From a virus, in IMG/VR virus record IMGVR_UViG_3300022921_001235, positions 1-61,620 of that record: DNA of 61,620 nucleotides. One strand, given 5' to 3'. Position 1 is the first letter of the stretch. Each line of letters begins with the position of its first letter. The notes under the pieces were generated by a model, which saw only the letters and a program-made list of their open reading frames with translations, ran no database searches and was not told the DNA's origin. Positions 1-61,620 of this stretch are shown here, one piece after another. A program made the position numbers and the translations under genes.

Positions 1-202
1 CATCTATCCACATCTCACGCACAAGATACACACCTACAGGCAAGCCTACAAACGCAATCGCAAAGACAAATGCAATGAATGCGCCGGCGCCTTTAAATAG
101 TGTGTTTGCATAGGCTGCGCCAAATGACACTGCTGCAATATAAGCAAGACTGCAAACAGGCCAAGCAAGATTTTTAAGAAAGTGTTTCCATACTCGATTC
201 AT
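1..202 (-). CDS. Partial small membrane protein
   Basis: Open reading frame running off the left edge; it starts at 202 (MNRVWKHFLKN...). The 67 visible codons give a short basic N-terminus and then two hydrophobic stretches (about residues 14-32 and 38-60), so an inner-membrane protein is likely. The next gene upstream ends at 207, so the two are probably cotranscribed. The C-terminus is outside the window. No family recognised. Confidence 0.55.
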   Translation of the reverse strand, partial: MNRVWKHFLKNLAWPVCSLAYIAAVSFGAAYANTLFKGAGAFIAFVFAIAFVGLPVGVYLVREMWID

Positions 203-206
203 ATTC

Positions 207-1043
207 TTATACCTTATATAGTTTTACATAGTTTAGACGGGTTTCGTTTACTTCGAACAACTTGTTCTTAGTCTGTGCTTTTACCTTAGCCTTACAGCGT
301 AGCATAGCACCTACATCATATGCAAACTTGTTCATGAAGCTCACTAGGTTACCTTCTGTAGTAACCGCAGTGTAGTTGTAGCTCTCCCACCGGGCGCTGT
401 AACGACGGTCAAGGATAGCAATCACTGCTTCTACACTATCCTTCTCTGCACCTAAATGTTTGCTGTCGCGATACTCAACACGGATTTCTTTTTTAAGATT
501 GCTTTCGTGTTGATCACGTTTGATAAACTCTGGAGCAAAAGCAATACGACCCATACCGCACTTAAACGGTACTTCGTCTTGCGATAGTTCTTTTACCATA
601 TCAGCTTTGAAGCCGTCTAGCTCACCTAGTCCAAGCATTACATACCGACGCATCCACTTGAGTGCTTCTTGTACATTAGCATAGTCTTCTTCAGTAGGCT
701 CAAACATCTCAAAGTCGCTTGGATGCCATTGTGCATTAGAAGAATTAAGTTTGTTATCCCAGTAAAACTTAACAAGACTTATGTTGTCAAACCGTGTCTT
801 GTTTTCTTCTGTGCTAAATCGACGAGTGTCTTTGATGTAAGTATTGTTGTTGATGCGGTATGCTGCATATGCTACAGCAAGAGCTTCTGTGAGGGGTACA
901 GCCTTAGGAGGAAGTGGCACGTAGTAATGCACTTTATTATTTGTCTCGTCATCAAGCTCGTATTCGAGTTCCAGGCTCTTGAACTCTGCCTTGCTCATAC
1001 TACCCCAATCAAGAGTGTTTGGATCGTGAAGTGTATTTCTCAT
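207..1043 (-). CDS. Conserved-looking phage protein of unknown function
   Basis: 278 residues from the ATG at 1043. This start is preferred over an in-frame ATG 20 codons upstream because a strong GGAGG lies just before it and a sigma70-like promoter sits at 1075-1103. The protein is soluble and mixed-charge, rich in Lys, Glu, Asn and aromatic residues, with no signal peptide or membrane segment. I do not recognise a domain. It follows the methylase gene and is transcribed separately or by read-through. Confidence 0.7.
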   Translation of the reverse strand: MRNTLHDPNTLDWGSMSKAEFKSLELEYELDDETNNKVHYYVPLPPKAVPLTEALAVAYAAYRINNNTYIKDTRRFSTEENKTRFDNISLVKFYWDNKLNSSNAQWHPSDFEMFEPTEEDYANVQEALKWMRRYVMLGLGELDGFKADMVKELSQDEVPFKCGMGRIAFAPEFIKRDQHESNLKKEIRVEYRDSKHLGAEKDSVEAVIAILDRRYSARWESYNYTAVTTEGNLVSFMNKFAYDVGAMLRCKAKVKAQTKNKLFEVNETRLNYVKLYKV

Positions 1044-1074
1044 GTGTGCCTCCGTGTGTTTGTGCCTATACACT

Positions 1075-1103
1075 TTTATAGCATACAGACACACACTTGT
1101 CAA
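1075..1103 (-). promoter_or_regulatory. Sigma70-like promoter
   Basis: TTGACA (1098-1103), 17-base spacer, TATAAA (1075-1080), reading toward the gene that starts at 1043. It overlaps the last codons of the methylase gene. Confidence 0.7.
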
Positions 1104-2038
1104 CCAACAACTTCACATAATCCATTGGCAAATACTTCAACCGGTTTTACTATAGTTGAATGTAATAATATTTCTTTGGCTGCTTTTGCCGTGCGTGTGT
1201 CGTTTCCATCTTTGTCTTTTTCTGTAGCTCTTCGCCCAGCTGTATATTTTATATCAAAGTAACTATCATTTAGATGTGCTTTGTGTGTATCAAAGAATCC
1301 ATCCTGTGCATCATCTCTATTACAATAAAATACAATATCGCCAGCCAAATCTTTTTGCACACAATACTCGATTAGAGTTTGGTGATCTGCATCGGTAAAT
1401 CCTTCGCCATAACTTGTAAAACTATCTCTATAAGGCGGATCATAAAAGAAAAACGCACGTTCGCCTGCTACTGCATCGCTTGCTACTTTCCAGTCTCCAC
1501 AATAAACATCTACTTTCTGTAAAAATGTATGCCATTCTATTACATTTTCTTTGTCATACACTGTTGTCTTTTGATTACCTAATCCAAATGGTGTATCAAA
1601 TCTGCCATTTGCACGTTTGGTAGTTTGCCAAATACCATTAAATGCTGTTTTCATTAGGAAGTAAAGTGTAGCACTTTCTTCTGTAGTAGTCCAGTTGTGT
1701 ACATTGGTTGCATATGGTGTACGAAGATTGTAAAACCATTCTTTACGTTTGGCTTTATCTAAAGGAATATATTGTGCTTCGAGTGCATCCATACGTTTAA
1801 TAAAGTTATCAACATCATTTTTAATAGCGTTGTAAATACCAACTAGTTCTTCTTTAACATCATTGATAACAAACCTTTTTACATCCGGACAGTTTTCATA
1901 TACCCAAATAGTCATTGCTCCGCCACCAAAAAATGGCTCAACAAATGTGTCGTAGCCACTAGTTGGAATACCTGGGTTATCCAAATATTTGGGTATCATT
2001 TTGTTTTTTCCGCCTGCCCACATGTATAATGGTTTCAT
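1100..2038 (-). CDS. dam: DNA adenine methyltransferase, D12 class (Dam/DpnII-like)
   Basis: 312 residues. It transfers a methyl group from S-adenosylmethionine to N6 of adenine in DNA. Visible motifs: N-terminal WAGGK (residues 7-11), AdoMet-binding FVEPFFGGG (32-40) and catalytic DPPY (200-203), in the alpha-class order of Dam, DpnII and EcoRV methylases. It overlaps the upstream nuclease gene by 4 bases (2035-2038), so the two are translationally coupled. The likely role is to protect phage DNA from the adjacent EcoRI-like nuclease, from host nucleases, or both. The family call is firm; the target sequence is not readable from the protein. Confidence 0.93.
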   Translation of the reverse strand: MKPLYMWAGGKNKMIPKYLDNPGIPTSGYDTFVEPFFGGGAMTIWVYENCPDVKRFVINDVKEELVGIYNAIKNDVDNFIKRMDALEAQYIPLDKAKRKEWFYNLRTPYATNVHNWTTTEESATLYFLMKTAFNGIWQTTKRANGRFDTPFGLGNQKTTVYDKENVIEWHTFLQKVDVYCGDWKVASDAVAGERAFFFYDPPYRDSFTSYGEGFTDADHQTLIEYCVQKDLAGDIVFYCNRDDAQDGFFDTHKAHLNDSYFDIKYTAGRRATEKDKDGNDTRTAKAAKEILLHSTIVKPVEVFANGLCEVVG

Positions 2039-2541
2039 AACGTTCCTTCTAATGTTTCTTGCATTATAGCACTAACTTGATCAAATGTAAAGCCTTCGGG
2101 TGACATATAAAACTTGAAGTTTTCGCCTAACATAATGTTTGCTTTGCGCCGGAGATTATCTAAACATTGTCCTTGTGCAGAGCCTGGACCGCTGCAAAAT
2201 GTTACATATACTACATCTGGATTAATATGTTTTGCTGTACAAGCATTGTCCCACCAACGTTCGTATGCATTGCCGCCAAGTCCTTGTTTCTTGGCTTCAA
2301 ATACTGCTACTAGTTTGTCGCCTTTGAACCATGCGCCGCCATCTGGTGCAAATCCAAAACAGTTGTCGCCAACATATTTTATTTTATCTTCATAAGAAAA
2401 CTGTTTGATCATCTTAAGATCAGGTACTCGAATATTATCTCTAGATTCTTTAAGTTGTTTATCAAGTTTGGAACTATCTGCATCTAATGCAGTTGTACCT
2501 GATTGGATGCCGCCTTTAAAGTTGTTTACACGTTGTGACAT
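2035..2541 (-). CDS. EcoRI-like type II restriction endonuclease (putative)
   Basis: 168 residues. The core reads PDGG (66-69), then VFEAKKQG (80-87), then GNAYER (90-95). EcoRI has the same order: PDGG with metal-binding Asp91, AEAKHQG with catalytic Glu111 and Lys113, then GNAIER, whose Asn141, Glu144 and Arg145 contact the AATT bases. Here these would be D67, E82, K84, N91, E94 and R95. The protein is much shorter than EcoRI (277), with shorter connecting segments. It is first in an operon with the adenine methylase. The fold and pairing support a restriction-modification system; activity and site are inference. A methyl-directed or defective relative is possible. Confidence 0.72.
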   Translation of the reverse strand: MSQRVNNFKGGIQSGTTALDADSSKLDKQLKESRDNIRVPDLKMIKQFSYEDKIKYVGDNCFGFAPDGGAWFKGDKLVAVFEAKKQGLGGNAYERWWDNACTAKHINPDVVYVTFCSGPGSAQGQCLDNLRRKANIMLGENFKFYMSPEGFTFDQVSAIMQETLEGTL

Positions 2542-2570
2542 GTGGTACCTTTCTGTTTTGCCTTAGTATT

Positions 2571-2598
2571 AATATAGTGTATTTTGATTTAACGTCAA
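2571..2598 (-). promoter_or_regulatory. Sigma70-like promoter for the nuclease-methylase operon
   Basis: TTGACG (2593-2598), 16-base spacer, TATATT (2571-2576), about 30 bases before the nuclease start at 2541. Confidence 0.6.
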
Positions 2599-2996
2599 CC
2601 AGTTTGTGTCCATTTTAAGTGAGCAAGACGTTCTTTTTCTGCCCAGCGTATAAACAATCCGGGCTCGCGTCCCATTGCTTCGATTTCACTAGGTTTGTCC
2701 CAGTAATCCATGCCTGCTTCGTTGTCTTGTGTTAGTTCACCTAGTTCATACTGTTTTACATGCACCATTTCGTGTGCAAGTGTACACAGCATTTCACGCA
2801 TGTTAAGAGTACGCTTGATATCTACTTCGTATTCGCTGTCTTCTAGCTCTGTGCAATAGCCGTAGTTCTCGTCATTGCTCATACGCCGAAAGTTGATTTC
2901 AACTGTAGGATTAACATTGAATTTTTCGCAGACAAACGCAGCCATGCTAAGTGCATACTTGCGTTGATTGCGTGTTCCGCCATTTACTGTGATCAT
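2595..2996 (-). CDS. SprT-like zinc metallopeptidase-domain protein
   Basis: 133 residues with a zincin motif HEMVH (residues 75-79) in the context TLAHEMVHVKQYE, and a following acidic helix containing E98 and conserved-looking aromatic residues. SprT/Spartan-like proteases bind zinc through HExxH and a third downstream ligand. Small versions occur in many phages with unknown targets. It overlaps the GIY-YIG gene by 4 bases. No signal peptide, so it should act in the cytoplasm. Family call good, substrate unknown. Confidence 0.75.
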   Translation of the reverse strand: MITVNGGTRNQRKYALSMAAFVCEKFNVNPTVEINFRRMSNDENYGYCTELEDSEYEVDIKRTLNMREMLCTLAHEMVHVKQYELGELTQDNEAGMDYWDKPSEIEAMGREPGLFIRWAEKERLAHLKWTQTG

Positions 2997-3376
2997 TGTG
3001 TCTCATCATTTGCTAATGGTTGCAGTAAATGTATTAATCCTGTTTCAACAGCACCAATACCTGTTTCGCTTGTCATTACAATATAACAAAACTTTAGTTT
3101 AGTCAAGTCTAAAATACCGTATTTTTCTCTAAATGCTTTGAAACCTCTTGTGTCTCTTGCATTACGGAACTCGCCCAAAAACTTTTCTTTGTGCATTTTT
3201 TGTCTATCGCGGATGAAACCTTTGCCAACATAAAATACATCATCGTCGTCATAAATGACATATACCCCACGGCTTTTTTTAACTGCTAAATCAGGACGTT
3301 CGCTCCAGTTGGTGTATTCTACTTGTGCTGGAATATCATAGAAAGATAGTATCTTGCTGATAGTTTCGCCGATCAT
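2993..3376 (-). CDS. GIY-YIG nuclease-domain protein
   Basis: 127 residues. GVY (37-39) and YVG (49-51) form the GIY-YIG strand pair, followed by a basic segment with Arg and Lys (about 55-66) and a late ETGLIHLLQPLAN stretch (111-123) carrying the catalytic Glu and terminal Asn typical of the family. Known members are homing endonucleases, UvrC, and small phage proteins without a DNA-binding tail. This one is a stand-alone domain with about 35 residues in front. It overlaps both neighbours by 4 bases in one operon (3672 to 2595). Confidence 0.8.
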   Translation of the reverse strand: MIGETISKILSFYDIPAQVEYTNWSERPDLAVKKSRGVYVIYDDDDVFYVGKGFIRDRQKMHKEKFLGEFRNARDTRGFKAFREKYGILDLTKLKFCYIVMTSETGIGAVETGLIHLLQPLANDETQ

Positions 3377-3672
3377 ACTTGCACCGGAGTTTTGCCTGTG
3401 ATTAAGTACATTTTCTTTATAATAGCACTTACATCTGCTTCTGTCAAGTAACCTTTTACACTATCATCTTCATCTGTAATGCCAGGCAGATGTGTAAAGT
3501 AGCCGTTTTTAAGTACAGCAATCTCATAAGGAGCAGTTTTTTTACCGTATGCACCTTTGCCACTGATAATGCTGAGTTCATAGTCATCGCCAAAACTCAG
3601 CACACATTGATAGGAGCCGGGGTGATCGACTTTTTCAATCATTTCAAAACTTGATAATTCTAATACAGCCAT
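3373..3672 (-). CDS. Hypothetical phage protein, 99 aa
   Basis: First gene of a three-gene operon behind the promoter at 3693-3721; an SD-like GGAGG lies just before the ATG. The N-terminal 60 residues look like a small beta-rich domain (alternating hydrophobic residues, with FGDDYELSI and APYEIAVL segments), followed by a helix with DVSAIIKKMY. No family recognised. Confidence 0.6.
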   Translation of the reverse strand: MAVLELSSFEMIEKVDHPGSYQCVLSFGDDYELSIISGKGAYGKKTAPYEIAVLKNGYFTHLPGITDEDDSVKGYLTEADVSAIIKKMYLITGKTPVQV

Positions 3673-3692
3673 TGTACCCTCCTGTTAACTAT

Positions 3693-3721
3693 TTTATAAC
3701 ACAAAAAGCAACAACTGTCAA
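3693..3721 (-). promoter_or_regulatory. Sigma70-like promoter
   Basis: TTGACA (3716-3721), 17-base spacer, TATAAA (3693-3698), driving the 3672-to-2595 operon. It lies directly after the IF-1 stop codon. Confidence 0.7.
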
Positions 3722-3722
3722 C

Positions 3723-3941
3723 CTAGATTCTAAATGTAATGCGTCCTTTGTCAAGGTCGTAAGGTGTCATTTCAATCTTTACCTTGTCGCCTAGAACTAG
3801 TCTAATTCTAAAACGGCGCATTTTGCCGCCTGTATAACAAGTTACAATATGTCCATTTTCAAGTTCTACTTTAAACATTTGGTTTGGTAGCACATCTATA
3901 ATACTACCTTCTACTTCTATTGTGTCATCACTCTTCGCCAT
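3723..3941 (-). CDS. infA: Translation initiation factor IF-1
   Basis: 72 residues, the normal IF-1 length. It aligns along its whole length with bacterial IF-1: start [12 protein letters not shown], then [38 protein letters not shown] and end [10 protein letters not shown]-1 is an OB-fold protein that sits in the 30S A site during initiation. All landmark segments are present, so it should be functional. It is the last gene of an operon with an AbrB-like protein, overlapping that gene by 14 bases. A phage copy could bias initiation toward phage messages; that role is inference. Confidence 0.95.
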
Positions 3942-4116
3942 TATCTACCTTAGTAATAACGATTGTACCGTTCTCTATCACAAACTTCAATGTGTCTCCT
4001 TCTTTCCATCCTTGAGATTCCATAATCTCAGGTGGTATTGTCATATTAACATTATCCGGGTCTCCGTCAATGTCTTGAAATATTTCATCTACGTTGTATG
4101 TTAGTCTATTTACCAT
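3928..4116 (-). CDS. AbrB/SpoVT-like DNA-binding protein
   Basis: 62 residues. The segment [22 protein letters not shown] followed by GTIVITKV fits the swapped-hairpin AbrB/MazE fold, which usually dimerises and binds DNA. No toxin gene lies beside it, so it is more likely a phage transcription regulator than an antitoxin. Similar short proteins occur in T4-like marine phages. It overlaps the 71-aa gene upstream and IF-1 downstream. Confidence 0.72.
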
Positions 4117-4321
4117 TAGTTTTCACTCCAATAGTATTTAACATTTCAACTGCATCAGGAAACTCGTCCATATTCCGGATAGACTCTTCAAGTTGATCTT
4201 GAGTTTCAATGCTTGCAATCGAATCTATTTGTTCCCACATCAAAGAGTGTGTACGATAAGGTTGATTGATGGTAGTGTGTAGGCTCCAGTCAATTTTTGC
4301 TGGCTTTTCAAAATTGTTCAT
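4106..4321 (-). CDS. Hypothetical protein, 71 aa
   Basis: Small acidic, probably helical protein; the second half (DQLEESIRNMDEFPDAVEMLNTIG) is amphipathic. It overlaps the 241-aa gene by 4 bases and the AbrB-like gene by 11 bases, so it is translationally coupled in the same early operon. No family recognised. Confidence 0.55.
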   Translation of the reverse strand: MNNFEKPAKIDWSLHTTINQPYRTHSLMWEQIDSIASIETQDQLEESIRNMDEFPDAVEMLNTIGVKTNGK

Positions 4322-5043
4322 TTGTTACTCCAAACACTTGCGTAATAACCTTTTCCGTGAGTATCGCCGCCGTCGTTGTCTACGTCAACATCGTTGTACA
4401 AAATACTAGTAACAGTGTCTTCTCCGTTTGGATATTCAGTAAAAATAACTTTTAGTTTCTTAGGATCAAACTCACCAAAAGTTTCAAAACGCCCTTCAAA
4501 GAACGTGCCGTTTTCACTGCTGGTCATCTGTAGTGTGTAATCACCTTCGTTGCCAAAGTCTTCGTCCGACTCTACTAGATCAACTTCATAGTCGGTGGCT
4601 TCCATAACACCGTCTAGATATTCTTGTAGTTCTTCACTATCAACAACTTCACTAACAATATCAGCATTATAATCGCCAGTGCTGATTTCTTCAATGGTTA
4701 CTCTAGCACTACCATACTCTACACCATACTGATGCACAATTTCATTTGGTGCTTCATACCATGGATATTTGTAATCTTCATTATCAAACTCAGTGAGGAA
4801 GTCTGCCTCGGGCGGAACTACTTCAACATTATCAAAATCATAATCTTCTGGGTCTTCATTGACCATATAGTTTACAAGATCACTATCGCCATGTTCTTCA
4901 CAGATGGGTTGCCAAAAGTCATGCACAGCTTTGCTTACATTAATGTATGCACTCTCGCCACCGTACCCCCAAAGTTGAATACGATAGTAGCGTGGGCCTT
5001 TAAGTGTTTCTACCAGTTCTTGCTTTTCTTCTGATGTCGCCAT
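4318..5043 (-). CDS. Hypothetical acidic protein, 241 aa
   Basis: First gene of the operon ending in IF-1, behind the promoter at 5074-5102. Very acidic (long Asp/Glu-rich runs around residues 55-100 and 150-180) with many Tyr residues, and no signal peptide or membrane segment. The C-terminus ends GKGYYASVWSNK. Strong acidity could suit a nucleic-acid mimic, but nothing in the sequence proves it. No family recognised. Confidence 0.65.
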   Translation of the reverse strand: MATSEEKQELVETLKGPRYYRIQLWGYGGESAYINVSKAVHDFWQPICEEHGDSDLVNYMVNEDPEDYDFDNVEVVPPEADFLTEFDNEDYKYPWYEAPNEIVHQYGVEYGSARVTIEEISTGDYNADIVSEVVDSEELQEYLDGVMEATDYEVDLVESDEDFGNEGDYTLQMTSSENGTFFEGRFETFGEFDPKKLKVIFTEYPNGEDTVTSILYNDVDVDNDGGDTHGKGYYASVWSNK

Positions 5044-5073
5044 TCTTTAAATCCTCTTGGTTGCCTTTAGTTA

Positions 5074-5102
5074 AATATACAACAAGTTAAAAGGAATGTC
5101 AA
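5074..5102 (-). promoter_or_regulatory. Sigma70-like promoter, divergent over a gene start
   Basis: Minus-strand TTGACA (5097-5102), 17-base spacer, TATATT (5074-5079). The -35 box overlaps the ATG and first codon of the plus-strand gene at 5096, so the two transcription units share control DNA. Confidence 0.65.
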
Positions 5103-6019
5103 CCTTGAAAAGAACATTATTTGTAGTTACATGCCAACACGACAAATGGAAGTTTGAAATGATGTGCCGTAGTATTAGTGCATTTTTAGAGCCATGTCGT
5201 ATAGTGATTGTTCACAATGAAAGTGACAAAAAATACAATGAATGGTTAGAATGGTTTAACACTAATATTAATGAGACTTTGCTTTACAAGTTTAGTGTGG
5301 TTACCTATCCTGCTAGTAAGTTTTGGCCTAAAAATATTCCCCAGCACTTGGATTATGAATTAGAACTAGGTGGCTGGGTCGGACAACAGATGTTAAAAAT
5401 ATTAGGACATTCTGTTATAAAAACAGAAGAATATTTGATACTAGATAGTAAAAACTTTTTCTTTCGTCCTTATAATATTGATGATACGCCGTCTTGCAAT
5501 GCTCACGGAAACTGGACCCTCAAAGGTGTAACTGAATGGACAAAGCTCAGTTGTGAAAGACTAGGATTAATATATCCTGGACATCATCTAAAACTAAGAC
5601 CAAATGTTACACCCTACATATTTAAAACCCATGTTGCAAAACGTTTGGTAAAATATTTTAAAAGTGATATAAACTTTTACTGTTGGTTTGCTGAAACTGC
5701 ACTATTACCCGAAACAAGTCCAGCTGAGTTTATTCTTTATGATTTATTTGAACTTAGATTAGGACAACGATCAACTAACCCAGATGAGCCGATCACATAT
5801 TCAACTATATGGAGACATCAGCTATTGAAGGAAAAACAAACGCCCAAGCAGATAGCACATACTATAATCAAAGAGTACAATGACGGCGTAAAGCCCTGTC
5901 CAATTTCAGGATTTCATAGCGGTGTTGAACCGTTGTTAACACTAAAAGACGTTAAAGATATATTAAAAATACTTGACGTTGATTTTATAATGCCGACAAA
6001 TTCTTTGGGTCCTTTTTAA
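5096..6019 (+). CDS. Glycosyltransferase-like protein (DUF6492-like)
   Basis: 307 residues from an ATG with AAAAGGA in front. The order LFVVTCQHD (8-16), IVIVHNES, then LILDSKNFFFRP (about 123-134, with Asp-Ser-Lys in the place of a DxD metal motif) and a late SGFHSGVEP segment resembles the DUF6492 group of GT-A-type transferases found in marine phages and bacteria. It would add a sugar to a phage or host surface molecule or to DNA; the acceptor is unknown. It begins the plus-strand island. Confidence 0.6.
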   Translation: MSTLKRTLFVVTCQHDKWKFEMMCRSISAFLEPCRIVIVHNESDKKYNEWLEWFNTNINETLLYKFSVVTYPASKFWPKNIPQHLDYELELGGWVGQQMLKILGHSVIKTEEYLILDSKNFFFRPYNIDDTPSCNAHGNWTLKGVTEWTKLSCERLGLIYPGHHLKLRPNVTPYIFKTHVAKRLVKYFKSDINFYCWFAETALLPETSPAEFILYDLFELRLGQRSTNPDEPITYSTIWRHQLLKEKQTPKQIAHTIIKEYNDGVKPCPISGFHSGVEPLLTLKDVKDILKILDVDFIMPTNSLGPF

Positions 6020-6025
6020 TAAATA
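6018..6025 (+). promoter_or_regulatory. T4-type late promoter core (AATAAATA)
   Basis: AATAAATA 33 bases before the ATG at 6059, with a GAGGG ribosome site between. It matches the TAAATA core seen before other late-type genes here. Confidence 0.45.
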
Positions 6026-6058
6026 CATATGTAATAGCAGAGCGTGAGGGCGCACTTA

Positions 6059-6337
6059 ATGGACTTTTTAACTTTAGCAAGCGAAGTAGGATTTCCTATT
6101 GCTGGGGCATTAGCAGCCGGATATTTCGTTTTTTTAACACTCAAATTTATTCTAGGCGGCGTTGAAGACAGTGTAAAAACACTCAACGGTATTATTGGCT
6201 CGTTGGATAACCGTGTGCAAACTATGAACAACGACCTAGTTAAGATAGATGCACTGTTAAGTTATGCACTTGGAGTTAAGCCCAATATTGATAGAATAGC
6301 AGCAAATGAAGGAAAAGATGATGCCAGAAGAGACTAA
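6059..6337 (+). CDS. Small membrane protein with coiled coil, paralogue A
   Basis: 92 residues from the ATG at 6059, chosen over an in-frame ATG 5 codons earlier because GAGGG sits at a normal distance. One membrane segment (about residues 10-33, VGFPIAGALAAGYFVFLTLKF), then a helical tail (DNRVQTMNNDLVKIDALLSYALG). The layout matches the 126-aa protein at 6522, so they are paralogues. The size and topology could fit a phage holin-like or spanin-associated protein, which is not proven. Confidence 0.65.
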   Translation: MDFLTLASEVGFPIAGALAAGYFVFLTLKFILGGVEDSVKTLNGIIGSLDNRVQTMNNDLVKIDALLSYALGVKPNIDRIAANEGKDDARRD

Positions 6338-6521
6338 TGTAGACGACAAAGGTAAAATGGAAATCCAGTTGCGTATACTAGGAAATGAACTAGTAGCAAT
6401 AAAAATGTCAGTTGATGATTTCAAAATGAAATGGCTGTTTTTAGGAGTAGTTGCTATGTTAGCTGTAGGATGGGCGGCAAGTAGTTTTGGGCCAGACTTG
6501 ATCGGTATGTTCGGAGAGTAA
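6321..6521 (+). CDS. Small single-pass membrane protein
   Basis: 66 residues from the ATG at 6321, with AAGGAA 7 bases before; in-frame ATGs at 6306 and 6318 are alternatives. A charged helical half (KGKMEIQLRILGNELVAIKMSVDDFKMK) precedes one membrane segment (WLFLGVVAMLAVGWAASSFG). It overlaps the gene before it and its stop touches the next start. The TM topology is the reverse of its two neighbours, suggesting a three-part membrane complex. Confidence 0.6.
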   Translation: MPEETNVDDKGKMEIQLRILGNELVAIKMSVDDFKMKWLFLGVVAMLAVGWAASSFGPDLIGMFGE

Positions 6522-6902
6522 ATGGAGTTTGATATTTCAACTGCAATCAAAGACTTTGGCTTTCCAGTCATTGCTGCGTTTGGCATGGGATATTTCATCT
6601 TCTTTATCTGGAAGTGGGTAACAGAAACTATTGATCCAGTTATTGGACAAAGCATGGGTACACTTATACGTCTTGTTGACCGTGTGCGTATGTTGGACAA
6701 CGACATGATTAGACTTAACAGTAAGTTGAGCATGGTGTTAGAGCATAGGGGTGCGCTTAATCCAGAACAACAAGCGTTCTTAGACGAAGCAGTTGTAAAA
6801 TATCAAAGCCGCAGCGAAACGTTTAACTCAACTGGCAAGCCTGCACCGAAAGAAGACCCAAATAAGCCAGAACTAAAGAAAAGAACTTCACGCAATAACT
6901 AA
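6522..6902 (+). CDS. Small membrane protein with coiled coil, paralogue B
   Basis: 126 residues. The segment IKDFGFPVIAAFGMGYFIFFIWKW (about 9-32) mirrors the membrane segment of paralogue A, and RVRMLDNDMIRLNSKLSMVL mirrors its tail. A Pro- and Lys-rich C-terminus (EDPNKPELKKRTSRNN) is extra. Its ATG shares bases with the previous stop codon. Confidence 0.65.
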   Translation: MEFDISTAIKDFGFPVIAAFGMGYFIFFIWKWVTETIDPVIGQSMGTLIRLVDRVRMLDNDMIRLNSKLSMVLEHRGALNPEQQAFLDEAVVKYQSRSETFNSTGKPAPKEDPNKPELKKRTSRNN

Positions 6903-6910
6903 GTATTTTT

Positions 6911-7183
6911 ATGAGATACTATTTAGGACAATGCGAATACAAGTGGACACATGCCAATACTGATATGGAGAACATATGGATTAGGCGTGAACTTGGCGAT
7001 GATCTTTATCGTACAGTAGAAGAAAACAACTGGGAATGGAAACTTTTGCGTAGTAGCAGTACAAGTTTGCCCGGAGATGTATACTGCCGCTGTGATATAT
7101 ATGTAGACATTGATGATTCAAGACACGCAACTTTATTTGCATTAAAGTATACTCATGTAAAACTAGTGGAGAAAGTACAATGA
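6911..7183 (+). CDS. Hypothetical protein, 90 aa
   Basis: Soluble protein with five Trp residues and a CRCDIYVDIDD segment; the last bases overlap the next gene (7180). No signal peptide or family recognised. It belongs to the plus-strand island that starts with the glycosyltransferase-like gene. Confidence 0.55.
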   Translation: MRYYLGQCEYKWTHANTDMENIWIRRELGDDLYRTVEENNWEWKLLRSSSTSLPGDVYCRCDIYVDIDDSRHATLFALKYTHVKLVEKVQ

Positions 7184-7434
7184 TGTGGATGGATTATAAT
7201 ATAATGCAAGCCGGTGATAACTTTTGTATAGAAGGCGATTGGCCTGGAGAAGTAATGGGATTAGATAGGCAAGGAAATCCTGGTAATAAGGATCATCCGT
7301 TGTATAAACCAGGCGATGTGTTTATAGTAAACGAAAGTGGATGGTTAATAAAAACTGATCAAGTTAACGCACTGTTGTTAAAGCACGAGAATAGCGTTCA
7401 GCAACAATCTCAGCAACTTGATCAGAACACATAG
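7180..7434 (+). CDS. Hypothetical protein, 84 aa
   Basis: Begins MMWMDYNIMQAGDNF with GGAG 9 bases upstream; ends in a Gln-rich tail (SVQQQSQQLDQNT). Its last 71 bases overlap, head-on, the 3' end of the minus-strand hydrolase gene. The Gln-rich tail lies fully inside that overlap, so the tail may simply reflect antisense constraint. No family recognised. Confidence 0.5.
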   Translation: MMWMDYNIMQAGDNFCIEGDWPGEVMGLDRQGNPGNKDHPLYKPGDVFIVNESGWLIKTDQVNALLLKHENSVQQQSQQLDQNT

Positions 7435-8014
7435 TTTCGTAGTGTGTATGTGCTACCTCTACTAGTTCCATGTCTGTTCTGTGTGTCATTGAAGCAAGTG
7501 TAACAACACCGTCATTAGGGCCATTGTGATAAGGCACTGATCCTGTTGTACTTACTATTTGTGTCCAAGGTATATCTAATTCTATCTCATGTGCTTTTTT
7601 GATAGGATCGCTCTTGCGTCCAATATCCCTAAACAATGGATAACTTGGTACAACATACTTTGCCCAGTCTGCTGTGCTACTACCTCTAAACGGTGTGCTA
7701 ATACTAACGCCACCTACTACACGTAGATATTTGGTAAGATGTAGTGCATACAACCCGCCCATGCTGTGTCCTACAACAAAGTGCGGTCCTCTATTTTGAC
7801 ACTGCTCTGTGATCATATCTAGGTTATCATAGAATCTATCCATGCTGCTATAGTTGACCATAATCTCTTTTGAGAACTGTGTCTTTGTTTGTAGGTATTT
7901 GAAACTAAGACTGGTTTGATTTGCACCATGCAACCATATTACATTGATATCATCAATGTCCTGGCCTTTGTATTCAGTGTTGCTGCCGAAAAGATTTTTT
8001 ATATAGTTGAACAT
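7364..8014 (-). CDS. Alpha/beta hydrolase (lipase/esterase-like)
   Basis: 216 residues. IWLHGANQTSLSF (about 26-38) gives the oxyanion-hole strand, GHSMGG (82-87) the nucleophile elbow with Ser84; Asp168 (GPNDGVV) and His189 or His191 (VAHTHYE) can complete the triad. No signal peptide, so it should be cytoplasmic until lysis. Substrate unknown: lipid, ester or peptide-like. It lies 3 bases downstream of the adenylate cyclase gene and may be cotranscribed. Confidence 0.8.
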   Translation of the reverse strand: MFNYIKNLFGSNTEYKGQDIDDINVIWLHGANQTSLSFKYLQTKTQFSKEIMVNYSSMDRFYDNLDMITEQCQNRGPHFVVGHSMGGLYALHLTKYLRVVGGVSISTPFRGSSTADWAKYVVPSYPLFRDIGRKSDPIKKAHEIELDIPWTQIVSTTGSVPYHNGPNDGVVTLASMTHRTDMELVEVAHTHYETMCSDQVAEIVAERYSRALTTVR

Positions 8015-8017
8015 ATG

Positions 8018-10066
8018 TTATTTACTCGTCGCAACAAAAATTCCATTCCAATCCGGTGGTAGGTCCTGTGTTTTCATATACTCACAGCGTTCAATCCACA
8101 TATCGTAATAGCCTTCCATTTGGCCATCAAACGATCTACGTATTATTTTACATTGTTCAATGGCTTCATCAAACAGTTGCATCTGATATAGTCCATGCAT
8201 ATCTTTGTGATGTTTTTGTGTAATTTTCCATGTATCTTTTACATTATCGAGCACTGTATAAATGCTCAATCCAACACTCTTGCCTTTTACTTGTAAGTCA
8301 TCTACTTTAAGATAGAAGAAGTCATCCTTTGTTGCTTCATAAGTTGCTTCGCCTACAAGTAATAAGCATCCGTACTCTTTACACTTGCTTTCTACTCTAG
8401 CGGCGGTGCTTACAGCGTCTCCAAGGACATCATATGAATGACGTTTAGTACTTCCCATCTCACCAAGGTATCCCAACCCTGTGTTGATGCCAGCGCCCAT
8501 ACCAACAGCAGGACGACCATCAGGTATAATAACTTCTTCATTAAACTTCTCCACTGCTTTAAGCATGTCTAAGCCACACTGTACTGCTGTCTTAGCGTGG
8601 TTAGGATCATCTATGGGTGCATTGTGTATGTGCATACTTGCATCGCCTATATACTTGATAATCATTCCGTCTGCGTCTAGCACTGGCTCTGTAATAGCAT
8701 CCATGTAGCCATTCATAATACGTGTGAGTCCTTGTACGTCATCTCCAAAACTTTCACCTAATGGTGTAAAGCCACGCAGGTCTGAGAACACAATCGACAC
8801 TTCTTTCTTAGTACCCTTCTTGATAAGGTCTGGGTTTTCCTGTAGCAGTTTAACCACTGTAGGGCTTGCGTATCCAGCAAACTGTTTCTTGATTGCGTTC
8901 TTCTGTAAGAATTCATCTACAAACTTGATTACGTATCTTTTTAATCCAACTAACAATAAAAACGCTGCTGGTATAAATCCATCAATCAACAGGTTTTGCG
9001 TAGCAAACATATAGTAACTAAAATAAACACCTCCACCCACGGACAACACAAAGAAGGCTATGCCTACGTATGTCCAACGGGCGAGGCCGATTAACAGTAA
9101 GCCGGCTATAACTAGAGCTGCTAGTTCTGCCCACTGTTCTGCGTCTGGGTGTCTTGATATATTCGATTCGTTAAACACTGTGCCTAGCATTGCTGCTTGT
9201 ACTTCGTGTGGAAACACGCTGCCTGCTGCTGTTGCTAGTGGCTGTGTAAGCCCTGCTGCTGTTGGTCCTACAAACACAATAGCGCCAGCAAAGTCATCTG
9301 GTAAGTCTACTGCGCTCACGCTTTTACTACGCTGACTCCAATCTATCCATACTTCGCCTGTTGGATTTGTTTGTATAACACCAAACTGCGGTATGCGTAG
9401 TTTGTCTACACCCATTGGGCTTAGTTTTATTTGAAACGAGGGATCGCCTGCTAGTACACGTAACACTTCCATTGTAACATTTGGATACAGTGTTCCGCTA
9501 GACTCTACTACAAGAGGTATGCGTCTTGTTACACCGTCTATTTCTGGCCAACTGTTTGTAATACCTGATCCAACCGCAGTATATTCAATGTCTGGAACAT
9601 TTGCGATAATTCCTGGAACGCTGGGTATAGTATAAAGATAGTCGCTGTTAACGATAGTAGCACCAGGATTAATTGGTTCATTTTTGTTCTCCTCAGATCC
9701 CAGCATTGTTACAATCACTGGGTATTGTTGCATTATTTCAGCAAGTGCAGCGTCTTGCCCACTCCTGTCTGTCTCCGACATCAACACATTAAACACCACA
9801 AGTCCAGCGCCTCTGGCATACAAATCCTCTATAAGGGCAGCATAATCACCTCTCGGCCACGGCCATTGTCCGTAAGCCTCTAAACTCGGTTCATCGATGT
9901 TTACTGTGTAAATGTTGTTTTCAACAGGTTGTTGATTGATTATCAGTGTGTCGAAATATCTTAGTTTTATACTTTCTAAGAAAGGCGGATTGATACTATA
10001 CACCCATGCTAGTAATCCTAGTAGTAATACACTCCATACGGGCGAAAATAAAACTTTACGCATCAT
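8018..10066 (-). CDS. CHASE2-domain class III adenylate cyclase
   Basis: 682 residues. One N-terminal membrane helix (about 5-24), an extracytoplasmic CHASE2 sensor (about 30-305), two or three helices (about 315-375), then a class III catalytic domain (about 420-610). Metal-binding Asp429 (VFSDLRGFT) and Asp474 (YIGDASM), adenine-selecting Lys471 and Asp546 (YDVLGD), and transition-state Arg557 (AARVES) are present. Ser553 replaces the usual ribose-contacting Asn. The Lys/Asp pair predicts ATP to cAMP rather than cGMP. CHASE2 cyclases are often encoded near FecR-domain genes, and a FecR gene lies 3 kb upstream here. Full length and intact. Confidence 0.92.
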   Translation of the reverse strand: MMRKVLFSPVWSVLLLGLLAWVYSINPPFLESIKLRYFDTLIINQQPVENNIYTVNIDEPSLEAYGQWPWPRGDYAALIEDLYARGAGLVVFNVLMSETDRSGQDAALAEIMQQYPVIVTMLGSEENKNEPINPGATIVNSDYLYTIPSVPGIIANVPDIEYTAVGSGITNSWPEIDGVTRRIPLVVESSGTLYPNVTMEVLRVLAGDPSFQIKLSPMGVDKLRIPQFGVIQTNPTGEVWIDWSQRSKSVSAVDLPDDFAGAIVFVGPTAAGLTQPLATAAGSVFPHEVQAAMLGTVFNESNISRHPDAEQWAELAALVIAGLLLIGLARWTYVGIAFFVLSVGGGVYFSYYMFATQNLLIDGFIPAAFLLLVGLKRYVIKFVDEFLQKNAIKKQFAGYASPTVVKLLQENPDLIKKGTKKEVSIVFSDLRGFTPLGESFGDDVQGLTRIMNGYMDAITEPVLDADGMIIKYIGDASMHIHNAPIDDPNHAKTAVQCGLDMLKAVEKFNEEVIIPDGRPAVGMGAGINTGLGYLGEMGSTKRHSYDVLGDAVSTAARVESKCKEYGCLLLVGEATYEATKDDFFYLKVDDLQVKGKSVGLSIYTVLDNVKDTWKITQKHHKDMHGLYQMQLFDEAIEQCKIIRRSFDGQMEGYYDMWIERCEYMKTQDLPPDWNGIFVATSK

Positions 10067-10383
10067 TTTTTCTTTCCTAACAGTTTTGCTTTCATTGCAG
10101 CCAGCTCTTGCTGTTTTTTTATTGCGGCTTGATCGGACGGGGTCGATAGTTTGGGTTCTTCACTCCTGGTGTGTACTCCACCACTGGGTTGTAACTCATC
10201 TTTTGTATTTTTTTCAATTGTTGATGTCTTATGATTAAGGCTGGCTCGGAGTTTTGCAATTCGGTGCTTTCGCTCGTGTTCTTGTTGTTGTCTAAGTTTT
10301 TCAATTATGCCCTCCTCAATTCTTTTATCAATCAACTGATTGATATAATCTTCTAATATCCATATGAAAAATCTTTGTATCAT
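10063..10383 (-). CDS. Hypothetical Lys-rich helical protein, 106 aa
   Basis: Start at 10383 (MIQRFFIWILEDYINQL) is supported by GGAG upstream. An amphipathic N-terminal helix (FFIWILEDYINQLIDK) could touch the membrane. The rest is charged and ends in QQELAAMKAKLLGKKK. It overlaps the cyclase start by 4 bases, so coupled translation with the cyclase is likely; it could be a partner or regulator. No family recognised. Confidence 0.6.
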   Translation of the reverse strand: MIQRFFIWILEDYINQLIDKRIEEGIIEKLRQQQEHERKHRIAKLRASLNHKTSTIEKNTKDELQPSGGVHTRSEEPKLSTPSDQAAIKKQQELAAMKAKLLGKKK

Positions 10384-10390
10384 ACAGTAT

Positions 10391-10558
10391 TTACTCTCCG
10401 CAGTATATATAGTTACATGGATTGAGAGTAAAATCCATATTGTAACCAACTTGTGCCCAATATGGAGCAGCAGGATCAAAAACTGCACCTACAAACATTA
10501 TAACACCTATGAATCCAGGAATCAAACATATAGATAATATATCAGTTAATTTTTTCAT
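10391..10558 (-). CDS. Small membrane or exported protein, 55 aa
   Basis: Start at 10558 (MKKLTDILSICLIPGFIGVIMFVGAVFD) with GAGGGC just upstream. One hydrophobic segment (about 6-27), which may be a membrane anchor or uncleaved signal, then an aromatic, Asn- and Cys-containing tail (MDFTLNPCNYIYCGE). It lies between the outer-membrane protein and the cyclase operon. No family recognised. Confidence 0.6.
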   Translation of the reverse strand: MKKLTDILSICLIPGFIGVIMFVGAVFDPAAPYWAQVGYNMDFTLNPCNYIYCGE

Positions 10559-10563
10559 AATAA

Positions 10564-10593
10564 AGCCCTCAATGGTATTTACCAAAGAGGGCT
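10564..10593 (-). terminator. Hairpin combining terminator, late promoter core and ribosome site
   Basis: On the minus strand AGCCCTC ... GAGGGCT form a 7-bp stem with an inner TGGT/ACCA stem, just after the outer-membrane protein stop. The loop holds GGTAAATA (10576-10583), a late promoter core, and the right stem is the GAGGGC ribosome site of the 55-aa gene. One element seems to serve termination, initiation and translation control. Confidence 0.55.
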
Positions 10594-10606
10594 CCATAAT
10601 ATACGC

Positions 10607-12436
10607 TTAGAACTTGAAAGTTAAACCAGCACTTAGGAATGTACTAGTGTTGTCGCCTGCTATTTTGCGGTTTGCACTAGCACCGATAGCAATACGATCA
10701 TTGATTGATTTTTCAATGCCTACTCCGATCTGTGTTGTGTCTGCGTCATCAAATGCTTTGCTGATACCAATGTCTAGTATACCTGCTTCAATGTTTAACC
10801 CAACAGTTGCATAGTTGTACGACTCGTCGCCTTCTGTATGATCTAGGATAGCTTGAATATCTCCAGTTTCTGTCCATGCATCAGTGCTGCGCTTGCCAAC
10901 GGTATAACCTGCCCAAGGACGAACAGCACCAGTTGATTTCTCTACAGTTAGTGTGCTCCATGTATCTGTTGCACTAGTTGAACCTGCTGCATCAAAGTCG
11001 CCGATGTTTCTGTTGTATGCTAAATCTGTGCTTGTAGTGTTTAGCATACCAGTTACAGTAACTCCGCGGCTGTCAATGTGTTTGCTTGCTTCAAAGCTCA
11101 ACATTGTGGTGTTGCTAGTACTATTTGAATCTGTGCCTTGCATTGTAGTATCAATCTTAGCAATACCTGCGCCTAGTGTTAGCAAACTGTCAGTTGTTAC
11201 TCTGCCGCCAAGTTGTGCTAGATTTGAACTAGCACTGTAACCGTTGCCCATATCATGATTAATACGACCGCCTTCTAATCCACTGCCTATTCTAACATTT
11301 CTATGTGGTGCTAGATTTGTTATCTGTGTTACTTGGTCTACACGCCCTGTAAAGCTACCAGGATCTGTTACTGCAACTACAGGTGTTCCCAACGAAGCGT
11401 CACTGTATACATCCCATGTGCTAGTTGAAGTTTCTCTGGCAATAGTTTGTACACCATCTGCTGTTGTGCTACTGTGTGTTGTTACACTTGAACTTGCACT
11501 GCCTACAACTGTTGGTGCTGCTGGTTCTGTAGATCCGCTTGCTGCGTCTGTGGCACTTCCTACATCTTCTAGTGTGCCTGTAGTAATATCAACGCCGCCG
11601 CCTGCGCCGCCTGCAATAGCTGTTGATGCCGCATCAAACGCACTTGGTCCAAAGATATAAGCATAGTTAGCTGTTACGATATCGCCTGCTACCAAGCCAG
11701 TCCATTCCCAACCTAGACCTATAGTATCGTCGCCGTTGCCTACAGTATAGTCGCCGCCTGTTGCATAGTCATTAGGGTCTGTGCTCCATCCGCTACTAAT
11801 ACCAGCGCCTACATTGCTGTCTGTTGAATACAAACCTAGTGCATAGCGTGAAACAGTTGCTTCTGAGAACACAACATTTGCTTCTGGAATAGTTCCGTAT
11901 CCTAGTACGTTGTCTGTAGCACTTGTATCGCCTGCTGCTGGCATTGCATCTGGATCAATAAAGCGTCCAAATCTTAGCGTAGTGATAGCTGTCTGTGCTG
12001 TAATACCGGTTGTGATGTCAATGTATTCTTGTCCGCTTGGCAGACTGTATGTGTTGGTCATATCAAATACACCGGTTACTCCGCCGCTCCACGTTGCACT
12101 GTCTGCTGTTGGAGTTCCTGTCCAGCCATTACTTGCAATGCCGCTGGCGCCACCGGAGTTATTGTTGGTGTATGCTATGCCATCAACATCAACTGTAAAT
12201 CCATCAAATGGTGCACCAGGTGTTAAGTAGTCACCTTGTTCGCCGTCTGCTGGAAATGTGCTAGTTCCAGTTGAATCATATTGTAGTCCTGGGCGTGTAT
12301 TACCACCCGAACCAAATGTGCCTGTTGTTTCATTTACGCCGGCTCGGACGTATTCGTTTTCTATTATTACATTATCTGCTAATGCAGTAGTAGATAGTAG
12401 TGCAGCTAGTACGCTGCTTATTATTATTACCCTCAT
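10607..12436 (-). CDS. Secreted outer-membrane protein with passenger and beta-barrel
   Basis: 609 residues. Signal peptide of about 20 (MRVIIISSVLAALLSTTALA). An Asn/Gly/Thr/Ser-rich passenger region (about 21-370) is followed by a barrel-like region of about 230 residues with alternating strands, ending in LSAGLTFKF with the C-terminal Phe needed for BAM-dependent outer-membrane insertion. The layout is autotransporter-like. It lies in the curli-type cluster behind a late-type promoter (12455-12462), so it likely reaches the host surface late in infection. Exact role unknown: adhesin, receptor mask or matrix anchor. Confidence 0.75.
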   Translation of the reverse strand: MRVIIISSVLAALLSTTALADNVIIENEYVRAGVNETTGTFGSGGNTRPGLQYDSTGTSTFPADGEQGDYLTPGAPFDGFTVDVDGIAYTNNNSGGASGIASNGWTGTPTADSATWSGGVTGVFDMTNTYSLPSGQEYIDITTGITAQTAITTLRFGRFIDPDAMPAAGDTSATDNVLGYGTIPEANVVFSEATVSRYALGLYSTDSNVGAGISSGWSTDPNDYATGGDYTVGNGDDTIGLGWEWTGLVAGDIVTANYAYIFGPSAFDAASTAIAGGAGGGVDITTGTLEDVGSATDAASGSTEPAAPTVVGSASSSVTTHSSTTADGVQTIARETSTSTWDVYSDASLGTPVVAVTDPGSFTGRVDQVTQITNLAPHRNVRIGSGLEGGRINHDMGNGYSASSNLAQLGGRVTTDSLLTLGAGIAKIDTTMQGTDSNSTSNTTMLSFEASKHIDSRGVTVTGMLNTTSTDLAYNRNIGDFDAAGSTSATDTWSTLTVEKSTGAVRPWAGYTVGKRSTDAWTETGDIQAILDHTEGDESYNYATVGLNIEAGILDIGISKAFDDADTTQIGVGIEKSINDRIAIGASANRKIAGDNTSTFLSAGLTFKF

Positions 12437-12454
12437 TATTTTCCCTCCATGAGA

Positions 12455-12462
12455 TATTTACA
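12455..12462 (-). promoter_or_regulatory. T4-type late promoter core (TGTAAATA)
   Basis: TGTAAATA 19 bases before the outer-membrane protein start, followed by a GGAGGG ribosome site. Confidence 0.5.
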
Positions 12463-12464
12463 TC

Positions 12465-12821
12465 TTATTTAAGTTGTAGTTCTATTCCTAAAACTACACC
12501 TATATTGTTGTTTTCTTCGCCATATGATTCTATTGTTGGTGCAGCGAACATTATAACATTATCATTTATGTCGTATGTACCTCTTACCATTGGTGCTAGT
12601 TCTCCGTATGCCGGATATCCTGTAACTAGACTAAACTCAACACCCAAACGGTCTGTTGGCTCTAATCTATATCCACCGTAGAAACTGATTCTGTCAACGC
12701 TGTTGTAGTAGGCACCAGCAATAGCACCGTCCTCGTAAAATCTCACATGGGGGTGTATCTCGTTGTAATCACGCTCCAGTCCCATATGTGTAGTTAATGC
12801 TAGTGCCCAAATAAAATCCAT
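12465..12821 (-). CDS. Beta-rich hypothetical protein, 118 aa
   Basis: Alternating aromatic and polar residues (RISFYGGYRLEP, RLGVEFSLVTGYPAYG, NVIMFAAPTIESYG, IGVVLGIELQLK) suggest six to eight strands of a small outer-membrane-like barrel, but there is no clear signal peptide at the annotated start (MDFIWALALTTHMG). The start follows GAGGGC and a late promoter core. It may be a small barrel or an acyltransferase-like protein; not recognised. Confidence 0.55.
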   Translation of the reverse strand: MDFIWALALTTHMGLERDYNEIHPHVRFYEDGAIAGAYYNSVDRISFYGGYRLEPTDRLGVEFSLVTGYPAYGELAPMVRGTYDINDNVIMFAAPTIESYGEENNNIGVVLGIELQLK

Positions 12822-12837
12822 TGTATTGCCCTCATAG

Positions 12838-12845
12838 TATTTAGT
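12838..12845 (-). promoter_or_regulatory. T4-type late promoter core (ACTAAATA)
   Basis: ACTAAATA 17 bases before the start at 12821, with GAGGGC between. It overlaps the 3' end of the curlin-like gene upstream. Confidence 0.5.
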
Positions 12846-13179
12846 ACTGCGTAACTGTTACAACACATCCTGCGCTGTTGGTACAATAGTTGTTTAATAT
12901 ATAACTTAAATTGTCGCCGCTTTGTAGCACACTGATATCTGTAGGATAATCTCCGTCTATGGTGATACTGCTAACATTACCGTTGCCATCTTGTACAACT
13001 TCAATAATATGTTCGTCGCCAGTGATATCAAGGTCTAAATCGTTATCAGATCCATTCTTTTGTATTAGTGTCATTTCAAAACTGTCACCAAATGCTTGTA
13101 AAAAAATATCATTAGCTTTACTGCTGTGTGATACTAATGCTGTTGCTGCCGCCAACGCCAACACGATAACCGTACGCAT
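12841..13179 (-). CDS. Curlin-like secreted protein, minor (CsgB-like)
   Basis: 112 residues with a signal peptide of about 22 (MRTVIVLALAAATALVSHSSKA). Mature part has curlin-type strands: NDIFLQAFGDSFEMTLIQKNGSDNDL, then EHIIEVVQDGNGN, then DISVLQSGDNL, with Gln-x-Gly-x-x-Asn spacing. Ends with two Cys and VTVTQY. Its first 62 bases overlap the FecR gene in another frame. Likely a fibre subunit or nucleator exported through the CsgG-like pore. Confidence 0.7.
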   Translation of the reverse strand: MRTVIVLALAAATALVSHSSKANDIFLQAFGDSFEMTLIQKNGSDNDLDLDITGDEHIIEVVQDGNGNVSSITIDGDYPTDISVLQSGDNLSYILNNYCTNSAGCVVTVTQY

Positions 13180-14212
13180 TGAATCCCTCCTGTACTATAT
13201 CTATTGTATAACTGTCGTCTACAAACAGTTCCAGTCTAAAAAAATGATCATCACCTTGCTTGCGCTCTACAATGTAGTTGGGAGTTTCATCATAAAATAT
13301 ATTTGTTTCTGGATCTAATCCTCTAAAACGCTCTGCAAACAACTCTATATTTTGTGAAGATAATTCGTCGATCCACTTTGCTAGAATTTCTTGTAGTTGT
13401 CTTTCCATTTCATCTGCAAAATCATATTTTAAAAAACTATTATTGTCTAAATCTGTAACCCAAAGATTTTTTATACCTTCTACCAATGGATCTCTGTCTA
13501 ATTCATCATATTTTAAAAAGTCAATATCCAACAAGTTTGTAACTGGGTATTGCCTTTCTATTTCTTCATCGTAAGGTTGTTTGTTACGCACAATCAACAT
13601 TGCTCTCAGCATATCACTTGGCAGTTCTAGTATCACTGGGTTAGCAGGTGTGTCCCATCTGCTTTTTACCACTGTTGTTTCAAACGCTTGGTTCATTATA
13701 ACTGTGCCTACATCGCTTTCAACTGATATTTCGCCTACAACACAAGCGCCTGTATTATCACAACTTGGTAGTAGTGTAATCATACTGCCGCCTATTTCAT
13801 CTACAATCATCATAAAGTCTGTGCCACGCACGTTAATGGTAGCACTAGGTGTTCTTATGTTTACTCTTTGTCTGCTGTTCTTTGCTATTTGTCCACTAGC
13901 ATATCTCACTGCACCTAGTGTGGCTCGCATACCTAATGTGCCTTTACCAGTTGCAGGATCGTATATAAATTCGTCTATAACCATACGGCTATGTTCGGTA
14001 ACATCTACACGAGTTTCATCTTCAAACTCCAGTTGCCATGCACCGTCTCGGGTGGTAATAGCATCTTGCATTTCTAAGCCTGTGCCAACATCACCTGTAA
14101 TCTTGTCGTTTTCTCTTTTGATTGTGCCTGGGCCAGTGCTTGCGGTTATTTCACCTATACTGGCCCAAGCATTTGTTGATATTAATATCAACACTAGAAT
14201 GATTCTAATCAT
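13118..14212 (-). CDS. FecR-domain periplasmic protein with curlin-like C-terminus
   Basis: 364 residues. Signal peptide of about 17 (MIRIILVLILISTNAWA). FecR-type beta domain about 25-200, including RTPSATINVRGTDF (120-133), the usual landmark. A helical middle (250-300) and a short C-terminal piece (YTIDIVQEGFN ... NSISITQQ) that matches the curlin repeat. FecR domains sense or bind periplasmic ligands and often sit next to CHASE2 cyclases. The curlin-like end suggests it binds or is built into the fibre. It overlaps the start of the curlin-like gene downstream by 62 bases. Confidence 0.82.
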   Translation of the reverse strand: MIRIILVLILISTNAWASIGEITASTGPGTIKRENDKITGDVGTGLEMQDAITTRDGAWQLEFEDETRVDVTEHSRMVIDEFIYDPATGKGTLGMRATLGAVRYASGQIAKNSRQRVNIRTPSATINVRGTDFMMIVDEIGGSMITLLPSCDNTGACVVGEISVESDVGTVIMNQAFETTVVKSRWDTPANPVILELPSDMLRAMLIVRNKQPYDEEIERQYPVTNLLDIDFLKYDELDRDPLVEGIKNLWVTDLDNNSFLKYDFADEMERQLQEILAKWIDELSSQNIELFAERFRGLDPETNIFYDETPNYIVERKQGDDHFFRLELFVDDSYTIDIVQEGFNAYGYRVGVGGSNSISITQQ

Positions 14213-14949
14213 CAGTCACTCTGTGTTATATCTACGCTTTGGTCATCGCCGTCAAATGTAGCAGTCAACATATTATCGTTGATGCCGCTTTGAGTGATAT
14301 TGTAATAACTGCCGCCACCTGTAATAGTTAAGTCTATTGTGTGTCCAATAACGTCTCCGTCACCAGTTACATCAATATCAATAACATTACCTGTTGTGCC
14401 TGTAGCACCTGTCAGTGTTCCGTTTGTACCTGGACCTACTGCTGCACTTGATGTGTTGTCGACTACTACATCAATATCAGCACTTTGTCCATCTACAGTC
14501 ATCTCAACAACATTACCGTCTCCGTCAATAGTAAAGTCAATGCTGCTGCCTGTTGCATCAGCTACTTCGCCTATGTCGAAATCGAGTGTTGTAAAGTCAC
14601 CTTCAATGTCTACATTTAGTGTTACAGTATCACAGTTTCCAGCTGCCGTACTACTACAAAGTAAATCTATATCATTGCTGTCGCCAACTATACTCCAAAG
14701 GCCTGTATAAGTAGCACCTTTGATTGTTGCTGCAATGGTATTTGTATTACCTGTTTGTGTAATGCTAAAAGTCATATCTGCACCTTCTAACACTGCACTT
14801 TGTGTACTGTTGCCGAGTTGATTGTCTTTTCCATCTTGTACAATGTCCAAGTCCAATCCGTCGCCAATTTGCTGGATATAGATTTCATTGGCCGTCGCCG
14901 TCGAAACCCATGCGAATACCATAGCTATTATTATTGCTATTTTTTTCAT
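14212..14949 (-). CDS. Major curlin-like fibre protein (CsgA-like)
   Basis: 245 residues. Signal peptide of about 20 (MKKIAIIIAMVFAWVSTATA). Mature protein is Gly, Asp, Asn, Thr and Ile rich with repeated strands such as IYIQQIGDGLDLDIVQDGKDN, FSITQTGNTNTI, VEMTVDGQSADI and VDITQS. This is the curlin amyloid pattern, but more acidic and longer than E. coli CsgA (151). Two Cys near the middle may form a disulfide. A consensus late promoter and a 5' hairpin lie upstream, which suits a highly made subunit. It overlaps the FecR start by 1 base. Confidence 0.78.
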   Translation of the reverse strand: MKKIAIIIAMVFAWVSTATANEIYIQQIGDGLDLDIVQDGKDNQLGNSTQSAVLEGADMTFSITQTGNTNTIAATIKGATYTGLWSIVGDSNDIDLLCSSTAAGNCDTVTLNVDIEGDFTTLDFDIGEVADATGSSIDFTIDGDGNVVEMTVDGQSADIDVVVDNTSSAAVGPGTNGTLTGATGTTGNVIDIDVTGDGDVIGHTIDLTITGGGSYYNITQSGINDNMLTATFDGDDQSVDITQSD

Positions 14950-14965
14950 GGTATATACCCTCCTA

Positions 14966-14989
14966 TAGTAGAGTGCGCCCTCTCTACTA
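14966..14989 (-). other. 5' UTR hairpin of the curlin-like gene
   Basis: TAGTAGAG and CTCTACTA (with a 1-base offset in one arm) form an 8-bp stem. It lies a few bases downstream of the TATAAATA box at 14994-15001, so it would be at the very 5' end of the mRNA and could protect it from decay. Confidence 0.45.
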
Positions 14990-14993
14990 GTGT

Positions 14994-15001
14994 TATTTAT
15001 A
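14994..15001 (-). promoter_or_regulatory. T4-type late promoter TATAAATA
   Basis: Exact TATAAATA, the T4 late consensus, reading toward the curlin-like gene that starts at 14949. No -35 box is visible, as expected for this class. Confidence 0.7.
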
Positions 15002-15023
15002 GGTAATCTGGGGTTTTAAACAG

Positions 15024-15806
15024 CTACTCTTTGAAGTTCCAAAGGCCTTTTCGTACACCTTCGTAAATCATCTCAATAACCGTTGCTTCTATAGCACTAC
15101 GAACTGCAATGTTGGTTGGTTCGTTTACAGTATAGCCGGTTTCAATCTCTACTACTTCTGTGCCTAGTTCAATAAACTTGAATACATCTGCACCTGTTCG
15201 ATGACTTGCTATGCTTTTTTCTGCTGCCACGCTTAGTAGCACTCTTCCTGTGCTTACACTTACAATACGCATACCAACAGTAACAGTGTCCACACGATAC
15301 TCTGTGCTGGCTCCTATGCCAAAATATCTAGCACCACTACCGCCTGTTGTTGTATTACTATCATATCCGATAATGCCGCCTTCTAATATAATACCAGCAA
15401 ACTTCATTGGTGATAGTGGAGTTGTTTCTTGTTCGTAGTTTTCTCTTGTGCTTCGTATAAGTTGACGTTCTTTGATAAGGTTATCCATGCCGCCACGTTC
15501 CATTACTTCGAACCAGTCGCCACCGCCCGCATCTAGTAATGCGTCTATTACCCATACTTCTGCACCCTGTGTTACAGCACTGCTCAAACTTGCTGCGCCA
15601 TCTGTAGGTGCTCTCTGTCCTGTTTTATCTGTAAAACTATAAACTCCAATAGTCATAGCAGGACCGTTTATTGCCGGAATATCTCGCAGTTCTGCTGCCA
15701 TTGGGTTGTCTTGCACTGCTGGAGGATTAGAATCCAGCAACGCCTCTGGAGATTTCATAGTGTAACTGCATCCTGCTAGTAATAATATCGGTAATAGTTT
15801 CCACAT
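15024..15806 (-). CDS. csgG: CsgG-like curli secretion lipoprotein
   Basis: 260 residues, close to E. coli CsgG (277). Lipobox LLAGC with Cys13 as the lipidated residue. Conserved CsgG segments are visible: IGVYSFTDKTGQ (about 53-64), VIDALLDAGGGDWFEVMERGGMDNLIKERQ (about 86-115), a GIILEGGIIGYDSN strand, and VGMRIVSVSTGRVLLSV. CsgG forms a nine-part outer-membrane channel that lets unfolded curlins out. It overlaps csgF by 1 base. No CsgE gene is seen in the window, so gating may rely on the host or on no CsgE. Confidence 0.94.
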   Translation of the reverse strand: MWKLLPILLLAGCSYTMKSPEALLDSNPPAVQDNPMAAELRDIPAINGPAMTIGVYSFTDKTGQRAPTDGAASLSSAVTQGAEVWVIDALLDAGGGDWFEVMERGGMDNLIKERQLIRSTRENYEQETTPLSPMKFAGIILEGGIIGYDSNTTTGGSGARYFGIGASTEYRVDTVTVGMRIVSVSTGRVLLSVAAEKSIASHRTGADVFKFIELGTEVVEIETGYTVNEPTNIAVRSAIEATVIEMIYEGVRKGLWNFKE

Positions 15807-16267
15807 TAGAATGTAAAGTCTCCTGGTCCTGGGATTGTTACTTCAGTATATCCATCTGGGCCATCTACAGTTAGTGTGATACTGCCTGTTTCTTCGTCCT
15901 TGACCCAAGTAATAGTTGCGCCTTCTACTTCTGTGGTGCCGCCGCTTGAACAATCAATGCCTGTGTCTTCTCCGCAAGCTGCAAACATATTGTCCACCAT
16001 CTGCTTTGATAGTGTTGCATAGATGCGTGATTCTAAGTTACGAATGAATTTGTTCAACACACTGTTTTCAAGTTCACGCTCAATACGTGCTGCTTCAGCT
16101 TCTTCGGCTTTGCGTATATCGTCTCTGCGATTGAATTCCAGTTGCTCGATGCTTAGTACATGAGCACTATATCCCTGTCCGCTGAAACTAGGATTGTTGA
16201 AATTGTGAACTAGGTCTGCGCTTGCTATTGTTGGTAGTAGTATTAGAATTGCTAATAAACATTTCAT
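15806..16267 (-). CDS. csgF: CsgF-like curli assembly protein
   Basis: 153 residues (E. coli CsgF 138). Signal peptide of about 17, then the hallmark FNNPSFSG (23-30) right after cleavage, which in CsgF plugs into the CsgG channel. A helical middle (about 45-95, SVLNKFIRNLESRIYATLSKQMVDNMF) and a beta-rich end (TITWVKDEETGSITLTV). Two Cys (near 98 and 105) are extra. First gene of the curli-type operon, directly behind a consensus late promoter. Confidence 0.9.
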   Translation of the reverse strand: MKCLLAILILLPTIASADLVHNFNNPSFSGQGYSAHVLSIEQLEFNRRDDIRKAEEAEAARIERELENSVLNKFIRNLESRIYATLSKQMVDNMFAACGEDTGIDCSSGGTTEVEGATITWVKDEETGSITLTVDGPDGYTEVTIPGPGDFTF

Positions 16268-16285
16268 TGGAAGCCCTCCAATACT

Positions 16286-16293
16286 ATTTATAT
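16286..16293 (-). promoter_or_regulatory. T4-type late promoter TATAAATA
   Basis: Exact TATAAATA 19 bases before the csgF start, followed by a GGAGGGC ribosome site. Confidence 0.7.
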
Positions 16294-17358
16294 CATTGCC
16301 TTGTTAAGTGTAAGCTGCGCCCATTGTTCACGTCCTGCACCTGCTTGTGTAGGAATAATACTAATAGCCAATCCGCCAGCATGTCCACCTTGTCTAAATG
16401 CTGCTAGATCATTTGCATTACGCAACATTGCAGTCTTTTGATTGGGAATACTCATTAGCAACAATGCATCAAAGTTGTCTCTGTTTTTGTACCATTCAAA
16501 GTTTTGTGCTAGATATGTAAGTTCAACTTGACTTGCATCTTCAGTTGTTGCAACTTTGTCTGCAATAGGACCAGCATAGTTTTCCATGTCCATTTGCAAC
16601 AAATCCAGCATCAATGATTTTCTAATCTTTTGATTGTTTGGATCACTTGTAGGAAGATCTGTGTTCAATGCTTGCATAAATGGACCTAGTCCTAAACTAC
16701 CACCTTTGGCACCAATAGCACCAATCACAGTTGGTAGTTTTTCTTTATACTTTTCCAACACTGCACGTTTGGCTTTTTGAGATCCGCCGCCGTATCCAAT
16801 ACGTCCGCCGCTTGAACTCATTGCTGCTTTAAGTTCTACTTTACCAATGCCGTCAATCTCAAGATCACCTTCACCTGCTGCTAGACGCACTTTGTTGGAA
16901 AGGCATGCAAGTCCATATTCGCCTGGACCTTTTTGCTTTTTACCAACACCATATGCCGCTAGTTTTCTAAATGCTGCTGATCCAACTTCGTCGCCAAAGA
17001 CTGCGCTAAACGTGTTTAGTGGTTTTGATAATGCACCAATATCTACTGCGCCACCTTGCTCTAAACGCTTTAGCAATGTATCCATTGTTTTGTAGTCGCT
17101 TTCAATAGTGCTAAAGATTTTTGTCATGTCTTGGCGAATTAATAGTTTTTCTTTGTCGCCCATGTTTTCGTCTTGTAGAGGAATATCAAATGCGCTATCA
17201 ATGTTTGTACTAATAGTTCCACTGTTGAGGATTTTCCAAATTCTATCCAACAAGTTTGCTTCGTCTTGATTGTCAGCACTCAGGCCAGAAATAGTTGATA
17301 TAATCTGTTCTTTTTCTTGTCCTAAGTCTTCATATTCTACAAGGTCTTTATAACGCAT
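16288..17358 (-). CDS. Phage protein with PD-(D/E)XK nuclease-like core
   Basis: 356 residues. The stretch GPGEYG (144-149), GEGDLEI (162-168) and VELKAAM (174-180) gives the E...D...ExK order (E147, D165, E175, K177) of PD-(D/E)XK nucleases. The first 110 residues are helical and acidic; the last 150 are helical with a GGHAGGLAISIIPTQ segment. No matching partner gene nearby. It could be a DNA-processing enzyme or a virion-packaged nuclease. The motif is visible; the function is inferred. Confidence 0.6.
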   Translation of the reverse strand: MRYKDLVEYEDLGQEKEQIISTISGLSADNQDEANLLDRIWKILNSGTISTNIDSAFDIPLQDENMGDKEKLLIRQDMTKIFSTIESDYKTMDTLLKRLEQGGAVDIGALSKPLNTFSAVFGDEVGSAAFRKLAAYGVGKKQKGPGEYGLACLSNKVRLAAGEGDLEIDGIGKVELKAAMSSSGGRIGYGGGSQKAKRAVLEKYKEKLPTVIGAIGAKGGSLGLGPFMQALNTDLPTSDPNNQKIRKSLMLDLLQMDMENYAGPIADKVATTEDASQVELTYLAQNFEWYKNRDNFDALLLMSIPNQKTAMLRNANDLAAFRQGGHAGGLAISIIPTQAGAGREQWAQLTLNKAMI

Positions 17359-17377
17359 TTTTAACTCCTAAGTAATG

Positions 17378-17385
17378 TATTTATT
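17378..17385 (-). promoter_or_regulatory. T4-type late promoter core (AATAAATA)
   Basis: AATAAATA 20 bases before the start at 17358, overlapping the last codons of the bilin reductase gene. Confidence 0.45.
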
Positions 17386-18067
17386 CGATATCAGGAAATA
17401 AACATTCTTGTACGAATACTCTTACATCTTCTTCATCGAGTCCTAAACTTGTCATTGTTTTAGGAGTATGTGGATTTTGTTTTTGATAATGTGCATAACG
17501 ATTTTGTGCTGCTTTGCCAGCTTCAGTATTACCTGTTCCGTTGTAGGAACCAATGTATTCTAAATAGTTGTCAATACTGTCAAAACTTAGTTCCACAAGT
17601 TGTTCTAGTTCTTCAGTGCTGTTTACATTACCTGCTGCAACCATATGTTTAGTAAATATAGCCTTTGCCCATTCTGGTAATTCACGTGGCTTGCGCCATT
17701 CTAGTTTTGCTACTTCATCTCCAAAATCATCAATCATTTCATGATACTCCAAAGACGTTGGAGAGTAATCATGGAAGTAACCTGTGATTTTGTTTTTACC
17801 TGCAATAACATCTAATCCAAAGATAGGACCGTCATTGTCCAAGTGAGGAAACACACAGCAATGCATCATCCACAAACCTTTGCTGTCTCGTGCATCAACT
17901 ACGTCAATGTGGGCTCTACGATAGTTCTCACTGGTCCATACACGGTTGATCCAACCTGGTTGATTAAATCTATCCATGCCCATTTCGTTGTATTCTTGAC
18001 CAGTTGCATCAAAACGTTCGATCAATCTATCTTGTATTTTAATCAGTGTATCCCAAACTTCACTCAC
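17381..18067 (-). CDS. pcyX: Ferredoxin-dependent bilin reductase, PcyX/PcyA/PebS family
   Basis: 228 residues, usual family length. Landmarks: LWMMHCCVFPHLDNDGP (65-81), IFGLDVIAG (82-90, central Asp85), KITGYFHDYSPT (93-104) and a C-terminal YAHYQKQNPHTPKT segment. These enzymes reduce biliverdin IXalpha with electrons from ferredoxin. The partner heme oxygenase is encoded just upstream with an 8-base overlap. Phage-borne relatives make phycoerythrobilin (PebS, PcyX) or phycocyanobilin (PcyA). The PcyX label rests on my recollection that this subgroup was described from marine phages of heterotrophic bacteria; the exact product cannot be read here. Confidence 0.82.
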   Translation of the reverse strand: MSEVWDTLIKIQDRLIERFDATGQEYNEMGMDRFNQPGWINRVWTSENYRRAHIDVVDARDSKGLWMMHCCVFPHLDNDGPIFGLDVIAGKNKITGYFHDYSPTSLEYHEMIDDFGDEVAKLEWRKPRELPEWAKAIFTKHMVAAGNVNSTEELEQLVELSFDSIDNYLEYIGSYNGTGNTEAGKAAQNRYAHYQKQNPHTPKTMTSLGLDEEDVRVFVQECLFPDIE

Positions 18068-18599
18068 TGTCTAACTCCTCAAATAGTTGCATTGCAAACT
18101 CAAAACATGTGTTTGCTTCATCTGCCATGTCGTCTGTAAGCATAGCACGTACTGTAGTTTTTAGTTCTTCTACATTATTAAACTCATACATCTTGCCGCT
18201 GCCTGGATTACGCTTTTTAATCATTTGGCCGCCATACATATCACCAAAGTGACGTACATACAAGTGTGCTAGAAACTCTTCTCGGTCTTTCATATGCATA
18301 CAATAGTCTGTATAGTCTGCAACAACTTGACACAGCAAGTCTCCGTTGCGTTCAATACTATGTGCAGTTTCTAGTTCTTCAACGTCTGCACGGATTGCAT
18401 CTGCTCTTGCAATATCTTCAATGCCTTCTAATACACCATATGTTTTTGCTTGGCTTTCCAGCACAGCATACATTACATATTGATTGTACAAATATCTATG
18501 ATACTCTTCTGGTGTCATGCCGTGTAGCAGTTTGCGGGCATGTTCTGTACGTTCTGCTTTCTGGTGATTAGCCCAGGTAAGTTCTTTAAGTTTGCTCAT
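18060..18599 (-). CDS. ho1: Heme oxygenase (biliverdin-forming)
   Basis: 179 residues. Proximal heme ligand His12 in ANHQKAERTEHARKLL and the distal-helix signature HLYVRHFGDMYGGQMI (about 96-111) are intact. It opens heme to biliverdin IXalpha, CO and iron, using ferredoxin as reductant. It overlaps ClpS upstream by 4 bases and the bilin reductase downstream by 8, so heme to biliverdin to phycobilin is encoded in one unit. Shorter than cyanobacterial HO1 (about 240), as is usual for phage copies. CO, iron release or the pigment could be the benefit. Confidence 0.93.
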   Translation of the reverse strand: MSKLKELTWANHQKAERTEHARKLLHGMTPEEYHRYLYNQYVMYAVLESQAKTYGVLEGIEDIARADAIRADVEELETAHSIERNGDLLCQVVADYTDYCMHMKDREEFLAHLYVRHFGDMYGGQMIKKRNPGSGKMYEFNNVEELKTTVRAMLTDDMADEANTCFEFAMQLFEELDSE

Positions 18600-18895
18600 T
18601 CTTCCTCTAACTTGATTTGTAAATGAAATCCGTGATTTCGTGATAGGGTTACTGTTTCAGTTGTTTTCATTTCAGCAACTTCGTGTGAATACACACCAAC
18701 AACACCACTGCCTTCTTCGTGTACTTGCATGGTTATTTGCATAGCACTATCTGGTGTATGTTTAAAAATATTTACTAATACTGCAATAACAAAATCCATT
18801 GGAGTAGCGTCATCATTTAAAAATATTACTTTATATTTCTTTGGTTCTTCAAGATCAATTTTAATTCGTTCATCTAGTTTTACATCTGCGCTCAT
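18596..18895 (-). CDS. clpS: ClpS adaptor protein
   Basis: 99 residues. YKVIFLNDDATPMDFV (21-36) carries the Asn-Asp-Asp of the N-degron pocket; the middle ALVNIFKHT and VHEEGSGVVGVYSHEVAE (58-75) match ClpS, including the His near 59. ClpS binds ClpA and delivers proteins with Leu, Phe, Trp or Tyr at the N-terminus to ClpAP. A phage copy could redirect host proteolysis. The N-terminal 18 residues that switch ClpA are present. It is followed by heme oxygenase in the same operon. Confidence 0.9.
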   Translation of the reverse strand: MSADVKLDERIKIDLEEPKKYKVIFLNDDATPMDFVIAVLVNIFKHTPDSAMQITMQVHEEGSGVVGVYSHEVAEMKTTETVTLSRNHGFHLQIKLEEE

Positions 18896-18914
18896 TTTTA
18901 TCTCCTAGTAAAAT

Positions 18915-18936
18915 GGGGGAGATATTTCACTCCCCC
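18915..18936 (-). terminator. Stem-loop after Hsp20 gene
   Basis: GGGGGAG and CTCCCCC form a 7-bp GC stem with an 8-base loop, followed on the minus strand by ATTTTACT. It lies between Hsp20 and ClpS and probably ends or attenuates the Hsp20 transcript. Confidence 0.6.
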
Positions 18937-18943
18937 TAGACTG

Positions 18944-19390
18944 TTAGCCTTCGATTTCATCAAACTGTTTGATTGCAATCTTCTTTGGTTTTTGTGCTTC
19001 TGGTACATTACGCACCAAGTGAATGTTGAGCATACCGAGTTCTAATGTTGCATTTTCAACTTCGATATGCTCGGCTAATGTAAACTGTCTACGGAAGTTG
19101 CGACCGCCGATTCCTTTGTGTAGATAGTTTACTTCCTCGTCTCCTTTTGGAGCATTACCTTCAACAGTCAGCACATTCTTTTCTAATGTGATGTCTAGGT
19201 TGTCCATACCAAAACCGGCAACTGCCAACGAAATCATATATTCGTTTTCATTGATTTCTACTACGTTGTATGGTGGATAACCTGTGCTCTTTGTATTCTC
19301 AAATGCTCGATTCATTTCATCAAACATTCTATCAAAGCCTACAGTGGCACGGTGAAGTTGGGGTAAGTCTAGTGTTGTTAATCTTGTCAT
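18944..19390 (-). CDS. hsp20: Small heat-shock protein Hsp20 (IbpA-like)
   Basis: 148 residues. N-terminal FDRMFDEMNRAFENT, then YPPYNVVEINENEYMISLAVAGF (about 38-60), VLTVEGNAP (about 73-81) and LHKGIGGRNFRRQFTL (about 90-105) are the alpha-crystallin core landmarks; the C-terminal KPKKIAI holds an IxI-like assembly motif. It holds unfolding proteins in soluble form. Common in T4-like marine phages, where it may help virion assembly. A late-type promoter core lies at 19446-19453. Confidence 0.93.
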   Translation of the reverse strand: MTRLTTLDLPQLHRATVGFDRMFDEMNRAFENTKSTGYPPYNVVEINENEYMISLAVAGFGMDNLDITLEKNVLTVEGNAPKGDEEVNYLHKGIGGRNFRRQFTLAEHIEVENATLELGMLNIHLVRNVPEAQKPKKIAIKQFDEIEG

Positions 19391-19444
19391 TTTGTTTCTC
19401 CTTATAAAGCAAGAATAATGTTGGATCCATTTTTGGCATCCAGT

Positions 19445-20569
19445 TTATTTACCAATTGTCGATCCTTCATAGACCGAATTGTGTGTTTGTGTACAACGAA
19501 TAAATGTTGCACACTTAGGCAGTTGCTTGATTGTTTTAGCACCTGCATATGTGCAAGTACTACGCACACCTCCTAGAATGTCCTGTACCGTAGCGGCTAC
19601 AGCACCTCTATAAGGCACAAGCACTGTGCGTCCTTCTGACGAGCGATAATCTTTCAATCCGCCAAAATGCTTTGTGTTTGCTGCTTCACTACTCATACCG
19701 TAGAACTGTACAAACTGTTTCATTTCTCTTACTCGATGACCTTCGTATTGTAATTCATTCGTTTCATAGAACTTACTAATAACTTCGCCGCCGCCTTCAT
19801 CGTGTCCGGCAAGCATACCGCCAAGCATTACAAAGTCTGCGCCGGCAGCAAAAGCCTTAGCCACGTCACCAGGGCAGGTACAGCCGCCATCAGCAATAAT
19901 ATGTCCACCAAGACCATGAGCCGCATCGGCACATTCGATAACAGCACTAAGCTGAGGATACCCCACGCCAGTCTGAATGCGAGTAGTGCATACACTACCA
20001 GGGCCAATTCCCACTTTAACGATATCTGCTCCAGCAAGTATAAGTTCCTCCGTCATTTCTCTTGTTACTACATTTCCAGCAATGATTACAATATGTGGTA
20101 ATGCTTTGCGCACATCACGCACTCGAGATGCAAAATGCTCCGAGTATCCGTTTGCAATATCCATACACACGTACTTGATCATACCTGGTGCTTTATCGTA
20201 TACCATACACAACTTTTCAAAGTCTGTATAACTTGTACCAATACTCATTGCAACATTATCTGTACGCTGATAAATACCTGCATTAAAGTATTCTACAAGT
20301 TCATCTACTGAGTAAGTTTTAACCAAGCAAGTAAACATGTCACCTTCAGCAAGTTTGTCAGCCATTTCAAATGTGCCAACACCATCCATGTTAGCAGCCA
20401 TAATAGGAATGCCACGATAGTGATAGTTTGGAATACGCAGACCTGGCTCATAGTTACGAAAGTTTGTTTTACGTTCTAAACTTACTTCACTACGACTTTT
20501 AAGTGTACTTCGCTTGGGACGTATTAGCACATCCTTATAATCAAGTTTGACATCTTCTTCGATGCGCAT
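19445..20569 (-). CDS. guaC: GMP reductase
   Basis: 374 residues (E. coli GuaC 347). Start [23 protein letters not shown] and the block [25 protein letters not shown] (about 182-206) with catalytic Cys194 are clear; [31 protein letters not shown] and FYGMSSEAA follow. The CBS domains of IMP dehydrogenase are absent, and FYGMSS plus length favour GMP reductase. It makes IMP from GMP with NADPH, which would rebalance purines toward adenine for an AT-rich genome. It lies 12 bases after bS21. Confidence 0.92.
19446..19453 (-). promoter_or_regulatory. T4-type late promoter core (GGTAAATA)
   Basis: GGTAAATA spanning the last codons of guaC, 55 bases before the Hsp20 start. Confidence 0.4.
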
Positions 20570-20581
20570 GTTATATTCCTT

Positions 20582-20824
20582 CTACAAGTTTTCTTGATCT
20601 TTAATACGTTTTTTCTTATATCTACGAATTGCTGCTTGTTTCTCTAGGCGCTTTTTGGTGCCTTTTGATTGGAAAAACTCTTTAGCACGTAGCTCTTGAA
20701 GAATACCATCTTCAGCAATCTTTTTCTTAAATCTGCGCAATGCTTTGTTAAAATCTCCGTTACGTACTTCTACACGCATACCTGAAACGATAGCATTTTT
20801 TTCGTCATGTTTATTTTTACTCAT
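20582..20824 (-). CDS. rpsU: Ribosomal protein bS21
   Basis: 80 residues. GMRVEVRNGDFNKALRRFKKKIAEDGILQELRAKEFFQSKGTKK matches bS21, including the ALRRFKK core; the tail is very basic (RRYKKKRIKDQENL). bS21 sits on the 30S platform near the anti-SD helix and affects start-site choice. Phage bS21 is known in marine viruses. It follows a 128-aa gene by 0 bases and has a sigma70-like promoter inside that gene (20888-20917). Confidence 0.93.
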   Translation of the reverse strand: MSKNKHDEKNAIVSGMRVEVRNGDFNKALRRFKKKIAEDGILQELRAKEFFQSKGTKKRLEKQAAIRRYKKKRIKDQENL

Positions 20825-21211
20825 TTAATCCTCTTTGAGTTTATCATACAACCAATCTAAGTTGTATATTCTATTAACGCTAAGTATATTATATGGCGTA
20901 ACCTCGTCATTTGTCAAGTAAAAAGTATTTGGTAGGCTAACAAAATAAGTAGCCAAATTTCTTTCTATTGTGTCTAGGTTATCAATATCTAATATTGTAT
21001 AATCTACAAAGCGTGATATATTAAGTAGCCAGTCATATTTTCTTTCTTCATCATCTTTTGGATCATAAAGGTATATGTTCATTGGGCTATTAAAATTTTT
21101 CAACAAGTTTTGAAACTGGTCTCGTACTCCAACACTAGGCTGAACTAATAAGAACGAAGTTGATTTATTGTGTATTACATCTGGTGGTGTAATAACATTA
21201 ATTTTTGTCAT
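20825..21211 (-). CDS. Hypothetical protein, 128 aa
   Basis: Mixed alpha/beta protein (MTKINVITPPDVIHNKSTSFLLVQPS ... YDWLLNISRFVDYTILDIDNLDTIERNLATYFVSLPNTFYLTNDEV). The pattern of strand, helix and TILDID could fit a small nucleotide- or kinase-like fold, but no catalytic motif is seen. Overlaps the membrane protein gene upstream by 14 bases. Not recognised. Confidence 0.6.
   Translation of the reverse strand: MTKINVITPPDVIHNKSTSFLLVQPSVGVRDQFQNLLKNFNSPMNIYLYDPKDDEERKYDWLLNISRFVDYTILDIDNLDTIERNLATYFVSLPNTFYLTNDEVTPYNILSVNRIYNLDWLYDKLKED
20888..20917 (-). promoter_or_regulatory. Sigma70-like promoter inside a gene, for rpsU-guaC
   Basis: TTGACA (20912-20917), 18-base spacer, TATAAT (20888-20893), about 60 bases before the rpsU start and inside the 128-aa gene. 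Confidence 0.6.
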
Positions 21212-23033
21212 AATCTTCCCAAGGCAAATAATCTGTCCTACCTTGTATATATCGTTCTTTGTGATACTTTACTGTATCATTTGGATTGTCTTGTTTCCAT
21301 TTTTGTTTATTTTCTTTGTAAGTGTTATCGTAAAGTTCACGTTCTTCTAAGTCTTGTCTTCGTTCTTCCAAAACTCCTCCGGGCAACATTCCTCCATCAT
21401 TGACGGTTCTACTTGCGGTATCATTGCTTTCAATTGTTCTGTGGTCATTCCTGGTGTATGAGGTTGAATTATCTCTGTCATTTCCGGCAATGTAGCTGCG
21501 GGCGTAACTGTCTTTCCAATCATCCCTGCCATCATTAGATCTATTAGTGTTGTCATTTAGTTCTTCCTGTTGGGCCTGTCCCTGTCGAGGATACTCCTGA
21601 CGGCGCATCTCGAATGTGGTTTGGCTCGCTATGAGCAGAAGTACTGCTAATGGATCGAATACAAATATGATTGTTATTATTACCCATCTTACTGCTTCCT
21701 CTAGTATATCCTTGTCAGCTGTTTCTCCGTAGATAAACTCTGCTAGGTATTTTACTGGTCCTACTTCTGCTTCTAGTTTTCTATACTCAGTCTGTAAAGT
21801 ATACTTTTGTTCTGTAAGTGTGTCAATGGTATTATTTGCTAATACTATCTTTTCTTGTTGTTGTGCAATAGTAGCTTCAACTGCGGCATCCTTGCCCACA
21901 GTTAAACTATTGCGTAAACTTTGTATAAGTGTGTTTGATTGTGCTATCTGTGCATCTGCACCAGCACGAATTCTTTGTACTTCTTCTCTTGCTTTTGTTA
22001 TAACAGGAGACTCTGTGTTGCGTACTTGATCAATAGTTGCCAATACTTCTAGTTGACGATTTTTGACGGCTTGTGTTTGCTCGTTGCGTATGTTGCTTAC
22101 AAGGTTGGTTAGTCGTGTGCGTTCTGTATCAACTATGCTTTGTGCTGTAGCACGTAGTTGTGCTACCTGTGCTTGTAGTTCGCCTATTCTAGCACGTTGC
22201 TGTGTTATCCATGTATCTGCTGACCTACGTGTGTTTGGACCTGCATTGCCGTCTGCGTTTGCTCCAATGGTACGCTGTGCAGATGCTATTTGATCACGCT
22301 CTCTACTAGCAAGTTGTCCTTCAACTTTTACAATACTATTTTCTATGCTGTTGATTTGTGCTAACACAGGGTCTACTGCACTAACATCAACACTCAGTTG
22401 TGCAATGCGTGATTCGTACTGTGTTGCTTGTATATCTAATCTACGTAGTTCTTCATCAAGTGCAGTTAGTTGTTCTTCGTATGGTTGTGTACGTTCGCTG
22501 TCTAATGTTCTTGCTGCTTGAATGATGGCGTTCTGTTCTGCAATAGCAGGTTCAATGCGTGTGTATGCTGTATCAATACGCTGTTGTTCTCTATCTATTT
22601 GTGCTTGTATTTCATCGTTGCCTGCGCCTACACTAGCTTCTGCTTCTAGTATACGTTCTTCTGCTCGCTCAATGATTGCTTCTTGTCTATCAAGTTCTTC
22701 ATCAATACGCTCTAGTTGTGCAACACCTTCGGTGGCAGCAGCAGTTTGTTCAATGTGTGCTTTGCTGAGATATCCAAAAATACCCATGCTTGTAATAAAC
22801 ATCAATATCACTGTAGCAATAGTTAGATAACTCTTTAACCACCATTTAGCTTGGTTCCAATATCTATGTAACCACACCGCAGTTACAAGTTTTCCTATTT
22901 CTAGTACGCCGCCCATGATCATAATAGGTACCGCGGCGGCGGCAAAAATAGCTACTAGTCCGCTAACGCTGTAGTAGATGGCAACGGCGCTGATCGACAG
23001 CGCCGTTATGAGTACAAGTATTCCAAATATCAT
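21198..23033 (-). CDS. Large membrane protein with long coiled coil
   Basis: 611 residues. Three N-terminal helices (about 4-24, 28-50 and 70-90), then a Gln/Glu/Arg/Ala-rich coiled coil (about 95-430, VAQLERIDEELDRQEAIIERAEERI ...), then another helix (about 455-480, IITIIFVFDPLAVLLLIASQTTF) and a disordered Asn/Asp/Arg/Tyr-rich tail. Similar proteins are common in T4-like marine phages with unknown function; the layout suggests a membrane-anchored scaffold that spans or reshapes the envelope. It precedes bS21 and follows the cell-wall hydrolase in the transcription order. Confidence 0.7.
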   Translation of the reverse strand: MIFGILVLITALSISAVAIYYSVSGLVAIFAAAAVPIMIMGGVLEIGKLVTAVWLHRYWNQAKWWLKSYLTIATVILMFITSMGIFGYLSKAHIEQTAAATEGVAQLERIDEELDRQEAIIERAEERILEAEASVGAGNDEIQAQIDREQQRIDTAYTRIEPAIAEQNAIIQAARTLDSERTQPYEEQLTALDEELRRLDIQATQYESRIAQLSVDVSAVDPVLAQINSIENSIVKVEGQLASRERDQIASAQRTIGANADGNAGPNTRRSADTWITQQRARIGELQAQVAQLRATAQSIVDTERTRLTNLVSNIRNEQTQAVKNRQLEVLATIDQVRNTESPVITKAREEVQRIRAGADAQIAQSNTLIQSLRNSLTVGKDAAVEATIAQQQEKIVLANNTIDTLTEQKYTLQTEYRKLEAEVGPVKYLAEFIYGETADKDILEEAVRWVIITIIFVFDPLAVLLLIASQTTFEMRRQEYPRQGQAQQEELNDNTNRSNDGRDDWKDSYARSYIAGNDRDNSTSYTRNDHRTIESNDTASRTVNDGGMLPGGVLEERRQDLEERELYDNTYKENKQKWKQDNPNDTVKYHKERYIQGRTDYLPWEDYDKN

Positions 23034-23045
23034 ATTATATTTATG

Positions 23046-23543
23046 CTATTCCCAACGATAGAAAATATGCGCACCTATCCTACCGACTAGTTGTAGTGTC
23101 GATGCCCATCTTGGTTTTACATATGTAGCGTGATAGTGTGTAGCACCTTCTGTGATGCCACGATATTTGTCTTCAAACACCATTTGATATGCTAACATTT
23201 GTGCATCAATCCATAAATCTTCATTTTGTGGCCTGTCGTTTTTTCCATCGCAATACCAGCTGAATTGACACTGGTTACGTATCATTGCACCGCTAGGATG
23301 CTGCCTGCCTTGCTTAACTACTTCGCAAATAGTATTAGGATAACGTGTGTCGCGCACACGATTTTGCACCACGTCTGCTACTGCCACACGATCTGCCAAG
23401 GTACTACCACGAGCCTCATAGTAGATATTCAGCGCCATACAATACGCTTGTGGATATTCTTCTTCTGTATACAAGTTTGTAGTTTGTGCTTGTGCCGCAT
23501 TGGCTACAATCAGCATTACTGCTGCTATAATATAAAACTTCAT
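23046..23543 (-). CDS. SleB-type cell-wall hydrolase (endolysin candidate)
   Basis: 165 residues. Signal peptide of about 19 (MKFYIIAAVMLIVANAAQA). Hydrolase_2 landmarks: AYCMALNIYYEARGS (33-47, catalytic Glu43), VADVVQNRVRDTRYPNTICEVV (55-76) and a late GATHYHATYVKPRW segment. It cleaves peptidoglycan glycan strands. The signal peptide suggests export to the periplasm through Sec, so it may act as a signal-arrest type lysin without a classical holin. Cys35 and other Cys could form disulfides. Confidence 0.88.
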   Translation of the reverse strand: MKFYIIAAVMLIVANAAQAQTTNLYTEEEYPQAYCMALNIYYEARGSTLADRVAVADVVQNRVRDTRYPNTICEVVKQGRQHPSGAMIRNQCQFSWYCDGKNDRPQNEDLWIDAQMLAYQMVFEDKYRGITEGATHYHATYVKPRWASTLQLVGRIGAHIFYRWE

Positions 23544-23569
23544 GTTCTTACCTCAATGATTGATTTTGT

Positions 23570-23923
23570 TTATCGACGCATACTTGCGATGTCTTTTGCA
23601 TCTTCTTTTTTATCTGCGAAGATTGGTACCATATTACTTTTATGCATAGTTGCAATACCTAACAACTGACGCTCGCCTGAATACGTCAATGATTCTTTTG
23701 CAGGACCGTGGCCTGCAATCTTGTTGCTTAGTGGTACTGTGTTACTTGTTTTATAATCTGGTATCTCATTTGTGTGTTTGGCTGTGCTTTTGCCTACACC
23801 CATCTTTACAAGCCACTGCTCATGTTCTGCTTGTGCGTTTTGTAGTCTTTTGTTTTTGCTTTGTTTCTGTTTACGATTGTAACGAGTGGTGGTCATATAA
23901 GGACCAACTAGTTGCATTGTCAT
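23570..23923 (-). CDS. Conserved-looking basic phage protein, 117 aa
   Basis: Starts MTMQLVGPYMTTTRYNRKQKQSKNKRL after GGAG. Basic N-terminus, and motifs PDYKTSNTVPLSNKIAGHGPAKESLTYSG and LGIATMHKSNMVPIF. I have an impression of similar proteins in T4-like cyanophages and pelagiphages, with unknown role. The promoter at 23957-23985 marks it as early or middle. Confidence 0.65.
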   Translation of the reverse strand: MTMQLVGPYMTTTRYNRKQKQSKNKRLQNAQAEHEQWLVKMGVGKSTAKHTNEIPDYKTSNTVPLSNKIAGHGPAKESLTYSGERQLLGIATMHKSNMVPIFADKKEDAKDIASMRR

Positions 23924-23956
23924 AAAAAAACTCCTGCTAGTGTTTCTACTCTAAGT

Positions 23957-23985
23957 AATATAGCAGGAGTTTAGTTGAATGTCAA
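23957..23985 (-). promoter_or_regulatory. Sigma70-like promoter
   Basis: TTGACA (23980-23985), 17-base spacer, TATATT (23957-23962), 34 bases before the start at 23923; it follows directly after the stop of the 78-aa gene. Confidence 0.65.
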
Positions 23986-23986
23986 C

Positions 23987-24223
23987 CTATTCTTTGTTGA
24001 TTAAATGACGTTTTACAGCCCTTTTATCAGGTGGTAGTTCTTTGCCGATCATACTATTACGTGCATCAATAAACTTTTCATGGTATGCTATTCTTTCTAG
24101 TAGATACTCATACATCGGATCTTCAGGATCAGTTGCTTTAAGTTGCCTTCGTATGTTGGTTAGTCTTCCTGCTACCCATCCATTGACTTCGTTTATTGCA
24201 TGTCTACTAGTATTAAATGACAT
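23987..24223 (-). CDS. Hypothetical protein, 78 aa
   Basis: Helical, charged protein (NEVNGWVAGRLTNIRRQLKATDPEDPMYEYLLERIAYHEKFIDARNSMIG). Third of three genes joined by TAATG stop-start overlaps with the thermonuclease gene, so cotranscribed and coupled. No family recognised. Confidence 0.6.
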   Translation of the reverse strand: MSFNTSRHAINEVNGWVAGRLTNIRRQLKATDPEDPMYEYLLERIAYHEKFIDARNSMIGKELPPDKRAVKRHLINKE

Positions 24224-24351
24224 TACTTACCTTCCATATCGGCTAGTTTATCAGCTGCTTCTCGTAACATTTGAGCTTTTCGTAAGTTTTGAGACGATTC
24301 TGCCTCTCTTGCTAAATCATGTAAAAAAATAACTAGTTCACCGTCTGACAT
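24223..24351 (-). CDS. Micro-protein, 42 aa, between thermonuclease and the 78-aa gene
   Basis: ATG at 24351-24349 and TAA at 24225-24223, read directly: MSDGELVIFLHDLAREAES, then a charged helix ending ADKLADMEGK. It shares one base with the stop codon upstream and one with the start codon downstream (TAATG at both ends), a pattern that strongly supports translation. Helical and acidic; no family recognised. Confidence 0.65.
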   Translation of the reverse strand: MSDGELVIFLHDLAREAESSQNLRKAQMLREAADKLADMEGK

Positions 24352-24830
24352 TAGTGTTTGCCTTCCATAAGTGCAACTGCGGCATCGTAGTCTTCTTGAC
24401 TTACAACACCTTCACGCAATAGCTTGCTTCTATTTACCAGATGTTTGCCTTGGACTTCTTCTTTTGATCCGCCGAAGTATGCTACACAATGTCCTTCAGA
24501 GATCATAATGTCTGTTACTAAATCTCCTGACGGAGTACGGAAGTCGCCTAGGATACGTCCAAACTTGCCTTTCATATCTTCGCCGCTTTTGTTTTCTGTT
24601 GTGATTAACTTGCCGCCATTTTCTAATAGTTCTTTTAGTCTATTCTTAGCTGCTGTGCCAAATACTTTTTCTACTTTGTCTGATGTTCTTGACTCTGGAG
24701 TGTCAATACCCATAATGCGTACACGCTCGTCTTTAAGCCATACGCCAAATCCTAGATCAATATCTACATCTACTGTGTCGCCATCTACGCATTTAAGTAG
24801 TACTACGTCATATTCATTTTGTGTTTGCAT
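24351..24830 (-). CDS. nuc: Thermonuclease-like nuclease (SNase family)
   Basis: 159 residues. VDGDTVDV (15-22), VRIMGIDTPES (37-47) and KGKFGRILGDF (87-97) match staphylococcal nuclease: catalytic Arg38, Glu46 and Arg92 and the calcium-binding Asp residues are all present. No signal peptide, so it would act inside the host, probably to break down host DNA or RNA for nucleotide recycling. Lies behind the palindromic element at 24843-24868. Confidence 0.92.
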   Translation of the reverse strand: MQTQNEYDVVLLKCVDGDTVDVDIDLGFGVWLKDERVRIMGIDTPESRTSDKVEKVFGTAAKNRLKELLENGGKLITTENKSGEDMKGKFGRILGDFRTPSGDLVTDIMISEGHCVAYFGGSKEEVQGKHLVNRSKLLREGVVSQEDYDAAVALMEGKH

Positions 24831-24842
24831 TTTTGATTCCCT

Positions 24843-24868
24843 CTAAATAATGTGCCCGTATTATTTAG
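24843..24868. promoter_or_regulatory. Palindromic CTAAATAA/TTATTTAG element, copy 1
   Basis: CTAAATAA, 10 bases, TTATTTAG. It carries a TAAATA late core on both strands and lies 12 bases before the thermonuclease start. The same element is found at 25525-25550. It may be two back-to-back late promoters or an operator. Confidence 0.55.
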
Positions 24869-24914
24869 TCAAGAATAAAGGCCGCACAAATCGACCTTTT
24901 AGTGTTGTGTTTGC

Positions 24915-25508
24915 CTAATCAATATTAGCTCTATCTAACCGTCTAAATATTTCTTCAATGTCCTTCAAGACATTGTGGATGCGTTTATCATCATCTATCT
25001 GTGTGTTGTTAACTCCACGTTCTATCTTGTCAAGTCTGCTGTAGATATCTGAAACTTTGTTTGACAGGTTACGCATCTGTTCAAGTGTGTCTCTCAGTGC
25101 GTAGATTTGATCTCTTAATGTGTCCAACTGTCCACGTGTAACTGAGTCATTTTTCTGACGCTCTAATGATTCTACGATTCCGTTCACTTCAGCACTGATT
25201 GATTCTTTCAGTGCTGAGAGTTGATCTCTTAATGTGTCTAATTGACCACGTGTGACTGAGTCATTTTTCTGACGCTCTAATGATCCTACAATTCCGTTTA
25301 CTTCAGCACTGATTGACTGTAAATCTAATAGTTGATTGTTGATGTCTTTTTGGGATTGTGCAATAGAATCTATCCTTGCGTGAGCATCTGCTGATGTCTG
25401 TATAGACTGTTCAAGCGAAGTTTGTAGATCACTGGCGATTCTAAGACCTCCGTACAACACACCAATCAAAGGCAAGACTGCTGTGATATATCCTATCCAT
25501 TTCCACAT
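24915..25508 (-). CDS. Membrane-anchored coiled-coil protein with internal duplication
   Basis: 197 residues from the ATG at 25508 (GGAG upstream; an in-frame ATG 11 codons earlier lacks one). One N-terminal membrane helix (about 5-27), then a long coiled coil. A 38-residue unit (from SAEVNGIV through SLERQKNDSVTRGQLDTLRD) is repeated twice in tandem, nearly identical at DNA level (period 114 bases, about 25087-25314). Likely an inner-membrane protein pointing into periplasm or cytoplasm. No family recognised. Confidence 0.65.
   Translation of the reverse strand: MWKWIGYITAVLPLIGVLYGGLRIASDLQTSLEQSIQTSADAHARIDSIAQSQKDINNQLLDLQSISAEVNGIVGSLERQKNDSVTRGQLDTLRDQLSALKESISAEVNGIVESLERQKNDSVTRGQLDTLRDQIYALRDTLEQMRNLSNKVSDIYSRLDKIERGVNNTQIDDDKRIHNVLKDIEEIFRRLDRANID
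25087..25314. repeat. Tandem 114-base coding duplication
   Basis: Two copies of a 114-base unit; the segment around ctgagtcatttttctgacg occurs at 25142 and 25256. The few differences are mostly synonymous, so the duplication is recent or kept alike by gene conversion. Confidence 0.8.
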
Positions 25509-25524
25509 TTTATAATTCTCCGGT

Positions 25525-25550
25525 CTAAATAACGTACCCACATTATTTAG
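25525..25550. promoter_or_regulatory. Palindromic CTAAATAA/TTATTTAG element, copy 2
   Basis: Same half-sites and 10-base spacing as 24843-24868, here 17 bases before the coiled-coil gene start at 25508 and next to the terminator of the porin-like gene. Confidence 0.55.
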
Positions 25551-25552
25551 CC

Positions 25553-25578
25553 GTAAAAAAAGAGCCCTAAGGCTCTTA
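25553..25578 (-). terminator. Rho-independent terminator of the porin-like gene
   Basis: On the minus strand AAGAGCC-TTA-GGGCTCTT (one stem base offset) is followed by a run of seven T. It lies 21 bases after the porin-like gene stop. Confidence 0.85.
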
Positions 25579-25598
25579 ATTTAATTTATGTGTTTAAC

Positions 25599-26387
25599 TT
25601 AGAAGTTGAACGATAGTCCTGCTGTTGGAGTAAAGTCTTCTGTGTCAACATTGTAGTTAGCACCTGCTGCAAATGTTGCACCAGCTACATCCATTGTGTA
25701 CTCACCACCGATGTTTTGTAGTGCGTCTGTGTCGTCACCGTTTAGGTATGCTGTTAAGCCACCACGTGTTGCTACAGTTTCAAAACCAAATGTTTCACCA
25801 TCTACATCGTAAGTCATTGCGCCACCTAGTGATGCTACGCCTAAGTCAAGACCGCTAATGCCTGCACCTAGTACTGTGTTTTCACTGTCCAAGTTGTAGT
25901 CAGCTGCTGCTGTTACATCTAAGTTTGCTACGTTCAATGTGTAAGCGCCTTGAATGTTGCTTACGTCTGTTACATCTGTTGTCCAGTCTGTAAGACCTAC
26001 TGCAACTACTGCATCGCCTACAGTTACTTGTACTGCTTCTGCCATTGCTGGTGCTGCTAGTGTTTGCTCACCTTCTGCGCCTGGCATTACGCCTAGGTCA
26101 TCACCAATTGCAACACCTACGCCTGCTACAGTTGTGCCAACTGCCCATGTGTCTAGTGTTACTGCATTGCCGTCTGTTGCAACAAAGTCTAGATCGATTG
26201 TTGCCAATCCACCCATATCTACACCTAGGTCCAGACCCATTGTTCCACCAAACTTGTCGTTTGCTGTTTCAGCAAAGTCAAGTGATACTTCACCTGATAG
26301 TACTGGGGTTGCTACTGTTGTTTCTTCAGCAAATGCTGCTGTTGAAATAGCCATAGCGGCTACTGTTGTAATAAATACATTACGCAT
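25599..26387 (-). CDS. Porin-like outer-membrane protein
   Basis: 262 residues. Signal peptide of about 20 (MRNVFITTVAAMAISTAAFA). The mature protein is acidic and alternates polar and hydrophobic residues in about 12-16 strands (GGTMGLDLGVDMGGLATIDLDFVATDG ...), and ends PTAGLSFNF with the terminal Phe of BAM substrates. Own terminator and hairpin-bounded unit, so probably made in bulk. A phage-borne porin could change receptor exposure, permeability or block superinfection. Low codon and amino-acid complexity; function not provable here. Confidence 0.75.
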   Translation of the reverse strand: MRNVFITTVAAMAISTAAFAEETTVATPVLSGEVSLDFAETANDKFGGTMGLDLGVDMGGLATIDLDFVATDGNAVTLDTWAVGTTVAGVGVAIGDDLGVMPGAEGEQTLAAPAMAEAVQVTVGDAVVAVGLTDWTTDVTDVSNIQGAYTLNVANLDVTAAADYNLDSENTVLGAGISGLDLGVASLGGAMTYDVDGETFGFETVATRGGLTAYLNGDDTDALQNIGGEYTMDVAGATFAAGANYNVDTEDFTPTAGLSFNF

Positions 26388-26420
26388 ATTTTAGTTCCTT
26401 TTTTAATATGTATACATAGT

Positions 26421-26446
26421 AAGGGGCAAGTTCGATGCTTGCCCCT
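26421..26446 (-). terminator. Stem-loop between operons
   Basis: AAGGGGCAAG and CTTGCCCCTT form a perfect 10-bp stem with a 6-base TTCGAT-type loop (TTCGAT plus edge base). No long T run follows on the minus strand, so it may be a 3' processing or stability element, or part of the leader of the porin-like mRNA. Confidence 0.6.
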
Positions 26447-26467
26447 TCACTATATTAGTTATAACAT

Positions 26468-26680
26468 CTACTTGCGTTTTGTCGATCGTTTCGAACGCTT
26501 TTTGGGTGTTTCTACTATAATCTTATCAATATTGTTGCGTTTGAGCAACGGTAGTAGTGCTGTTTCTGCTTGTCTGTCATTCCACTTGAATTGTGTCTTG
26601 GCTTCTTTAAGCATATCCTCTACGGCATCATGTCGTGCTATAATGCCGTAGAGCATTTTATCTATCTCTAACCAATTCAT
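26468..26680 (-). CDS. Hypothetical basic protein, 70 aa
   Basis: Helical (LEIDKMLYGIIARHDAVEDMLKEAKTQFKW) with a strongly basic tail (TPKKRSKRSTKRK). The tail suggests nucleic-acid contact. It overlaps the 81-aa gene by 4 bases. No family recognised. Confidence 0.6.
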   Translation of the reverse strand: MNWLEIDKMLYGIIARHDAVEDMLKEAKTQFKWNDRQAETALLPLLKRNNIDKIIVETPKKRSKRSTKRK

Positions 26681-26922
26681 GAACTTGCAGTAGATCCACC
26701 AGGAGAAAATCTACCATCTTTAGGACGATACCAGACCTTTTGATTGTGTATGCGGCCTAGTAGCTCTCTTATTTCTTTGATTTCGTCATTAAGTTCGTCT
26801 GTGTAAGGTCCTTCTGGATCAAGCATTACAGTTCTTGCTCGTCTTGACAACTTTCCTTGTAGTGCATGTTCAATAAGTTCAATGTCTCTAACAGTCATAT
26901 GGAAGTTATTGTTTGGTTTCAT
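26677..26922 (-). CDS. Hypothetical protein, 81 aa
   Basis: Helix-rich with VRDIELIEHALQGKLSRRARTVM and DELNDEIKEIRELLGRIHNQK, and a Gly/Ser-rich C-terminus. Reminiscent of small T4-like marine phage proteins of unknown role. Coupled to the 70-aa gene. Confidence 0.6.
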   Translation of the reverse strand: MKPNNNFHMTVRDIELIEHALQGKLSRRARTVMLDPEGPYTDELNDEIKEIRELLGRIHNQKVWYRPKDGRFSPGGSTASS

Positions 26923-26937
26923 AGTGTGTCCTTTGTG

Positions 26938-27036
26938 TTAAGATATCAACATAAAGATAGTTCCAACAAACATTAAAATACCCACTAGTGGTAATGTAAT
27001 GCGCTGAAGTCTAAGATATTTTTTGTTACTTATCAT
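26938..27036 (-). CDS. Membrane micro-protein, 32 aa
   Basis: ATG at 27036-27034, TAA at 26940-26938, with AAGGA 9 bases upstream. MISNKKYLRLQRITLPL begins a basic N-terminus followed by one membrane helix (LVGILMFVGTIFMLIS) to the end. It follows the tmRNA gene and precedes the 81-aa gene. Typical of phage micro-proteins that act on host membrane proteins; function unknown. Confidence 0.5.
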   Translation of the reverse strand: MISNKKYLRLQRITLPLVGILMFVGTIFMLIS

Positions 27037-27129
27037 TTTTGTGTGTTCCTTACAGTTTCAGAGTGGTGCGTTTTGTATCTCACTATTTGTAACCCGATGT
27101 TCTAACCCTAGTTTTATAGGCACAACCTC

Positions 27130-27550
27130 TTACCCAGCCAGTCTAACTATGTTAAACCTTTTTACCGTCTGTAAGTGGGGAGCATTCTGTTGCCCGGGGC
27201 TCCCCTAACCGCGAACTTGCCCTTAGGCTGCTTCTAGGACTTCAAAGTCAAAGAAAAGTTCAGGTTTGAAATTTGCGTTTGCAATTATCATTTTCGTTCG
27301 CGGTAACGGCGCTTACATCCCGGTAACTCCACTCTTCTATCCTGCCTGTCGATCCTATTTCGACCCCATCAAAAGGATTCTACTTTACCACATTTTTGGC
27401 ATTTGCGTCTAATACGGTTTGTTTTCGTATATGCGTTTACGGTTTTAAACCATTCCCAAGTGTGTTTATGCCAAAACATAATAAAATCCTTTTGGTGGAG
27501 TCGCCGGGTACCGCCCCCGGGTCCAGTTCAGTCGTCAAATCGCTTCAACA
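27130..27550 (-). ncRNA. ssrA: Circularly permuted two-piece tmRNA
   Basis: Read on the minus strand. The acceptor piece comes first: T-arm CCGGG-loop-CCCGG (27504-27524) and acceptor strand CGACTCC with ACCA, 3' end at 27493. An intervening loop (27492-27368) follows, then the coding piece starting GGGGTCG at 27367. GGGGTCG pairs with CGACTCC including the G3-U pair read by alanyl-tRNA synthetase. The tag starts at GCA 27282 and ends at TAA 27225-27223: ANANFKPELFFDFEVLEAA. The intervening sequence closes with an 11/12-bp stem. Outer ends are estimates. Rescues stalled ribosomes and tags proteins for proteolysis. The T-loop GGCGGTA is unlike tRNA TTCGA. Confidence 0.88.
27177..27205 (-). other. 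tmRNA hairpin after the tag
   Basis: GGGGAGC and GCTCCCC, 7 bp, 18 bases after the tag stop codon. It probably represents a retained helix or pseudoknot stem of the coding piece. Confidence 0.55.
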
Positions 27551-27561
27551 TTACAAGTATA

Positions 27562-27590
27562 TTTATACACTGGTATTAAGTGTTTGTCAA
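27562..27590 (-). promoter_or_regulatory. Strong sigma70 promoter of the tmRNA, overlapping TATAAATA
   Basis: TTGACA (27585-27590), exact 17-base spacer, TATAAA (27562-27567). The -10 box is also part of TATAAATA (27560-27567), the late consensus, so both host and late phage polymerase could start here. Confidence 0.78.
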
Positions 27591-27611
27591 GAGTTTTTTT
27601 TAACAACTCCA

Positions 27612-27812
27612 TCAAACCCGTTCCTTCCTGTCACAGACCTGACACTGCCGCCATTTGTCTGTTATTAATTCGGTAAATCCAAGAGTGATTATAGCAAAGA
27701 AAGTTCTTTCAACGCTATCTACCTTTTGACCTCTCACTGGACCATCCTTGAAGATGTCATGGCGTGTATCTTTCCAGCATCGCTTGCAGTATCTGATTTC
27801 AGTTTTTGCCAT
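27612..27812 (-). CDS. Zinc-ribbon protein, 66 aa
   Basis: Starts MAKTEIRYCKRC at 27812; the ATG 2 codons earlier is too close to the ribosome site. CKRC (9-12) and CQVC (58-61) form a four-Cys zinc ribbon around a hydrophobic middle (FFAIITLGFTELI). Likely nucleic-acid or protein binding. Behind an early promoter. Confidence 0.6.
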   Translation of the reverse strand: MAKTEIRYCKRCWKDTRHDIFKDGPVRGQKVDSVERTFFAIITLGFTELITDKWRQCQVCDRKERV

Positions 27813-27842
27813 TGTCATAAGCCTTTACATTTTTACAACACC

Positions 27843-27870
27843 AATATAACACATTACATATGGATGTCAA
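27843..27870 (-). promoter_or_regulatory. Sigma70-like promoter
   Basis: TTGACA (27865-27870), 16-base spacer, TATATT (27843-27848), before the zinc-ribbon gene. Confidence 0.6.
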
Positions 27871-27898
27871 GTTCTTTTTCTGTTTACTACTGGTTTCA

Positions 27899-28252
27899 TT
27901 ATGAGTAATGTACCAAGTTAACCAGTCGCCATGGTTTAGCAGCAAGCCATTCATATTGATCTGGATACAGTGTTTTAAACTTTGCCATGTAATCCTCTCG
28001 CATACCGTCAAGAATAGTTTGATCAATCTCTACTTCGTTTGAGTTATACATTTCATCCCAGCGTGAATCACCTGAGTCATACAGACGTTCGCCAAAAATC
28101 ATATACTCGCCGCTCATGCCGTCACAGAGAATATTAGCATCATCAGCAGGATCAATATCTATATCCCAGAAGTCTTCCATTCTGTCACTAACAGCTTCAT
28201 TCCACTCAGTGCGAACACCCCAGTACGAATATACGTGAACATTAATACCCAT
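27899..28252 (-). CDS. Hypothetical acidic protein, 117 aa
   Basis: MGINVHVYSYWGVRTEWNEAVSDRMEDFWDIDIDP with many Asp, Glu, Tyr and Trp. The first third is beta-like, the last third helical (ILDGMREDYMAKFKTLYPDQYEWLAAKPW). The acidic aromatic make-up resembles other small early phage proteins. Own promoter at 28285-28313. Not recognised. Confidence 0.6.
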   Translation of the reverse strand: MGINVHVYSYWGVRTEWNEAVSDRMEDFWDIDIDPADDANILCDGMSGEYMIFGERLYDSGDSRWDEMYNSNEVEIDQTILDGMREDYMAKFKTLYPDQYEWLAAKPWRLVNLVHYS

Positions 28253-28284
28253 TAGAACGTGTGCCTTTACATTGTTACAACACT

Positions 28285-28313
28285 AATATAACTTACCATT
28301 TGGGCATTGTCAA
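28285..28313 (-). promoter_or_regulatory. Sigma70-like promoter
   Basis: TTGACA (28308-28313), 17-base spacer, TATATT (28285-28290), overlapping the 3' end of the 70-aa gene upstream. Confidence 0.65.
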
Positions 28314-28505
28314 GATCTTTTTTTGACTGCGAACAGCATCCATAAGTCTTACCAGTTGCTTGGAGGTGTCATATGGATAGTTGCTACCGTTCTTTGTTTT
28401 CCATTGTGTGCTGTTGTTGCACTGCTTTGAGAATTCTTTGTGTAGTAGTTGGTCTAAATAATCTAAATCTGTTTCGCTAAGTTGCGCTATCTTCGAGGTT
28501 ACCAT
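28293..28505 (-). CDS. Hypothetical protein, 70 aa
   Basis: Helical N-terminus (SKIAQLSETDLDYLDQLLHKEFSKQ) then a polar loop and a basic end. It overlaps the 72-aa gene by 29 bases, a large overlap, so one start may be misplaced. Not recognised. Confidence 0.5.
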   Translation of the reverse strand: MVTSKIAQLSETDLDYLDQLLHKEFSKQCNNSTQWKTKNGSNYPYDTSKQLVRLMDAVRSQKKILTMPKW

Positions 28506-28695
28506 ATCTTTGCTCCCATGCGGTTTCGAATCCGTCTTTACGATATTGCGACTCGTGGTTTCCCCATAGGCGCTTGAAATAACTGTTTTCCATTGATTTT
28601 ACTTGTTGTTCATCTCTGGCCCACTCTTGCGGGATAAGATGTCCTTTGACCATCCAGTGTAACTCGTTGGCCCATTTAAACTCTTTTGCTGTCAT
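28477..28695 (-). CDS. Hypothetical protein, 72 aa
   Basis: Trp-rich (five) helical protein with KEFKWANELHWMVKGHLIPQEWARDEQQVK. Part of the small-gene early cluster between 27.6 and 30.0 kb. Not recognised. Confidence 0.5.
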   Translation of the reverse strand: MTAKEFKWANELHWMVKGHLIPQEWARDEQQVKSMENSYFKRLWGNHESQYRKDGFETAWEQRYGNLEDSAT

Positions 28696-28726
28696 ATTGT
28701 ATTTACTTGTTTACAAAATGTTGACG

Positions 28727-28963
28727 TTAACATAACTCTTTTTGTATATATTTTTCAAGCTCTTGTTGATTTAACTCAGTACCTAATGTGTAGTAAATCA
28801 ACTCTTCTGCTGCATCTCCATACACTACATCTACTACATAGTTATTTTTGTCACAGAACTCAGCAACCTTTATTACATCATTGTGTTGTATATTATCTAC
28901 TGCACATTTTGCAGTATCTTCACATACACTAATGGTTGCACAACCAATATTAAATACCATCAT
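28727..28963 (-). CDS. Hypothetical protein, 78 aa
   Basis: Begins MMVFNIGCATISVCEDTAKCAV with three Cys in 20 residues, then VIKVAEFCDKNNYVVDVVYGDAAEELIYYTLG. Alpha/beta character. It overlaps the 107-aa gene by 14 bases. Not recognised. Confidence 0.55.
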   Translation of the reverse strand: MMVFNIGCATISVCEDTAKCAVDNIQHNDVIKVAEFCDKNNYVVDVVYGDAAEELIYYTLGTELNQQELEKYIQKELC

Positions 28964-29273
28964 CTGAATCTAGAGCCACTTCTAATATTTCATTAAGGGT
29001 AAGATGTTTCATTTCATCATCTAGCACAACTTCTTTCATGTCAAGATCGTCGTCAGACGGCTCGTTGTTGCCAAGATATATCATAATATCATTTATTGTG
29101 ATAGTATCATCTATCTGTGCAGCCGTCCATATTTGACTCATAATCAAACAGTTCTGAATGCTGTTGCGATCTTTTATTTCGTTCTTTACTAGGAATTCAA
29201 TGGCATTTTGCTTTGCTTGCACATACAAGGAAACTTTGTCAGCAATATTATGTAGGTATTGTTTTTCGCTCAT
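28950..29273 (-). CDS. Hypothetical acidic helical protein, 107 aa
   Basis: Helical throughout (LHNIADKVSLYVQAKQNAIEFLVKNEIKDRNSIQNCL), ending in an acidic tail (SDDDLDMKEVVLDDEMKHLTLNEILEVALDSDDGI). Overlaps the Hc1-like gene by 4 bases. Not recognised. Confidence 0.55.
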   Translation of the reverse strand: MSEKQYLHNIADKVSLYVQAKQNAIEFLVKNEIKDRNSIQNCLIMSQIWTAAQIDDTITINDIMIYLGNNEPSDDDLDMKEVVLDDEMKHLTLNEILEVALDSDDGI

Positions 29274-29458
29274 GTTTTTAACTTTTGATCTTGTATTTCT
29301 TTTCGACGCTCTGTTATTAATGTTTTTAAATCATTGAGAGCTTGTCGAGCACGAACAGCACTTACTTTCACACCTTCTTGTTCAAACTTCTCTGATTCCT
29401 TAACATAAGTTGCAAAGGCAACTTTCATTGCGTCATGTATTTCACTCAACTCAGTCAC
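29270..29458 (-). CDS. Small histone H1-like (Hc1-like) protein
   Basis: 62 residues. FEQEGVKVSAVRARQALNDLKTLITERRKEIQDQ fits the helical pattern of short Hc1-like proteins seen in phages and bacteria (ARAR/ALxxLKxLxxERRKEIQ). Those are DNA-associated. It lacks the usual long Lys/Ala tail, so a different role is possible. Overlaps the HAD gene by 8 bases. Confidence 0.5.
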   Translation of the reverse strand: MTELSEIHDAMKVAFATYVKESEKFEQEGVKVSAVRARQALNDLKTLITERRKEIQDQKLKT

Positions 29459-30038
29459 CTACAATGTGTCCATAAAGCTCTTTCCAGTCAACAACTTTCT
29501 TCATACCATCTGGTACAACTTCGTGCATGTTCCAACCGTGTTCGATCAAGATAGGACGCATACCTACTGCTTGGCCTGCAACTGCATTTGAAAACTTGTC
29601 TTCAATCCAATAATAACCAGTGTCACGATATTTTTCAAGTGCTTCCTCTTTGTCTGCACCTGTATCCAAACACTCTAGTACTGGAAACGCTGTTGGCCCA
29701 AACAACTTGTCCAGGTTCATTTGACGTAGCTTTTTAGCATTAGGATCAAGGCTCATACTTGTAATACAATGAAACACATAACCATGCTCTTCGTGTAGTC
29801 GTTTGACATAATAACGTGCATCACGTAGTGCTGGCAGGAATGCCATTGCTGCACTTTCGTTAAAGATTACAACTTGCTTGATAGCCTCTTCTAATGTAAT
29901 ACCAAATCGTTTACCAATATTGTATTCTTTGTTGCCATCTTCGATTTCAGTATAACCATGTTGTGTCATCCAAGCGCAGAAAGCATACTCCCAGTTGAGT
30001 AGTACGCCATCGCAGTCTGTTACAATAATCTTTTCCAT
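29451..30038 (-). CDS. HAD-superfamily phosphatase/nucleotidase-like
   Basis: 195 residues. Motif I DCDGVLLNW (8-16, nucleophile Asp8 and general acid Asp10), motif II Thr/Ser in CITSMS (about 92-97), a Lys in PNAKKLRQMN region, and motif IV WIEDKFSNA (about 144-152). The size and a cap in front fit 5'-nucleotidase-like HAD enzymes common in T4-like marine phages. Substrate probably a nucleotide or sugar phosphate; not certain. Own promoter at 30073-30101. Confidence 0.8.
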   Translation of the reverse strand: MEKIIVTDCDGVLLNWEYAFCAWMTQHGYTEIEDGNKEYNIGKRFGITLEEAIKQVVIFNESAAMAFLPALRDARYYVKRLHEEHGYVFHCITSMSLDPNAKKLRQMNLDKLFGPTAFPVLECLDTGADKEEALEKYRDTGYYWIEDKFSNAVAGQAVGMRPILIEHGWNMHEVVPDGMKKVVDWKELYGHIVGD

Positions 30039-30072
30039 AAGTGCCTCTTTCTATTTGCCTTTGTTATGTTTT

Positions 30073-30101
30073 ATATTAACACAAGGTAAACAGACTGTCA
30101 A
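30073..30101 (-). promoter_or_regulatory. Sigma70-like promoter
   Basis: TTGACA (30096-30101), 17-base spacer, TAATAT (30073-30078), before the HAD gene and directly after the PAAR gene. Confidence 0.65.
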
Positions 30102-30113
30102 GTCCTAATCATA

Positions 30114-30515
30114 TTAGTTGGCAAAAACGTTAGAACTACCGGAGGTTATTTGGTGTGTTTGAGAGGTGCCGTCACCATCATAATGATCACCTATTCGACC
30201 TATTGGTTTGCCATTGGCATAAACATTTGGAGAATAAGTATCCAGTGGCGGCGAATGATTTACAGGACTTGCTGTACAAGGATCTCCGTGCGGATGACTT
30301 TTCATAACATCGTCTTTTCTAACAACACCTATGCCATTAGCAAATACATTCCCGCTGCCGGCATTACTAGATTGTGTAGTATCTACATTCCAGTTCCACG
30401 CAACAGGTACAGTTACCGGAGGATCTCCTCTAGTTACTGTTCGACAAACCGATCCTCTAACACCATCGGTACATGCTACCGAACTACTACCATCTTTCCA
30501 AGCTACTCCTGGCAT
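30114..30515 (-). CDS. PAAR-repeat tail-tip protein
   Basis: 133 residues with PAAR landmarks: SSNAGSGNVFANGIGVVRKDDVMKSHPHGDPC (about 49-80) and SPNVYANGKPIGRIGDHYDGDGTSQTHQITSGSSNVFAN (about 94-133). PAAR proteins form a sharp cone on the baseplate spike, like T4 gp5.4, with a metal bound by His and Cys near the tip. An acidic/Trp N-terminus is extra. Shows that the virus is a contractile-tail myovirus. Confidence 0.88.
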   Translation of the reverse strand: MPGVAWKDGSSSVACTDGVRGSVCRTVTRGDPPVTVPVAWNWNVDTTQSSNAGSGNVFANGIGVVRKDDVMKSHPHGDPCTASPVNHSPPLDTYSPNVYANGKPIGRIGDHYDGDGTSQTHQITSGSSNVFAN

Positions 30516-30523
30516 CTATACTC

Positions 30524-30814
30524 CTAAGCTACTGCTAATCCTGTTGTTGCTTGTACATACTGACTGGCCATATCTTTTTCTGTCTTGTGTACAAATACTA
30601 TTGCACTTTTATTTAGTTTAATGGTGCTGGCAGGATCTACTGTAAACACCCAAGGACCTAGTCCAATGCCTTGCTGAGTTGCTTGTAGTGCCAACGGCTT
30701 GGTTATTTTAATATGGTTACCATCTTCTTCTACAAATCTACCTACAATCTCTTCGCCTGCTGTAGTTCTAATAGTTACTGTATCTGTTGCTTTATATGGT
30801 GCTTCGATAATCAT
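30524..30814 (-). CDS. Hypothetical beta-barrel protein (Sm-like pattern)
   Basis: 96 residues. TVTIRTTAGEEIVGRFVEEDGNHIKITKPLAL resembles the Sm1 pattern (strand, G, strand, N), and a second part IKLNKSAIVFVHKTEKDM could be the Sm2 strand. Such small Sm-like proteins are common in T4-like marine phages. Not enough to call it Hfq. Lies between PAAR and glutaredoxin genes, overlapping the latter by 4 bases. Confidence 0.6.
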   Translation of the reverse strand: MIIEAPYKATDTVTIRTTAGEEIVGRFVEEDGNHIKITKPLALQATQQGIGLGPWVFTVDPASTIKLNKSAIVFVHKTEKDMASQYVQATTGLAVA

Positions 30815-31062
30815 AATGTGTGTCCTGTTCCGTTATAACCTGTTTCTTCTAAATACTGTGGAAACTTATCCCAACCGCCAATGATCTTGCCGCCTACTTT
30901 GATTTGCGGAAAGGTGCGGGCGCCAGGAAACATTTCCAGCACTTCTTCACGTGTAAAATCTACACCGAGTTGATAGTATTTAAAGTTGTATTGTCGTTGT
31001 TCGCACAATGCCTTTGCCTTATCGCAAAACGGGCATTGTGCTTTACCGTAAATCTCAATCAT
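30811..31062 (-). CDS. grx: Glutaredoxin
   Basis: 83 residues, normal glutaredoxin size. CPFC active site (10-13), cis-Pro segment ARTFPQIKVGGKIIGGWD (48-65). It passes electrons from glutathione to ribonucleotide reductase. Overlaps nrdB by 4 bases, which fits that job. Confidence 0.93.
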   Translation of the reverse strand: MIEIYGKAQCPFCDKAKALCEQRQYNFKYYQLGVDFTREEVLEMFPGARTFPQIKVGGKIIGGWDKFPQYLEETGYNGTGHTL

Positions 31063-32186
31063 AAACTAAATCCTTTGAAGGTATCTGTGCTTACATCTTG
31101 TTTTGTGCCACCTGATACATAACTTGTAATCTCTGTTTCTTGTGGAGCCACTTGCACATCAGCACCCGATATCCATTTCTGTGTCCATGGTAGAGGATTG
31201 CTTTTTACACTGTATGGTGACTTTAGATTAACATTGGTCATTCTGCGTGTGCAAATCCATTCAATGTAATCACTCAGTAGTGCTGTGTTAAGTCCAATCA
31301 TTGATCCGTCTTTGAACAAATACTCTGCCCAGGCTTTTTCTTGATCAACTGCATCAACAAACATATCAATACATTCTTGTTCTGTTTCTTTTGCAATCTG
31401 TTCAAACACAGGATCATCTGTTTTAAGAATCTTCAACAACATTTGTGTACTTGCTAGGTGCAAGTTCTCGTCACGTGCAATCAACTTAATGATCTTGGCA
31501 TTGCCTTCCATTTGTTTCATTTCAGCAAACGCCCAACTACATGCAAAACTCACATAGAAACGAACACCTTCGAGAATGTTAACACTCATTAGTGTAAGCC
31601 ATAGTAGTTTCTTTAGTTCATAAAGATCAACGTTAATAGTCTTACCGTTAACTTTATGCTTGCCTTCGCCTAACAAGTTGTACCAACTGCTCATCTCAAT
31701 CAAGTCGTCGTAATACTTTGAAATATCTCCAGCACAATCTACAATCTCATCAATGTCCATCATCTCGTCAAAGATTTTACTTGGGTTGCTGTATACGTTG
31801 CGAATAATATGTGTGTAGCTACGTGAGTGAATAGTCTCTGAGAATGTCCATGTTTGGATCCAGTTTTCAATCTCTGGCAAACTTACAATAGGAGCAAATG
31901 CTTCTACTGGAGCACGACCTTGTACACTGTCTAGTAGGATCTGACGCTTGAGGTTACTAGTAAAGATATGACGTTCGTGATCACTGAGCGCTTTAAAGTC
32001 TTTAGCATCTTGATAGATATCAACTTCTTCAGGACGCCAAAAGAATCCAAGCTGTTTATCAGTTAGACTGTCAAAACTTTTATACTTCAGCGTATCATAA
32101 CGCTGAATAGTTGGACCACCTGTTGGATCTAAAAATGCAGTGACCTTAGTGTGGTCTGCTTTGTTTGCTGTATTAAAAACGCTCAT
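31059..32186 (-). CDS. nrdB: Ribonucleotide reductase class I small subunit
   Basis: 375 residues. DHERHIFTSNLKRQILLDSVQGR with iron ligand Asp86, SETIHSRSYTHI with Glu117, His120 and radical Tyr124, and SFACSWAFAEMKQMEGNAKIIKLIARDENLHL with the second ligand set. Very close to E. coli NrdB. It makes the diferric-tyrosyl radical for dNTP synthesis. Operon order is nrdB, glutaredoxin, Sm-like, PAAR, behind promoter 32218-32246. Confidence 0.96.
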   Translation of the reverse strand: MSVFNTANKADHTKVTAFLDPTGGPTIQRYDTLKYKSFDSLTDKQLGFFWRPEEVDIYQDAKDFKALSDHERHIFTSNLKRQILLDSVQGRAPVEAFAPIVSLPEIENWIQTWTFSETIHSRSYTHIIRNVYSNPSKIFDEMMDIDEIVDCAGDISKYYDDLIEMSSWYNLLGEGKHKVNGKTINVDLYELKKLLWLTLMSVNILEGVRFYVSFACSWAFAEMKQMEGNAKIIKLIARDENLHLASTQMLLKILKTDDPVFEQIAKETEQECIDMFVDAVDQEKAWAEYLFKDGSMIGLNTALLSDYIEWICTRRMTNVNLKSPYSVKSNPLPWTQKWISGADVQVAPQETEITSYVSGGTKQDVSTDTFKGFSL

Positions 32187-32217
32187 GTGTGTGTTCCTTA
32201 ATGGTTGTTTCTCTGTG

Positions 32218-32246
32218 TTTGTAGCATACTATTACAAGCATGTCAA
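32218..32246 (-). promoter_or_regulatory. Sigma70-like promoter of nrdB
   Basis: TTGACA (32241-32246), 17-base spacer, TACAAA (32218-32223). Confidence 0.6.
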
Positions 32247-32249
32247 GTT

Positions 32250-34559
32250 TTATATTGTGCAACTTTCGCAATCATCTTCGTCGATTGTTGCTTGCTCTAG
32301 TTCTGGCAAAGCCTGGGCGCCCATTAGTTTGGTAATATCAAGTTCTCCTTGGCCGTCATTGGTATTAAAATAATACAACTGTTTGCCACCATACTTGTAG
32401 AACATCAACATGTGTTGTAGCATTGTACTCATTGGAATCTTTTCGTCATCAAAGAAGATTGGATTGTAACTTGTGTTAATACTAATGCCTTGATCAATAT
32501 ACTTCTGTAGTACAGCCATGATCTTTAAGTAACCTTCTGGCGACTGTTGATCCCATAACAAGTCGTACTTGTTTTTCAAACGCTTATACTCAGGTACAAC
32601 TTGTTTTAGAACACCGTGCTTTGATTGCTTAACACTAATCAAACTGCGCGGCGGTTCAATACCGTTTGTAGCATTGGCAATCTGCGCACTTGTTTCACTT
32701 GGCATAAGTGCCATCAATGTGCTGTTACGAATGCCTGTGTCTTTTAACTGTGCTCTAAGTGTATCCCAATCCATACGCTCAACATGTGGAATCAATTCGT
32801 CTAAGTCTTTTTTGTATGTTTGGTTAGGTGTAATACCGTGTCCATACTTTGTTTCCATGTTACCACTTGGTGCACCTAGCTCTGTTGCAAGATCTGCACT
32901 TGCTTTGATTAAGTAGTAACTCCATGCTTCTGCCCATTCGTCTACAAGTGCAAGTCCATCTGCATCGATGTTTTGATATGTTAAGTCGTGCTTGGCCAAC
33001 CAGTATGCAAAGTTAATAATGCCAACACCTAAAGGACGGCGTTTCTCTGTAGATAGCTGTGCTGCTAGGATAGGATAGTTCTGATAGCTTAGTAGTGCAT
33101 CTAGTCCACGTACTGCTAAACGACACACACGCTCAAAGTCTGCTGGAGTTTTGATATTGCCCCAGTTGATTGCGCTGAGTGTGCATAGACTAATCTCGCC
33201 TTCGGGGTCATTTAGATCCTTTAGTGGTTTTGTTGGTAAGTCAATCTCTGCGCACAAGTTTGATTGTCTAATGGGTGCAAGCTCTGGAAGGAAGCTGCCG
33301 TGATCGTTTGCATTGTCTACGTTCTGCAAATAGATACGACCAGTGTTCTTGCGCTCTTCCATGAACGCACTAAACAAGTCACTAGCTTTAACTGTTTTCT
33401 TGCGTAGTCTTGTGTTACGTTCTGCTGTTTCATACAGTTCGCGGAACTTGTCTTGGTCTGCAAAGAACGCTTCGTACAGCCCTGGCACATCTGCAGGCGA
33501 GAAAAGAGTTATATCGCCGCCTGTGATAAGTCTTTCATACATTAACTTATTAAACTGCACACCGTAGTCCATGTGGCGCACACGGTTCTCTTCTGTGCCT
33601 TTGTTATTCTTTAACACCAACATGTCTTCTACTTCATAATGCCATACTGGATAGTAGATAGTTGCTGCTCCGCCACGTACACCGCCTTGGCTACATGACT
33701 TTACTGCTGATTGAAAATGCTTATAGAAAGGAATGATTCCTGTGTGATACGCATCGCCTTTACGTATAGGTGATCCAATAGCACGAATGCTGCCTCCACC
33801 AATACCAATACCTGCTTTTTGACTTACATACTTGACCACACTAGCGGCAGTAGCATTAATACTATCCAAACTGTCGTCAGTTTCAATAAGAACGCAACTA
33901 CTGAATTGGCGTTGTGGAGTTCGTACCCCAGCCATAACAGGAGTAGGCAAACTAATATCGTGTAAGCTAATGGCATCGTAATATTCCTTTACCCATTGTA
34001 ATCTTGTAGCTTCGGGATAATCTTGAAACAAACTTGCTGCAATAAGAATGTAGCACATCTGCGGCGTTTCAAATATTTCACCACTTACTCTATTTTGTAC
34101 TAGATATTTACCACGTAGTTGTTCCATAGCAACATAGGTTAGATTTTCATCACGCTCATGTTTGATAAACGTGTTAATCTTATTCCATTCTTCTTCACTG
34201 TATTTTGTAACAAGCTCTGGGTCATAAAACCCGTTTTTGGTATTACGATCAACTAACTCTTTAACATGACATGGCTCAAATCCATTATATACTTCTTTGC
34301 GTAATGCATAGTTAACAAGTCTGCCACCAACATACTGATAGTTAGGAGTTTCTTCACTGATAAGATCTGCTGCTGCCTTGATAAGTGTTTCTTGGATTTC
34401 TTTACTGGTTATACCATTATAAAACTGAATCTGACTCTTAAGTTCTACTTCGCTTGGACTGACTCCTGTAATATTTTCACATGCATAAAACACAACCTTG
34501 TGTAGCTTTTCAATATCGAGAGTCTCTTTGCGCCCGTCACGTTTAGTAACTTGAATCAT
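32250..34559 (-). CDS. nrdA: Ribonucleotide reductase class I large subunit
   Basis: 769 residues (E. coli 761). N-terminal ATP-cone (MIQVTKRDGRKETLDIEKLHKVV), active-site blocks SSCVLIETDDSLDSI, SNLCAEIDLPT (Cys of the radical site) and MALMPSETSAQIANATNG. The C-terminus ends DDCESCTI, where a CxxC replaces the CxxxxC swinging pair of E. coli. The intact ATP-cone suggests allosteric control is kept. Two promoters seem to feed it (34587-34593 and 34667-34695). Confidence 0.96.
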   Translation of the reverse strand: MIQVTKRDGRKETLDIEKLHKVVFYACENITGVSPSEVELKSQIQFYNGITSKEIQETLIKAAADLISEETPNYQYVGGRLVNYALRKEVYNGFEPCHVKELVDRNTKNGFYDPELVTKYSEEEWNKINTFIKHERDENLTYVAMEQLRGKYLVQNRVSGEIFETPQMCYILIAASLFQDYPEATRLQWVKEYYDAISLHDISLPTPVMAGVRTPQRQFSSCVLIETDDSLDSINATAASVVKYVSQKAGIGIGGGSIRAIGSPIRKGDAYHTGIIPFYKHFQSAVKSCSQGGVRGGAATIYYPVWHYEVEDMLVLKNNKGTEENRVRHMDYGVQFNKLMYERLITGGDITLFSPADVPGLYEAFFADQDKFRELYETAERNTRLRKKTVKASDLFSAFMEERKNTGRIYLQNVDNANDHGSFLPELAPIRQSNLCAEIDLPTKPLKDLNDPEGEISLCTLSAINWGNIKTPADFERVCRLAVRGLDALLSYQNYPILAAQLSTEKRRPLGVGIINFAYWLAKHDLTYQNIDADGLALVDEWAEAWSYYLIKASADLATELGAPSGNMETKYGHGITPNQTYKKDLDELIPHVERMDWDTLRAQLKDTGIRNSTLMALMPSETSAQIANATNGIEPPRSLISVKQSKHGVLKQVVPEYKRLKNKYDLLWDQQSPEGYLKIMAVLQKYIDQGISINTSYNPIFFDDEKIPMSTMLQHMLMFYKYGGKQLYYFNTNDGQGELDITKLMGAQALPELEQATIDEDDCESCTI

Positions 34560-34586
34560 TATCTTTTTCCTTTTTGTCTATTTGGT

Positions 34587-34593
34587 ATTTAGT
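34587..34593 (-). promoter_or_regulatory. T4-type late promoter core (CTAAATA) before nrdA
   Basis: CTAAATA 28 bases before the nrdA start, overlapping the stop of the 142-aa gene. Confidence 0.4.
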
Positions 34594-35017
34594 AATACGA
34601 TGGTAGTGTGGCGTGCTGCATTTGACATTTTAATGTTGGCAAATCCATTGCGGCAATACTCTTATTATAATAATACCCTATTGTTAGGTTGTCAACGAAA
34701 AGAAGGTATCTTAACACACTTTCTTTTTCGTCTAGTGTAATATGTATCTCAAAACAACTGTTAGAAAAACGATCAGTTAACTGTAAAGTGTAGTATATTG
34801 CTAATATTTTTGTAAAATCGCAATAACGATTTTCTTCAATCATTTCCCAAGGAGTGGGCCAAGTTTCTTTGTTATACGGATCTGAGGCGATGCTACTCAA
34901 CGGTGCATTGTTCCAAAACTCAATCGTATCTTCAAATGGAGAATTACTTTCTTCCAGAGTTAAACGAAAGTCTCGCCACATCTTTAAACGGTCTACATAA
35001 GTTTTATCAAACATCAA
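34589..35017 (-). CDS. Hypothetical protein, 142 aa
   Basis: Trp/Tyr/Glu-rich (DRLKMWRDFRLTLEESNSPFEDTIEFWNNAPLSSIASDPYNKETWPTPWEMIEENRYCDF). The look is that of a conserved T4-like cyanophage/pelagiphage protein of unknown role. It overlaps the tail-spike gene by 4 bases. An internal promoter for nrdA lies at 34667-34695. Confidence 0.6.
   Translation of the reverse strand: MMFDKTYVDRLKMWRDFRLTLEESNSPFEDTIEFWNNAPLSSIASDPYNKETWPTPWEMIEENRYCDFTKILAIYYTLQLTDRFSNSCFEIHITLDEKESVLRYLLFVDNLTIGYYYNKSIAAMDLPTLKCQMQHATLPSYY
34667..34695 (-). promoter_or_regulatory. Sigma70-like promoter inside a gene, for nrdA
   Basis: TTGACA (34690-34695), 17-base spacer, TATTAT (34667-34672), about 110 bases before the nrdA start. 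Confidence 0.5.
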
Positions 35018-36717
35018 TTTATATATTTGATTGTGAACTCTAGTTCGTCTGTTTCTGGACTTAGGTTATCCAACATTTCGTTTACAACATCTAAGTGTAT
35101 TTCTGTTGCGCCATTTTGAAATGCATTACCTTTTACACTAAAGACTAACTTTCCTACTTTACTTGGATTACCAGTAAAAATATGATCATCTGTTATTGAA
35201 ATCTCTGCGTTATCTCTGTTGTAGATTACGGTTATTGTTCCATTTTGCATTATTGGGCCGACGTTATCTTCAGCACGATATGTGTATTCTAATGCAATAA
35301 CACCTCTTTGTTGATCAGATGGTAGTCTAATCAAAGTCTCAGCTATTAGTTTTACACCAATACTAGTTCTTACTGGTTGTGATATTTCAACACGTTTTGA
35401 GCCATGTATTTCTGGAAAATAATCTTGACTAAAATAAAGCGGATCAACTGTTAGTTCGGCAGTACGTTGAAAGTAATCGTTTATACTTTTATTATTATCC
35501 ATATCAATGTGGCCCGCATCGCCTATGCCGGTTGAAGTTGCAGTACGATAAAACTCAATCACTGGTTCTACAACTACACTACTGCCGCCATCACGTCCTA
35601 CATTTAGATATGTATTATTTTGACTAATGTTAAAGTTACCTGTGCGTACATACAAACCTTGCTTGTCAACAAGATCAAAAACATAATCTTGGATAACAGT
35701 GTATTGACTACCTAAAGTTTTGCCAACTGGAGGTATTGAAGTAGGATCTGCTCCTAATACAAATCCTAGTCCACAAGTATTAATATTTCCTGTTTTAAAC
35801 TTGTTGTTGTTGATATCATATTCACTGTATACTGCGCAGGCAAACCCACTAATAAATATATTTTCAAATATATTATAATCCGAAGTTGCTGTTGCTACAC
35901 TACCATTAGAAACTACAACTCCAACTAGGTTTGATGTAGGTATACCTTCGCTGGTTATGCCATCGCCTGTGGTCCAACCTGCTGAAAGTTTAATGTCTGA
36001 GAACTTACTGTTTTGACAGTTTTCAAGATACAATGCACCGCCATTACTGTTGTGGAATATTGTCATGCCTTTTATGTTTACAAAACGAGCCATGTTGTCT
36101 GATGTTGTTGTACTTGCATCAGCATAGGTACCAGGAATACTTGTTTCGTTTACTGTACGGAAAATGTTTTCGGGTGGGTTTGCACCAGAACTATTGAAAA
36201 ATGTTTTGTCGATGCCGTCGCCTACAATGTTTGCGTAAGGTGGTATTTTCAACCCTGGCGAACTGATGAGATATTCGCCTGCTGGAATATAAAGTGTTAC
36301 ACGACTCCTGTACAAGCCCTTAGTTGCACTGTTGATAAACAACTGGTCAATAGCACGTTGTAGTTTTTCTGTTTGGTCTGTTCCATCGCCCATTGCTCCA
36401 AAGTCTCTAACACTTACACGGTCATCTAACTTTGCTTGTAGAGTACGTTCTACTGGAGATGCTAACGCAACACCTGTTTGTATTTCGTCTCTTTTGTATG
36501 CATATTGGCCTGCTAGACTCAATAGGTTATCAGCTTCTGTTAGTAGTTTAGTGTTACCAACTGCTGGTGCGCCTTCACTTACTGCGCCATTACCAATGTA
36601 AACTTCTTGTGTATCAATTGCCCAACCTATTTCGCCGGAAGCAAGTTGTGGTATTCCACTCCCTTGATTCTTTCTACCTCGGCGGTGTTGGATTCTTGAA
36701 ATCTGTACAATAGCCAT
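35014..36717 (-). CDS. Tail spike/fibre with pectate-lyase-like beta-helix
   Basis: 567 residues. N-terminal attachment part (MAIVQISRIQHRRGRKNQGSGIPQLASGEIGWAIDTQEVYIGNG, about 1-44) shared by many marine T4-like virion proteins. Then VSVRDFGAMGDGTDQTEKLQRAIDQ (about 96-120), the entry to a Pectate_lyase_3 right-handed helix (about 96-420), and a beta-rich end. Tail spikes of this kind bind or cut surface polysaccharide. No clear catalytic pair can be assigned. Behind a late promoter core (36745-36752). Confidence 0.8.
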   Translation of the reverse strand: MAIVQISRIQHRRGRKNQGSGIPQLASGEIGWAIDTQEVYIGNGAVSEGAPAVGNTKLLTEADNLLSLAGQYAYKRDEIQTGVALASPVERTLQAKLDDRVSVRDFGAMGDGTDQTEKLQRAIDQLFINSATKGLYRSRVTLYIPAGEYLISSPGLKIPPYANIVGDGIDKTFFNSSGANPPENIFRTVNETSIPGTYADASTTTSDNMARFVNIKGMTIFHNSNGGALYLENCQNSKFSDIKLSAGWTTGDGITSEGIPTSNLVGVVVSNGSVATATSDYNIFENIFISGFACAVYSEYDINNNKFKTGNINTCGLGFVLGADPTSIPPVGKTLGSQYTVIQDYVFDLVDKQGLYVRTGNFNISQNNTYLNVGRDGGSSVVVEPVIEFYRTATSTGIGDAGHIDMDNNKSINDYFQRTAELTVDPLYFSQDYFPEIHGSKRVEISQPVRTSIGVKLIAETLIRLPSDQQRGVIALEYTYRAEDNVGPIMQNGTITVIYNRDNAEISITDDHIFTGNPSKVGKLVFSVKGNAFQNGATEIHLDVVNEMLDNLSPETDELEFTIKYIN

Positions 36718-36744
36718 GCTATACTCCTAATGCGTTATTAGTAG

Positions 36745-36752
36745 TATTTAGC
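36745..36752 (-). promoter_or_regulatory. T4-type late promoter core (GCTAAATA)
   Basis: GCTAAATA 28 bases before the tail-spike start, at the 3' end of the exonuclease gene. Confidence 0.5.
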
Positions 36753-37431
36753 CATTCTTTTCGTAATACTGGCGACACCTGTTCCACCATTCTTGTTCCC
36801 ACTCTGCAAACTCATCTGGCCATAAATCAAACTGTTGATACTCTAAGCCTCGACTGCACATAAAGATGTGTCCTTCACGTATGTCAGTGCCGTGTACTTC
36901 GTTGTGTCCTAGTGCATATGCTGTAAGTTGTAGATAGTAGTCTTCTACCCATTCAGGCTTCTTAGGCTTGTTGGTTTGTTTAAAATCCATGATACAAGGA
37001 TTGCCTTTGTATTGTCCAACTAGGTCAGTAGTACCAGCATAGATACCTGGAACATAAAGCGGAACTTCACTACCCCAAATTTCGTCTACATGTACCATTG
37101 CTTCGTCACGTACAACGCAAGCCATTTTGTATGCTTGTTGTGCGTATGGATTGCTACCTGCTGACTCTGTCCACACACCATTGTCTACATAGTCTTCTAA
37201 GTATTTGTGCATACGAGTGCCTACACCTGCTGCTTCAGTTACAATCTCTTGTGCTTTAGCATGTCCTACACGCCTGCGCCATTCATGCAAGTGAGTCATG
37301 TCTTTTGTACCGCTGAGGATTGTTGTCACACTTGCTACAGGATTACCACCTGGTGCCTCATAGCGGCGCTTGCCGTTTACTTCTACCCGTTTGAGTTTTT
37401 CGTAAACATACTTAGGTTTTATTAATGTCAT
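36748..37431 (-). CDS. RecB/Cas4-like PD-(D/E)XK exonuclease
   Basis: 227 residues. GTRMHKYLE (71-79, His75), Glu122, GTTDLVGQYKGNPCIMDFKQTNK with Asp136, Asp149 and Lys151: the H...E...GxxD...DxK order of RecB-type nucleases. No Cys cluster, so not a Cas4 iron-sulfur enzyme. Likely a phage recombination or DNA-end processing exonuclease. Own early promoter (37437-37465), unlike the structural genes around it. Confidence 0.82.
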   Translation of the reverse strand: MTLIKPKYVYEKLKRVEVNGKRRYEAPGGNPVASVTTILSGTKDMTHLHEWRRRVGHAKAQEIVTEAAGVGTRMHKYLEDYVDNGVWTESAGSNPYAQQAYKMACVVRDEAMVHVDEIWGSEVPLYVPGIYAGTTDLVGQYKGNPCIMDFKQTNKPKKPEWVEDYYLQLTAYALGHNEVHGTDIREGHIFMCSRGLEYQQFDLWPDEFAEWEQEWWNRCRQYYEKNG

Positions 37432-37436
37432 ACTTT

Positions 37437-37465
37437 ATATTATAATAGGATCAGGCATTTGTCAA
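37437..37465 (-). promoter_or_regulatory. Sigma70-like promoter of the exonuclease
   Basis: TTGACA (37460-37465), 17-base spacer, TAATAT (37437-37442), only a few bases before the ATG. Confidence 0.6.
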
Positions 37466-37467
37466 CC

Positions 37468-37791
37468 TTATAATGCATTACCTACATTGGTTGCACGTTT
37501 TGCCATTTGACTAACTTCTTTACCACCTGCACCAGCTTGTGGTAATATATCTGCAGATCCCTGTGCAAATATTATTTCATCTTTGTTAAAGTTTTTAATC
37601 AACTTTTTGATGCGAGGATCATTATGCTGCATTGCAAATGTTTCGTAGCTAAAAGCTTCGAGACCCATACCTGCAAGTTTTTTATTAAGATCATCCATCT
37701 TAATAGAAGCAACTCCATTAGCTTGAAGTTGCTTTAATACCATGTACAGTTTTGGGCTAATGCCTTCGTTAATGATGTCTGATATTTTCAT
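37468..37791 (-). CDS. Hypothetical virion-type protein, 107 aa
   Basis: MKISDIINEGISPKLYMVLKQLQANGVASIKMDDLNKKLAGMG; helical, winged-helix-like. Small proteins beginning MKI(S/N)(D/E)ΦI are common beside virion genes of this phage group (the 69-aa gene at 38934 begins alike). It follows the 235-aa gene by a 1-base overlap. Confidence 0.55.
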   Translation of the reverse strand: MKISDIINEGISPKLYMVLKQLQANGVASIKMDDLNKKLAGMGLEAFSYETFAMQHNDPRIKKLIKNFNKDEIIFAQGSADILPQAGAGGKEVSQMAKRATNVGNAL

Positions 37792-38498
37792 TATCTAGCC
37801 GGGCGGCCTGCTGGCTCTTCGCCGCCTGCTGCTGGCAATGCTACATCACCTTCGCCTGCTGCTGGCGCTTCCATGTCAACTGTTGGTTCCATTGCTGGTT
37901 CAGCATCCATTGCTGGTTCTTCTGCGCCCATTGCTGATGGTGCTTGTCCTTCACCAGTTAATAGTGCAACACCTTGGCTTAGACTTTCACGAGCCTGTTC
38001 CATTGTTTGGTACAATGCTTCTAGTGCAGGCTTGATGCCTCCAACAAATGCTTGACTTTGATCGACGCCCATTTCGTCTCTGATAGCATCAGCAAGTTCT
38101 AGCATTGATTCAGTTTGCATTTCTGCTGTGTCTTCCATCCAGTTGGTAACACGATCGACCATATCCTTAGCAGCCATAACAATCTCTGCTTGATCTTCAG
38201 CACCTTCGTTAACTTGTGTTTCTTCAAGTGAAGTTTCTTCAATGTCGCCGCGCTCACTAATCTCTGCATTAAGAACATCTAAGAATAGTTTGTTCTTTTG
38301 ATAGTTTTCACTGCTTACAACTGAATTAAAGTTTTCATTCATTTCAATCTGACTAAGCTGTGTGCGTAGTTTGTTTCTTGCGTCTTGTAACTGTGTCAAA
38401 CTGAAGTTTTCTAGTTTGATTTTTTTACCAAAACGCTTGGCTAGGCTTTCATTTAGTGCCTTTGAGGTTACTGGTTTTGCGAATTCACTAATGTTCAT
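37791..38498 (-). CDS. Acidic helical protein with Ala/Glu/Pro-rich tail (virion candidate)
   Basis: 235 residues. Helical first 170 residues, including RFGKKIKLENFSLTQLQDARNKLRTQLSQIEMNENF, then a low-complexity tail (about 185-235) of Ala, Glu, Pro, Met and Gly. Similar proteins occur in T4-like marine phages near head or core genes. A scaffold or internal head role is plausible but unproven. Late promoter core at 38527-38534. Confidence 0.6.
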   Translation of the reverse strand: MNISEFAKPVTSKALNESLAKRFGKKIKLENFSLTQLQDARNKLRTQLSQIEMNENFNSVVSSENYQKNKLFLDVLNAEISERGDIEETSLEETQVNEGAEDQAEIVMAAKDMVDRVTNWMEDTAEMQTESMLELADAIRDEMGVDQSQAFVGGIKPALEALYQTMEQARESLSQGVALLTGEGQAPSAMGAEEPAMDAEPAMEPTVDMEAPAAGEGDVALPAAGGEEPAGRPAR

Positions 38499-38526
38499 TG
38501 TAATCTTTCCTGATTGCTATTACTTT

Positions 38527-38534
38527 TATTTATC
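38527..38534 (-). promoter_or_regulatory. T4-type late promoter core (GATAAATA)
   Basis: GATAAATA 29 bases before the start at 38498. Confidence 0.5.
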
Positions 38535-38536
38535 AT

Positions 38537-38950
38537 CTAATCAAAGATGATAGCTTCTAAAATACGATAAGAATTGTTTCTGCGAGCTTCACTTACTTCT
38601 AATCTTATATGAGCAAGGTCAAATCTAAAGTTATCTGTTGTACTGGCGATTAAATGTTCATAGAATGTGCAATCAGTATCGTGTTTATCATATTCTTTAT
38701 CATGTACTACAGCATTTCTGTAGTCTTGTTTTGCATTATAAAGTTTTGCTATTGCTAATGCGCCAGGCTTTGATAATGCTAAACACACCTGTTTGCTTTG
38801 TTCGCAATCAAATAACAAGTATCCTTTGTTTGCACTATACCTTATAGCAACAATACCTATACGGATACTGTTTCCTCGCTTCATAGGTAAAGGATTCTTT
38901 TTTGTTCCTACATCAATGATGTGGGATAGTTGTTTAGTAAGGTTTTCCAT
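38537..38950 (-). CDS. Hypothetical protein, 137 aa
   Basis: Alpha/beta, basic (IRIGIVAIRYSANKGYLLFDCEQSKQVCLALSKPGALAIAKLYNAKQDYRN). Overlaps the 69-aa gene by 17 bases. A three-strand start with a Cys-rich turn is visible; no family recognised. Confidence 0.55.
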   Translation of the reverse strand: MENLTKQLSHIIDVGTKKNPLPMKRGNSIRIGIVAIRYSANKGYLLFDCEQSKQVCLALSKPGALAIAKLYNAKQDYRNAVVHDKEYDKHDTDCTFYEHLIASTTDNFRFDLAHIRLEVSEARRNNSYRILEAIIFD

Positions 38951-39143
38951 TTTTCACCAAGTACACTTTTCCATCTTCGATTTTTTTAGATATTAAACTC
39001 TTTTTAATAAGGGCTTCAATAACCCTTACTTCTCGTTCTGTAAACTGATTTGGTGTTACCGTGCCTTTGATTTTATCTAACAACTTACCCTCTTCGATAG
39101 TTGTATAGATTTCAAAGCTCGATATTAATTCATTGATTTTCAT
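38934..39143 (-). CDS. Small winged-helix-like protein, 69 aa
   Basis: MKINELISSFEIYTTIEEGKLLDKI ... FTEREVRVIEALIKKSLISKKIEDGKVYLVKNGKPY. The helix, helix, beta-hairpin (KKIEDGKVYLV) order fits a small winged helix. Within the late-type gene run. Confidence 0.55.
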   Translation of the reverse strand: MKINELISSFEIYTTIEEGKLLDKIKGTVTPNQFTEREVRVIEALIKKSLISKKIEDGKVYLVKNGKPY

Positions 39144-39144
39144 G

Positions 39145-39462
39145 CTACTGTGGCATGGTTGGCATCGTTGGTGATGCCGGTTGTTGCTGATTTAACGTGT
39201 TGGCGGTTTGCTGTGACTGCTGCGACTGTTGCTGTTGTTGTTGCTGTGCTGTTTTTGCTTGCTGTTGCTGTTGCATCAACTTTGGCAGGTTGCTGCGCAT
39301 ATCAGCAATCTCTTTATCCAATGCTCGTTTTTGTTCTTCTTTATTTTTAAGTTCGGCTTTTAATGTTTCAACAGGATCAACGCCCATTGCATCACCAACA
39401 ACTGGTTGTTCATTTAGTATATCGATATATGCTCTCATGTCAGGTGTATTAGTGTTGCTCAT
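39145..39462 (-). CDS. Coiled-coil protein with poly-Gln tail, 105 aa
   Basis: Helix with KAELKNKEEQKRALDKEIADMRSNLPKLM (about 35-63), then a Gln-rich run (about 64-92, three uninterrupted stretches of Q), and a Pro/Thr/Met end. Low-complexity tail of this sort is seen in virion-associated proteins. Overlaps the basic 89-aa gene by 4 bases. Confidence 0.55.
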   Translation of the reverse strand: MSNTNTPDMRAYIDILNEQPVVGDAMGVDPVETLKAELKNKEEQKRALDKEIADMRSNLPKLMQQQQQAKTAQQQQQQQSQQSQQTANTLNQQQPASPTMPTMPQ

Positions 39463-39728
39463 TTGTTCATTGCCTTTACTCTTTTACTTGCCGGATTAAT
39501 ACGTTTGGTCTTTTTTGCTTTACGTGTCATTTTAGCACCTAATCTTGCTTTTGTCAACTTTAATCTTGCACGTTTTTTTATATCAGGTGCTGCAAAACAT
39601 TGTCCTATGTTTGAAACTATACGTCCAGCACGGGAACCAGAACTGCATCTAAACTTACGTACAACTTTGTTGCCGCGCTTTGCCCAGGCCATTTTTTCAT
39701 CAAGTGTAACTTCGTTAATCTTTACCAC
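39459..39728 (-). CDS. Very basic conserved-type protein, 89 aa
   Basis: GNKVVRKFRCSSGSRAGRIVSNIGQCFAAPDIKKRARLKLTKARLGAKMTRKAKKTKRINP. One third Lys/Arg, two Cys. Similar basic proteins with VVRK(F/Y)RC...GR occur in T4-like cyanophages. DNA packaging or an internal head role is plausible; not established. Confidence 0.6.
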   Translation of the reverse strand: MVKINEVTLDEKMAWAKRGNKVVRKFRCSSGSRAGRIVSNIGQCFAAPDIKKRARLKLTKARLGAKMTRKAKKTKRINPASKRVKAMNK

Positions 39729-39731
39729 GTT

Positions 39732-39965
39732 TTAACCTAACTGTAATAGTATTACTACAATAGTAGATAACAATCCAGCAACTATAGTTCCTGTTGCACC
39801 TATAATAACTTTTGATAAACTATTCTGTCCTGCGGCCATTTGTTCTGCAATACTGTCTAACTTTTTTTCTACATTGGTTAATCGACCGTCAAGAGCCTCG
39901 TAACGGATAGCACACAAATCAACGTGTGCTTCTAGTGATTCTCTTTCAAGTTTTGTGGTCGACAT
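39732..39965 (-). CDS. Small C-terminal-anchored membrane protein, 77 aa
   Basis: Charged coiled-coil part (SLEAHVDLCAIRYEALDGRLTNVEKKLDSIAEQM) followed by one membrane helix (SKVIIGATGTIVAGLLSTIVVILLQLG) at the very end. The layout is common for phage holin-like or XhlA-type proteins; no proof. Confidence 0.6.
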   Translation of the reverse strand: MSTTKLERESLEAHVDLCAIRYEALDGRLTNVEKKLDSIAEQMAAGQNSLSKVIIGATGTIVAGLLSTIVVILLQLG

Positions 39966-40045
39966 TCATTTCTCCAATATATTTACGACAGGAAATAGCC
40001 TTTTCGTTACCTAAAATAAATGCCTAAGTATATAAAATACTAATG

Positions 40046-40423
40046 TTATTTATCTATTTCTCTAAATACAATGTTAGAACTATTAATATCTGTGCGGAAT
40101 ACTGGATCATCTATAACTGCATCTTCTGTGAGTTCTTTGATAAAAGGTACTAGTTCAAAATCTAGTTTTAGCATATCAACACTGTGTATTCCGTATTCGA
40201 TATCAAATACCATCCTCCAAATCTTTTTAGCAGAAATGCCTTTTCCAAACTTGATTTTATTATCAACAAGGTAAGGCGATTTAATAATAGTAGGGTTGGC
40301 TCTAAGGCCGATAGTATTCATTACTGTTAAGTAGTTCTGTTGCTGATGTTCCAACAACTTTGGATCACCTCTGCGAGCGCCTGTTTCAGTAATATCAACT
40401 ACAGTAAATAATTCAAACATCAA
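40046..40423 (-). CDS. Hypothetical virion-type protein, 125 aa
   Basis: MMFELFTVVDITETGARRGDPKLLEHQQQNYLTVMNTIGLRANPTIIKSP. The pattern of ITETGARRG...QQQNYLT is one I associate with conserved T4-like marine phage proteins. It overlaps the sulfotransferase gene by 4 bases, and has a promoter at 40487-40515 inside that gene. Confidence 0.55.
   Translation of the reverse strand: MMFELFTVVDITETGARRGDPKLLEHQQQNYLTVMNTIGLRANPTIIKSPYLVDNKIKFGKGISAKKIWRMVFDIEYGIHSVDMLKLDFELVPFIKELTEDAVIDDPVFRTDINSSNIVFREIDK
40047..40054 (-). promoter_or_regulatory. T4-type late promoter core (GATAAATA)
   Basis: GATAAATA over the stop of the 125-aa gene, 82 bases before the next start at 39965. Confidence 0.4.
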
Positions 40424-40986
40424 AATTTATATCCATATCTTATAACATCTTTGATAAAAATGTTTTTAACCTCTTCAGCTAACTCTATTGTATAATAATC
40501 TTTGTAGTCTGTCAAGTCTGTTGTGTTTAAAAACGGCAACGGTTTATCACATCCTAGTATGCGTTGTACTTCTTTGAAGTCTTGTTCTAGTGTTTCAAAA
40601 CGTAATGTAAGATTGATTGCATCACCTAGCCAGTCTGCTTGCGGAGTACCCAAGTTATACCATTGTCTACTCCAACTCACTTGCGGTTTGAATGTCATGC
40701 CCAGTGATGGTATATCATTGTGTCCATAGATCAGTCGTTGTGTCAGCCAATCTTCGAAGTTTCCATTACCTGCAAACTTGTACCAACTAACCATGCGGGC
40801 CCACGGATTGCGTACAACGCCAAATCTAAATACTGTATCTGGAAAGAACTCGTCTACCTCTTTGAAACTACCATGCTTGCGTCCTTCCACTGTAGTGAAG
40901 TTATCATCAAGCCATGTGCTGATACTAGTACCTGCTGTCTTAGGATTGTGTATAAATGTTATTTTATGATCAGGAAGGTAACGCAT
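40420..40986 (-). CDS. Sulfotransferase
   Basis: 188 residues. 5'-phosphosulfate loop HNPKTAGTS (13-21) and 3'-phosphate site VVRNPWARM (57-65) followed by VSWYKF are the family landmarks. It moves sulfate from PAPS to a sugar, peptide or lipid hydroxyl. Marine T4-like phages sometimes carry such genes beside virion genes, suggesting sulfation of a surface polymer. Start at 40986 is the only good ATG. Confidence 0.85.
   Translation of the reverse strand: MRYLPDHKITFIHNPKTAGTSISTWLDDNFTTVEGRKHGSFKEVDEFFPDTVFRFGVVRNPWARMVSWYKFAGNGNFEDWLTQRLIYGHNDIPSLGMTFKPQVSWSRQWYNLGTPQADWLGDAINLTLRFETLEQDFKEVQRILGCDKPLPFLNTTDLTDYKDYYTIELAEEVKNIFIKDVIRYGYKF
40487..40515 (-). promoter_or_regulatory. Sigma70-like promoter inside the sulfotransferase gene
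   Basis: TTGACA (40510-40515), 17-base spacer, TACAAT (40487-40492), before the start at 40423. Confidence 0.5.
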
Positions 40987-41003
40987 CTAGTACTTAGTAG
41001 CCA

Positions 41004-41035
41004 TAAAAAAAGAGTCACTTAAAAAGTGACTCTTT
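41004..41035. terminator. Bidirectional terminator
   Basis: AAAGAGTCACTT and AAGTGACTCTTT form a 12-bp stem with a 1-3 base loop; a run of T follows on the minus strand. It closes the 118-aa gene. Confidence 0.85.
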
Positions 41036-41080
41036 AGTGTGACGCCTGTTATAACATCACGGTTCCTAAGGTAAGGAATC

Positions 41081-41437
41081 TTATACTGCTACAGTGAAGC
41101 TTGCTGCTGCTTCGACAGTTGAGTCGTTTGCATCTGCTGCTACTTCCATGATAGCACGTACACGAGATTGTAGCGAAGCTGCTGTGTTTGCATGTGAATC
41201 AACTACAACGTTGATAATGCCGTCTGCTGCTGCTGGTGCCCATGCCATTAATGGTGCTAGTTCACGAAGGATTAGGTCATACTTTGAACCGTGTGCTCCG
41301 TCTACAGTTTGTAGATCAACTGCTGTGTTGCTGTCGTCTTTTACTGTAATTTTGTACATTGCTACTGCTGCTGTAGTTTCTAATGTACCTACTGTGTTGT
41401 CTCCACCGTGTACTGGTGTAAAATCATATGTTGCCAT
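41081..41437 (-). CDS. Abundant virion-type protein, 118 aa
   Basis: MATYDFTPVHGGDNTVGTLETTAAVAMYKITVKDDSNTAVDLQTVDGAHGSKYDLILRELAPLMAW. Ala/Asp/Thr/Val-rich, beta then helix, no signal peptide. Codon choice is simple and it has its own terminator and late promoter core (41497-41504), so it is probably made in quantity. A small head-decoration or tail protein is likely. Not recognised. Confidence 0.6.
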   Translation of the reverse strand: MATYDFTPVHGGDNTVGTLETTAAVAMYKITVKDDSNTAVDLQTVDGAHGSKYDLILRELAPLMAWAPAAADGIINVVVDSHANTAASLQSRVRAIMEVAADANDSTVEAAASFTVAV

Positions 41438-41496
41438 TTTTATTCTCCTAATATCTCTATGGCAAATACACTACTCTGTGTACTTGTTTATAATAT

Positions 41497-41504
41497 TATT
41501 TATC
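41497..41504 (-). promoter_or_regulatory. T4-type late promoter core (GATAAATA)
   Basis: GATAAATA 60 bases before the 118-aa virion-type gene, overlapping the C-terminus of the 292-aa gene. Confidence 0.45.
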
Positions 41505-42378
41505 TCTTTGTATTCTTTTTTGCTCTTTTATGCAGTATTTTGAACTGTTCTATGTATGCAGGGCCGGCTCTAACAATATCATCTAGCATTACTACCAACG
41601 GAGCATATGCTTGCACAAACTGTGCTATAGTAGTTTTTCCTGCTACAGCATTTTCAATAAACTTTGCAATAAAAGGTAGTTTGCTAACTGGAACTAAGAA
41701 TCTGTAGTTGATTACATCTGACTGTTTTACATCGTCTGGTGTGCTTACACTATACTCCGGATCTGTTTTACTAAGATCTTCAAGATTCTTATCTAATGCA
41801 AGTTTGCTAAACTGTTGTAGGAAATCACTATCACTGAGTTTTGCTCTACCTGCAAACAACAAACGTGTAACAGTCAACTGACGTTCTTTTTGTGTGTCTG
41901 TGCCAAATGCTGCAATGCGTCTACGTAGTGTTTTATAATCAGATGTTTGTATTTTTAGTTCTCGTTCAATTTGAAATAGGGTTTCTATATCTGATGTAGT
42001 TGGAGGTGTATTCTTTGCCATGCTTCTTAGATAACCATTTAAGTTGCCAATACTAAGTAAAACACCTCTACGTTCGATTGCTGCGGCGTCTGAATTTTTT
42101 AACTTTCCTAAGGCAGTTTCATCACCAGTGATAAAATAAATCAGGTTGTAAAGATCACTACTGTCAACTCTGTGACGGCTATAATCTCTATACATCACAG
42201 TCTTATAAGCATATTTGGCTGACGTATCTCTATGCGATCTATAATGTCGCATTACTTGCATCATTAATAATATTAAAAACGCACGTTCTCTGCAATCAGT
42301 ATATGTTAACATACGCTGATTTCTGCTACTTCGTGTCATACGCGATTCTTGTATGTCGTGTAAAAATTCAAATGCCAT
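41500..42378 (-). CDS. Hypothetical virion-type protein, 292 aa
   Basis: Helical, basic ends: MAFEFLHDIQESRMTRSSRNQRMLTYTDCRERAFLILLMMQVMRHYRSH at the start and HKRAKKNTKR at the end. Middle has LFQIERELKIQTSDYKTLRRRIAAFGTD. It overlaps the 83-aa gene by 1 base. The gene pair sits among late-type genes. No family recognised. Confidence 0.6.
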   Translation of the reverse strand: MAFEFLHDIQESRMTRSSRNQRMLTYTDCRERAFLILLMMQVMRHYRSHRDTSAKYAYKTVMYRDYSRHRVDSSDLYNLIYFITGDETALGKLKNSDAAAIERRGVLLSIGNLNGYLRSMAKNTPPTTSDIETLFQIERELKIQTSDYKTLRRRIAAFGTDTQKERQLTVTRLLFAGRAKLSDSDFLQQFSKLALDKNLEDLSKTDPEYSVSTPDDVKQSDVINYRFLVPVSKLPFIAKFIENAVAGKTTIAQFVQAYAPLVVMLDDIVRAGPAYIEQFKILHKRAKKNTKR

Positions 42379-42629
42379 TATTTTTTACTTTCAATGACTT
42401 TGGTTACTCCGGTAACAAACTTTTTGCTGCTGCCTGCTCTAATGCTGTTAAGAAAACGTCTTTCTAATTCACTGGCAGTTTTTTCATCATAAGTTTCATA
42501 TATTTTTTGCATAAGATTTATAGAACTTTCAATGATATTAGTTCCAGTACTCTGAATAAACTCGTCGCCGCGAGATGATGTGTGTATATTATTTAATTCT
42601 TCTAAGATACTACGTGTACGTTTTCTCAT
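42378..42629 (-). CDS. Hypothetical helical protein, 83 aa
   Basis: MRKRTRSILEELNNIHTSSRGDEFIQSTGTNIIESSINLMQKIYETYDEKTASELERRFLNSIRAGSSKKF. Helical and amphipathic. Head of the operon with the 292-aa gene, behind a late core at 42648-42655. Confidence 0.6.
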   Translation of the reverse strand: MRKRTRSILEELNNIHTSSRGDEFIQSTGTNIIESSINLMQKIYETYDEKTASELERRFLNSIRAGSSKKFVTGVTKVIESKK

Positions 42630-42647
42630 TAGTTCTACCTCTTAATG

Positions 42648-42673
42648 TATTTAGCATAACCTAATACTAAATA
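42648..42673. promoter_or_regulatory. Divergent pair of late promoter cores
   Basis: Minus GCTAAATA (42648-42655) toward the 83-aa gene and plus ACTAAATA (42666-42673) toward the lipase at 42696, 10 bases apart. The plus unit then has GAGGGC as ribosome site. Confidence 0.55.
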
Positions 42674-42695
42674 TGTTTATAAGTGAGGGCTTAAT

Positions 42696-43457
42696 ATGAT
42701 AACAGAAATGACATTAATGCAACGCAGTCTATTATTTGCTAAACTATCGAGTATAGCATACAACGATGACATAGACTGGGTTAGCAAAAAAGTAAGAAAA
42801 CTAGGCTTTACAACTGTAGAGTTTTATAATAGAGAAGGTGCTCAGGCATATCGCTTCATGAACAAGGATGATTTGGTCATAGCATGTCGTGGAACACAAC
42901 CAACAGAGTTTAATGACATCAGTGCAGACCTAAAAGCATTGCCTGTGGTAGCAGAAACAGTTAGTAGAGTGCATCAGGGTTTTAAGGCAGAAGTAGATGA
43001 ACTTTGGCCTATGATATTAGAAGATATTAATCGCAAAGCAAATGGCAAAAAGAAACTTTGGTTTTGTGGACACAGTTTAGGTGCTGGTATGGCAACTATT
43101 ATGGCTAGTCGTTGTCATTTATATCCAGATATAAACCCAGTAGAAGAACTATACACCTATGGTTCGCCTAGAGTGGGCTGGAAGAAATACTGTAAGAGCT
43201 TGGGTGTTGTACATCATCGCTGGGTAAACAACAACGATATAGTTACTAGAGTACCATTACGTGTAATGGGATACACACATGACGGTATAGAACATTATAT
43301 GAATGCATATGGAGTTGAGCGTAAACTTACAACATGGCAGCGTACCAAAGATCGCTGGCGTGGTATGTGGATGGGTATTAGGCAAGGCGGCGTTGATAGT
43401 TTTAGTGATCATTCAATGACAAACTATATTGCTAACTTGGAAAAAATGCAGGGCTAA
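42696..43457 (+). CDS. Class 3 lipase
   Basis: 253 residues. VIACRGTQPTEFNDI (61-75), GHSLGAGMA (125-133, Ser127), YTYGSPRVGWKKY (153-165), NNNDIVTRVP (178-187, Asp181) and FSDHSM (236-241, His239) complete the Lipase_3 triad. It cleaves lipid esters. No signal peptide, so it would act on the inner membrane from inside or be freed at lysis. It is the second Ser hydrolase in the window. The stop codon is inside the terminator hairpin at 43442-43471. Confidence 0.88.
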   Translation: MITEMTLMQRSLLFAKLSSIAYNDDIDWVSKKVRKLGFTTVEFYNREGAQAYRFMNKDDLVIACRGTQPTEFNDISADLKALPVVAETVSRVHQGFKAEVDELWPMILEDINRKANGKKKLWFCGHSLGAGMATIMASRCHLYPDINPVEELYTYGSPRVGWKKYCKSLGVVHHRWVNNNDIVTRVPLRVMGYTHDGIEHYMNAYGVERKLTTWQRTKDRWRGMWMGIRQGGVDSFSDHSMTNYIANLEKMQG

Positions 43458-43471
43458 CCATTGGCCCTGCT
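43442..43471. terminator. Hairpin terminator shared by lipase gene and an antisense RNA
   Basis: GCAGGGC (43449-43455) and GCCCTGC (43465-43471), with AAAAAA at 43442-43447 that becomes UUUUUU on the minus strand. Best read as a minus-strand terminator; it includes the lipase stop codon. Confidence 0.7.
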
Positions 43472-43505
43472 CGTGCTTATTACGTAGCAACCCGATTGTA
43501 TCAAC
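43442..43505 (-). ncRNA. Putative small RNA
   Basis: A minus-strand sigma70-like promoter (43512-43539) is followed after about 60 bases by the terminator at 43442-43471, with no open reading frame of note between. The 3' end is antisense to the lipase stop region. The existence of a short transcript is inferred. Confidence 0.45.
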
Positions 43506-43511
43506 TATTTT

Positions 43512-43539
43512 AGTATAGCAGCTTTATCCTGTTAGTCAA
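43512..43539 (-). promoter_or_regulatory. Orphan sigma70-like promoter
   Basis: TTGACT (43534-43539), 16-base spacer, TATACT (43512-43517). The only thing downstream on this strand is the terminator at 43442. Confidence 0.5.
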
Positions 43540-43547
43540 CCATACTT

Positions 43548-43781
43548 TTAAAGTTTTTCGCCGCAATGTGGGCAGTTTGTTAAGGTGCCCATTTGCTTTT
43601 CCATTTTCTTTAGAAGGTCACGCATTGACTTTGCTTCTTTGATTTGTCTCTTTAGCCAGTCTTTGCGTCTATCTGATTTAGCACGTTCAAGTTCTTTTTT
43701 TAGATCCTGCTTTTGCCTGTCAAGTTTTTGTTTGAACACACCGTAGAATGCTGTGTTTATCTGTTCTTCATTTTTACTCAT
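43548..43781 (-). CDS. Coiled-coil protein with C-terminal CxxC, 77 aa
   Basis: Long charged helix (KQKLDRQKQDLKKELERAKSDRRKDWLKRQIKEAKSMRDLLKKMEKQM) and a terminal CPHCGEKL half zinc ribbon, so a zinc site would need a dimer. Early promoter at 43803-43831. Likely nucleic-acid binding; no family recognised. Confidence 0.65.
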   Translation of the reverse strand: MSKNEEQINTAFYGVFKQKLDRQKQDLKKELERAKSDRRKDWLKRQIKEAKSMRDLLKKMEKQMGTLTNCPHCGEKL

Positions 43782-43802
43782 TGTGTGACTCCGTAAAAAC
43801 TT

Positions 43803-43831
43803 AATGTAGCACAGAGCGTTAATGTTGTCAA
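43803..43831 (-). promoter_or_regulatory. Sigma70-like promoter
   Basis: TTGACA (43826-43831), 17-base spacer, TACATT (43803-43808), before the 77-aa coiled-coil gene. Confidence 0.55.
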
Positions 43832-43851
43832 GTGTTATTGACTATAAAAAA

Positions 43852-43859
43852 TATAAATA
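43852..43859 (+). promoter_or_regulatory. T4-type late promoter TATAAATA
   Basis: Exact TATAAATA on the plus strand, 86 bases before the start at 43945. It begins the small plus-strand cluster. Confidence 0.6.
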
Positions 43860-43944
43860 GTACGGCAAGATAAGTTCTCGACCTGAGTAGTTGGTAGCAC
43901 AACTCGCGCTCGCGTCACAAAGCATCATTACAAAGGAACACACA

Positions 43945-44124
43945 ATGATCAATTTAGCAAAAGCTATTGGTCGTGTAATGATGACTGCGGTCTCACCTAC
44001 ACGATCAGACAAACAACACGCAATGGAAACATATGTTAAGACCGAGTTTTCCAGAGGAGACCAAGCATACGTGCTTGACTGTATGCGCTACGGACGTCCT
44101 GTAGATTTTCGTAACATAGTATAA
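43945..44124 (+). CDS. Small protein, 59 aa, DUF3563/DUF1127-like
   Basis: ATG at 43945 has AAGGA before it. MINLAKAIGRVMMTAVSPTRSDKQHAMETYVKTEFSRGDQAYVLDCMRYGRP. A short helix followed by a polar helix with a conserved-looking YGRP end resembles small alphaproteobacterial regulators. Hairpin terminator follows at 44133-44164. Function unknown. Confidence 0.55.
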   Translation: MINLAKAIGRVMMTAVSPTRSDKQHAMETYVKTEFSRGDQAYVLDCMRYGRPVDFRNIV

Positions 44125-44132
44125 TAAGACAG

Positions 44133-44164
44133 CAATAGGGTGGCTCAGGTTGCCCTATTGTTCT
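44133..44164 (+). terminator. Terminator-like hairpin
   Basis: CAATAGGG and CCCTATTG, 8 bp, followed by TTCT. A GC-rich second hairpin (GTGCG, 6 bases, CGCAC) follows at about 44168. The rest of 44165-44325 holds no clear gene; TTAAATAT near 44246 may be a weak late core. Confidence 0.55.
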
Positions 44165-44325
44165 GGGTGCGCAGATACGCACAGTTGCACTACACGCATA
44201 GCGTCTTTGCACACAAAGCACTAGTAAAACGGTCAACTATGTGTTAAATATAGTTGTAGAAGGAGTAAAACTAGCAGGTGCTAGACTCGGATCACACATA
44301 TACATATATACAAAAGGAAACTAAA

Positions 44326-44580
44326 ATGACTACATTGGTAGCAACAACATTTGACTGGTTTGGCTTTTCAGCTATTGCCAACTGGTTTAAAAACTTAGGT
44401 GTCGAACTACAAAGACGCAGAAATATCAAAGACACAATCAAACAACTATCAGCACTAACAAACCATGAACTTAACGACATTGGTATTGCTCGTGGCGATA
44501 TTTGGCATATTGCACACACATCATTCCCAAAAGGCAAAACTGTTGCTGATGTTAACCGCAACTTAAAAGGATGGGTGTAA
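44326..44580 (+). CDS. DUF1127-family small protein
   Basis: 84 residues from the ATG at 44326 (AAAGGA before). RRRNIKDTIKQLSALTNHELNDIGIARGDIWHIAH (about 32-66) is the DUF1127 (YjiS-like) core, with the L...L...EL.DIG(I/L).R.DI pattern. In Alphaproteobacteria such proteins affect small-RNA turnover and carbon or phosphate use. Full-length members place this motif at the C-terminus as here. First of three overlapping micro-genes. Confidence 0.78.
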   Translation: MTTLVATTFDWFGFSAIANWFKNLGVELQRRRNIKDTIKQLSALTNHELNDIGIARGDIWHIAHTSFPKGKTVADVNRNLKGWV

Positions 44581-44750
44581 TGACTACTCTAGTAATGAAC
44601 TACACTGTCAATCCTTTTTGGACTGCACTCAAAACATTTGGGCGTGGAACATATAACTTCTTAGAGTCAGTGGGCCGTGCAAGAGCTGCTGCTGAACTTA
44701 GTCGTCAGGGCTATCACAAAGCTGCAAAAAATGTAATGTTAGGAAATTAA
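44580..44750 (+). CDS. Micro-protein, 56 aa, partner of DUF1127 gene
   Basis: The ATG shares a base with the DUF1127 stop (TAATG). It starts MTTLVMNYTVNPFW, like the DUF1127 protein start MTTLVATTFDWFGF, so duplication is likely. It continues with a helix RARAAAELSRQGYHKAAKNVM. Confidence 0.62.
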   Translation: MTTLVMNYTVNPFWTALKTFGRGTYNFLESVGRARAAAELSRQGYHKAAKNVMLGN

Positions 44751-44751
44751 T

Positions 44752-44886
44752 ATGTGGAATAGATTTATTCGTGCAATGGAATACCGTAGTTACTGCATGG
44801 CGATTCGTGAACTACGCAATAAAGGCTTGTTTACAGAAGCACAACGCATTAGTGAATACAAACACAATTTGTATCCAACACACTAA
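44752..44886 (+). CDS. Micro-protein, 44 aa
   Basis: MWNRFIRAMEYRSYCMAIRE then a helix with ELRNKGLFTEAQRISEYKHN. The helix pattern (RELxxxGxxxEAxxI) is like the preceding micro-protein. It starts 1 base after the previous stop, so the three form a coupled unit ended by the terminator at 44899. Confidence 0.58.
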   Translation: MWNRFIRAMEYRSYCMAIRELRNKGLFTEAQRISEYKHNLYPTH

Positions 44887-44898
44887 TAATAAGAAGCA

Positions 44899-44927
44899 AG
44901 CGTCTAAAACATTTAGGCGCTTTTTTC
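44899..44927 (+). terminator. Rho-independent terminator
   Basis: AGCGTCTAAA and TTTAGGCGCT (one G-T pair) with a 3-base loop, followed by TTTTT. Ends the DUF1127 cluster. The next promoter overlaps its end. Confidence 0.88.
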
Positions 44928-44956
44928 TTGACATAAATAGATTACTACGTTATAGT
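44928..44956 (+). promoter_or_regulatory. Sigma70-like promoter
   Basis: TTGACA (44928-44933), 17-base spacer, TATAGT (44951-44956), before the gene at 44989. An ATAAATA core also lies inside (44933-44939). Confidence 0.65.
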
Positions 44957-44988
44957 AGTAATACACATAGATACACAGGAGAAAAACT

Positions 44989-45282
44989 ATGAATGATATG
45001 ACAAAAAACTTTGAACAGTTTGCTGAAATGATGAAGGCAGCAATGCCACAAGTAAAAGCAAACAAAAACGGTTATGAACTACGCACAAAGGTGCTGGAGT
45101 TTGCACAAAACAACGTATGGCAAGACTATCACGCCAAACTTGGTCAGTTCGAAACTACTGTTACCAAAGACGGTGACGAGATTGTGACCACAATAGAAAT
45201 GCCAAATGTGCCAGGTGCTGAACAAGTGCTTGAAACTGCTAACAAGTTCTATGAGTTTGTAAGTGGCAATAAAAATAAATAA
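44989..45282 (+). CDS. Hypothetical helical protein, 97 aa
   Basis: MNDMTKNFEQFAEMMKAAMPQVKANKNGYELRTKVLEFAQNNVWQDYHAKLGQFETTVTKDGDEIVTTIEMPNVPGAEQVLETANKFYEFV. Helix-strand-helix, Ala/Lys-rich, phasin-like look; I recall similar proteins in T4-like cyanophages. Short terminator at 45308-45322. Function unknown. Confidence 0.6.
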   Translation: MNDMTKNFEQFAEMMKAAMPQVKANKNGYELRTKVLEFAQNNVWQDYHAKLGQFETTVTKDGDEIVTTIEMPNVPGAEQVLETANKFYEFVSGNKNK

Positions 45283-45307
45283 TAATACAAGAGTATTTTA
45301 GCTAGTA

Positions 45308-45322
45308 GGGCATAGCCCTTTT
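45308..45322 (+). terminator. Short terminator
   Basis: GGGC-ATA-GCCC followed by TTTT. Confidence 0.55.
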
Positions 45323-45341
45323 AATAAGAACCTTTAACAAA

Positions 45342-45371
45342 GCCCCTCGTTTAGTTTCACTAGGCGGGGGG
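45342..45371 (+). other. Strong RNA hairpin of unknown role
   Basis: CCCC... and ...GGGG form about 13 pairs including three G-U pairs, with a TTC loop. No T run follows. It lies in a 268-base gap (45283-45550) together with a smaller palindrome GTCATA/TATGAC at 45426-45445. Could be part of an untranslated or regulatory RNA; no known class recognised. Confidence 0.4.
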
Positions 45372-45497
45372 TAATCTTTAGCACGTATGCTGAAAAACAG
45401 TTATCAAATATTTTATTTTAACCATGTCATATGGGGCCGTATGACGTGTCGTTTGATGCCGTACGAAGCGGTGTAAGATTTAACACTAATATTTTGT

Positions 45498-45526
45498 TTG
45501 ACACAAAATATATAATATGTTATTCT
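45498..45526 (+). promoter_or_regulatory. Sigma70-like promoter
   Basis: TTGACA (45498-45503), 17-base spacer, TATTCT (45521-45526), about 25 bases before the start at 45551. Confidence 0.6.
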
Positions 45527-45550
45527 AATACTAAATCAAAAGGAAGATGT

Positions 45551-45751
45551 ATGGATACTGTTAAAAATATATTTTATGAAGTTTACAAACAGATAGATGA
45601 GAAAACAGACCAGTGGGAACTGTGTTCAAGTCATCTTGATGAAACAGATGCCGAGCAATGGATTGTAAAACTTATTGATGAAAATCCTGACTACGAAGAC
45701 ATTAACTTTAGAATTGACGAGTGTGTCGAAGAAGTTGTAAAAAAAATCTAA
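45551..45751 (+). CDS. Hypothetical acidic protein, 66 aa
   Basis: Start at 45551 has AAAAGGAAG before it. MDTVKNIFYEVYKQIDEKTDQWELCSSHLDETDAEQWIVKLIDENPDYEDINFRIDECVEEVVKKI. Strongly acidic, helical. Its stop overlaps, tail to tail, the giant fibre gene by 4 bases. No family recognised. Confidence 0.6.
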   Translation: MDTVKNIFYEVYKQIDEKTDQWELCSSHLDETDAEQWIVKLIDENPDYEDINFRIDECVEEVVKKI

Positions 45752-48700
45752 CCAATCCAGATTTGTTTTGGACCTGTTGATTCTACTGCACCAGTTATCT
45801 TTATTTCGTTACTGTCGCCTTTGAGTTTGAACTCAATGGTGTCGTTTGCATAAATCTGCTTGAACTTGGTGTAGTAATACTGATTGGTGGTGCCGCCTAC
45901 TTTCAACGGTGCTGTGGTGCGCCTACTCACACTCTGTGTGATATCATCAAATGCCGTGGTTTCAATAAACGCCTGTGGCTGGAAGTTGTAGACGATATCA
46001 ACATCGTCGCTTACGCCAAATCCTAGCACGCCTTCGTTGTCGATGTTGACTAGTATTTCACTGGATGCAGCAACAAATGTTACAAAGTTGACTTCATCTA
46101 TGTATTGTCTTGTGCTGCTCTGTGTTGCGGTGTCACCTGCTTCCAATGCAGGTGCTTCACTGTCAAAGTTGTATATGACATCTACATCATCTGTAGCACC
46201 AAATGTGTTGAACTCTACATACTCAAAGTTGAATATGTTTTCGCTGTCTGATGCACCAAGCAATCCAAACTCGGCAGTGTCGTCGTATGCAAACGTTTTG
46301 TTGACAACACTGATGCTGTCTATCACAGTTTCGATAGTATCTTGTGGTTGTGTGTAAGCAATGCTGTTGGTTGCATCAGTGTCTATGCTCAATGCAGGAT
46401 CGGCTGCAAAGTTTTGTGTGCTGCTTTGATCCGACAGCACAGAGAATAGGTTTGCTGTAACTGTGTCAAACACAAACACAATCTGTTGATCACTCACAAC
46501 CAGTGCACCAAGTGCAGCAACATCTTCTGTGTTGAATATCTGCACAATGGCTTCTTGTGCGGCAATCTCTAGTTCACCTATTGCATCTCTGTTGGTTGTA
46601 AATGCAGTTTCGTCTGCGGCTAGTTTGGCAAACACACCTGTGTCGGCATAATCATATGCAACACTTATGGTTCCGTCTTCTGCTATCTCCAGTGGTGCAG
46701 TTGACGATCTATTGATAGCAAATGTATGCGGGCTGTCCACTGCAACTTCCAGCGCACCTTGTGTGATTCTGCTTACACTTTGACTGAACTTATCGGTTGA
46801 AGTTATTTCTAGTCCAACATTATCTACAATATTTCTAATAATGTCGACATCAAATGCTGTTATTGCACGGAACACACCTGTATCTGCAAATTCAAATACC
46901 TGTTGAATACTATCTTGTGCAGCAACTTCTAATGCAGTAGTGTTTACAAACGTTGTCGTTGATGCAGTTTGGTCTTGTGCAGCAAGTTCAAGTGTTATGC
47001 TGTCTTGGAAGTTGTAAACTATATCTTCATCAACAACAGACAGTTTTACAAACACTGCACTATCTGCATATGCAAATGTATTTGCTATATTATCTGAACC
47101 TGTTATGATTAGCGGTGTTGTATCTACAGTACCACTAGTGACTTCTATGCTAGTTGCACTGCCTTTGATAAACGATCCGCTGTCTACTATATCATAAATG
47201 AATGAAACAGTGTCAGCATCGCTGATTTCTAATGCACCAGGATGATTGTATACCAGTGTCTGCGCTAGAACATCAGCAACAGTGATTTCTAGTTCACCAA
47301 GATTGTGAACCAAGTCGTTGTATCCAAATACATTGCTGACTGTGCTTGCATCGCCAATCTCAAGTTCTACATCACCTACAGCAGGATCATAAGATCTAAC
47401 AGTTGCATCATCGGCAGTGATTTCTAGTTCACCAAGATTGTGAACCAAGTCGTTGTATCCAAATACATTGCTGACTGTGCTTGCATCGCCAATCTCAAGT
47501 GTGCCAAGATTATGTTCGTAATCCAAATAGTTATACAATATTTGGAAACTATCTGCATCGCTGATAACCAACGGTGTTGTGTCAATGCTGCCCAATGTTA
47601 CAACTATACCAGTGGCGCTACCTTTGATAAAGTTGCCACTTGTCTCATAATCGTAAATCACTGAACTTATATGCGTTTCGCCTATTTCTAGTGCTGCACT
47701 TTGATCTGGAACATTGTAACTTGTCAAATGCTGTTGTTGTGCTTCGATGTCAAGTGATAGAGTTTGTTCCGGAATCAGTATAGTTTGTTTTACATCAACA
47801 TCGGCACCAATGTGGAAATCTCTGCTTATGCTTGCTGACCATAGCAGCATTTCATTGTTGTTGGCAGGATCGCCGTTGTAATATCTTATTTCGTCAAACT
47901 CGAACCCTAAACTTGTAAGATTGTAAGACTGATTGTCAAATGTAGCTGTAGCAATAGCTAATCCTCTAGGATTGGTGTCAATGACTATTGCTTGATTGCC
48001 GTTGAGAACAGATGCTTGAACACGCAGAGTTGCATAGTTGTAATAGTTTCTTGTGTTTAGTATGGTTTGATTTACAAACGAATGTCTTACAGCGTGTTGA
48101 ACAACACCTTGCTTCCAAAATGTAATATATGATTCGTTACTGGGCAAATCATATCCAGTAAATGCTATTCGATCATTCAACACAGATACAATCTCGTTGT
48201 AGATATTGCTATCAGTTGTATCAAACTCTATCACATAATCACTGATAGTAGATCCGATATTTGCATATGCACCGGTTACTGTAAATGTTGTAGACGGATT
48301 CTCTGGTTGCACAGGTTGATAAATCACATCTATATCTTCTACGACTCCAATCTCAACACTAACCGTATCTATGCCAAAATTGATGGTAGTGCTGGTACGA
48401 GTGTTGTCTCCTGATATAACAGTTTCTAATGTTTGATCTGGTACAACAACCACTCTATTTTCAACAGAGGTTGCACCGACAATCAACGGCGTAACTTCAA
48501 TAGTTGCACTAATACCTATTATATCTGTAGCAGTTGTAACAGCAAACAATCCTGTATCGTTATAGACAAACGTTTTACCAACACTGTCAGCAGCAGTGAT
48601 TTCAAAGTTGGTTGTTGCTGTTCTTGGATAAACTGCAAACACAATATCGTTTGCATCAACTTCAACTGTAACTGTAGTGTCAAACTCAAACTCTTGTCGA

Positions 48701-50814
48701 TTGGTGTCAAGACTGCCTACTGCATTTATTGTCAAAGGAATGATATCAGTAAAGTCAAAGAACGAAGCAAGTGCACCTGCAATCTGTTGTTCTTCAGATA
48801 TAGCACTGTAGCTGATTGGTCCGATTGGTAAGCCTGCACCAGTGAGTGTTTGATAAGCAATACTGTTTTCAAACTTGTATTCTACCGAACTTGCTGCAAG
48901 TGTTTTGAACGGAATATTTTCTACATCAACTTCTAGAGATGGACGGAAATATGGATATTCAAGTTTGCCATCGCTGTCTCTAACAACACCAGGACCGTCA
49001 TTCCAATCAACTCCGATTGCAAGTGTAGTTGTATCTACAATAACTGCAATGTTTGCAAATGCATCATTGTCGCTTACGATCAGTTCGCCGATGCTTGGTT
49101 GATAATCCATTACACCTTCGTATTGTAGTGTGCCTATGGCATTTACACCAATAGGTGATATAGGCAAACCGGCATATCGTTCTAATCTATCAATACCATC
49201 ACTGGCAAAGAAATATGCTGTATCATTGCCTCCTACTAATACATCAACAACATATCCTGATACTCCTGCTAGTGCTGGATTATCTTGTGCTGGTGTATTA
49301 CCATCGCCAAATATACTGTTAATAGTTGCCAATGAAGGCTTACTAATAACTGGTACAATGTATGAGTTAAAGAGTGCATATCCTAATGGAAGATTTGTTT
49401 GTATTTGTGATGATGTACGAACAGTATCTGTCCACTCAGGAGCAAGACTGTCACCGTCCCATAGTCCTGTATATTCAAACATAGAGAAGTTTAGTAGGTA
49501 TAAATATTCTTTTGCAGCTACTTCAAATGCATCACTGTCTGTTTTAAAGTTGGCGCCACCATACCCTGACGGATCCCAGAACCCACCGTCATATGCTTCC
49601 ACCATTGCTGCATATAGTGGACCAGTTGCCCAGTCTGCACTAATAAATGGATACATTTTTAATGATACTGCATCAAGTCCGTGCATATGTAATGTATGGA
49701 ATACGTGTTCGATTACTTCTTGTGCATCAATTTCGCCATCGCCGTAGCCATCGCCTGTTGAATTCAAATACCAAACCATATCGTTAGCAACGTGCGTGTC
49801 AAATAATGGTGACAAGTTATAAGAAGCAATACCTGCATCTGTTAAGAAGTTTGGAGTGTAGTCACTGCCTGCGCCTCTTGCTACTCGTTGCAGTGTTGGT
49901 CCTTGGGCTGCGTGATATGTTCCTGCGTCACCTCTAAGTGTTTTAATAACATTTCGTTGTGCAGTTTTATTAATGCCTGCGGCATCTTTGTCTAAGAACA
50001 GTTCAAACATACGTGCTACTTTTTCTAACCACGCATCTGGTACTGCTGTTTGTCCACCTACTGTGCCTGCGGCAACAATCCTTACGCCATTTACAGTAAC
50101 TTCACGCTTGAAGAAGTCGCTGCCGTTGCCAGTAACATTACTGATTGCACCGTTATTGTATTCTGGATCAGCTTCTGCTGCGCCTCCTAGTGCACCAAAT
50201 GTCAGTTCAGTAACATAGCTACGTTCAACTTCGAGTACTGGTCTAAAGTGTGGATATTCCAGTTTGCCATCGCTGATTCTAACAACACCTGGTCCTTGAT
50301 TGTCAGTAGCACTGATCTCCAATGCACCTTGTGTGATACGACTTGTAGATTTAATAGTGTTGTCATTAGCACCAATACTTAATTCTACTAATCCTGGAAC
50401 AAAGTTTTGCGGACCAATATATTGTATTTCGCCAACTGCATTTACACTAATTGGACCAATCGGCAACCCTGGATAATCATCTTGGAACTCAAGTATAAGT
50501 CCATTAAACTCGTAGATAGAATCAAAATCACCGTATGTAAATGTTGCAGTATCATTGATAGAAGATATGTTGACAACAGAGGTAGACGCTGATACAAACA
50601 CAACACCAGTGTCTTCAACTACTGCTCTAACAGCAGGTCGAAAATGATCATACACAAGCGCACCATCGGTTTGTCTTGTGGTTCCTTCGCTTTGATTGTC
50701 AGTAGCGGATAGTTCTAGCCCAACAACTTCAAAATCAAATATATATTGACCTTGGTTAACGCTGTTGTCGCCAATAGCGGATTCGGCAACCGTGTTTTCA
50801 CTGATAGTAGACAC
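45748..50814 (-). CDS. Giant repetitive virion/tail-fibre protein, 1688 aa
   Basis: Many beta repeats of about 40-45 residues with phrases such as RITQGALEISA, LEIGDASTVSNVF, YDYADTGVFAKL and a recurrent PxxIGVNAVG; they likely form a long fibrous shaft. Two repeats of 135 bases (47281 and 47416) are nearly identical. Near residues 350-385 lies a calcium-loop-like GDGYGDGEIDAQEVIEHVFHTLHMHG, and a Trp/Tyr-rich domain follows (about 390-500). The C-terminus (FKLKGDSNEIKITGAVESTGPKQIWIG) looks like a tip. It follows the 2267-aa gene by 21 bases. Confidence 0.75.
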   Translation of the reverse strand: MSTISENTVAESAIGDNSVNQGQYIFDFEVVGLELSATDNQSEGTTRQTDGALVYDHFRPAVRAVVEDTGVVFVSASTSVVNISSINDTATFTYGDFDSIYEFNGLILEFQDDYPGLPIGPISVNAVGEIQYIGPQNFVPGLVELSIGANDNTIKSTSRITQGALEISATDNQGPGVVRISDGKLEYPHFRPVLEVERSYVTELTFGALGGAAEADPEYNNGAISNVTGNGSDFFKREVTVNGVRIVAAGTVGGQTAVPDAWLEKVARMFELFLDKDAAGINKTAQRNVIKTLRGDAGTYHAAQGPTLQRVARGAGSDYTPNFLTDAGIASYNLSPLFDTHVANDMVWYLNSTGDGYGDGEIDAQEVIEHVFHTLHMHGLDAVSLKMYPFISADWATGPLYAAMVEAYDGGFWDPSGYGGANFKTDSDAFEVAAKEYLYLLNFSMFEYTGLWDGDSLAPEWTDTVRTSSQIQTNLPLGYALFNSYIVPVISKPSLATINSIFGDGNTPAQDNPALAGVSGYVVDVLVGGNDTAYFFASDGIDRLERYAGLPISPIGVNAIGTLQYEGVMDYQPSIGELIVSDNDAFANIAVIVDTTTLAIGVDWNDGPGVVRDSDGKLEYPYFRPSLEVDVENIPFKTLAASSVEYKFENSIAYQTLTGAGLPIGPISYSAISEEQQIAGALASFFDFTDIIPLTINAVGSLDTNRQEFEFDTTVTVEVDANDIVFAVYPRTATTNFEITAADSVGKTFVYNDTGLFAVTTATDIIGISATIEVTPLIVGATSVENRVVVVPDQTLETVISGDNTRTSTTINFGIDTVSVEIGVVEDIDVIYQPVQPENPSTTFTVTGAYANIGSTISDYVIEFDTTDSNIYNEIVSVLNDRIAFTGYDLPSNESYITFWKQGVVQHAVRHSFVNQTILNTRNYYNYATLRVQASVLNGNQAIVIDTNPRGLAIATATFDNQSYNLTSLGFEFDEIRYYNGDPANNNEMLLWSASISRDFHIGADVDVKQTILIPEQTLSLDIEAQQQHLTSYNVPDQSAALEIGETHISSVIYDYETSGNFIKGSATGIVVTLGSIDTTPLVISDADSFQILYNYLDYEHNLGTLEIGDASTVSNVFGYNDLVHNLGELEITADDATVRSYDPAVGDVELEIGDASTVSNVFGYNDLVHNLGELEITVADVLAQTLVYNHPGALEISDADTVSFIYDIVDSGSFIKGSATSIEVTSGTVDTTPLIITGSDNIANTFAYADSAVFVKLSVVDEDIVYNFQDSITLELAAQDQTASTTTFVNTTALEVAAQDSIQQVFEFADTGVFRAITAFDVDIIRNIVDNVGLEITSTDKFSQSVSRITQGALEVAVDSPHTFAINRSSTAPLEIAEDGTISVAYDYADTGVFAKLAADETAFTTNRDAIGELEIAAQEAIVQIFNTEDVAALGALVVSDQQIVFVFDTVTANLFSVLSDQSSTQNFAADPALSIDTDATNSIAYTQPQDTIETVIDSISVVNKTFAYDDTAEFGLLGASDSENIFNFEYVEFNTFGATDDVDVIYNFDSEAPALEAGDTATQSSTRQYIDEVNFVTFVAASSEILVNIDNEGVLGFGVSDDVDIVYNFQPQAFIETTAFDDITQSVSRRTTAPLKVGGTTNQYYYTKFKQIYANDTIEFKLKGDSNEIKITGAVESTGPKQIWIG
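47281..47500. repeat. 135-base direct repeat inside the 1688-aa gene
   Basis: A segment of about 85 bases at 47281 recurs at 47416 with almost no changes, so two 45-residue fibre repeats were copied recently. Confidence 0.8.
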
Positions 50815-50835
50815 AGTTGCCTTCCCCCTTTGTTT

Positions 50836-53800
50836 TTATGCTTGCGATTCGCTCCATGTAATACGCCCACTTGCTTCAAACGGACTTCCAGCATTGATAT
50901 CCGAAGTATCAATAACTCTAACTGAAATAGTCAACAAGTCAGGACCATTTGGAAAAACACCATCACCGCCTAGTATACTATTACCCAAGTCGGTGATATC
51001 TGTTAGATCAAAATCAGTAGCATTACTCAAACGTGCTCCATTTGTTTCAGTACCGCCTGAAGCTCTAAATTCAAATATCGGAGTACCGCCAGTGATAGTG
51101 TCTGATTTGTCATGCACAACAAGATTACTCAAACTAGGTGATTGAACTTTCTGGAAGTTAATATTACTCAAACTACTGTTTAGAATCAATCTTACATTAC
51201 AATCATGTGTTAAAACAAGACCAATCTGTTTAAGTTGTAGTTGCATTCTGTTTATAATATCGCGTTCGCCCATATTACCAGTAATGCCGTTGTCAACACT
51301 TGGTGCAAGTCTAATACTGATCAACGGAATATCACCCAACAATGTTTGTTCATCACTGCCACCTGATGCAGGAGCACCAATACTTACGACTGTGCTTGTG
51401 TTAACACTAGGGTAGATACTAGGTGTATTCCATTGTCTTGCAATAAAGATACGCACAACCAGTGAGCTTCCACTAAAGTATGTGCTGTTCACTGTTTCGC
51501 CATTAAGCGATCCGTCTGTTGTATACAACGGAGTTCCTATACTAAACTTACTTGCATCGTTAGAATTAAAGAAAAGTTCTACAAACCATTCTCTTGTTCT
51601 ATAGGTATAACTGTATCTTCCAACTAACCCTGAAGCACTATTAGTTGTAGCACTTAAACTTTGACCGTTTGTGAATGATAATGTGTTGCTTGACGCTGTG
51701 AACAAATATGCTTTGTCGTCATCGAACGTACCATCCATAATAACCGAAGTACCCCAGTGGAACAATCTCGGTTGATAAGTTGTTATTCCTGTGTTTTCAA
51801 CTTCGTATCTTGCAGGAATATTACCTGATCTCATATAGGCTTCAGTTTCTCTGTTGTTGTGCAACATTTCATGACAGTATATAACATGTCCGTAAGTGTC
51901 TTTGAATCCAAAGCGTATCTTACCAGCACCATACCAACTATAGTCCATATATGCCATTTGTATTTTTGTAATGTCAAGATTAAAGTTGCTAGGCCCTGTG
52001 CCGTCTGCAACATCCATATTCCATTCTTCCTGCGGAATCTTAAGATCAACAGTTTTAGTAATAATAATACCGTCAGTATTCGAACCTTTATATCGAGGTT
52101 GAATAGTGATAGTGTCTTTGGCGTTAATACCAGTTACTTTATAACTTTGACCTCTCAAAACTATCATGTCTCCAACATCTAACTGTCCTTCAAATTCAGT
52201 ATTCTTGCCTGTTATAATGTTTGATTGGAATGTAGCATTTGCTGTACCACTTAACTGTAGTGTGCTGTTTCTACGCACTGCATAGATTGTATTGCCATCG
52301 TATTCATAAAAGAATCCGTTTTGGAAATCATACAATCCACAACGCACTGAACTATTTTCCCATTTAGTAGGACGGAACTGCACAACTCCACTCGGATTGA
52401 ATGTAGGCGGTGTTCCTGGCAAACTATATTGGAATGTAAAGTCATCAATATAAGTTGTAACAGTAAAGTCTCCGTTGAAGTAAGAACTGTTACAATCACT
52501 TATGTTGACAATCTGTCCTGCCTTAATATAGTTTGGATATTTGGTCTGTATGCGAGTTGCGTAACTCACAATCAATGTACTCATATTGGATTCAATATCA
52601 CCGGCAGCATCTTGAAGTTCACCGTTTGCCCAAGTAATACTTGGTTTGGTCTTTGTGTGAGTGCCAGTAAACTCAACAGCAGATGTACCATAAGTTACAC
52701 CGTCAATTACAATCTGCAATAGGTTTACAACTTCTGTGCCTTCGCTTGCGCCTGCTGGCGTACCGCTAGTATCTTGTGTTTCTGTGCAACCTGCTGTTAC
52801 TGTAACAGCATTTTCTTGCACAATATCACCAATGATGGCTTTGAATCTATTCAATACAGCAAGTGACTCGGATGTGTTCTTTCCATATACTTTTGTGTTG
52901 GTTACATACATAATCAATGTTGCCATTTGGTAACTTGCAAAGTTACCGCCGTAACTCATATCATATGCAATCGCATATGTTAGCATCTCCATGTCGTCCA
53001 ACAGTGTTGTTGTATCCCAAGTGGTATTTGGATACGTAACATCTATAAAGGCTTTTAATTCTGCCTGTATAAATGCTTGGTTTGCAACCAACTGATCTCT
53101 TGCTGCTAGTTGTCCACTGGTTCTGCCCGAACTTGGATCTGTATAAACAGGAACATTTGCTGCTAATGCGCTGTTGTCAATGATATCAAGAATTTCTGTA
53201 AAATATGTTTCAACTCTTGCTTCTGCTGTTGTGCTATCGTCAACTTGTGGCAATGCAAGTATATCATTTTTTACTTTAGTTATACGTTTATTTACTACTG
53301 GATTTAGATATAAACTTCTTAACTCCGCTAATCCGTGGAAATATGCTTGATAAGTTCCACCTAATGCTGTTTCAAGAGCAGCACCCTGTGCAATATAACC
53401 GATGTCTCTTTGACATTTTTCGTCAGCAACAACGCTGATTTTTTCTACTAGCAACGGTGGATTAAAGTTGATAGCCAAACTAATTTGAATACCTTTACCT
53501 GACTGATAACGGAAGTACTTACGTGTTTGACGCACAATCTGCGATCCTGGAGCACTACCAGCAATAATTTCAACACCACCGTCAAACGGTCTGTGTGTGC
53601 TTGCACCATCCGGTCTAGTATAGATCTTGGTTGGAACCAAGTGTACAGCTGATGCACTTGTAAATCCTACTGGGGCTGTGAGATTGATAGTGCTATCATC
53701 TACTACACTTGCAATAGTATAAGTTGTCAACTTACCTGGGGTGGTACTTGGATCTTTTAATATAAAATCATCACCGGCCTTGTAGTAAGTTAAGAAAATA

Positions 53801-56800
53801 CTGTCTTCACCGCCGTCTACAAGTTTGCTACCAGTTGTAACAGAGATACTAGGAGTAATAGGAACCATACCGTTTACAGTAGTACTGGTGATTATATGTT
53901 CTGAAGAAGGGATTGTAGTCCAATCCATTGCCATATAAACTCCGTCTCGACGATTGTCTTCACTGTCGCTTAACTGTAAGTATTTGTCGTCGATTACAGT
54001 CACATAGTAGGTTTGTCCTTCAAAAAATCCGTCCCAAACAGCATTGTTATTCGAACTGTAGGTTATTGGAGTACCGTCTGCAAAGTTATGTCCTAGTGCA
54101 ACATAAATGTGGTCATTGTCTGTTTGTGATGCTTGAGAAACTGTGATGGTTTTTGCACCGGCTTTGAAGTTGGTTTGAAAATTCATCGAAGTTTCTGTTG
54201 GAACATCGGACACTGTATAAACACCGTCAAGAGTTCCGATTTGATTACTAATGTCAAGGAATGTAAATGCTGCTGGATTGCTTGTAACAACAACATTTCC
54301 AAGCATTTGTCCGGCATGGTTTTGACATACATAATAATACGTGTCTTCACTGAAATCCTCTGGTACAGTCCATATCAATGTACCATTTTCTGTGCCGTTG
54401 TTTGTGATTCCTTCATCAGTTCCTAACGTGTTTGAAGCGTCATATCCTGCTGTTGCCGGATCAGTTGACTGAATCCAGAAAGGATGTCCTGCGGCTGCAA
54501 TTGTAAATGTGTACGTGAAACCTGGTTTCACATAGAGTGTAGGATTTGGATCGCCATCAATGGTGTATGCAGTTGTTGCATTATTGTTTACTGTAAACGC
54601 AGTATCGCCTGCTTGGCCTGCGATTCCAGCACCGGTTAAGTTAACAGGAACACCTCCGGTACTTTTTAATCTAAATCTATTTTCATCAATCACTTGTGTC
54701 TTGTAGTTTCCGCCGACTTCCAATGTAGGATATTTAAAGCCGTCAACCAATGTATCCATAACATAAGCATCTAGGTTTTGCAACATTGTAGCATCGATAG
54801 TGATAGCATCAGGTATACGCATAAACACTGTATAATCTAGATGATTGTATCCGTTGCTGTTGAAATATGCATAAGCAGGCGAGTTGTCTCTACTATAAGC
54901 CATACTATAAAAGTTATAACTATCCCAATCATCTTTCTTGATAGAGATTTGATATTGCAGAATACAATCTCTACCAGTTGCATTAGCATATTGTGCAACT
55001 CTTGCAAAGCGCCAGTCTGTAACGGTACCGGTGGCGGTTCCATTGACTCCTACAGTTGTCCAAACAGTTGGATTTGTCTGGTTACCAAATCGTTGATCGA
55101 TAGTATAAGAATTAGTGATTGAGAATCTTGCTTCAAAGTTGCTGTATCCATATCTGTTCAGTGGTTGTTTGTTCGCCACACTCCAAAATGGAATCTCACT
55201 GTCTTGCACAAATGGTGTCATAATCATTGCATGACCTTGTCCTGATACAGGGCGACCTTGAGCAACATCTTCAACTTCTCCGGTATCGTATGCACCTGTG
55301 TTCCAATCGCCGCCTTGTATTGTCCAACTACTCCAGGTATTGTCATACTGGTACAAGTACATATTAAAACCTTGAGACATTGTACTATTAGACGAAGATC
55401 CAGTACCATATCTAAATGGCGAGTTGCGACTGGTGCCGTCCATGATCATGTTTGATCTACTTGAAAGACTATTAAGGAATGCATCCACTCCACTGTCACA
55501 AACACTCCTAAATATTTCTAAGTCTGTGTTAGAACTAGTGAAATTTATGTTTCCCGATGAAGCTGTTGGGAAACGTGCACCAAATTCTAATCCGGCTGTG
55601 ACAACGTTGTTTTCTGCAAGACCGTGACTTTCAATGTAAAACGAATCTCTTGTAGGACGTTGTCTAATACCAGTTACAGTATACGTTCCTGTTGCTGATG
55701 CAATACGTATTGATGTGCTGCCATTTTTGAGTCTAAATCTATTTTTGTCAACAACCTCAACAATATATGTCCCAGCATTCAGTGTGCTAGGTGTATAGTT
55801 GGTGCTGTAGTTACCAACGCCATGTGTATAGTAATAAAGAGGATTGCCTGTGTAACTAAAGTTCACGCTTTGCCCATCGACAAAACCGTGATTTTCTTCG
55901 TAGAAACTATCTTTTTCGCTGTTGTCATTGACCGGAACAAAGAAAAAGTCACCTCTGCCAAAAGTCCAAGTGCCGCTATAATAGTATGACCCATTGTTGG
56001 ACCAGGTCATTGAGCCTGTCGATTGCCACTGTAAATAACTGCTGGATGCTGGGGAATCAAAGTTTGGAACACTGCTAAATCTATTAAAATCTTCTACAAA
56101 GTTAAAAGAATGTGGATATGTGCTGTGATTGTCTGCTAAACGCATGTCGTTGTCATAAGACTGACCCCAGTAAACACCGTATTGATTAAATCCGTAATAC
56201 GGGTAGTTTCTCCAGCTTGTACTTGTGCTGCTTTTTCTAGCATGAACTGGAATCGTAAAGTCTGGTCTTGAGCCTATTTTACCATATGAGCTTTGAGCAA
56301 GGTCCCAACCGGAGTTGTTTGTTGACCCACCAAATGCCTGTCCTCTAGTGGTCCAATAGGTGTTGTAGGTATAGTATTGACTTCTCATACTATATATTTC
56401 ATAAGCCAGCATCATAACACCTTGCCCATGATCATAAGTTCCTGCACTTGAAAATCCTATTGCTGGTCCGGTTGGAGTTGATTTTAACTTGAATGTATTT
56501 TCAGTTTGTTCAGTTATCCAGTAAAAATCCAAACTGTTCAATCCACCAATAGGTGTATCTGTACCTGCTGGTTTTAAATAAAGTATTACATCATTTTCTC
56601 TAAAACCGTGATTATTCCAGGTTATTGTACTGCTGCCAGTGTCAACTGCGTTTGCATCAAAGCGCAACTCATAGGCACCTTTGACTGCTCTTGTGTCTGT
56701 TAAACTGTTGTCGATTGTGATATTTGCAGTTTCTGTATCTACAATATCAACAATTGGAAATCCGTCTGCTGCTGTGTTAGTTGATATGCTATCTAGCACC

Positions 56801-57639
56801 AATGTTTTTGGGGAAACAGTGTTGAGAAAATAAAACTTACTACCTGTTTCAAACCCATGCGCTTCAGTTGTTGATACGGATAACTCACTTTGGTTAGTTG
56901 TATCAGTTTGAATACCTGACTCTGGTATAAATGCAACGTCTGCTCCAGTATAAAATTGTCCAGGTACAATAGTGGTATAAGGAGTTTTAACATTTTGAGT
57001 AGTTGCTTGGATGCCTCTACTTTTGTAAGTAAACACAAAATCATCTTCAACATCGGCAACAAGATATTTTCCTTCGGCAGTTAGACTAGTTAAACCTTGT
57101 ACATCAATCGGTGTACCTTTGCTAATTCTGTGAGGGTCAGTACAAGTCACACGTATAATATCGGAACCGGCAGTGGCTCTAACAATATTAATACCAAGCA
57201 AAGTATAATCGCCGTTTTTTCCATAGAAACTTGGCACGTTGTTTGATAGTTCAAGTGTTTCCCATTTTGAACTTTGCAAACCGTATTCAAAGTCAGTATC
57301 AATTAGGTTTTCTGGATTACTGACTCTAAACTTGTGAACTGGATCAACAAATGCTTCTTCAGGTCTAAAACTAGTGTTATCCATTTCTACAAAAATCTGT
57401 AGACTATCTGTTGCTGACATTGAAGTTGTATCATAATCTAACACAACTGTAGTTGTTTCGTTTGTATGATCAATGGCATGACTTGCAAGTCCGTTTACAT
57501 TATCGTTGAATGTAAAAATTGTTTCATTAGTCGTCAAGTTTGAAATGAGCAGAAAGCGTTCTAAATTGTGCATTTCTTTTATGACAATTGTTCTTGTACC
57601 CGGTGTAAATGTATAATTATGTATTAGCTTCTTTGCCAT
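50836..57639 (-). CDS. Giant virion protein with cupredoxin-like insert, 2267 aa
   Basis: N-terminal beta part, many repeats with HGF(R/E)(E/D)N/D(D/V) ... FYWITEQTENTFKLKS and similar modules. Around 1030-1120 a domain reads YVKPGFTYTFTIAAAGHPFWIQS ... YYYVCQNHAGQMLGNVVV: His1052, Cys1105, His1108 and Met1112 in the order of type I copper proteins. A helical stretch about 1420-1560 (REIL/TEILDIIDNSA region) follows. It likely forms a baseplate or tail-fibre part. It is the largest gene of the window and starts 12 bases after the 121-aa gene. Confidence 0.75.
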   Translation of the reverse strand: MAKKLIHNYTFTPGTRTIVIKEMHNLERFLLISNLTTNETIFTFNDNVNGLASHAIDHTNETTTVVLDYDTTSMSATDSLQIFVEMDNTSFRPEEAFVDPVHKFRVSNPENLIDTDFEYGLQSSKWETLELSNNVPSFYGKNGDYTLLGINIVRATAGSDIIRVTCTDPHRISKGTPIDVQGLTSLTAEGKYLVADVEDDFVFTYKSRGIQATTQNVKTPYTTIVPGQFYTGADVAFIPESGIQTDTTNQSELSVSTTEAHGFETGSKFYFLNTVSPKTLVLDSISTNTAADGFPIVDIVDTETANITIDNSLTDTRAVKGAYELRFDANAVDTGSSTITWNNHGFRENDVILYLKPAGTDTPIGGLNSLDFYWITEQTENTFKLKSTPTGPAIGFSSAGTYDHGQGVMMLAYEIYSMRSQYYTYNTYWTTRGQAFGGSTNNSGWDLAQSSYGKIGSRPDFTIPVHARKSSTSTSWRNYPYYGFNQYGVYWGQSYDNDMRLADNHSTYPHSFNFVEDFNRFSSVPNFDSPASSSYLQWQSTGSMTWSNNGSYYYSGTWTFGRGDFFFVPVNDNSEKDSFYEENHGFVDGQSVNFSYTGNPLYYYTHGVGNYSTNYTPSTLNAGTYIVEVVDKNRFRLKNGSTSIRIASATGTYTVTGIRQRPTRDSFYIESHGLAENNVVTAGLEFGARFPTASSGNINFTSSNTDLEIFRSVCDSGVDAFLNSLSSRSNMIMDGTSRNSPFRYGTGSSSNSTMSQGFNMYLYQYDNTWSSWTIQGGDWNTGAYDTGEVEDVAQGRPVSGQGHAMIMTPFVQDSEIPFWSVANKQPLNRYGYSNFEARFSITNSYTIDQRFGNQTNPTVWTTVGVNGTATGTVTDWRFARVAQYANATGRDCILQYQISIKKDDWDSYNFYSMAYSRDNSPAYAYFNSNGYNHLDYTVFMRIPDAITIDATMLQNLDAYVMDTLVDGFKYPTLEVGGNYKTQVIDENRFRLKSTGGVPVNLTGAGIAGQAGDTAFTVNNNATTAYTIDGDPNPTLYVKPGFTYTFTIAAAGHPFWIQSTDPATAGYDASNTLGTDEGITNNGTENGTLIWTVPEDFSEDTYYYVCQNHAGQMLGNVVVTSNPAAFTFLDISNQIGTLDGVYTVSDVPTETSMNFQTNFKAGAKTITVSQASQTDNDHIYVALGHNFADGTPITYSSNNNAVWDGFFEGQTYYVTVIDDKYLQLSDSEDNRRDGVYMAMDWTTIPSSEHIITSTTVNGMVPITPSISVTTGSKLVDGGEDSIFLTYYKAGDDFILKDPSTTPGKLTTYTIASVVDDSTINLTAPVGFTSASAVHLVPTKIYTRPDGASTHRPFDGGVEIIAGSAPGSQIVRQTRKYFRYQSGKGIQISLAINFNPPLLVEKISVVADEKCQRDIGYIAQGAALETALGGTYQAYFHGLAELRSLYLNPVVNKRITKVKNDILALPQVDDSTTAEARVETYFTEILDIIDNSALAANVPVYTDPSSGRTSGQLAARDQLVANQAFIQAELKAFIDVTYPNTTWDTTTLLDDMEMLTYAIAYDMSYGGNFASYQMATLIMYVTNTKVYGKNTSESLAVLNRFKAIIGDIVQENAVTVTAGCTETQDTSGTPAGASEGTEVVNLLQIVIDGVTYGTSAVEFTGTHTKTKPSITWANGELQDAAGDIESNMSTLIVSYATRIQTKYPNYIKAGQIVNISDCNSSYFNGDFTVTTYIDDFTFQYSLPGTPPTFNPSGVVQFRPTKWENSSVRCGLYDFQNGFFYEYDGNTIYAVRRNSTLQLSGTANATFQSNIITGKNTEFEGQLDVGDMIVLRGQSYKVTGINAKDTITIQPRYKGSNTDGIIITKTVDLKIPQEEWNMDVADGTGPSNFNLDITKIQMAYMDYSWYGAGKIRFGFKDTYGHVIYCHEMLHNNRETEAYMRSGNIPARYEVENTGITTYQPRLFHWGTSVIMDGTFDDDKAYLFTASSNTLSFTNGQSLSATTNSASGLVGRYSYTYRTREWFVELFFNSNDASKFSIGTPLYTTDGSLNGETVNSTYFSGSSLVVRIFIARQWNTPSIYPSVNTSTVVSIGAPASGGSDEQTLLGDIPLISIRLAPSVDNGITGNMGERDIINRMQLQLKQIGLVLTHDCNVRLILNSSLSNINFQKVQSPSLSNLVVHDKSDTITGGTPIFEFRASGGTETNGARLSNATDFDLTDITDLGNSILGGDGVFPNGPDLLTISVRVIDTSDINAGSPFEASGRITWSESQA

Positions 57640-57650
57640 TTGTTTTCCTT

Positions 57651-58016
57651 TTAACCCCCTAGTGCAATCGCTAGTGCAGTAGCGTTTGTTTGTGCTTTAT
57701 CAAATACTTCAAAACTAGCACTATTAACCGTGATAAACACTTGTTTGTTGCCAGCGCTAAAGTTTACTAGACTTCCTGCATTAGAACTAGCATAGACTGT
57801 TGTTCTTTGTACAGCATTATTGTCTGCATCATAAGTACCAACACCAGATTCCCATTCGTTGGTTCCTGGATTTGTTACAGCATAATCAAACGTGTCTTCA
57901 TTGTTACACGCTGTAGAAAATGTTATAAATCCAGTACCTGTACCTACTAGTGCTAGAGATCCTGTGCCTTGTGTTAAGCTAACTTCTTTTACTCGATCTG
58001 ATCTTACTTTAGCCAT
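57651..58016 (-). CDS. Virion-type beta protein, 121 aa
   Basis: MAKVRSDRVKEVSLTQGTGSLALVGTGTGFITFSTACNNEDTFDYAVTNPGTNEWESGVGTYDADNNAVQRTTVYASSNAG. This is the modular pattern found at the start of many phage tail fibres (VKETTxTxGTGxxxLxG...TFxxA...DxxYxVxDxxxNxWEVGxGTYxxxxxLxRxxVxxSSNxG). Here it stands alone, perhaps as a fibre adaptor. Confidence 0.72.
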   Translation of the reverse strand: MAKVRSDRVKEVSLTQGTGSLALVGTGTGFITFSTACNNEDTFDYAVTNPGTNEWESGVGTYDADNNAVQRTTVYASSNAGSLVNFSAGNKQVFITVNSASFEVFDKAQTNATALAIALGG

Positions 58017-58027
58017 TTTTCAACTCC

Positions 58028-58432
58028 TTATGGGTTGTTCAATGTGATTGTAAGTGTAATACGAATTTCGTCGCCGTTGTTGGCAATATTGATTGGAGCG
58101 TTGCTGAATCTGTTTGCAAACATCAAGTTGCCACTTGTTGCACCTACAACAAAATAACCGTAAATGTTGCCTGCTGCACCTGTGAACGAGAACGTCACTT
58201 GTGGATATGCTGCACTACCTGGATCACCTGCTGTGAAGGTAAAACTTGCTGGTGTGAGTGTTACTGCACTATAACCGTTGCCTGATACTTCTGTGTAATC
58301 TCCAGCAATATCTGCGTTGGTCGGTGTAACATCATTTGAATATAGTTTTAAGACGAGCGATTCTGGAGCCGTGTTGTTCAAGAAGTTCTTGAGGGCTGTC
58401 AGTTCCGCTTCGTTTGTAAATACGACTGCCAT
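58028..58432 (-). CDS. Virion-type beta protein, 134 aa
   Basis: MAVVFTNEAELTALKNFLNNTAPESLVLKLYSNDVTPTNADIAGDYTEVSGNGYSAVTLTPASFTFTAG. Jelly-roll-like sequence seen near tail-fibre genes of marine phages. Late core at 58465-58472, with an SD of AAAAGGAAA. Role likely at the fibre tip or baseplate. Confidence 0.65.
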   Translation of the reverse strand: MAVVFTNEAELTALKNFLNNTAPESLVLKLYSNDVTPTNADIAGDYTEVSGNGYSAVTLTPASFTFTAGDPGSAAYPQVTFSFTGAAGNIYGYFVVGATSGNLMFANRFSNAPINIANNGDEIRITLTITLNNP

Positions 58433-58464
58433 ATTTGATTTCCTTTTCTAAGTCTAACTAAGTT

Positions 58465-58472
58465 TATTTATC
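58465..58472 (-). promoter_or_regulatory. T4-type late promoter core (GATAAATA)
   Basis: GATAAATA 33 bases before the start at 58432. Confidence 0.5.
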
Positions 58473-58476
58473 AATA

Positions 58477-59250
58477 TCAATCAAACGTGTAAAAGATTTC
58501 AACTGATGCATCTTTACCTGAAGAATTGCCTACTGCGGATAAGTTAATAGTCAAATAATCGTCCGTGGTCATTGTAAAACTCGTGTTTTTTGTTTGTTTG
58601 CCGGTGCTTGCAGTAAGAGTTATTGTTTCTGCTGTAGATCCTGTTTTAAGTATTGATGCAGTTATATCTATGTTTGCGGTTGTTCCCAAACGTAATACAA
58701 CTTTATCAATGGTGATATCTCCCGGAGCATACCATCTTACTGCACCGGCAGTGCTTTCAATAAATCCTTCTTGAAATAATTGAACTGTTTTAGGTGGAGT
58801 TGCAATAGTTAATTTCTGATAAGGAAAATTATTAACATCAGTGGTGATTGTAATGCCATTGCCTGCTGCTATCTCAATGTGATCCAAGCCTTCAGCAACC
58901 AAGGTATCTTCGCCATCTACTTCCCAAAACTTGAACGTGCTGTTCATTCCAACTTTGACTGTACCATTGCCCAAGTCTGTGATGTCAAACCCACTGTCTT
59001 GATCAAAGGCCAAGTTGGTCACTGATAAAACTGATGTGCCAGCAACTATGCTGTTGGTTGCATCTATTTCTGAAACTGTGAGAGGAGCAGCACCTGCTGT
59101 GAATTCAACAATGCCTTCGGTGCCGTTGTCTTTTTTGAGAAAGATCTTGCCATCAAATGTATTGATAGCAAGTTCACCTAGTTCTAAGGATGCGGTATTT
59201 GGAACAACACCAGAAGTGTTGTTCCTTTTATGAAGTAGTTCCACACTCAT
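58477..59250 (-). CDS. Tail-fibre-like protein, 257 aa
   Basis: N-terminal HKRNNTSGVVPNTASLELGELAINTFDGKIFLKKDNGT (about 7-44) is a common attachment module of marine phage fibres. A beta middle (FKFWEVDGEDTLVAEGLDHIEIAAGNGITITTD) and a jelly-roll-like end (STAGAVRWYAPGDITIDKVVLRLGTTANIDITASI) follow. It follows the 661-aa fibre gene by 3 bases, so the two are cotranscribed. Confidence 0.72.
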   Translation of the reverse strand: MSVELLHKRNNTSGVVPNTASLELGELAINTFDGKIFLKKDNGTEGIVEFTAGAAPLTVSEIDATNSIVAGTSVLSVTNLAFDQDSGFDITDLGNGTVKVGMNSTFKFWEVDGEDTLVAEGLDHIEIAAGNGITITTDVNNFPYQKLTIATPPKTVQLFQEGFIESTAGAVRWYAPGDITIDKVVLRLGTTANIDITASILKTGSTAETITLTASTGKQTKNTSFTMTTDDYLTINLSAVGNSSGKDASVEIFYTFD

Positions 59251-59253
59251 TTA

Positions 59254-61239
59254 TTAGCTGTATGCCCCTGCATCCAATCTTTTAACTGTTGCAAAGCCAT
59301 TTGTGACTGTAAACTGTGCGCTGTCAAAACTTGCAAGACCTAGGTCTGATTGTGAAATACCTGTGGCATTTGCTCTTGTGTTAGCCGAGTTTAGATTCAA
59401 CTTACTTTGTGCGATAGAAGCCGATGCTCCTATTTTAGCATTTGTGATGCCGCCATCTTTGAGTTGTAGTTCGTCACTGCCGTTGACTTCAACAGTTGTA
59501 TCATCTACGTTTACATTCAGTGTGCTGCCGTTTTTACTAATCGCTGCGCCAGCATTGATAGAACCTGCGCCACTGAACTGATCAAATGTGATTTCTGTGG
59601 TTCCAAAAGTAGGTACACCATTGTGTGTTGCAACCCACCCTGTGTCCACATAGTTGGTACCACGTTCAACAAAGAAGAATGTGCCGCCTGTGAGTTCATC
59701 TGCTTCATCAGCATCAGGTGTTCTAGTAAGAACAAATGCGCTAACTCCGTCAACACCTACTACAGTGACTTGATAGATACCGTTTTCGGTTGCATCTGTT
59801 TGGTCTTTGACAAGAACTCTATCACCTGTTGCCAGTGATGAGTAACCATCTAATGAAAGTGCACCGTTTGCGGCGCCTGTGAGTGTTCCTGCTGCATTGT
59901 CGTATGTGGCTGTCAAGTTGGCTGTTGTTGCAACAACCACTGACTCTTTGACATCAAGACCGCTGGCAACATTGTCAACATATGTTTTGTTTACCAGTGA
60001 GTCACCTGTGAATCCTGTTCTGCTTTCGTATCCTGATGGAACAGTAACAGTGCCTTCGCCGTTTGGTGCTAGTGCCAAGTCACCGTCTGTATCAGTTGTT
60101 GAAACTGCATTACCGTCTACGGTGATGTTGTCTACAGCAACACTGGTTAACCCTGTAACATCAGTGATTGTGCCGCCCAGTGATGTATCAGTGTCACCGA
60201 TTGTGATACCGTCATTTGCTAATTTGGCATTGGTAATACTGGCATCTGTAATCTTATCGTTGTTAATCACTCCGTCTGCAATTTTTGCTGCTGTGATTGC
60301 ACTATCTGCTATTTTAGCACTTGTGACAGCACTGTTTGCTATTTTGGTAGTTGTGACATTGAGTGATGCGATTTTAGCAGTTGTGACATTACCATCTGCA
60401 ATCTTTGTTGTAGTAACAGCATCAGTTGCCAACTCTGTTTCTGTGACATTGGCTGCGGCAATCTTTGCTGTGGTGACAGCATCGTCTGCAATCTTTGCAG
60501 TTGTGACATTGCCATCTGTGATTTTAGCAGTTGTTACAGCATTGCTGGCTAGTTTGGCATCAGTGATATTAGCATCAAGCACTTTGTCCGTTGTGACAGC
60601 ATCGTCTGCTAGTTTTGCAGTTGTGACATTACTATCTGCAATGTTTGCAGTTTCCACAGCACCAGCAGCAATCTTTGCTGCGGTGACAGCATCGTCAGCA
60701 ATCAGTGCTGTGACAATACCGCCTGCGGTGACACTAACTGTGCTGGTTCCTGCTGTATCGTCATATGCAATAGTAATAGCAGTACCGTTGGTGATGCTTC
60801 CGCCTGTGATGTCTTCAATGTATTCTTGCAGTGAAGTGTTTGCGTCTCCAATGAAAGCATTGCTAATAACAGTCTTACCTGTTCCAGCTGGCGACAGTGT
60901 GATATTACCGTTTGTATCTGTTGAACTGATAGTGTTGCCGTCCAACTTGATGTTGTCAACATTCCATTCGTCAATCTTTTTGTTGGCATCCAGTAGTGCT
61001 GCGGCGCCGGCTGTTACAACGCCTATGGTGTGATCCATTAGACCTGTGTAATAAGATCCGCCGATCTTGATTGGACTGTTGGTGTTAGTAGTTGGGTCAC
61101 CAATCATTAAGCGGCCGCCGTTGCCCCCGGCTGCGCCATCTGTTGAACTTGTGTCGTATAGATAAACTAACTCACCTTGGTCAAGTGTTGACGGTAAGTT
61201 GGCTGTATTGGTACGTTTGATCTGTAATACTGTTGCCAT
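59254..61239 (-). CDS. Tail fibre with ten-residue repeats, 661 aa
   Basis: N-terminal attachment module (TVLQIKRTNTANLPSTLDQGELVYLYDTSSTDGAAGG). Residues about 180-345 hold 16 repeats of ten residues of form (D/G)(A/N)VTTAKIAD, which likely form a beta-helical shaft. Then ESVVVATTANLTATYDNAAGTLTGAANGALSLDGYSS (about 430-470), VLVKDQTDATENGIYQVT and ALVLTRTPDADEADELTGGTFFFVERGT: a module found in many phage fibres. Late core at 61269-61276. Confidence 0.82.
   Translation of the reverse strand: MATVLQIKRTNTANLPSTLDQGELVYLYDTSSTDGAAGGNGGRLMIGDPTTNTNSPIKIGGSYYTGLMDHTIGVVTAGAAALLDANKKIDEWNVDNIKLDGNTISSTDTNGNITLSPAGTGKTVISNAFIGDANTSLQEYIEDITGGSITNGTAITIAYDDTAGTSTVSVTAGGIVTALIADDAVTAAKIAAGAVETANIADSNVTTAKLADDAVTTDKVLDANITDAKLASNAVTTAKITDGNVTTAKIADDAVTTAKIAAANVTETELATDAVTTTKIADGNVTTAKIASLNVTTTKIANSAVTSAKIADSAITAAKIADGVINNDKITDASITNAKLANDGITIGDTDTSLGGTITDVTGLTSVAVDNITVDGNAVSTTDTDGDLALAPNGEGTVTVPSGYESRTGFTGDSLVNKTYVDNVASGLDVKESVVVATTANLTATYDNAAGTLTGAANGALSLDGYSSLATGDRVLVKDQTDATENGIYQVTVVGVDGVSAFVLTRTPDADEADELTGGTFFFVERGTNYVDTGWVATHNGVPTFGTTEITFDQFSGAGSINAGAAISKNGSTLNVNVDDTTVEVNGSDELQLKDGGITNAKIGASASIAQSKLNLNSANTRANATGISQSDLGLASFDSAQFTVTNGFATVKRLDAGAYS
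60212..60690. repeat. 16 tandem 30-base coding repeats
   Basis: A 30-base period seen in both DNA (repeated gcagttgtgacat-type phrases) and protein (VTTAKIAD). It codes the shaft of the 661-aa fibre. Confidence 0.85.
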
Positions 61240-61268
61240 GATTATTCCTCTGTGCTGATGCTATTTGT

Positions 61269-61276
61269 ATTTATTA
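61269..61276 (-). promoter_or_regulatory. T4-type late promoter core (AATAAATA)
   Basis: AATAAATA 29 bases before the 661-aa fibre start, overlapping the stop of the partial gene upstream. Confidence 0.5.
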
Positions 61277-61620
61277 AAAGGCGCCACCATTTAGACGTAG
61301 CGTACCGAAAGTTGTTTCAATATTGTTGCTTGCTTGCCATTTGTTTTCATTGCCATTGTATTGCAACAGGCTTCCACTTTCTGGATTTTCTGCTTCTACA
61401 TTGGATAAATCCTGCAACGGCAAGTCATTGATCACATTGGTTACGTTGGTTATGTTGGTTTCTAATGTTTCGACTCTATGTCTTACACCGTTTTTGGTAA
61501 CCCATTTGTTTTTGTTGTTGTCATACTCCAGCACATCGCCTTCGTTGGGATTGTATTCTTCTGTGTCAATGTCGTCAAGGTCGGCTAGGAATGTGCTTTC
61601 GCCTCCTACTTCTATACCTT
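61274..61620 (-). CDS. Partial tail-fibre-like protein (C-terminal part)
   Basis: The frame is open from the right window edge to the stop at 61274, giving at least 115 residues; the start is outside. It holds repeats such as DLDDIDTEEYNPNEGDVLEYD..KNKWV and DLSNVEAENPESGSLLQYNG..NKW, the usual pattern (LxDVxxxxPxxGxVLxYxxxxxxW) of marine T4-like fibre proteins, joined by a coiled coil (VETLETNITNVTNVI). Likely the C-terminal end of a large structural gene. Confidence 0.72.
   Translation of the reverse strand, partial: GIEVGGESTFLADLDDIDTEEYNPNEGDVLEYDNNKNKWVTKNGVRHRVETLETNITNVTNVINDLPLQDLSNVEAENPESGSLLQYNGNENKWQASNNIETTFGTLRLNGGAF

Follow-up and report, generated by a model that had tools for sequence, protein, structure and literature searches.

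The locus analysed here raises the question whether the segment between the two halves of a permuted phage tmRNA gene holds a protein-coding gene, and whether such a tmRNA can name the host of the phage that carries it. The window, by which we mean the entire stretch of 61,620 bases analysed, is an IMG/VR virus record. Neighbouring genes in the window encode both class I RNR subunits and virion and tail-fibre families, and a cyclase-like protein of 682 aa (8018-10066, minus strand) shows 51% identity to a protein of phage Melnitz and 34% to one of the pelagiphage HTVC008M. By this protein the closest cultured phage is Melnitz, which infects OM43, a non-alphaproteobacterium; the Melnitz counterpart is annotated as an adenylate/guanylate cyclase catalytic domain, and HTVC008M also has one. 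Judged by its genes, the window is a fragment of a T4-like phage related to the Melnitz/pelagimyophage group.

Permuted tmRNA gene and its phage lineage

ARAGORN reports a single RNA gene in the window, a permuted tmRNA on the minus strand (Table 1). The Rfam model RF01849 (alpha_tmRNA) matches it with 130.6 bits against a curated threshold of 50 (E=2.2e-35) and RF04321 (tmRNA_permuted) with 101.9 bits against a curated threshold of 47. The covariance-model match covers the whole gene, and these E-values exclude a chance origin. The original prediction of a permuted tmRNA on a phage is thus borne out, also by the type of Infernal search that it had proposed as a check. As had been read from the letters, CGACTCC-ACCA precedes GGGGTCG, so that the acceptor/T-arm half is encoded upstream of the 5' half, and the acceptor pairing is perfect, with 7 of 7 pairs formed including G3.U; the acceptor is of the alanine type and its CCA is encoded. 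The resume site is present, and ARAGORN finds the expected tag frame, ending in AA. By these sequence features the gene is a permuted, predicted two-piece tmRNA on a phage record. Its tag is long (19 aa) and has a C-terminal EAA; LAA is the ending of 79 of 95 distinct phage tags, among which the only other EAA tag is ANSNFKPELFFDAEVLEAA, found in the sister loci L116, L468 and L469. A group I intron tmRNA was ruled out, as the Rfam scan of the window gives only the two tmRNA families, and a group I intron in the T-loop region was rejected because the insert lies instead between the CCA and the 5' half.

Table 1. Features of the tmRNA locus (window coordinates).
Feature	Position	Strand	Details	Basis
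Free-standing gene	28477..28695	-	72 aa, VKGHL homologue	sequence search
Permuted tmRNA gene	27132..27594	-	ARAGORN 27585-27132; Rfam alpha_tmRNA 27594-27176	ARAGORN; Rfam
Predicted promoter	27560..27590	-	TTGACA (27590-27585), 17-nt spacer, TATAAATA (27567-27560)	sequence; phage-wide enrichment
T-arm	27520-27504	-		sequence and Rfam match
Acceptor 3' strand	27503-27497	-	CGACTCC	sequence
ACCA	27496-27493	-		sequence
Spacer	27368..27492	-	125 nt between CCA and 5' half	sequence
5' arm of spacer stem	27482..27492	-	AAAGGATTTTA, includes SD AGGA (27490-27487)	fold; covariation
Nested ORF (putative gene)	27369..27479	-	36 codons, MFWHKHTWEWFKTVNAYTKTNRIRRKCQKCGKVESF and stop	sequence; weak PHROG match (E=0.006)
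3' arm of spacer stem	27372..27382	-	TAGAATCCTTT, then UGAU (27371-27368)	fold; covariation
Acceptor 5' strand	27361..27367	-	GGGGTCG; mature 5' half begins	sequence and Rfam match
Tag reading frame	27223..27282	-	ANANFKPELFFDFEVLEAA and stop	ARAGORN

The gene is preceded by a predicted composite promoter, both sigma70-like and T4-late-like. The element TATAAATA is found upstream of 149 of 227 viral tmRNAs compared with 1 of 107 host tmRNAs, and the full TTGACA-TATAAA form upstream of 84 of 227 and 0 of 107, respectively. A second strong sigma70-like promoter (TTGACA-16-TATATT, 11/12) is located at 27843-27870 on the minus strand; downstream of it, just upstream of the tmRNA, is a small gene that encodes two CxxC motifs (27612-27818, minus strand).

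The two-piece tmRNA of Melnitz was described in 2022, when 53 two-piece tmRNAs were reported in phage genomes, and the permuted tmRNAs of the marine phages Melnitz and Mosig are already published (PMC9004378). The tmRNA of the window is itself a further member of this published group. Melnitz, Mosig and HTVC008M are, like the phage of the window, marine T4-like phages whose permuted tmRNA is of the alphaproteobacterial type. Melnitz also shares the TTGACA/TATAAATA promoter layout and an SD-led spacer ORF, whereas Mosig and HTVC008M have short spacers without an ORF. A glutamine riboswitch lies 3' of the Melnitz tmRNA, a position which rules out its being inside the spacer; the Rfam scan of the window gives none.

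The original prediction had also taken the tmRNA as support for a SAR11 host and as a viral capture. The alphaproteobacterial model is indeed the best match, and Alphaproteobacteria (RF01849/RF04321) share with the window the gene order, the G3.U acceptor, the resume region, the tag frame and the 3' motif. However, the mature window tmRNA is 65-66% identical to SAR11 ssrA, which is less than the 70-72% reached by the nearest ssrA from other Alphaproteobacteria. An approximate tree built with FastTree places the window tmRNA in a group made up of phages alone, and all the sampled phage tmRNAs of the window's half, those of roseophage isolates included, lie apart from all sampled hosts; the proposed comparison with SAR11 ssrA thus separates phage from host tmRNAs, albeit coarsely. 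Given its short alignment, midpoint rooting and partial sampling, the tree disfavours a recent SAR11 capture but leaves the origin undated. Spacer lengths and the promoter type, too, are hardly seen in hosts. A recent capture from SAR11, by which the tmRNA would name the host, is therefore extremely improbable, and with the host of Melnitz being OM43 the host call loses its support. Capture as such is plausible; it is its recency that identity and tree speak against.

Terminal stem and reading frame of the spacer

The predicted length of the intervening segment, 125 bases, is correct, but its ORF content and the long stem formed by its ends had been overlooked. The two spacer ends pair by a common rule, position i with position -(4+i) from the spacer end, which extends the acceptor stem and leaves ACCA opposite UGAU. 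In 39 non-redundant ORF spacers, 90% of the cells are paired, compared with 41-59% when the pairing is slid, and several compensatory pair types occur per stem position across the spacers of relatives. The same pairing reaches 86% in ORF-less phage spacers and, more weakly, 70% in the alphaproteobacterial hosts. In the window the SD sits within this stem (fold z=-4.29), a burial that counts against translation of the ORF there. Among the 39 ORF spacers the SD lies wholly in the stem in 12, after the stem in 9 and across the stem end in 2, and is not recognised by a simple scan in 16; given this mixed placement, SD burial is no universal switch.

Read 5' to 3', the window spacer (AAAGGATTTTATTATG...TCCTTTTGA, then T and the GGGG of the 5' half) presents an SD followed by a complete ORF, from start codon to stop, of 36 codons. 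The SD-led frame fills 86% of the spacer; it starts 13 nt after the CCA, and its UGA stop is followed by a single U before the mature 5' half. The product carries HxH and CxxC (a zinc-knuckle motif), which together with the weak PHROG match is compatible with a putative small zinc-binding protein. A Pfam search with the 36 residues gives no match, and searches of phage records, by the zinc-knuckle pattern and by a WEWFK pattern return no convincing homologue. The ORF has identical copies in two other contigs, and the searches gave no diverged homologue. Codon usage is uninformative, because some small neighbour genes also score near zero.

One may argue, therefore, that the window spacer is non-coding and its 36-codon ORF a chance frame in AT-rich sequence, even though the nested genes of other phages are real. 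The openness of the frame (P about 0.05-0.10) is not significant alone, a diverged homologue is missing, and many phage spacers of like length hold no ORF among the matches listed. Against this stand the good SD spacing, the start 13 nt after the CCA and the stop at the spacer end, all as in families with measured selection, together with the zinc-knuckle motif and the PHROG match. We regard a chance frame as unlikely, and the window ORF as probably a translated gene, mainly by analogy with the nested families described below.

Nested genes and their turnover in related phages

To place the window ORF among its counterparts, viral and bacterial contigs were searched for the pattern GGGGNNGAAATAGGATCGAC, giving a length-unbiased sample in which all figures refer to the matches listed. 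Among the matches listed, 109 host spacers could be parsed, with a median of 29 nt and a maximum of 116, and viral spacers are far longer. Of the non-redundant viral spacers among the matches listed, 58 are 75 nt or longer; in 20 of these 58 an SD-led ORF fills at least 80% of the spacer, where shuffles give 0.7 expected and a maximum of 4 in 100; at a coverage of at least 70% the count is 25 of 58, as against 1.7 in shuffles. Only two host spacers among the matches listed are at least 75 nt long, and neither reaches 70% coverage; hosts thus differ from the window in their short spacers without ORFs, as well as in their separate tree group. Additional length-targeted scans enlarged the nested families. 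ARAGORN finds no tRNA genes inside the spacers, and ORF-less spacers compared with Rfam contain no known RNA family besides the tmRNA itself. At one locus (L112 3125-3431, minus strand) a phage permuted tmRNA is immediately followed by a manA RNA motif as well as a tRNA.

Long spacers without an evident gene are exemplified by RcXuper, vB_RpoS-V10, MD18, DSS3_MAL1 and Cp1R7A-A1, whose permuted tmRNAs resemble that of the window in having a long spacer, here of 93-111 nt, with a strong stem at its ends; unlike that of the window, the spacers of these roseophages and of the rhizobial phage Cp1R7A-A1 look structured and non-coding. In the stretches shown for these phages (L002-L006) the tmRNA is annotated only in DSS3_MAL1. 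Melnitz (MZ577097), on the other hand, has an unannotated SD-led spacer ORF, MFKWLSKTRLVVITRDYFRERNRKADAKIPKYLSG..., in its tmRNA (L487 3301-3442), which reads into the mature 5' half; its product segment inside ssrA is MFKWLSKTRLVV... This ORF is neither annotated nor discussed in PMC9004378.

Purifying selection acts on the nested families of relatives at the protein level. Independent pairs of family members give a pN/pS of 0.20 when read in the ORF frame, but of 1.05 and 1.58 in the two other frames. A further ORF, LDNIF..., proved to be in the wrong frame, its pN/pS of 2.5 ruling out coding there. For several nested families, homologues also occur as free-standing genes next to the tmRNA. 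Members of the MEIIW family sit inside the spacer in L040, L099 and L475, whereas in L055, L119, L280, L299 and Melnitz (annotated gene 85) they stand free, some 100 nt upstream of it. L010, L353, L377, L395, L406 and L412 carry a nested VKGHL gene in the tmRNA spacer, and many loci have a free-standing copy of this family, the window among them (Table 1). Genes of the MKNP family occur nested in many loci, and in L294 and L120 just upstream. In short-protein trees, which carry no support values, nested VKGHL copies fall in two separate places and nested MEIIW copies among free ones. Phage records contain no isolate with nested WISW, VKGHL or MKNP families.

Relatives at the same locus, found via a flanking 262-aa protein, mostly have a permuted tmRNA, and their spacers range from 30 nt without an ORF to those with ORFs of 36, 38, 60 and 64 codons. 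Between the window and L116, mature tmRNAs are 88% identical and spacers unrelated (125 and 86 nt).

These observations also bear on the idea that nested ORFs are regulatory leader peptides, whose translation times the folding or processing of the pre-tmRNA while the peptide itself is inert. Such a role would suit the placement of an SD or start in or adjoining the spacer stem, and of stops either where processing occurs or within the 5' half. However, purifying selection across the ORF body and homologues that stand free of the tmRNA point to functional proteins, and many tmRNAs of the same locus manage without an ORF, so that this explanation is very improbable. That protein-coding genes are nested in the spacers of phage permuted tmRNAs is, as a general claim, strongly supported.

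An ORF in a removable spacer of a structured RNA is also reported for 23S rRNA intervening sequences with S23p, e.g. in Coxiella (PMC4990558). That system concerns another RNA, while the phage slot holds many unrelated ORFs with free homologues and clear protein-level selection. Such an intervening sequence is ruled out for the window, which is without rRNA and whose 36-aa ORF has no Pfam match. No earlier description of an ORF nested in a permuted tmRNA was found in searches of the open-access literature; its novelty is provisional, and the nested spacer ORF appears to be a new feature.

Two proposed uses of one precursor

We consider it likely that the phage-owned precursor of the permuted tmRNA doubles as mRNA for the spacer gene. 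From the composite promoter a single precursor would be transcribed, comprising the acceptor half, the spacer and the mRNA half. The spacer ends would pair and extend the acceptor stem, placing the ACCA/UGAU internal loop at the processing sites, and between the stem arms would lie a small protein gene equipped with start signals of its own, in the window that of the 36-residue putative zinc-binding protein. The nascent precursor is most likely translated before the 3' stem arm is made or the long stem closes. Known tmRNA biology suggests that host tRNA-processing enzymes then cut on both sides of the spacer, and the resulting two-piece tmRNA would rescue stalled ribosomes. Where the spacer contains the stop, as in the window, it could also be translated after its release; in the +13 class, however, processing would separate the released spacer from its stop codon, which belongs to the mature half. 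Across this phage group the spacer appears to serve as a slot whose small-gene cargo turns over while the tmRNA persists, partly by exchange with genes just upstream.

A bolder and rather doubtful extension is that translation of the spacer gene and maturation of the tmRNA are mutually exclusive, processing in the +13 class leaving a stop-less mRNA in a self-limiting loop. If so, ribosomes stalled in the +13 class would need the very tmRNA being made, which would control the dose of a small phage protein.

Usually the tmRNA gene is taken to specify nothing but RNA, and the spacer of permuted forms counts as waste. If the dual use of the precursor is true, it raises the question of how translation is reconciled with tRNA-type processing on one transcript. 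The precursor of a ribosome-rescue RNA would then also serve as mRNA in marine phages, and its spacer would harbour an additional class of small phage genes masked by annotation, as is the unannotated one of Melnitz.
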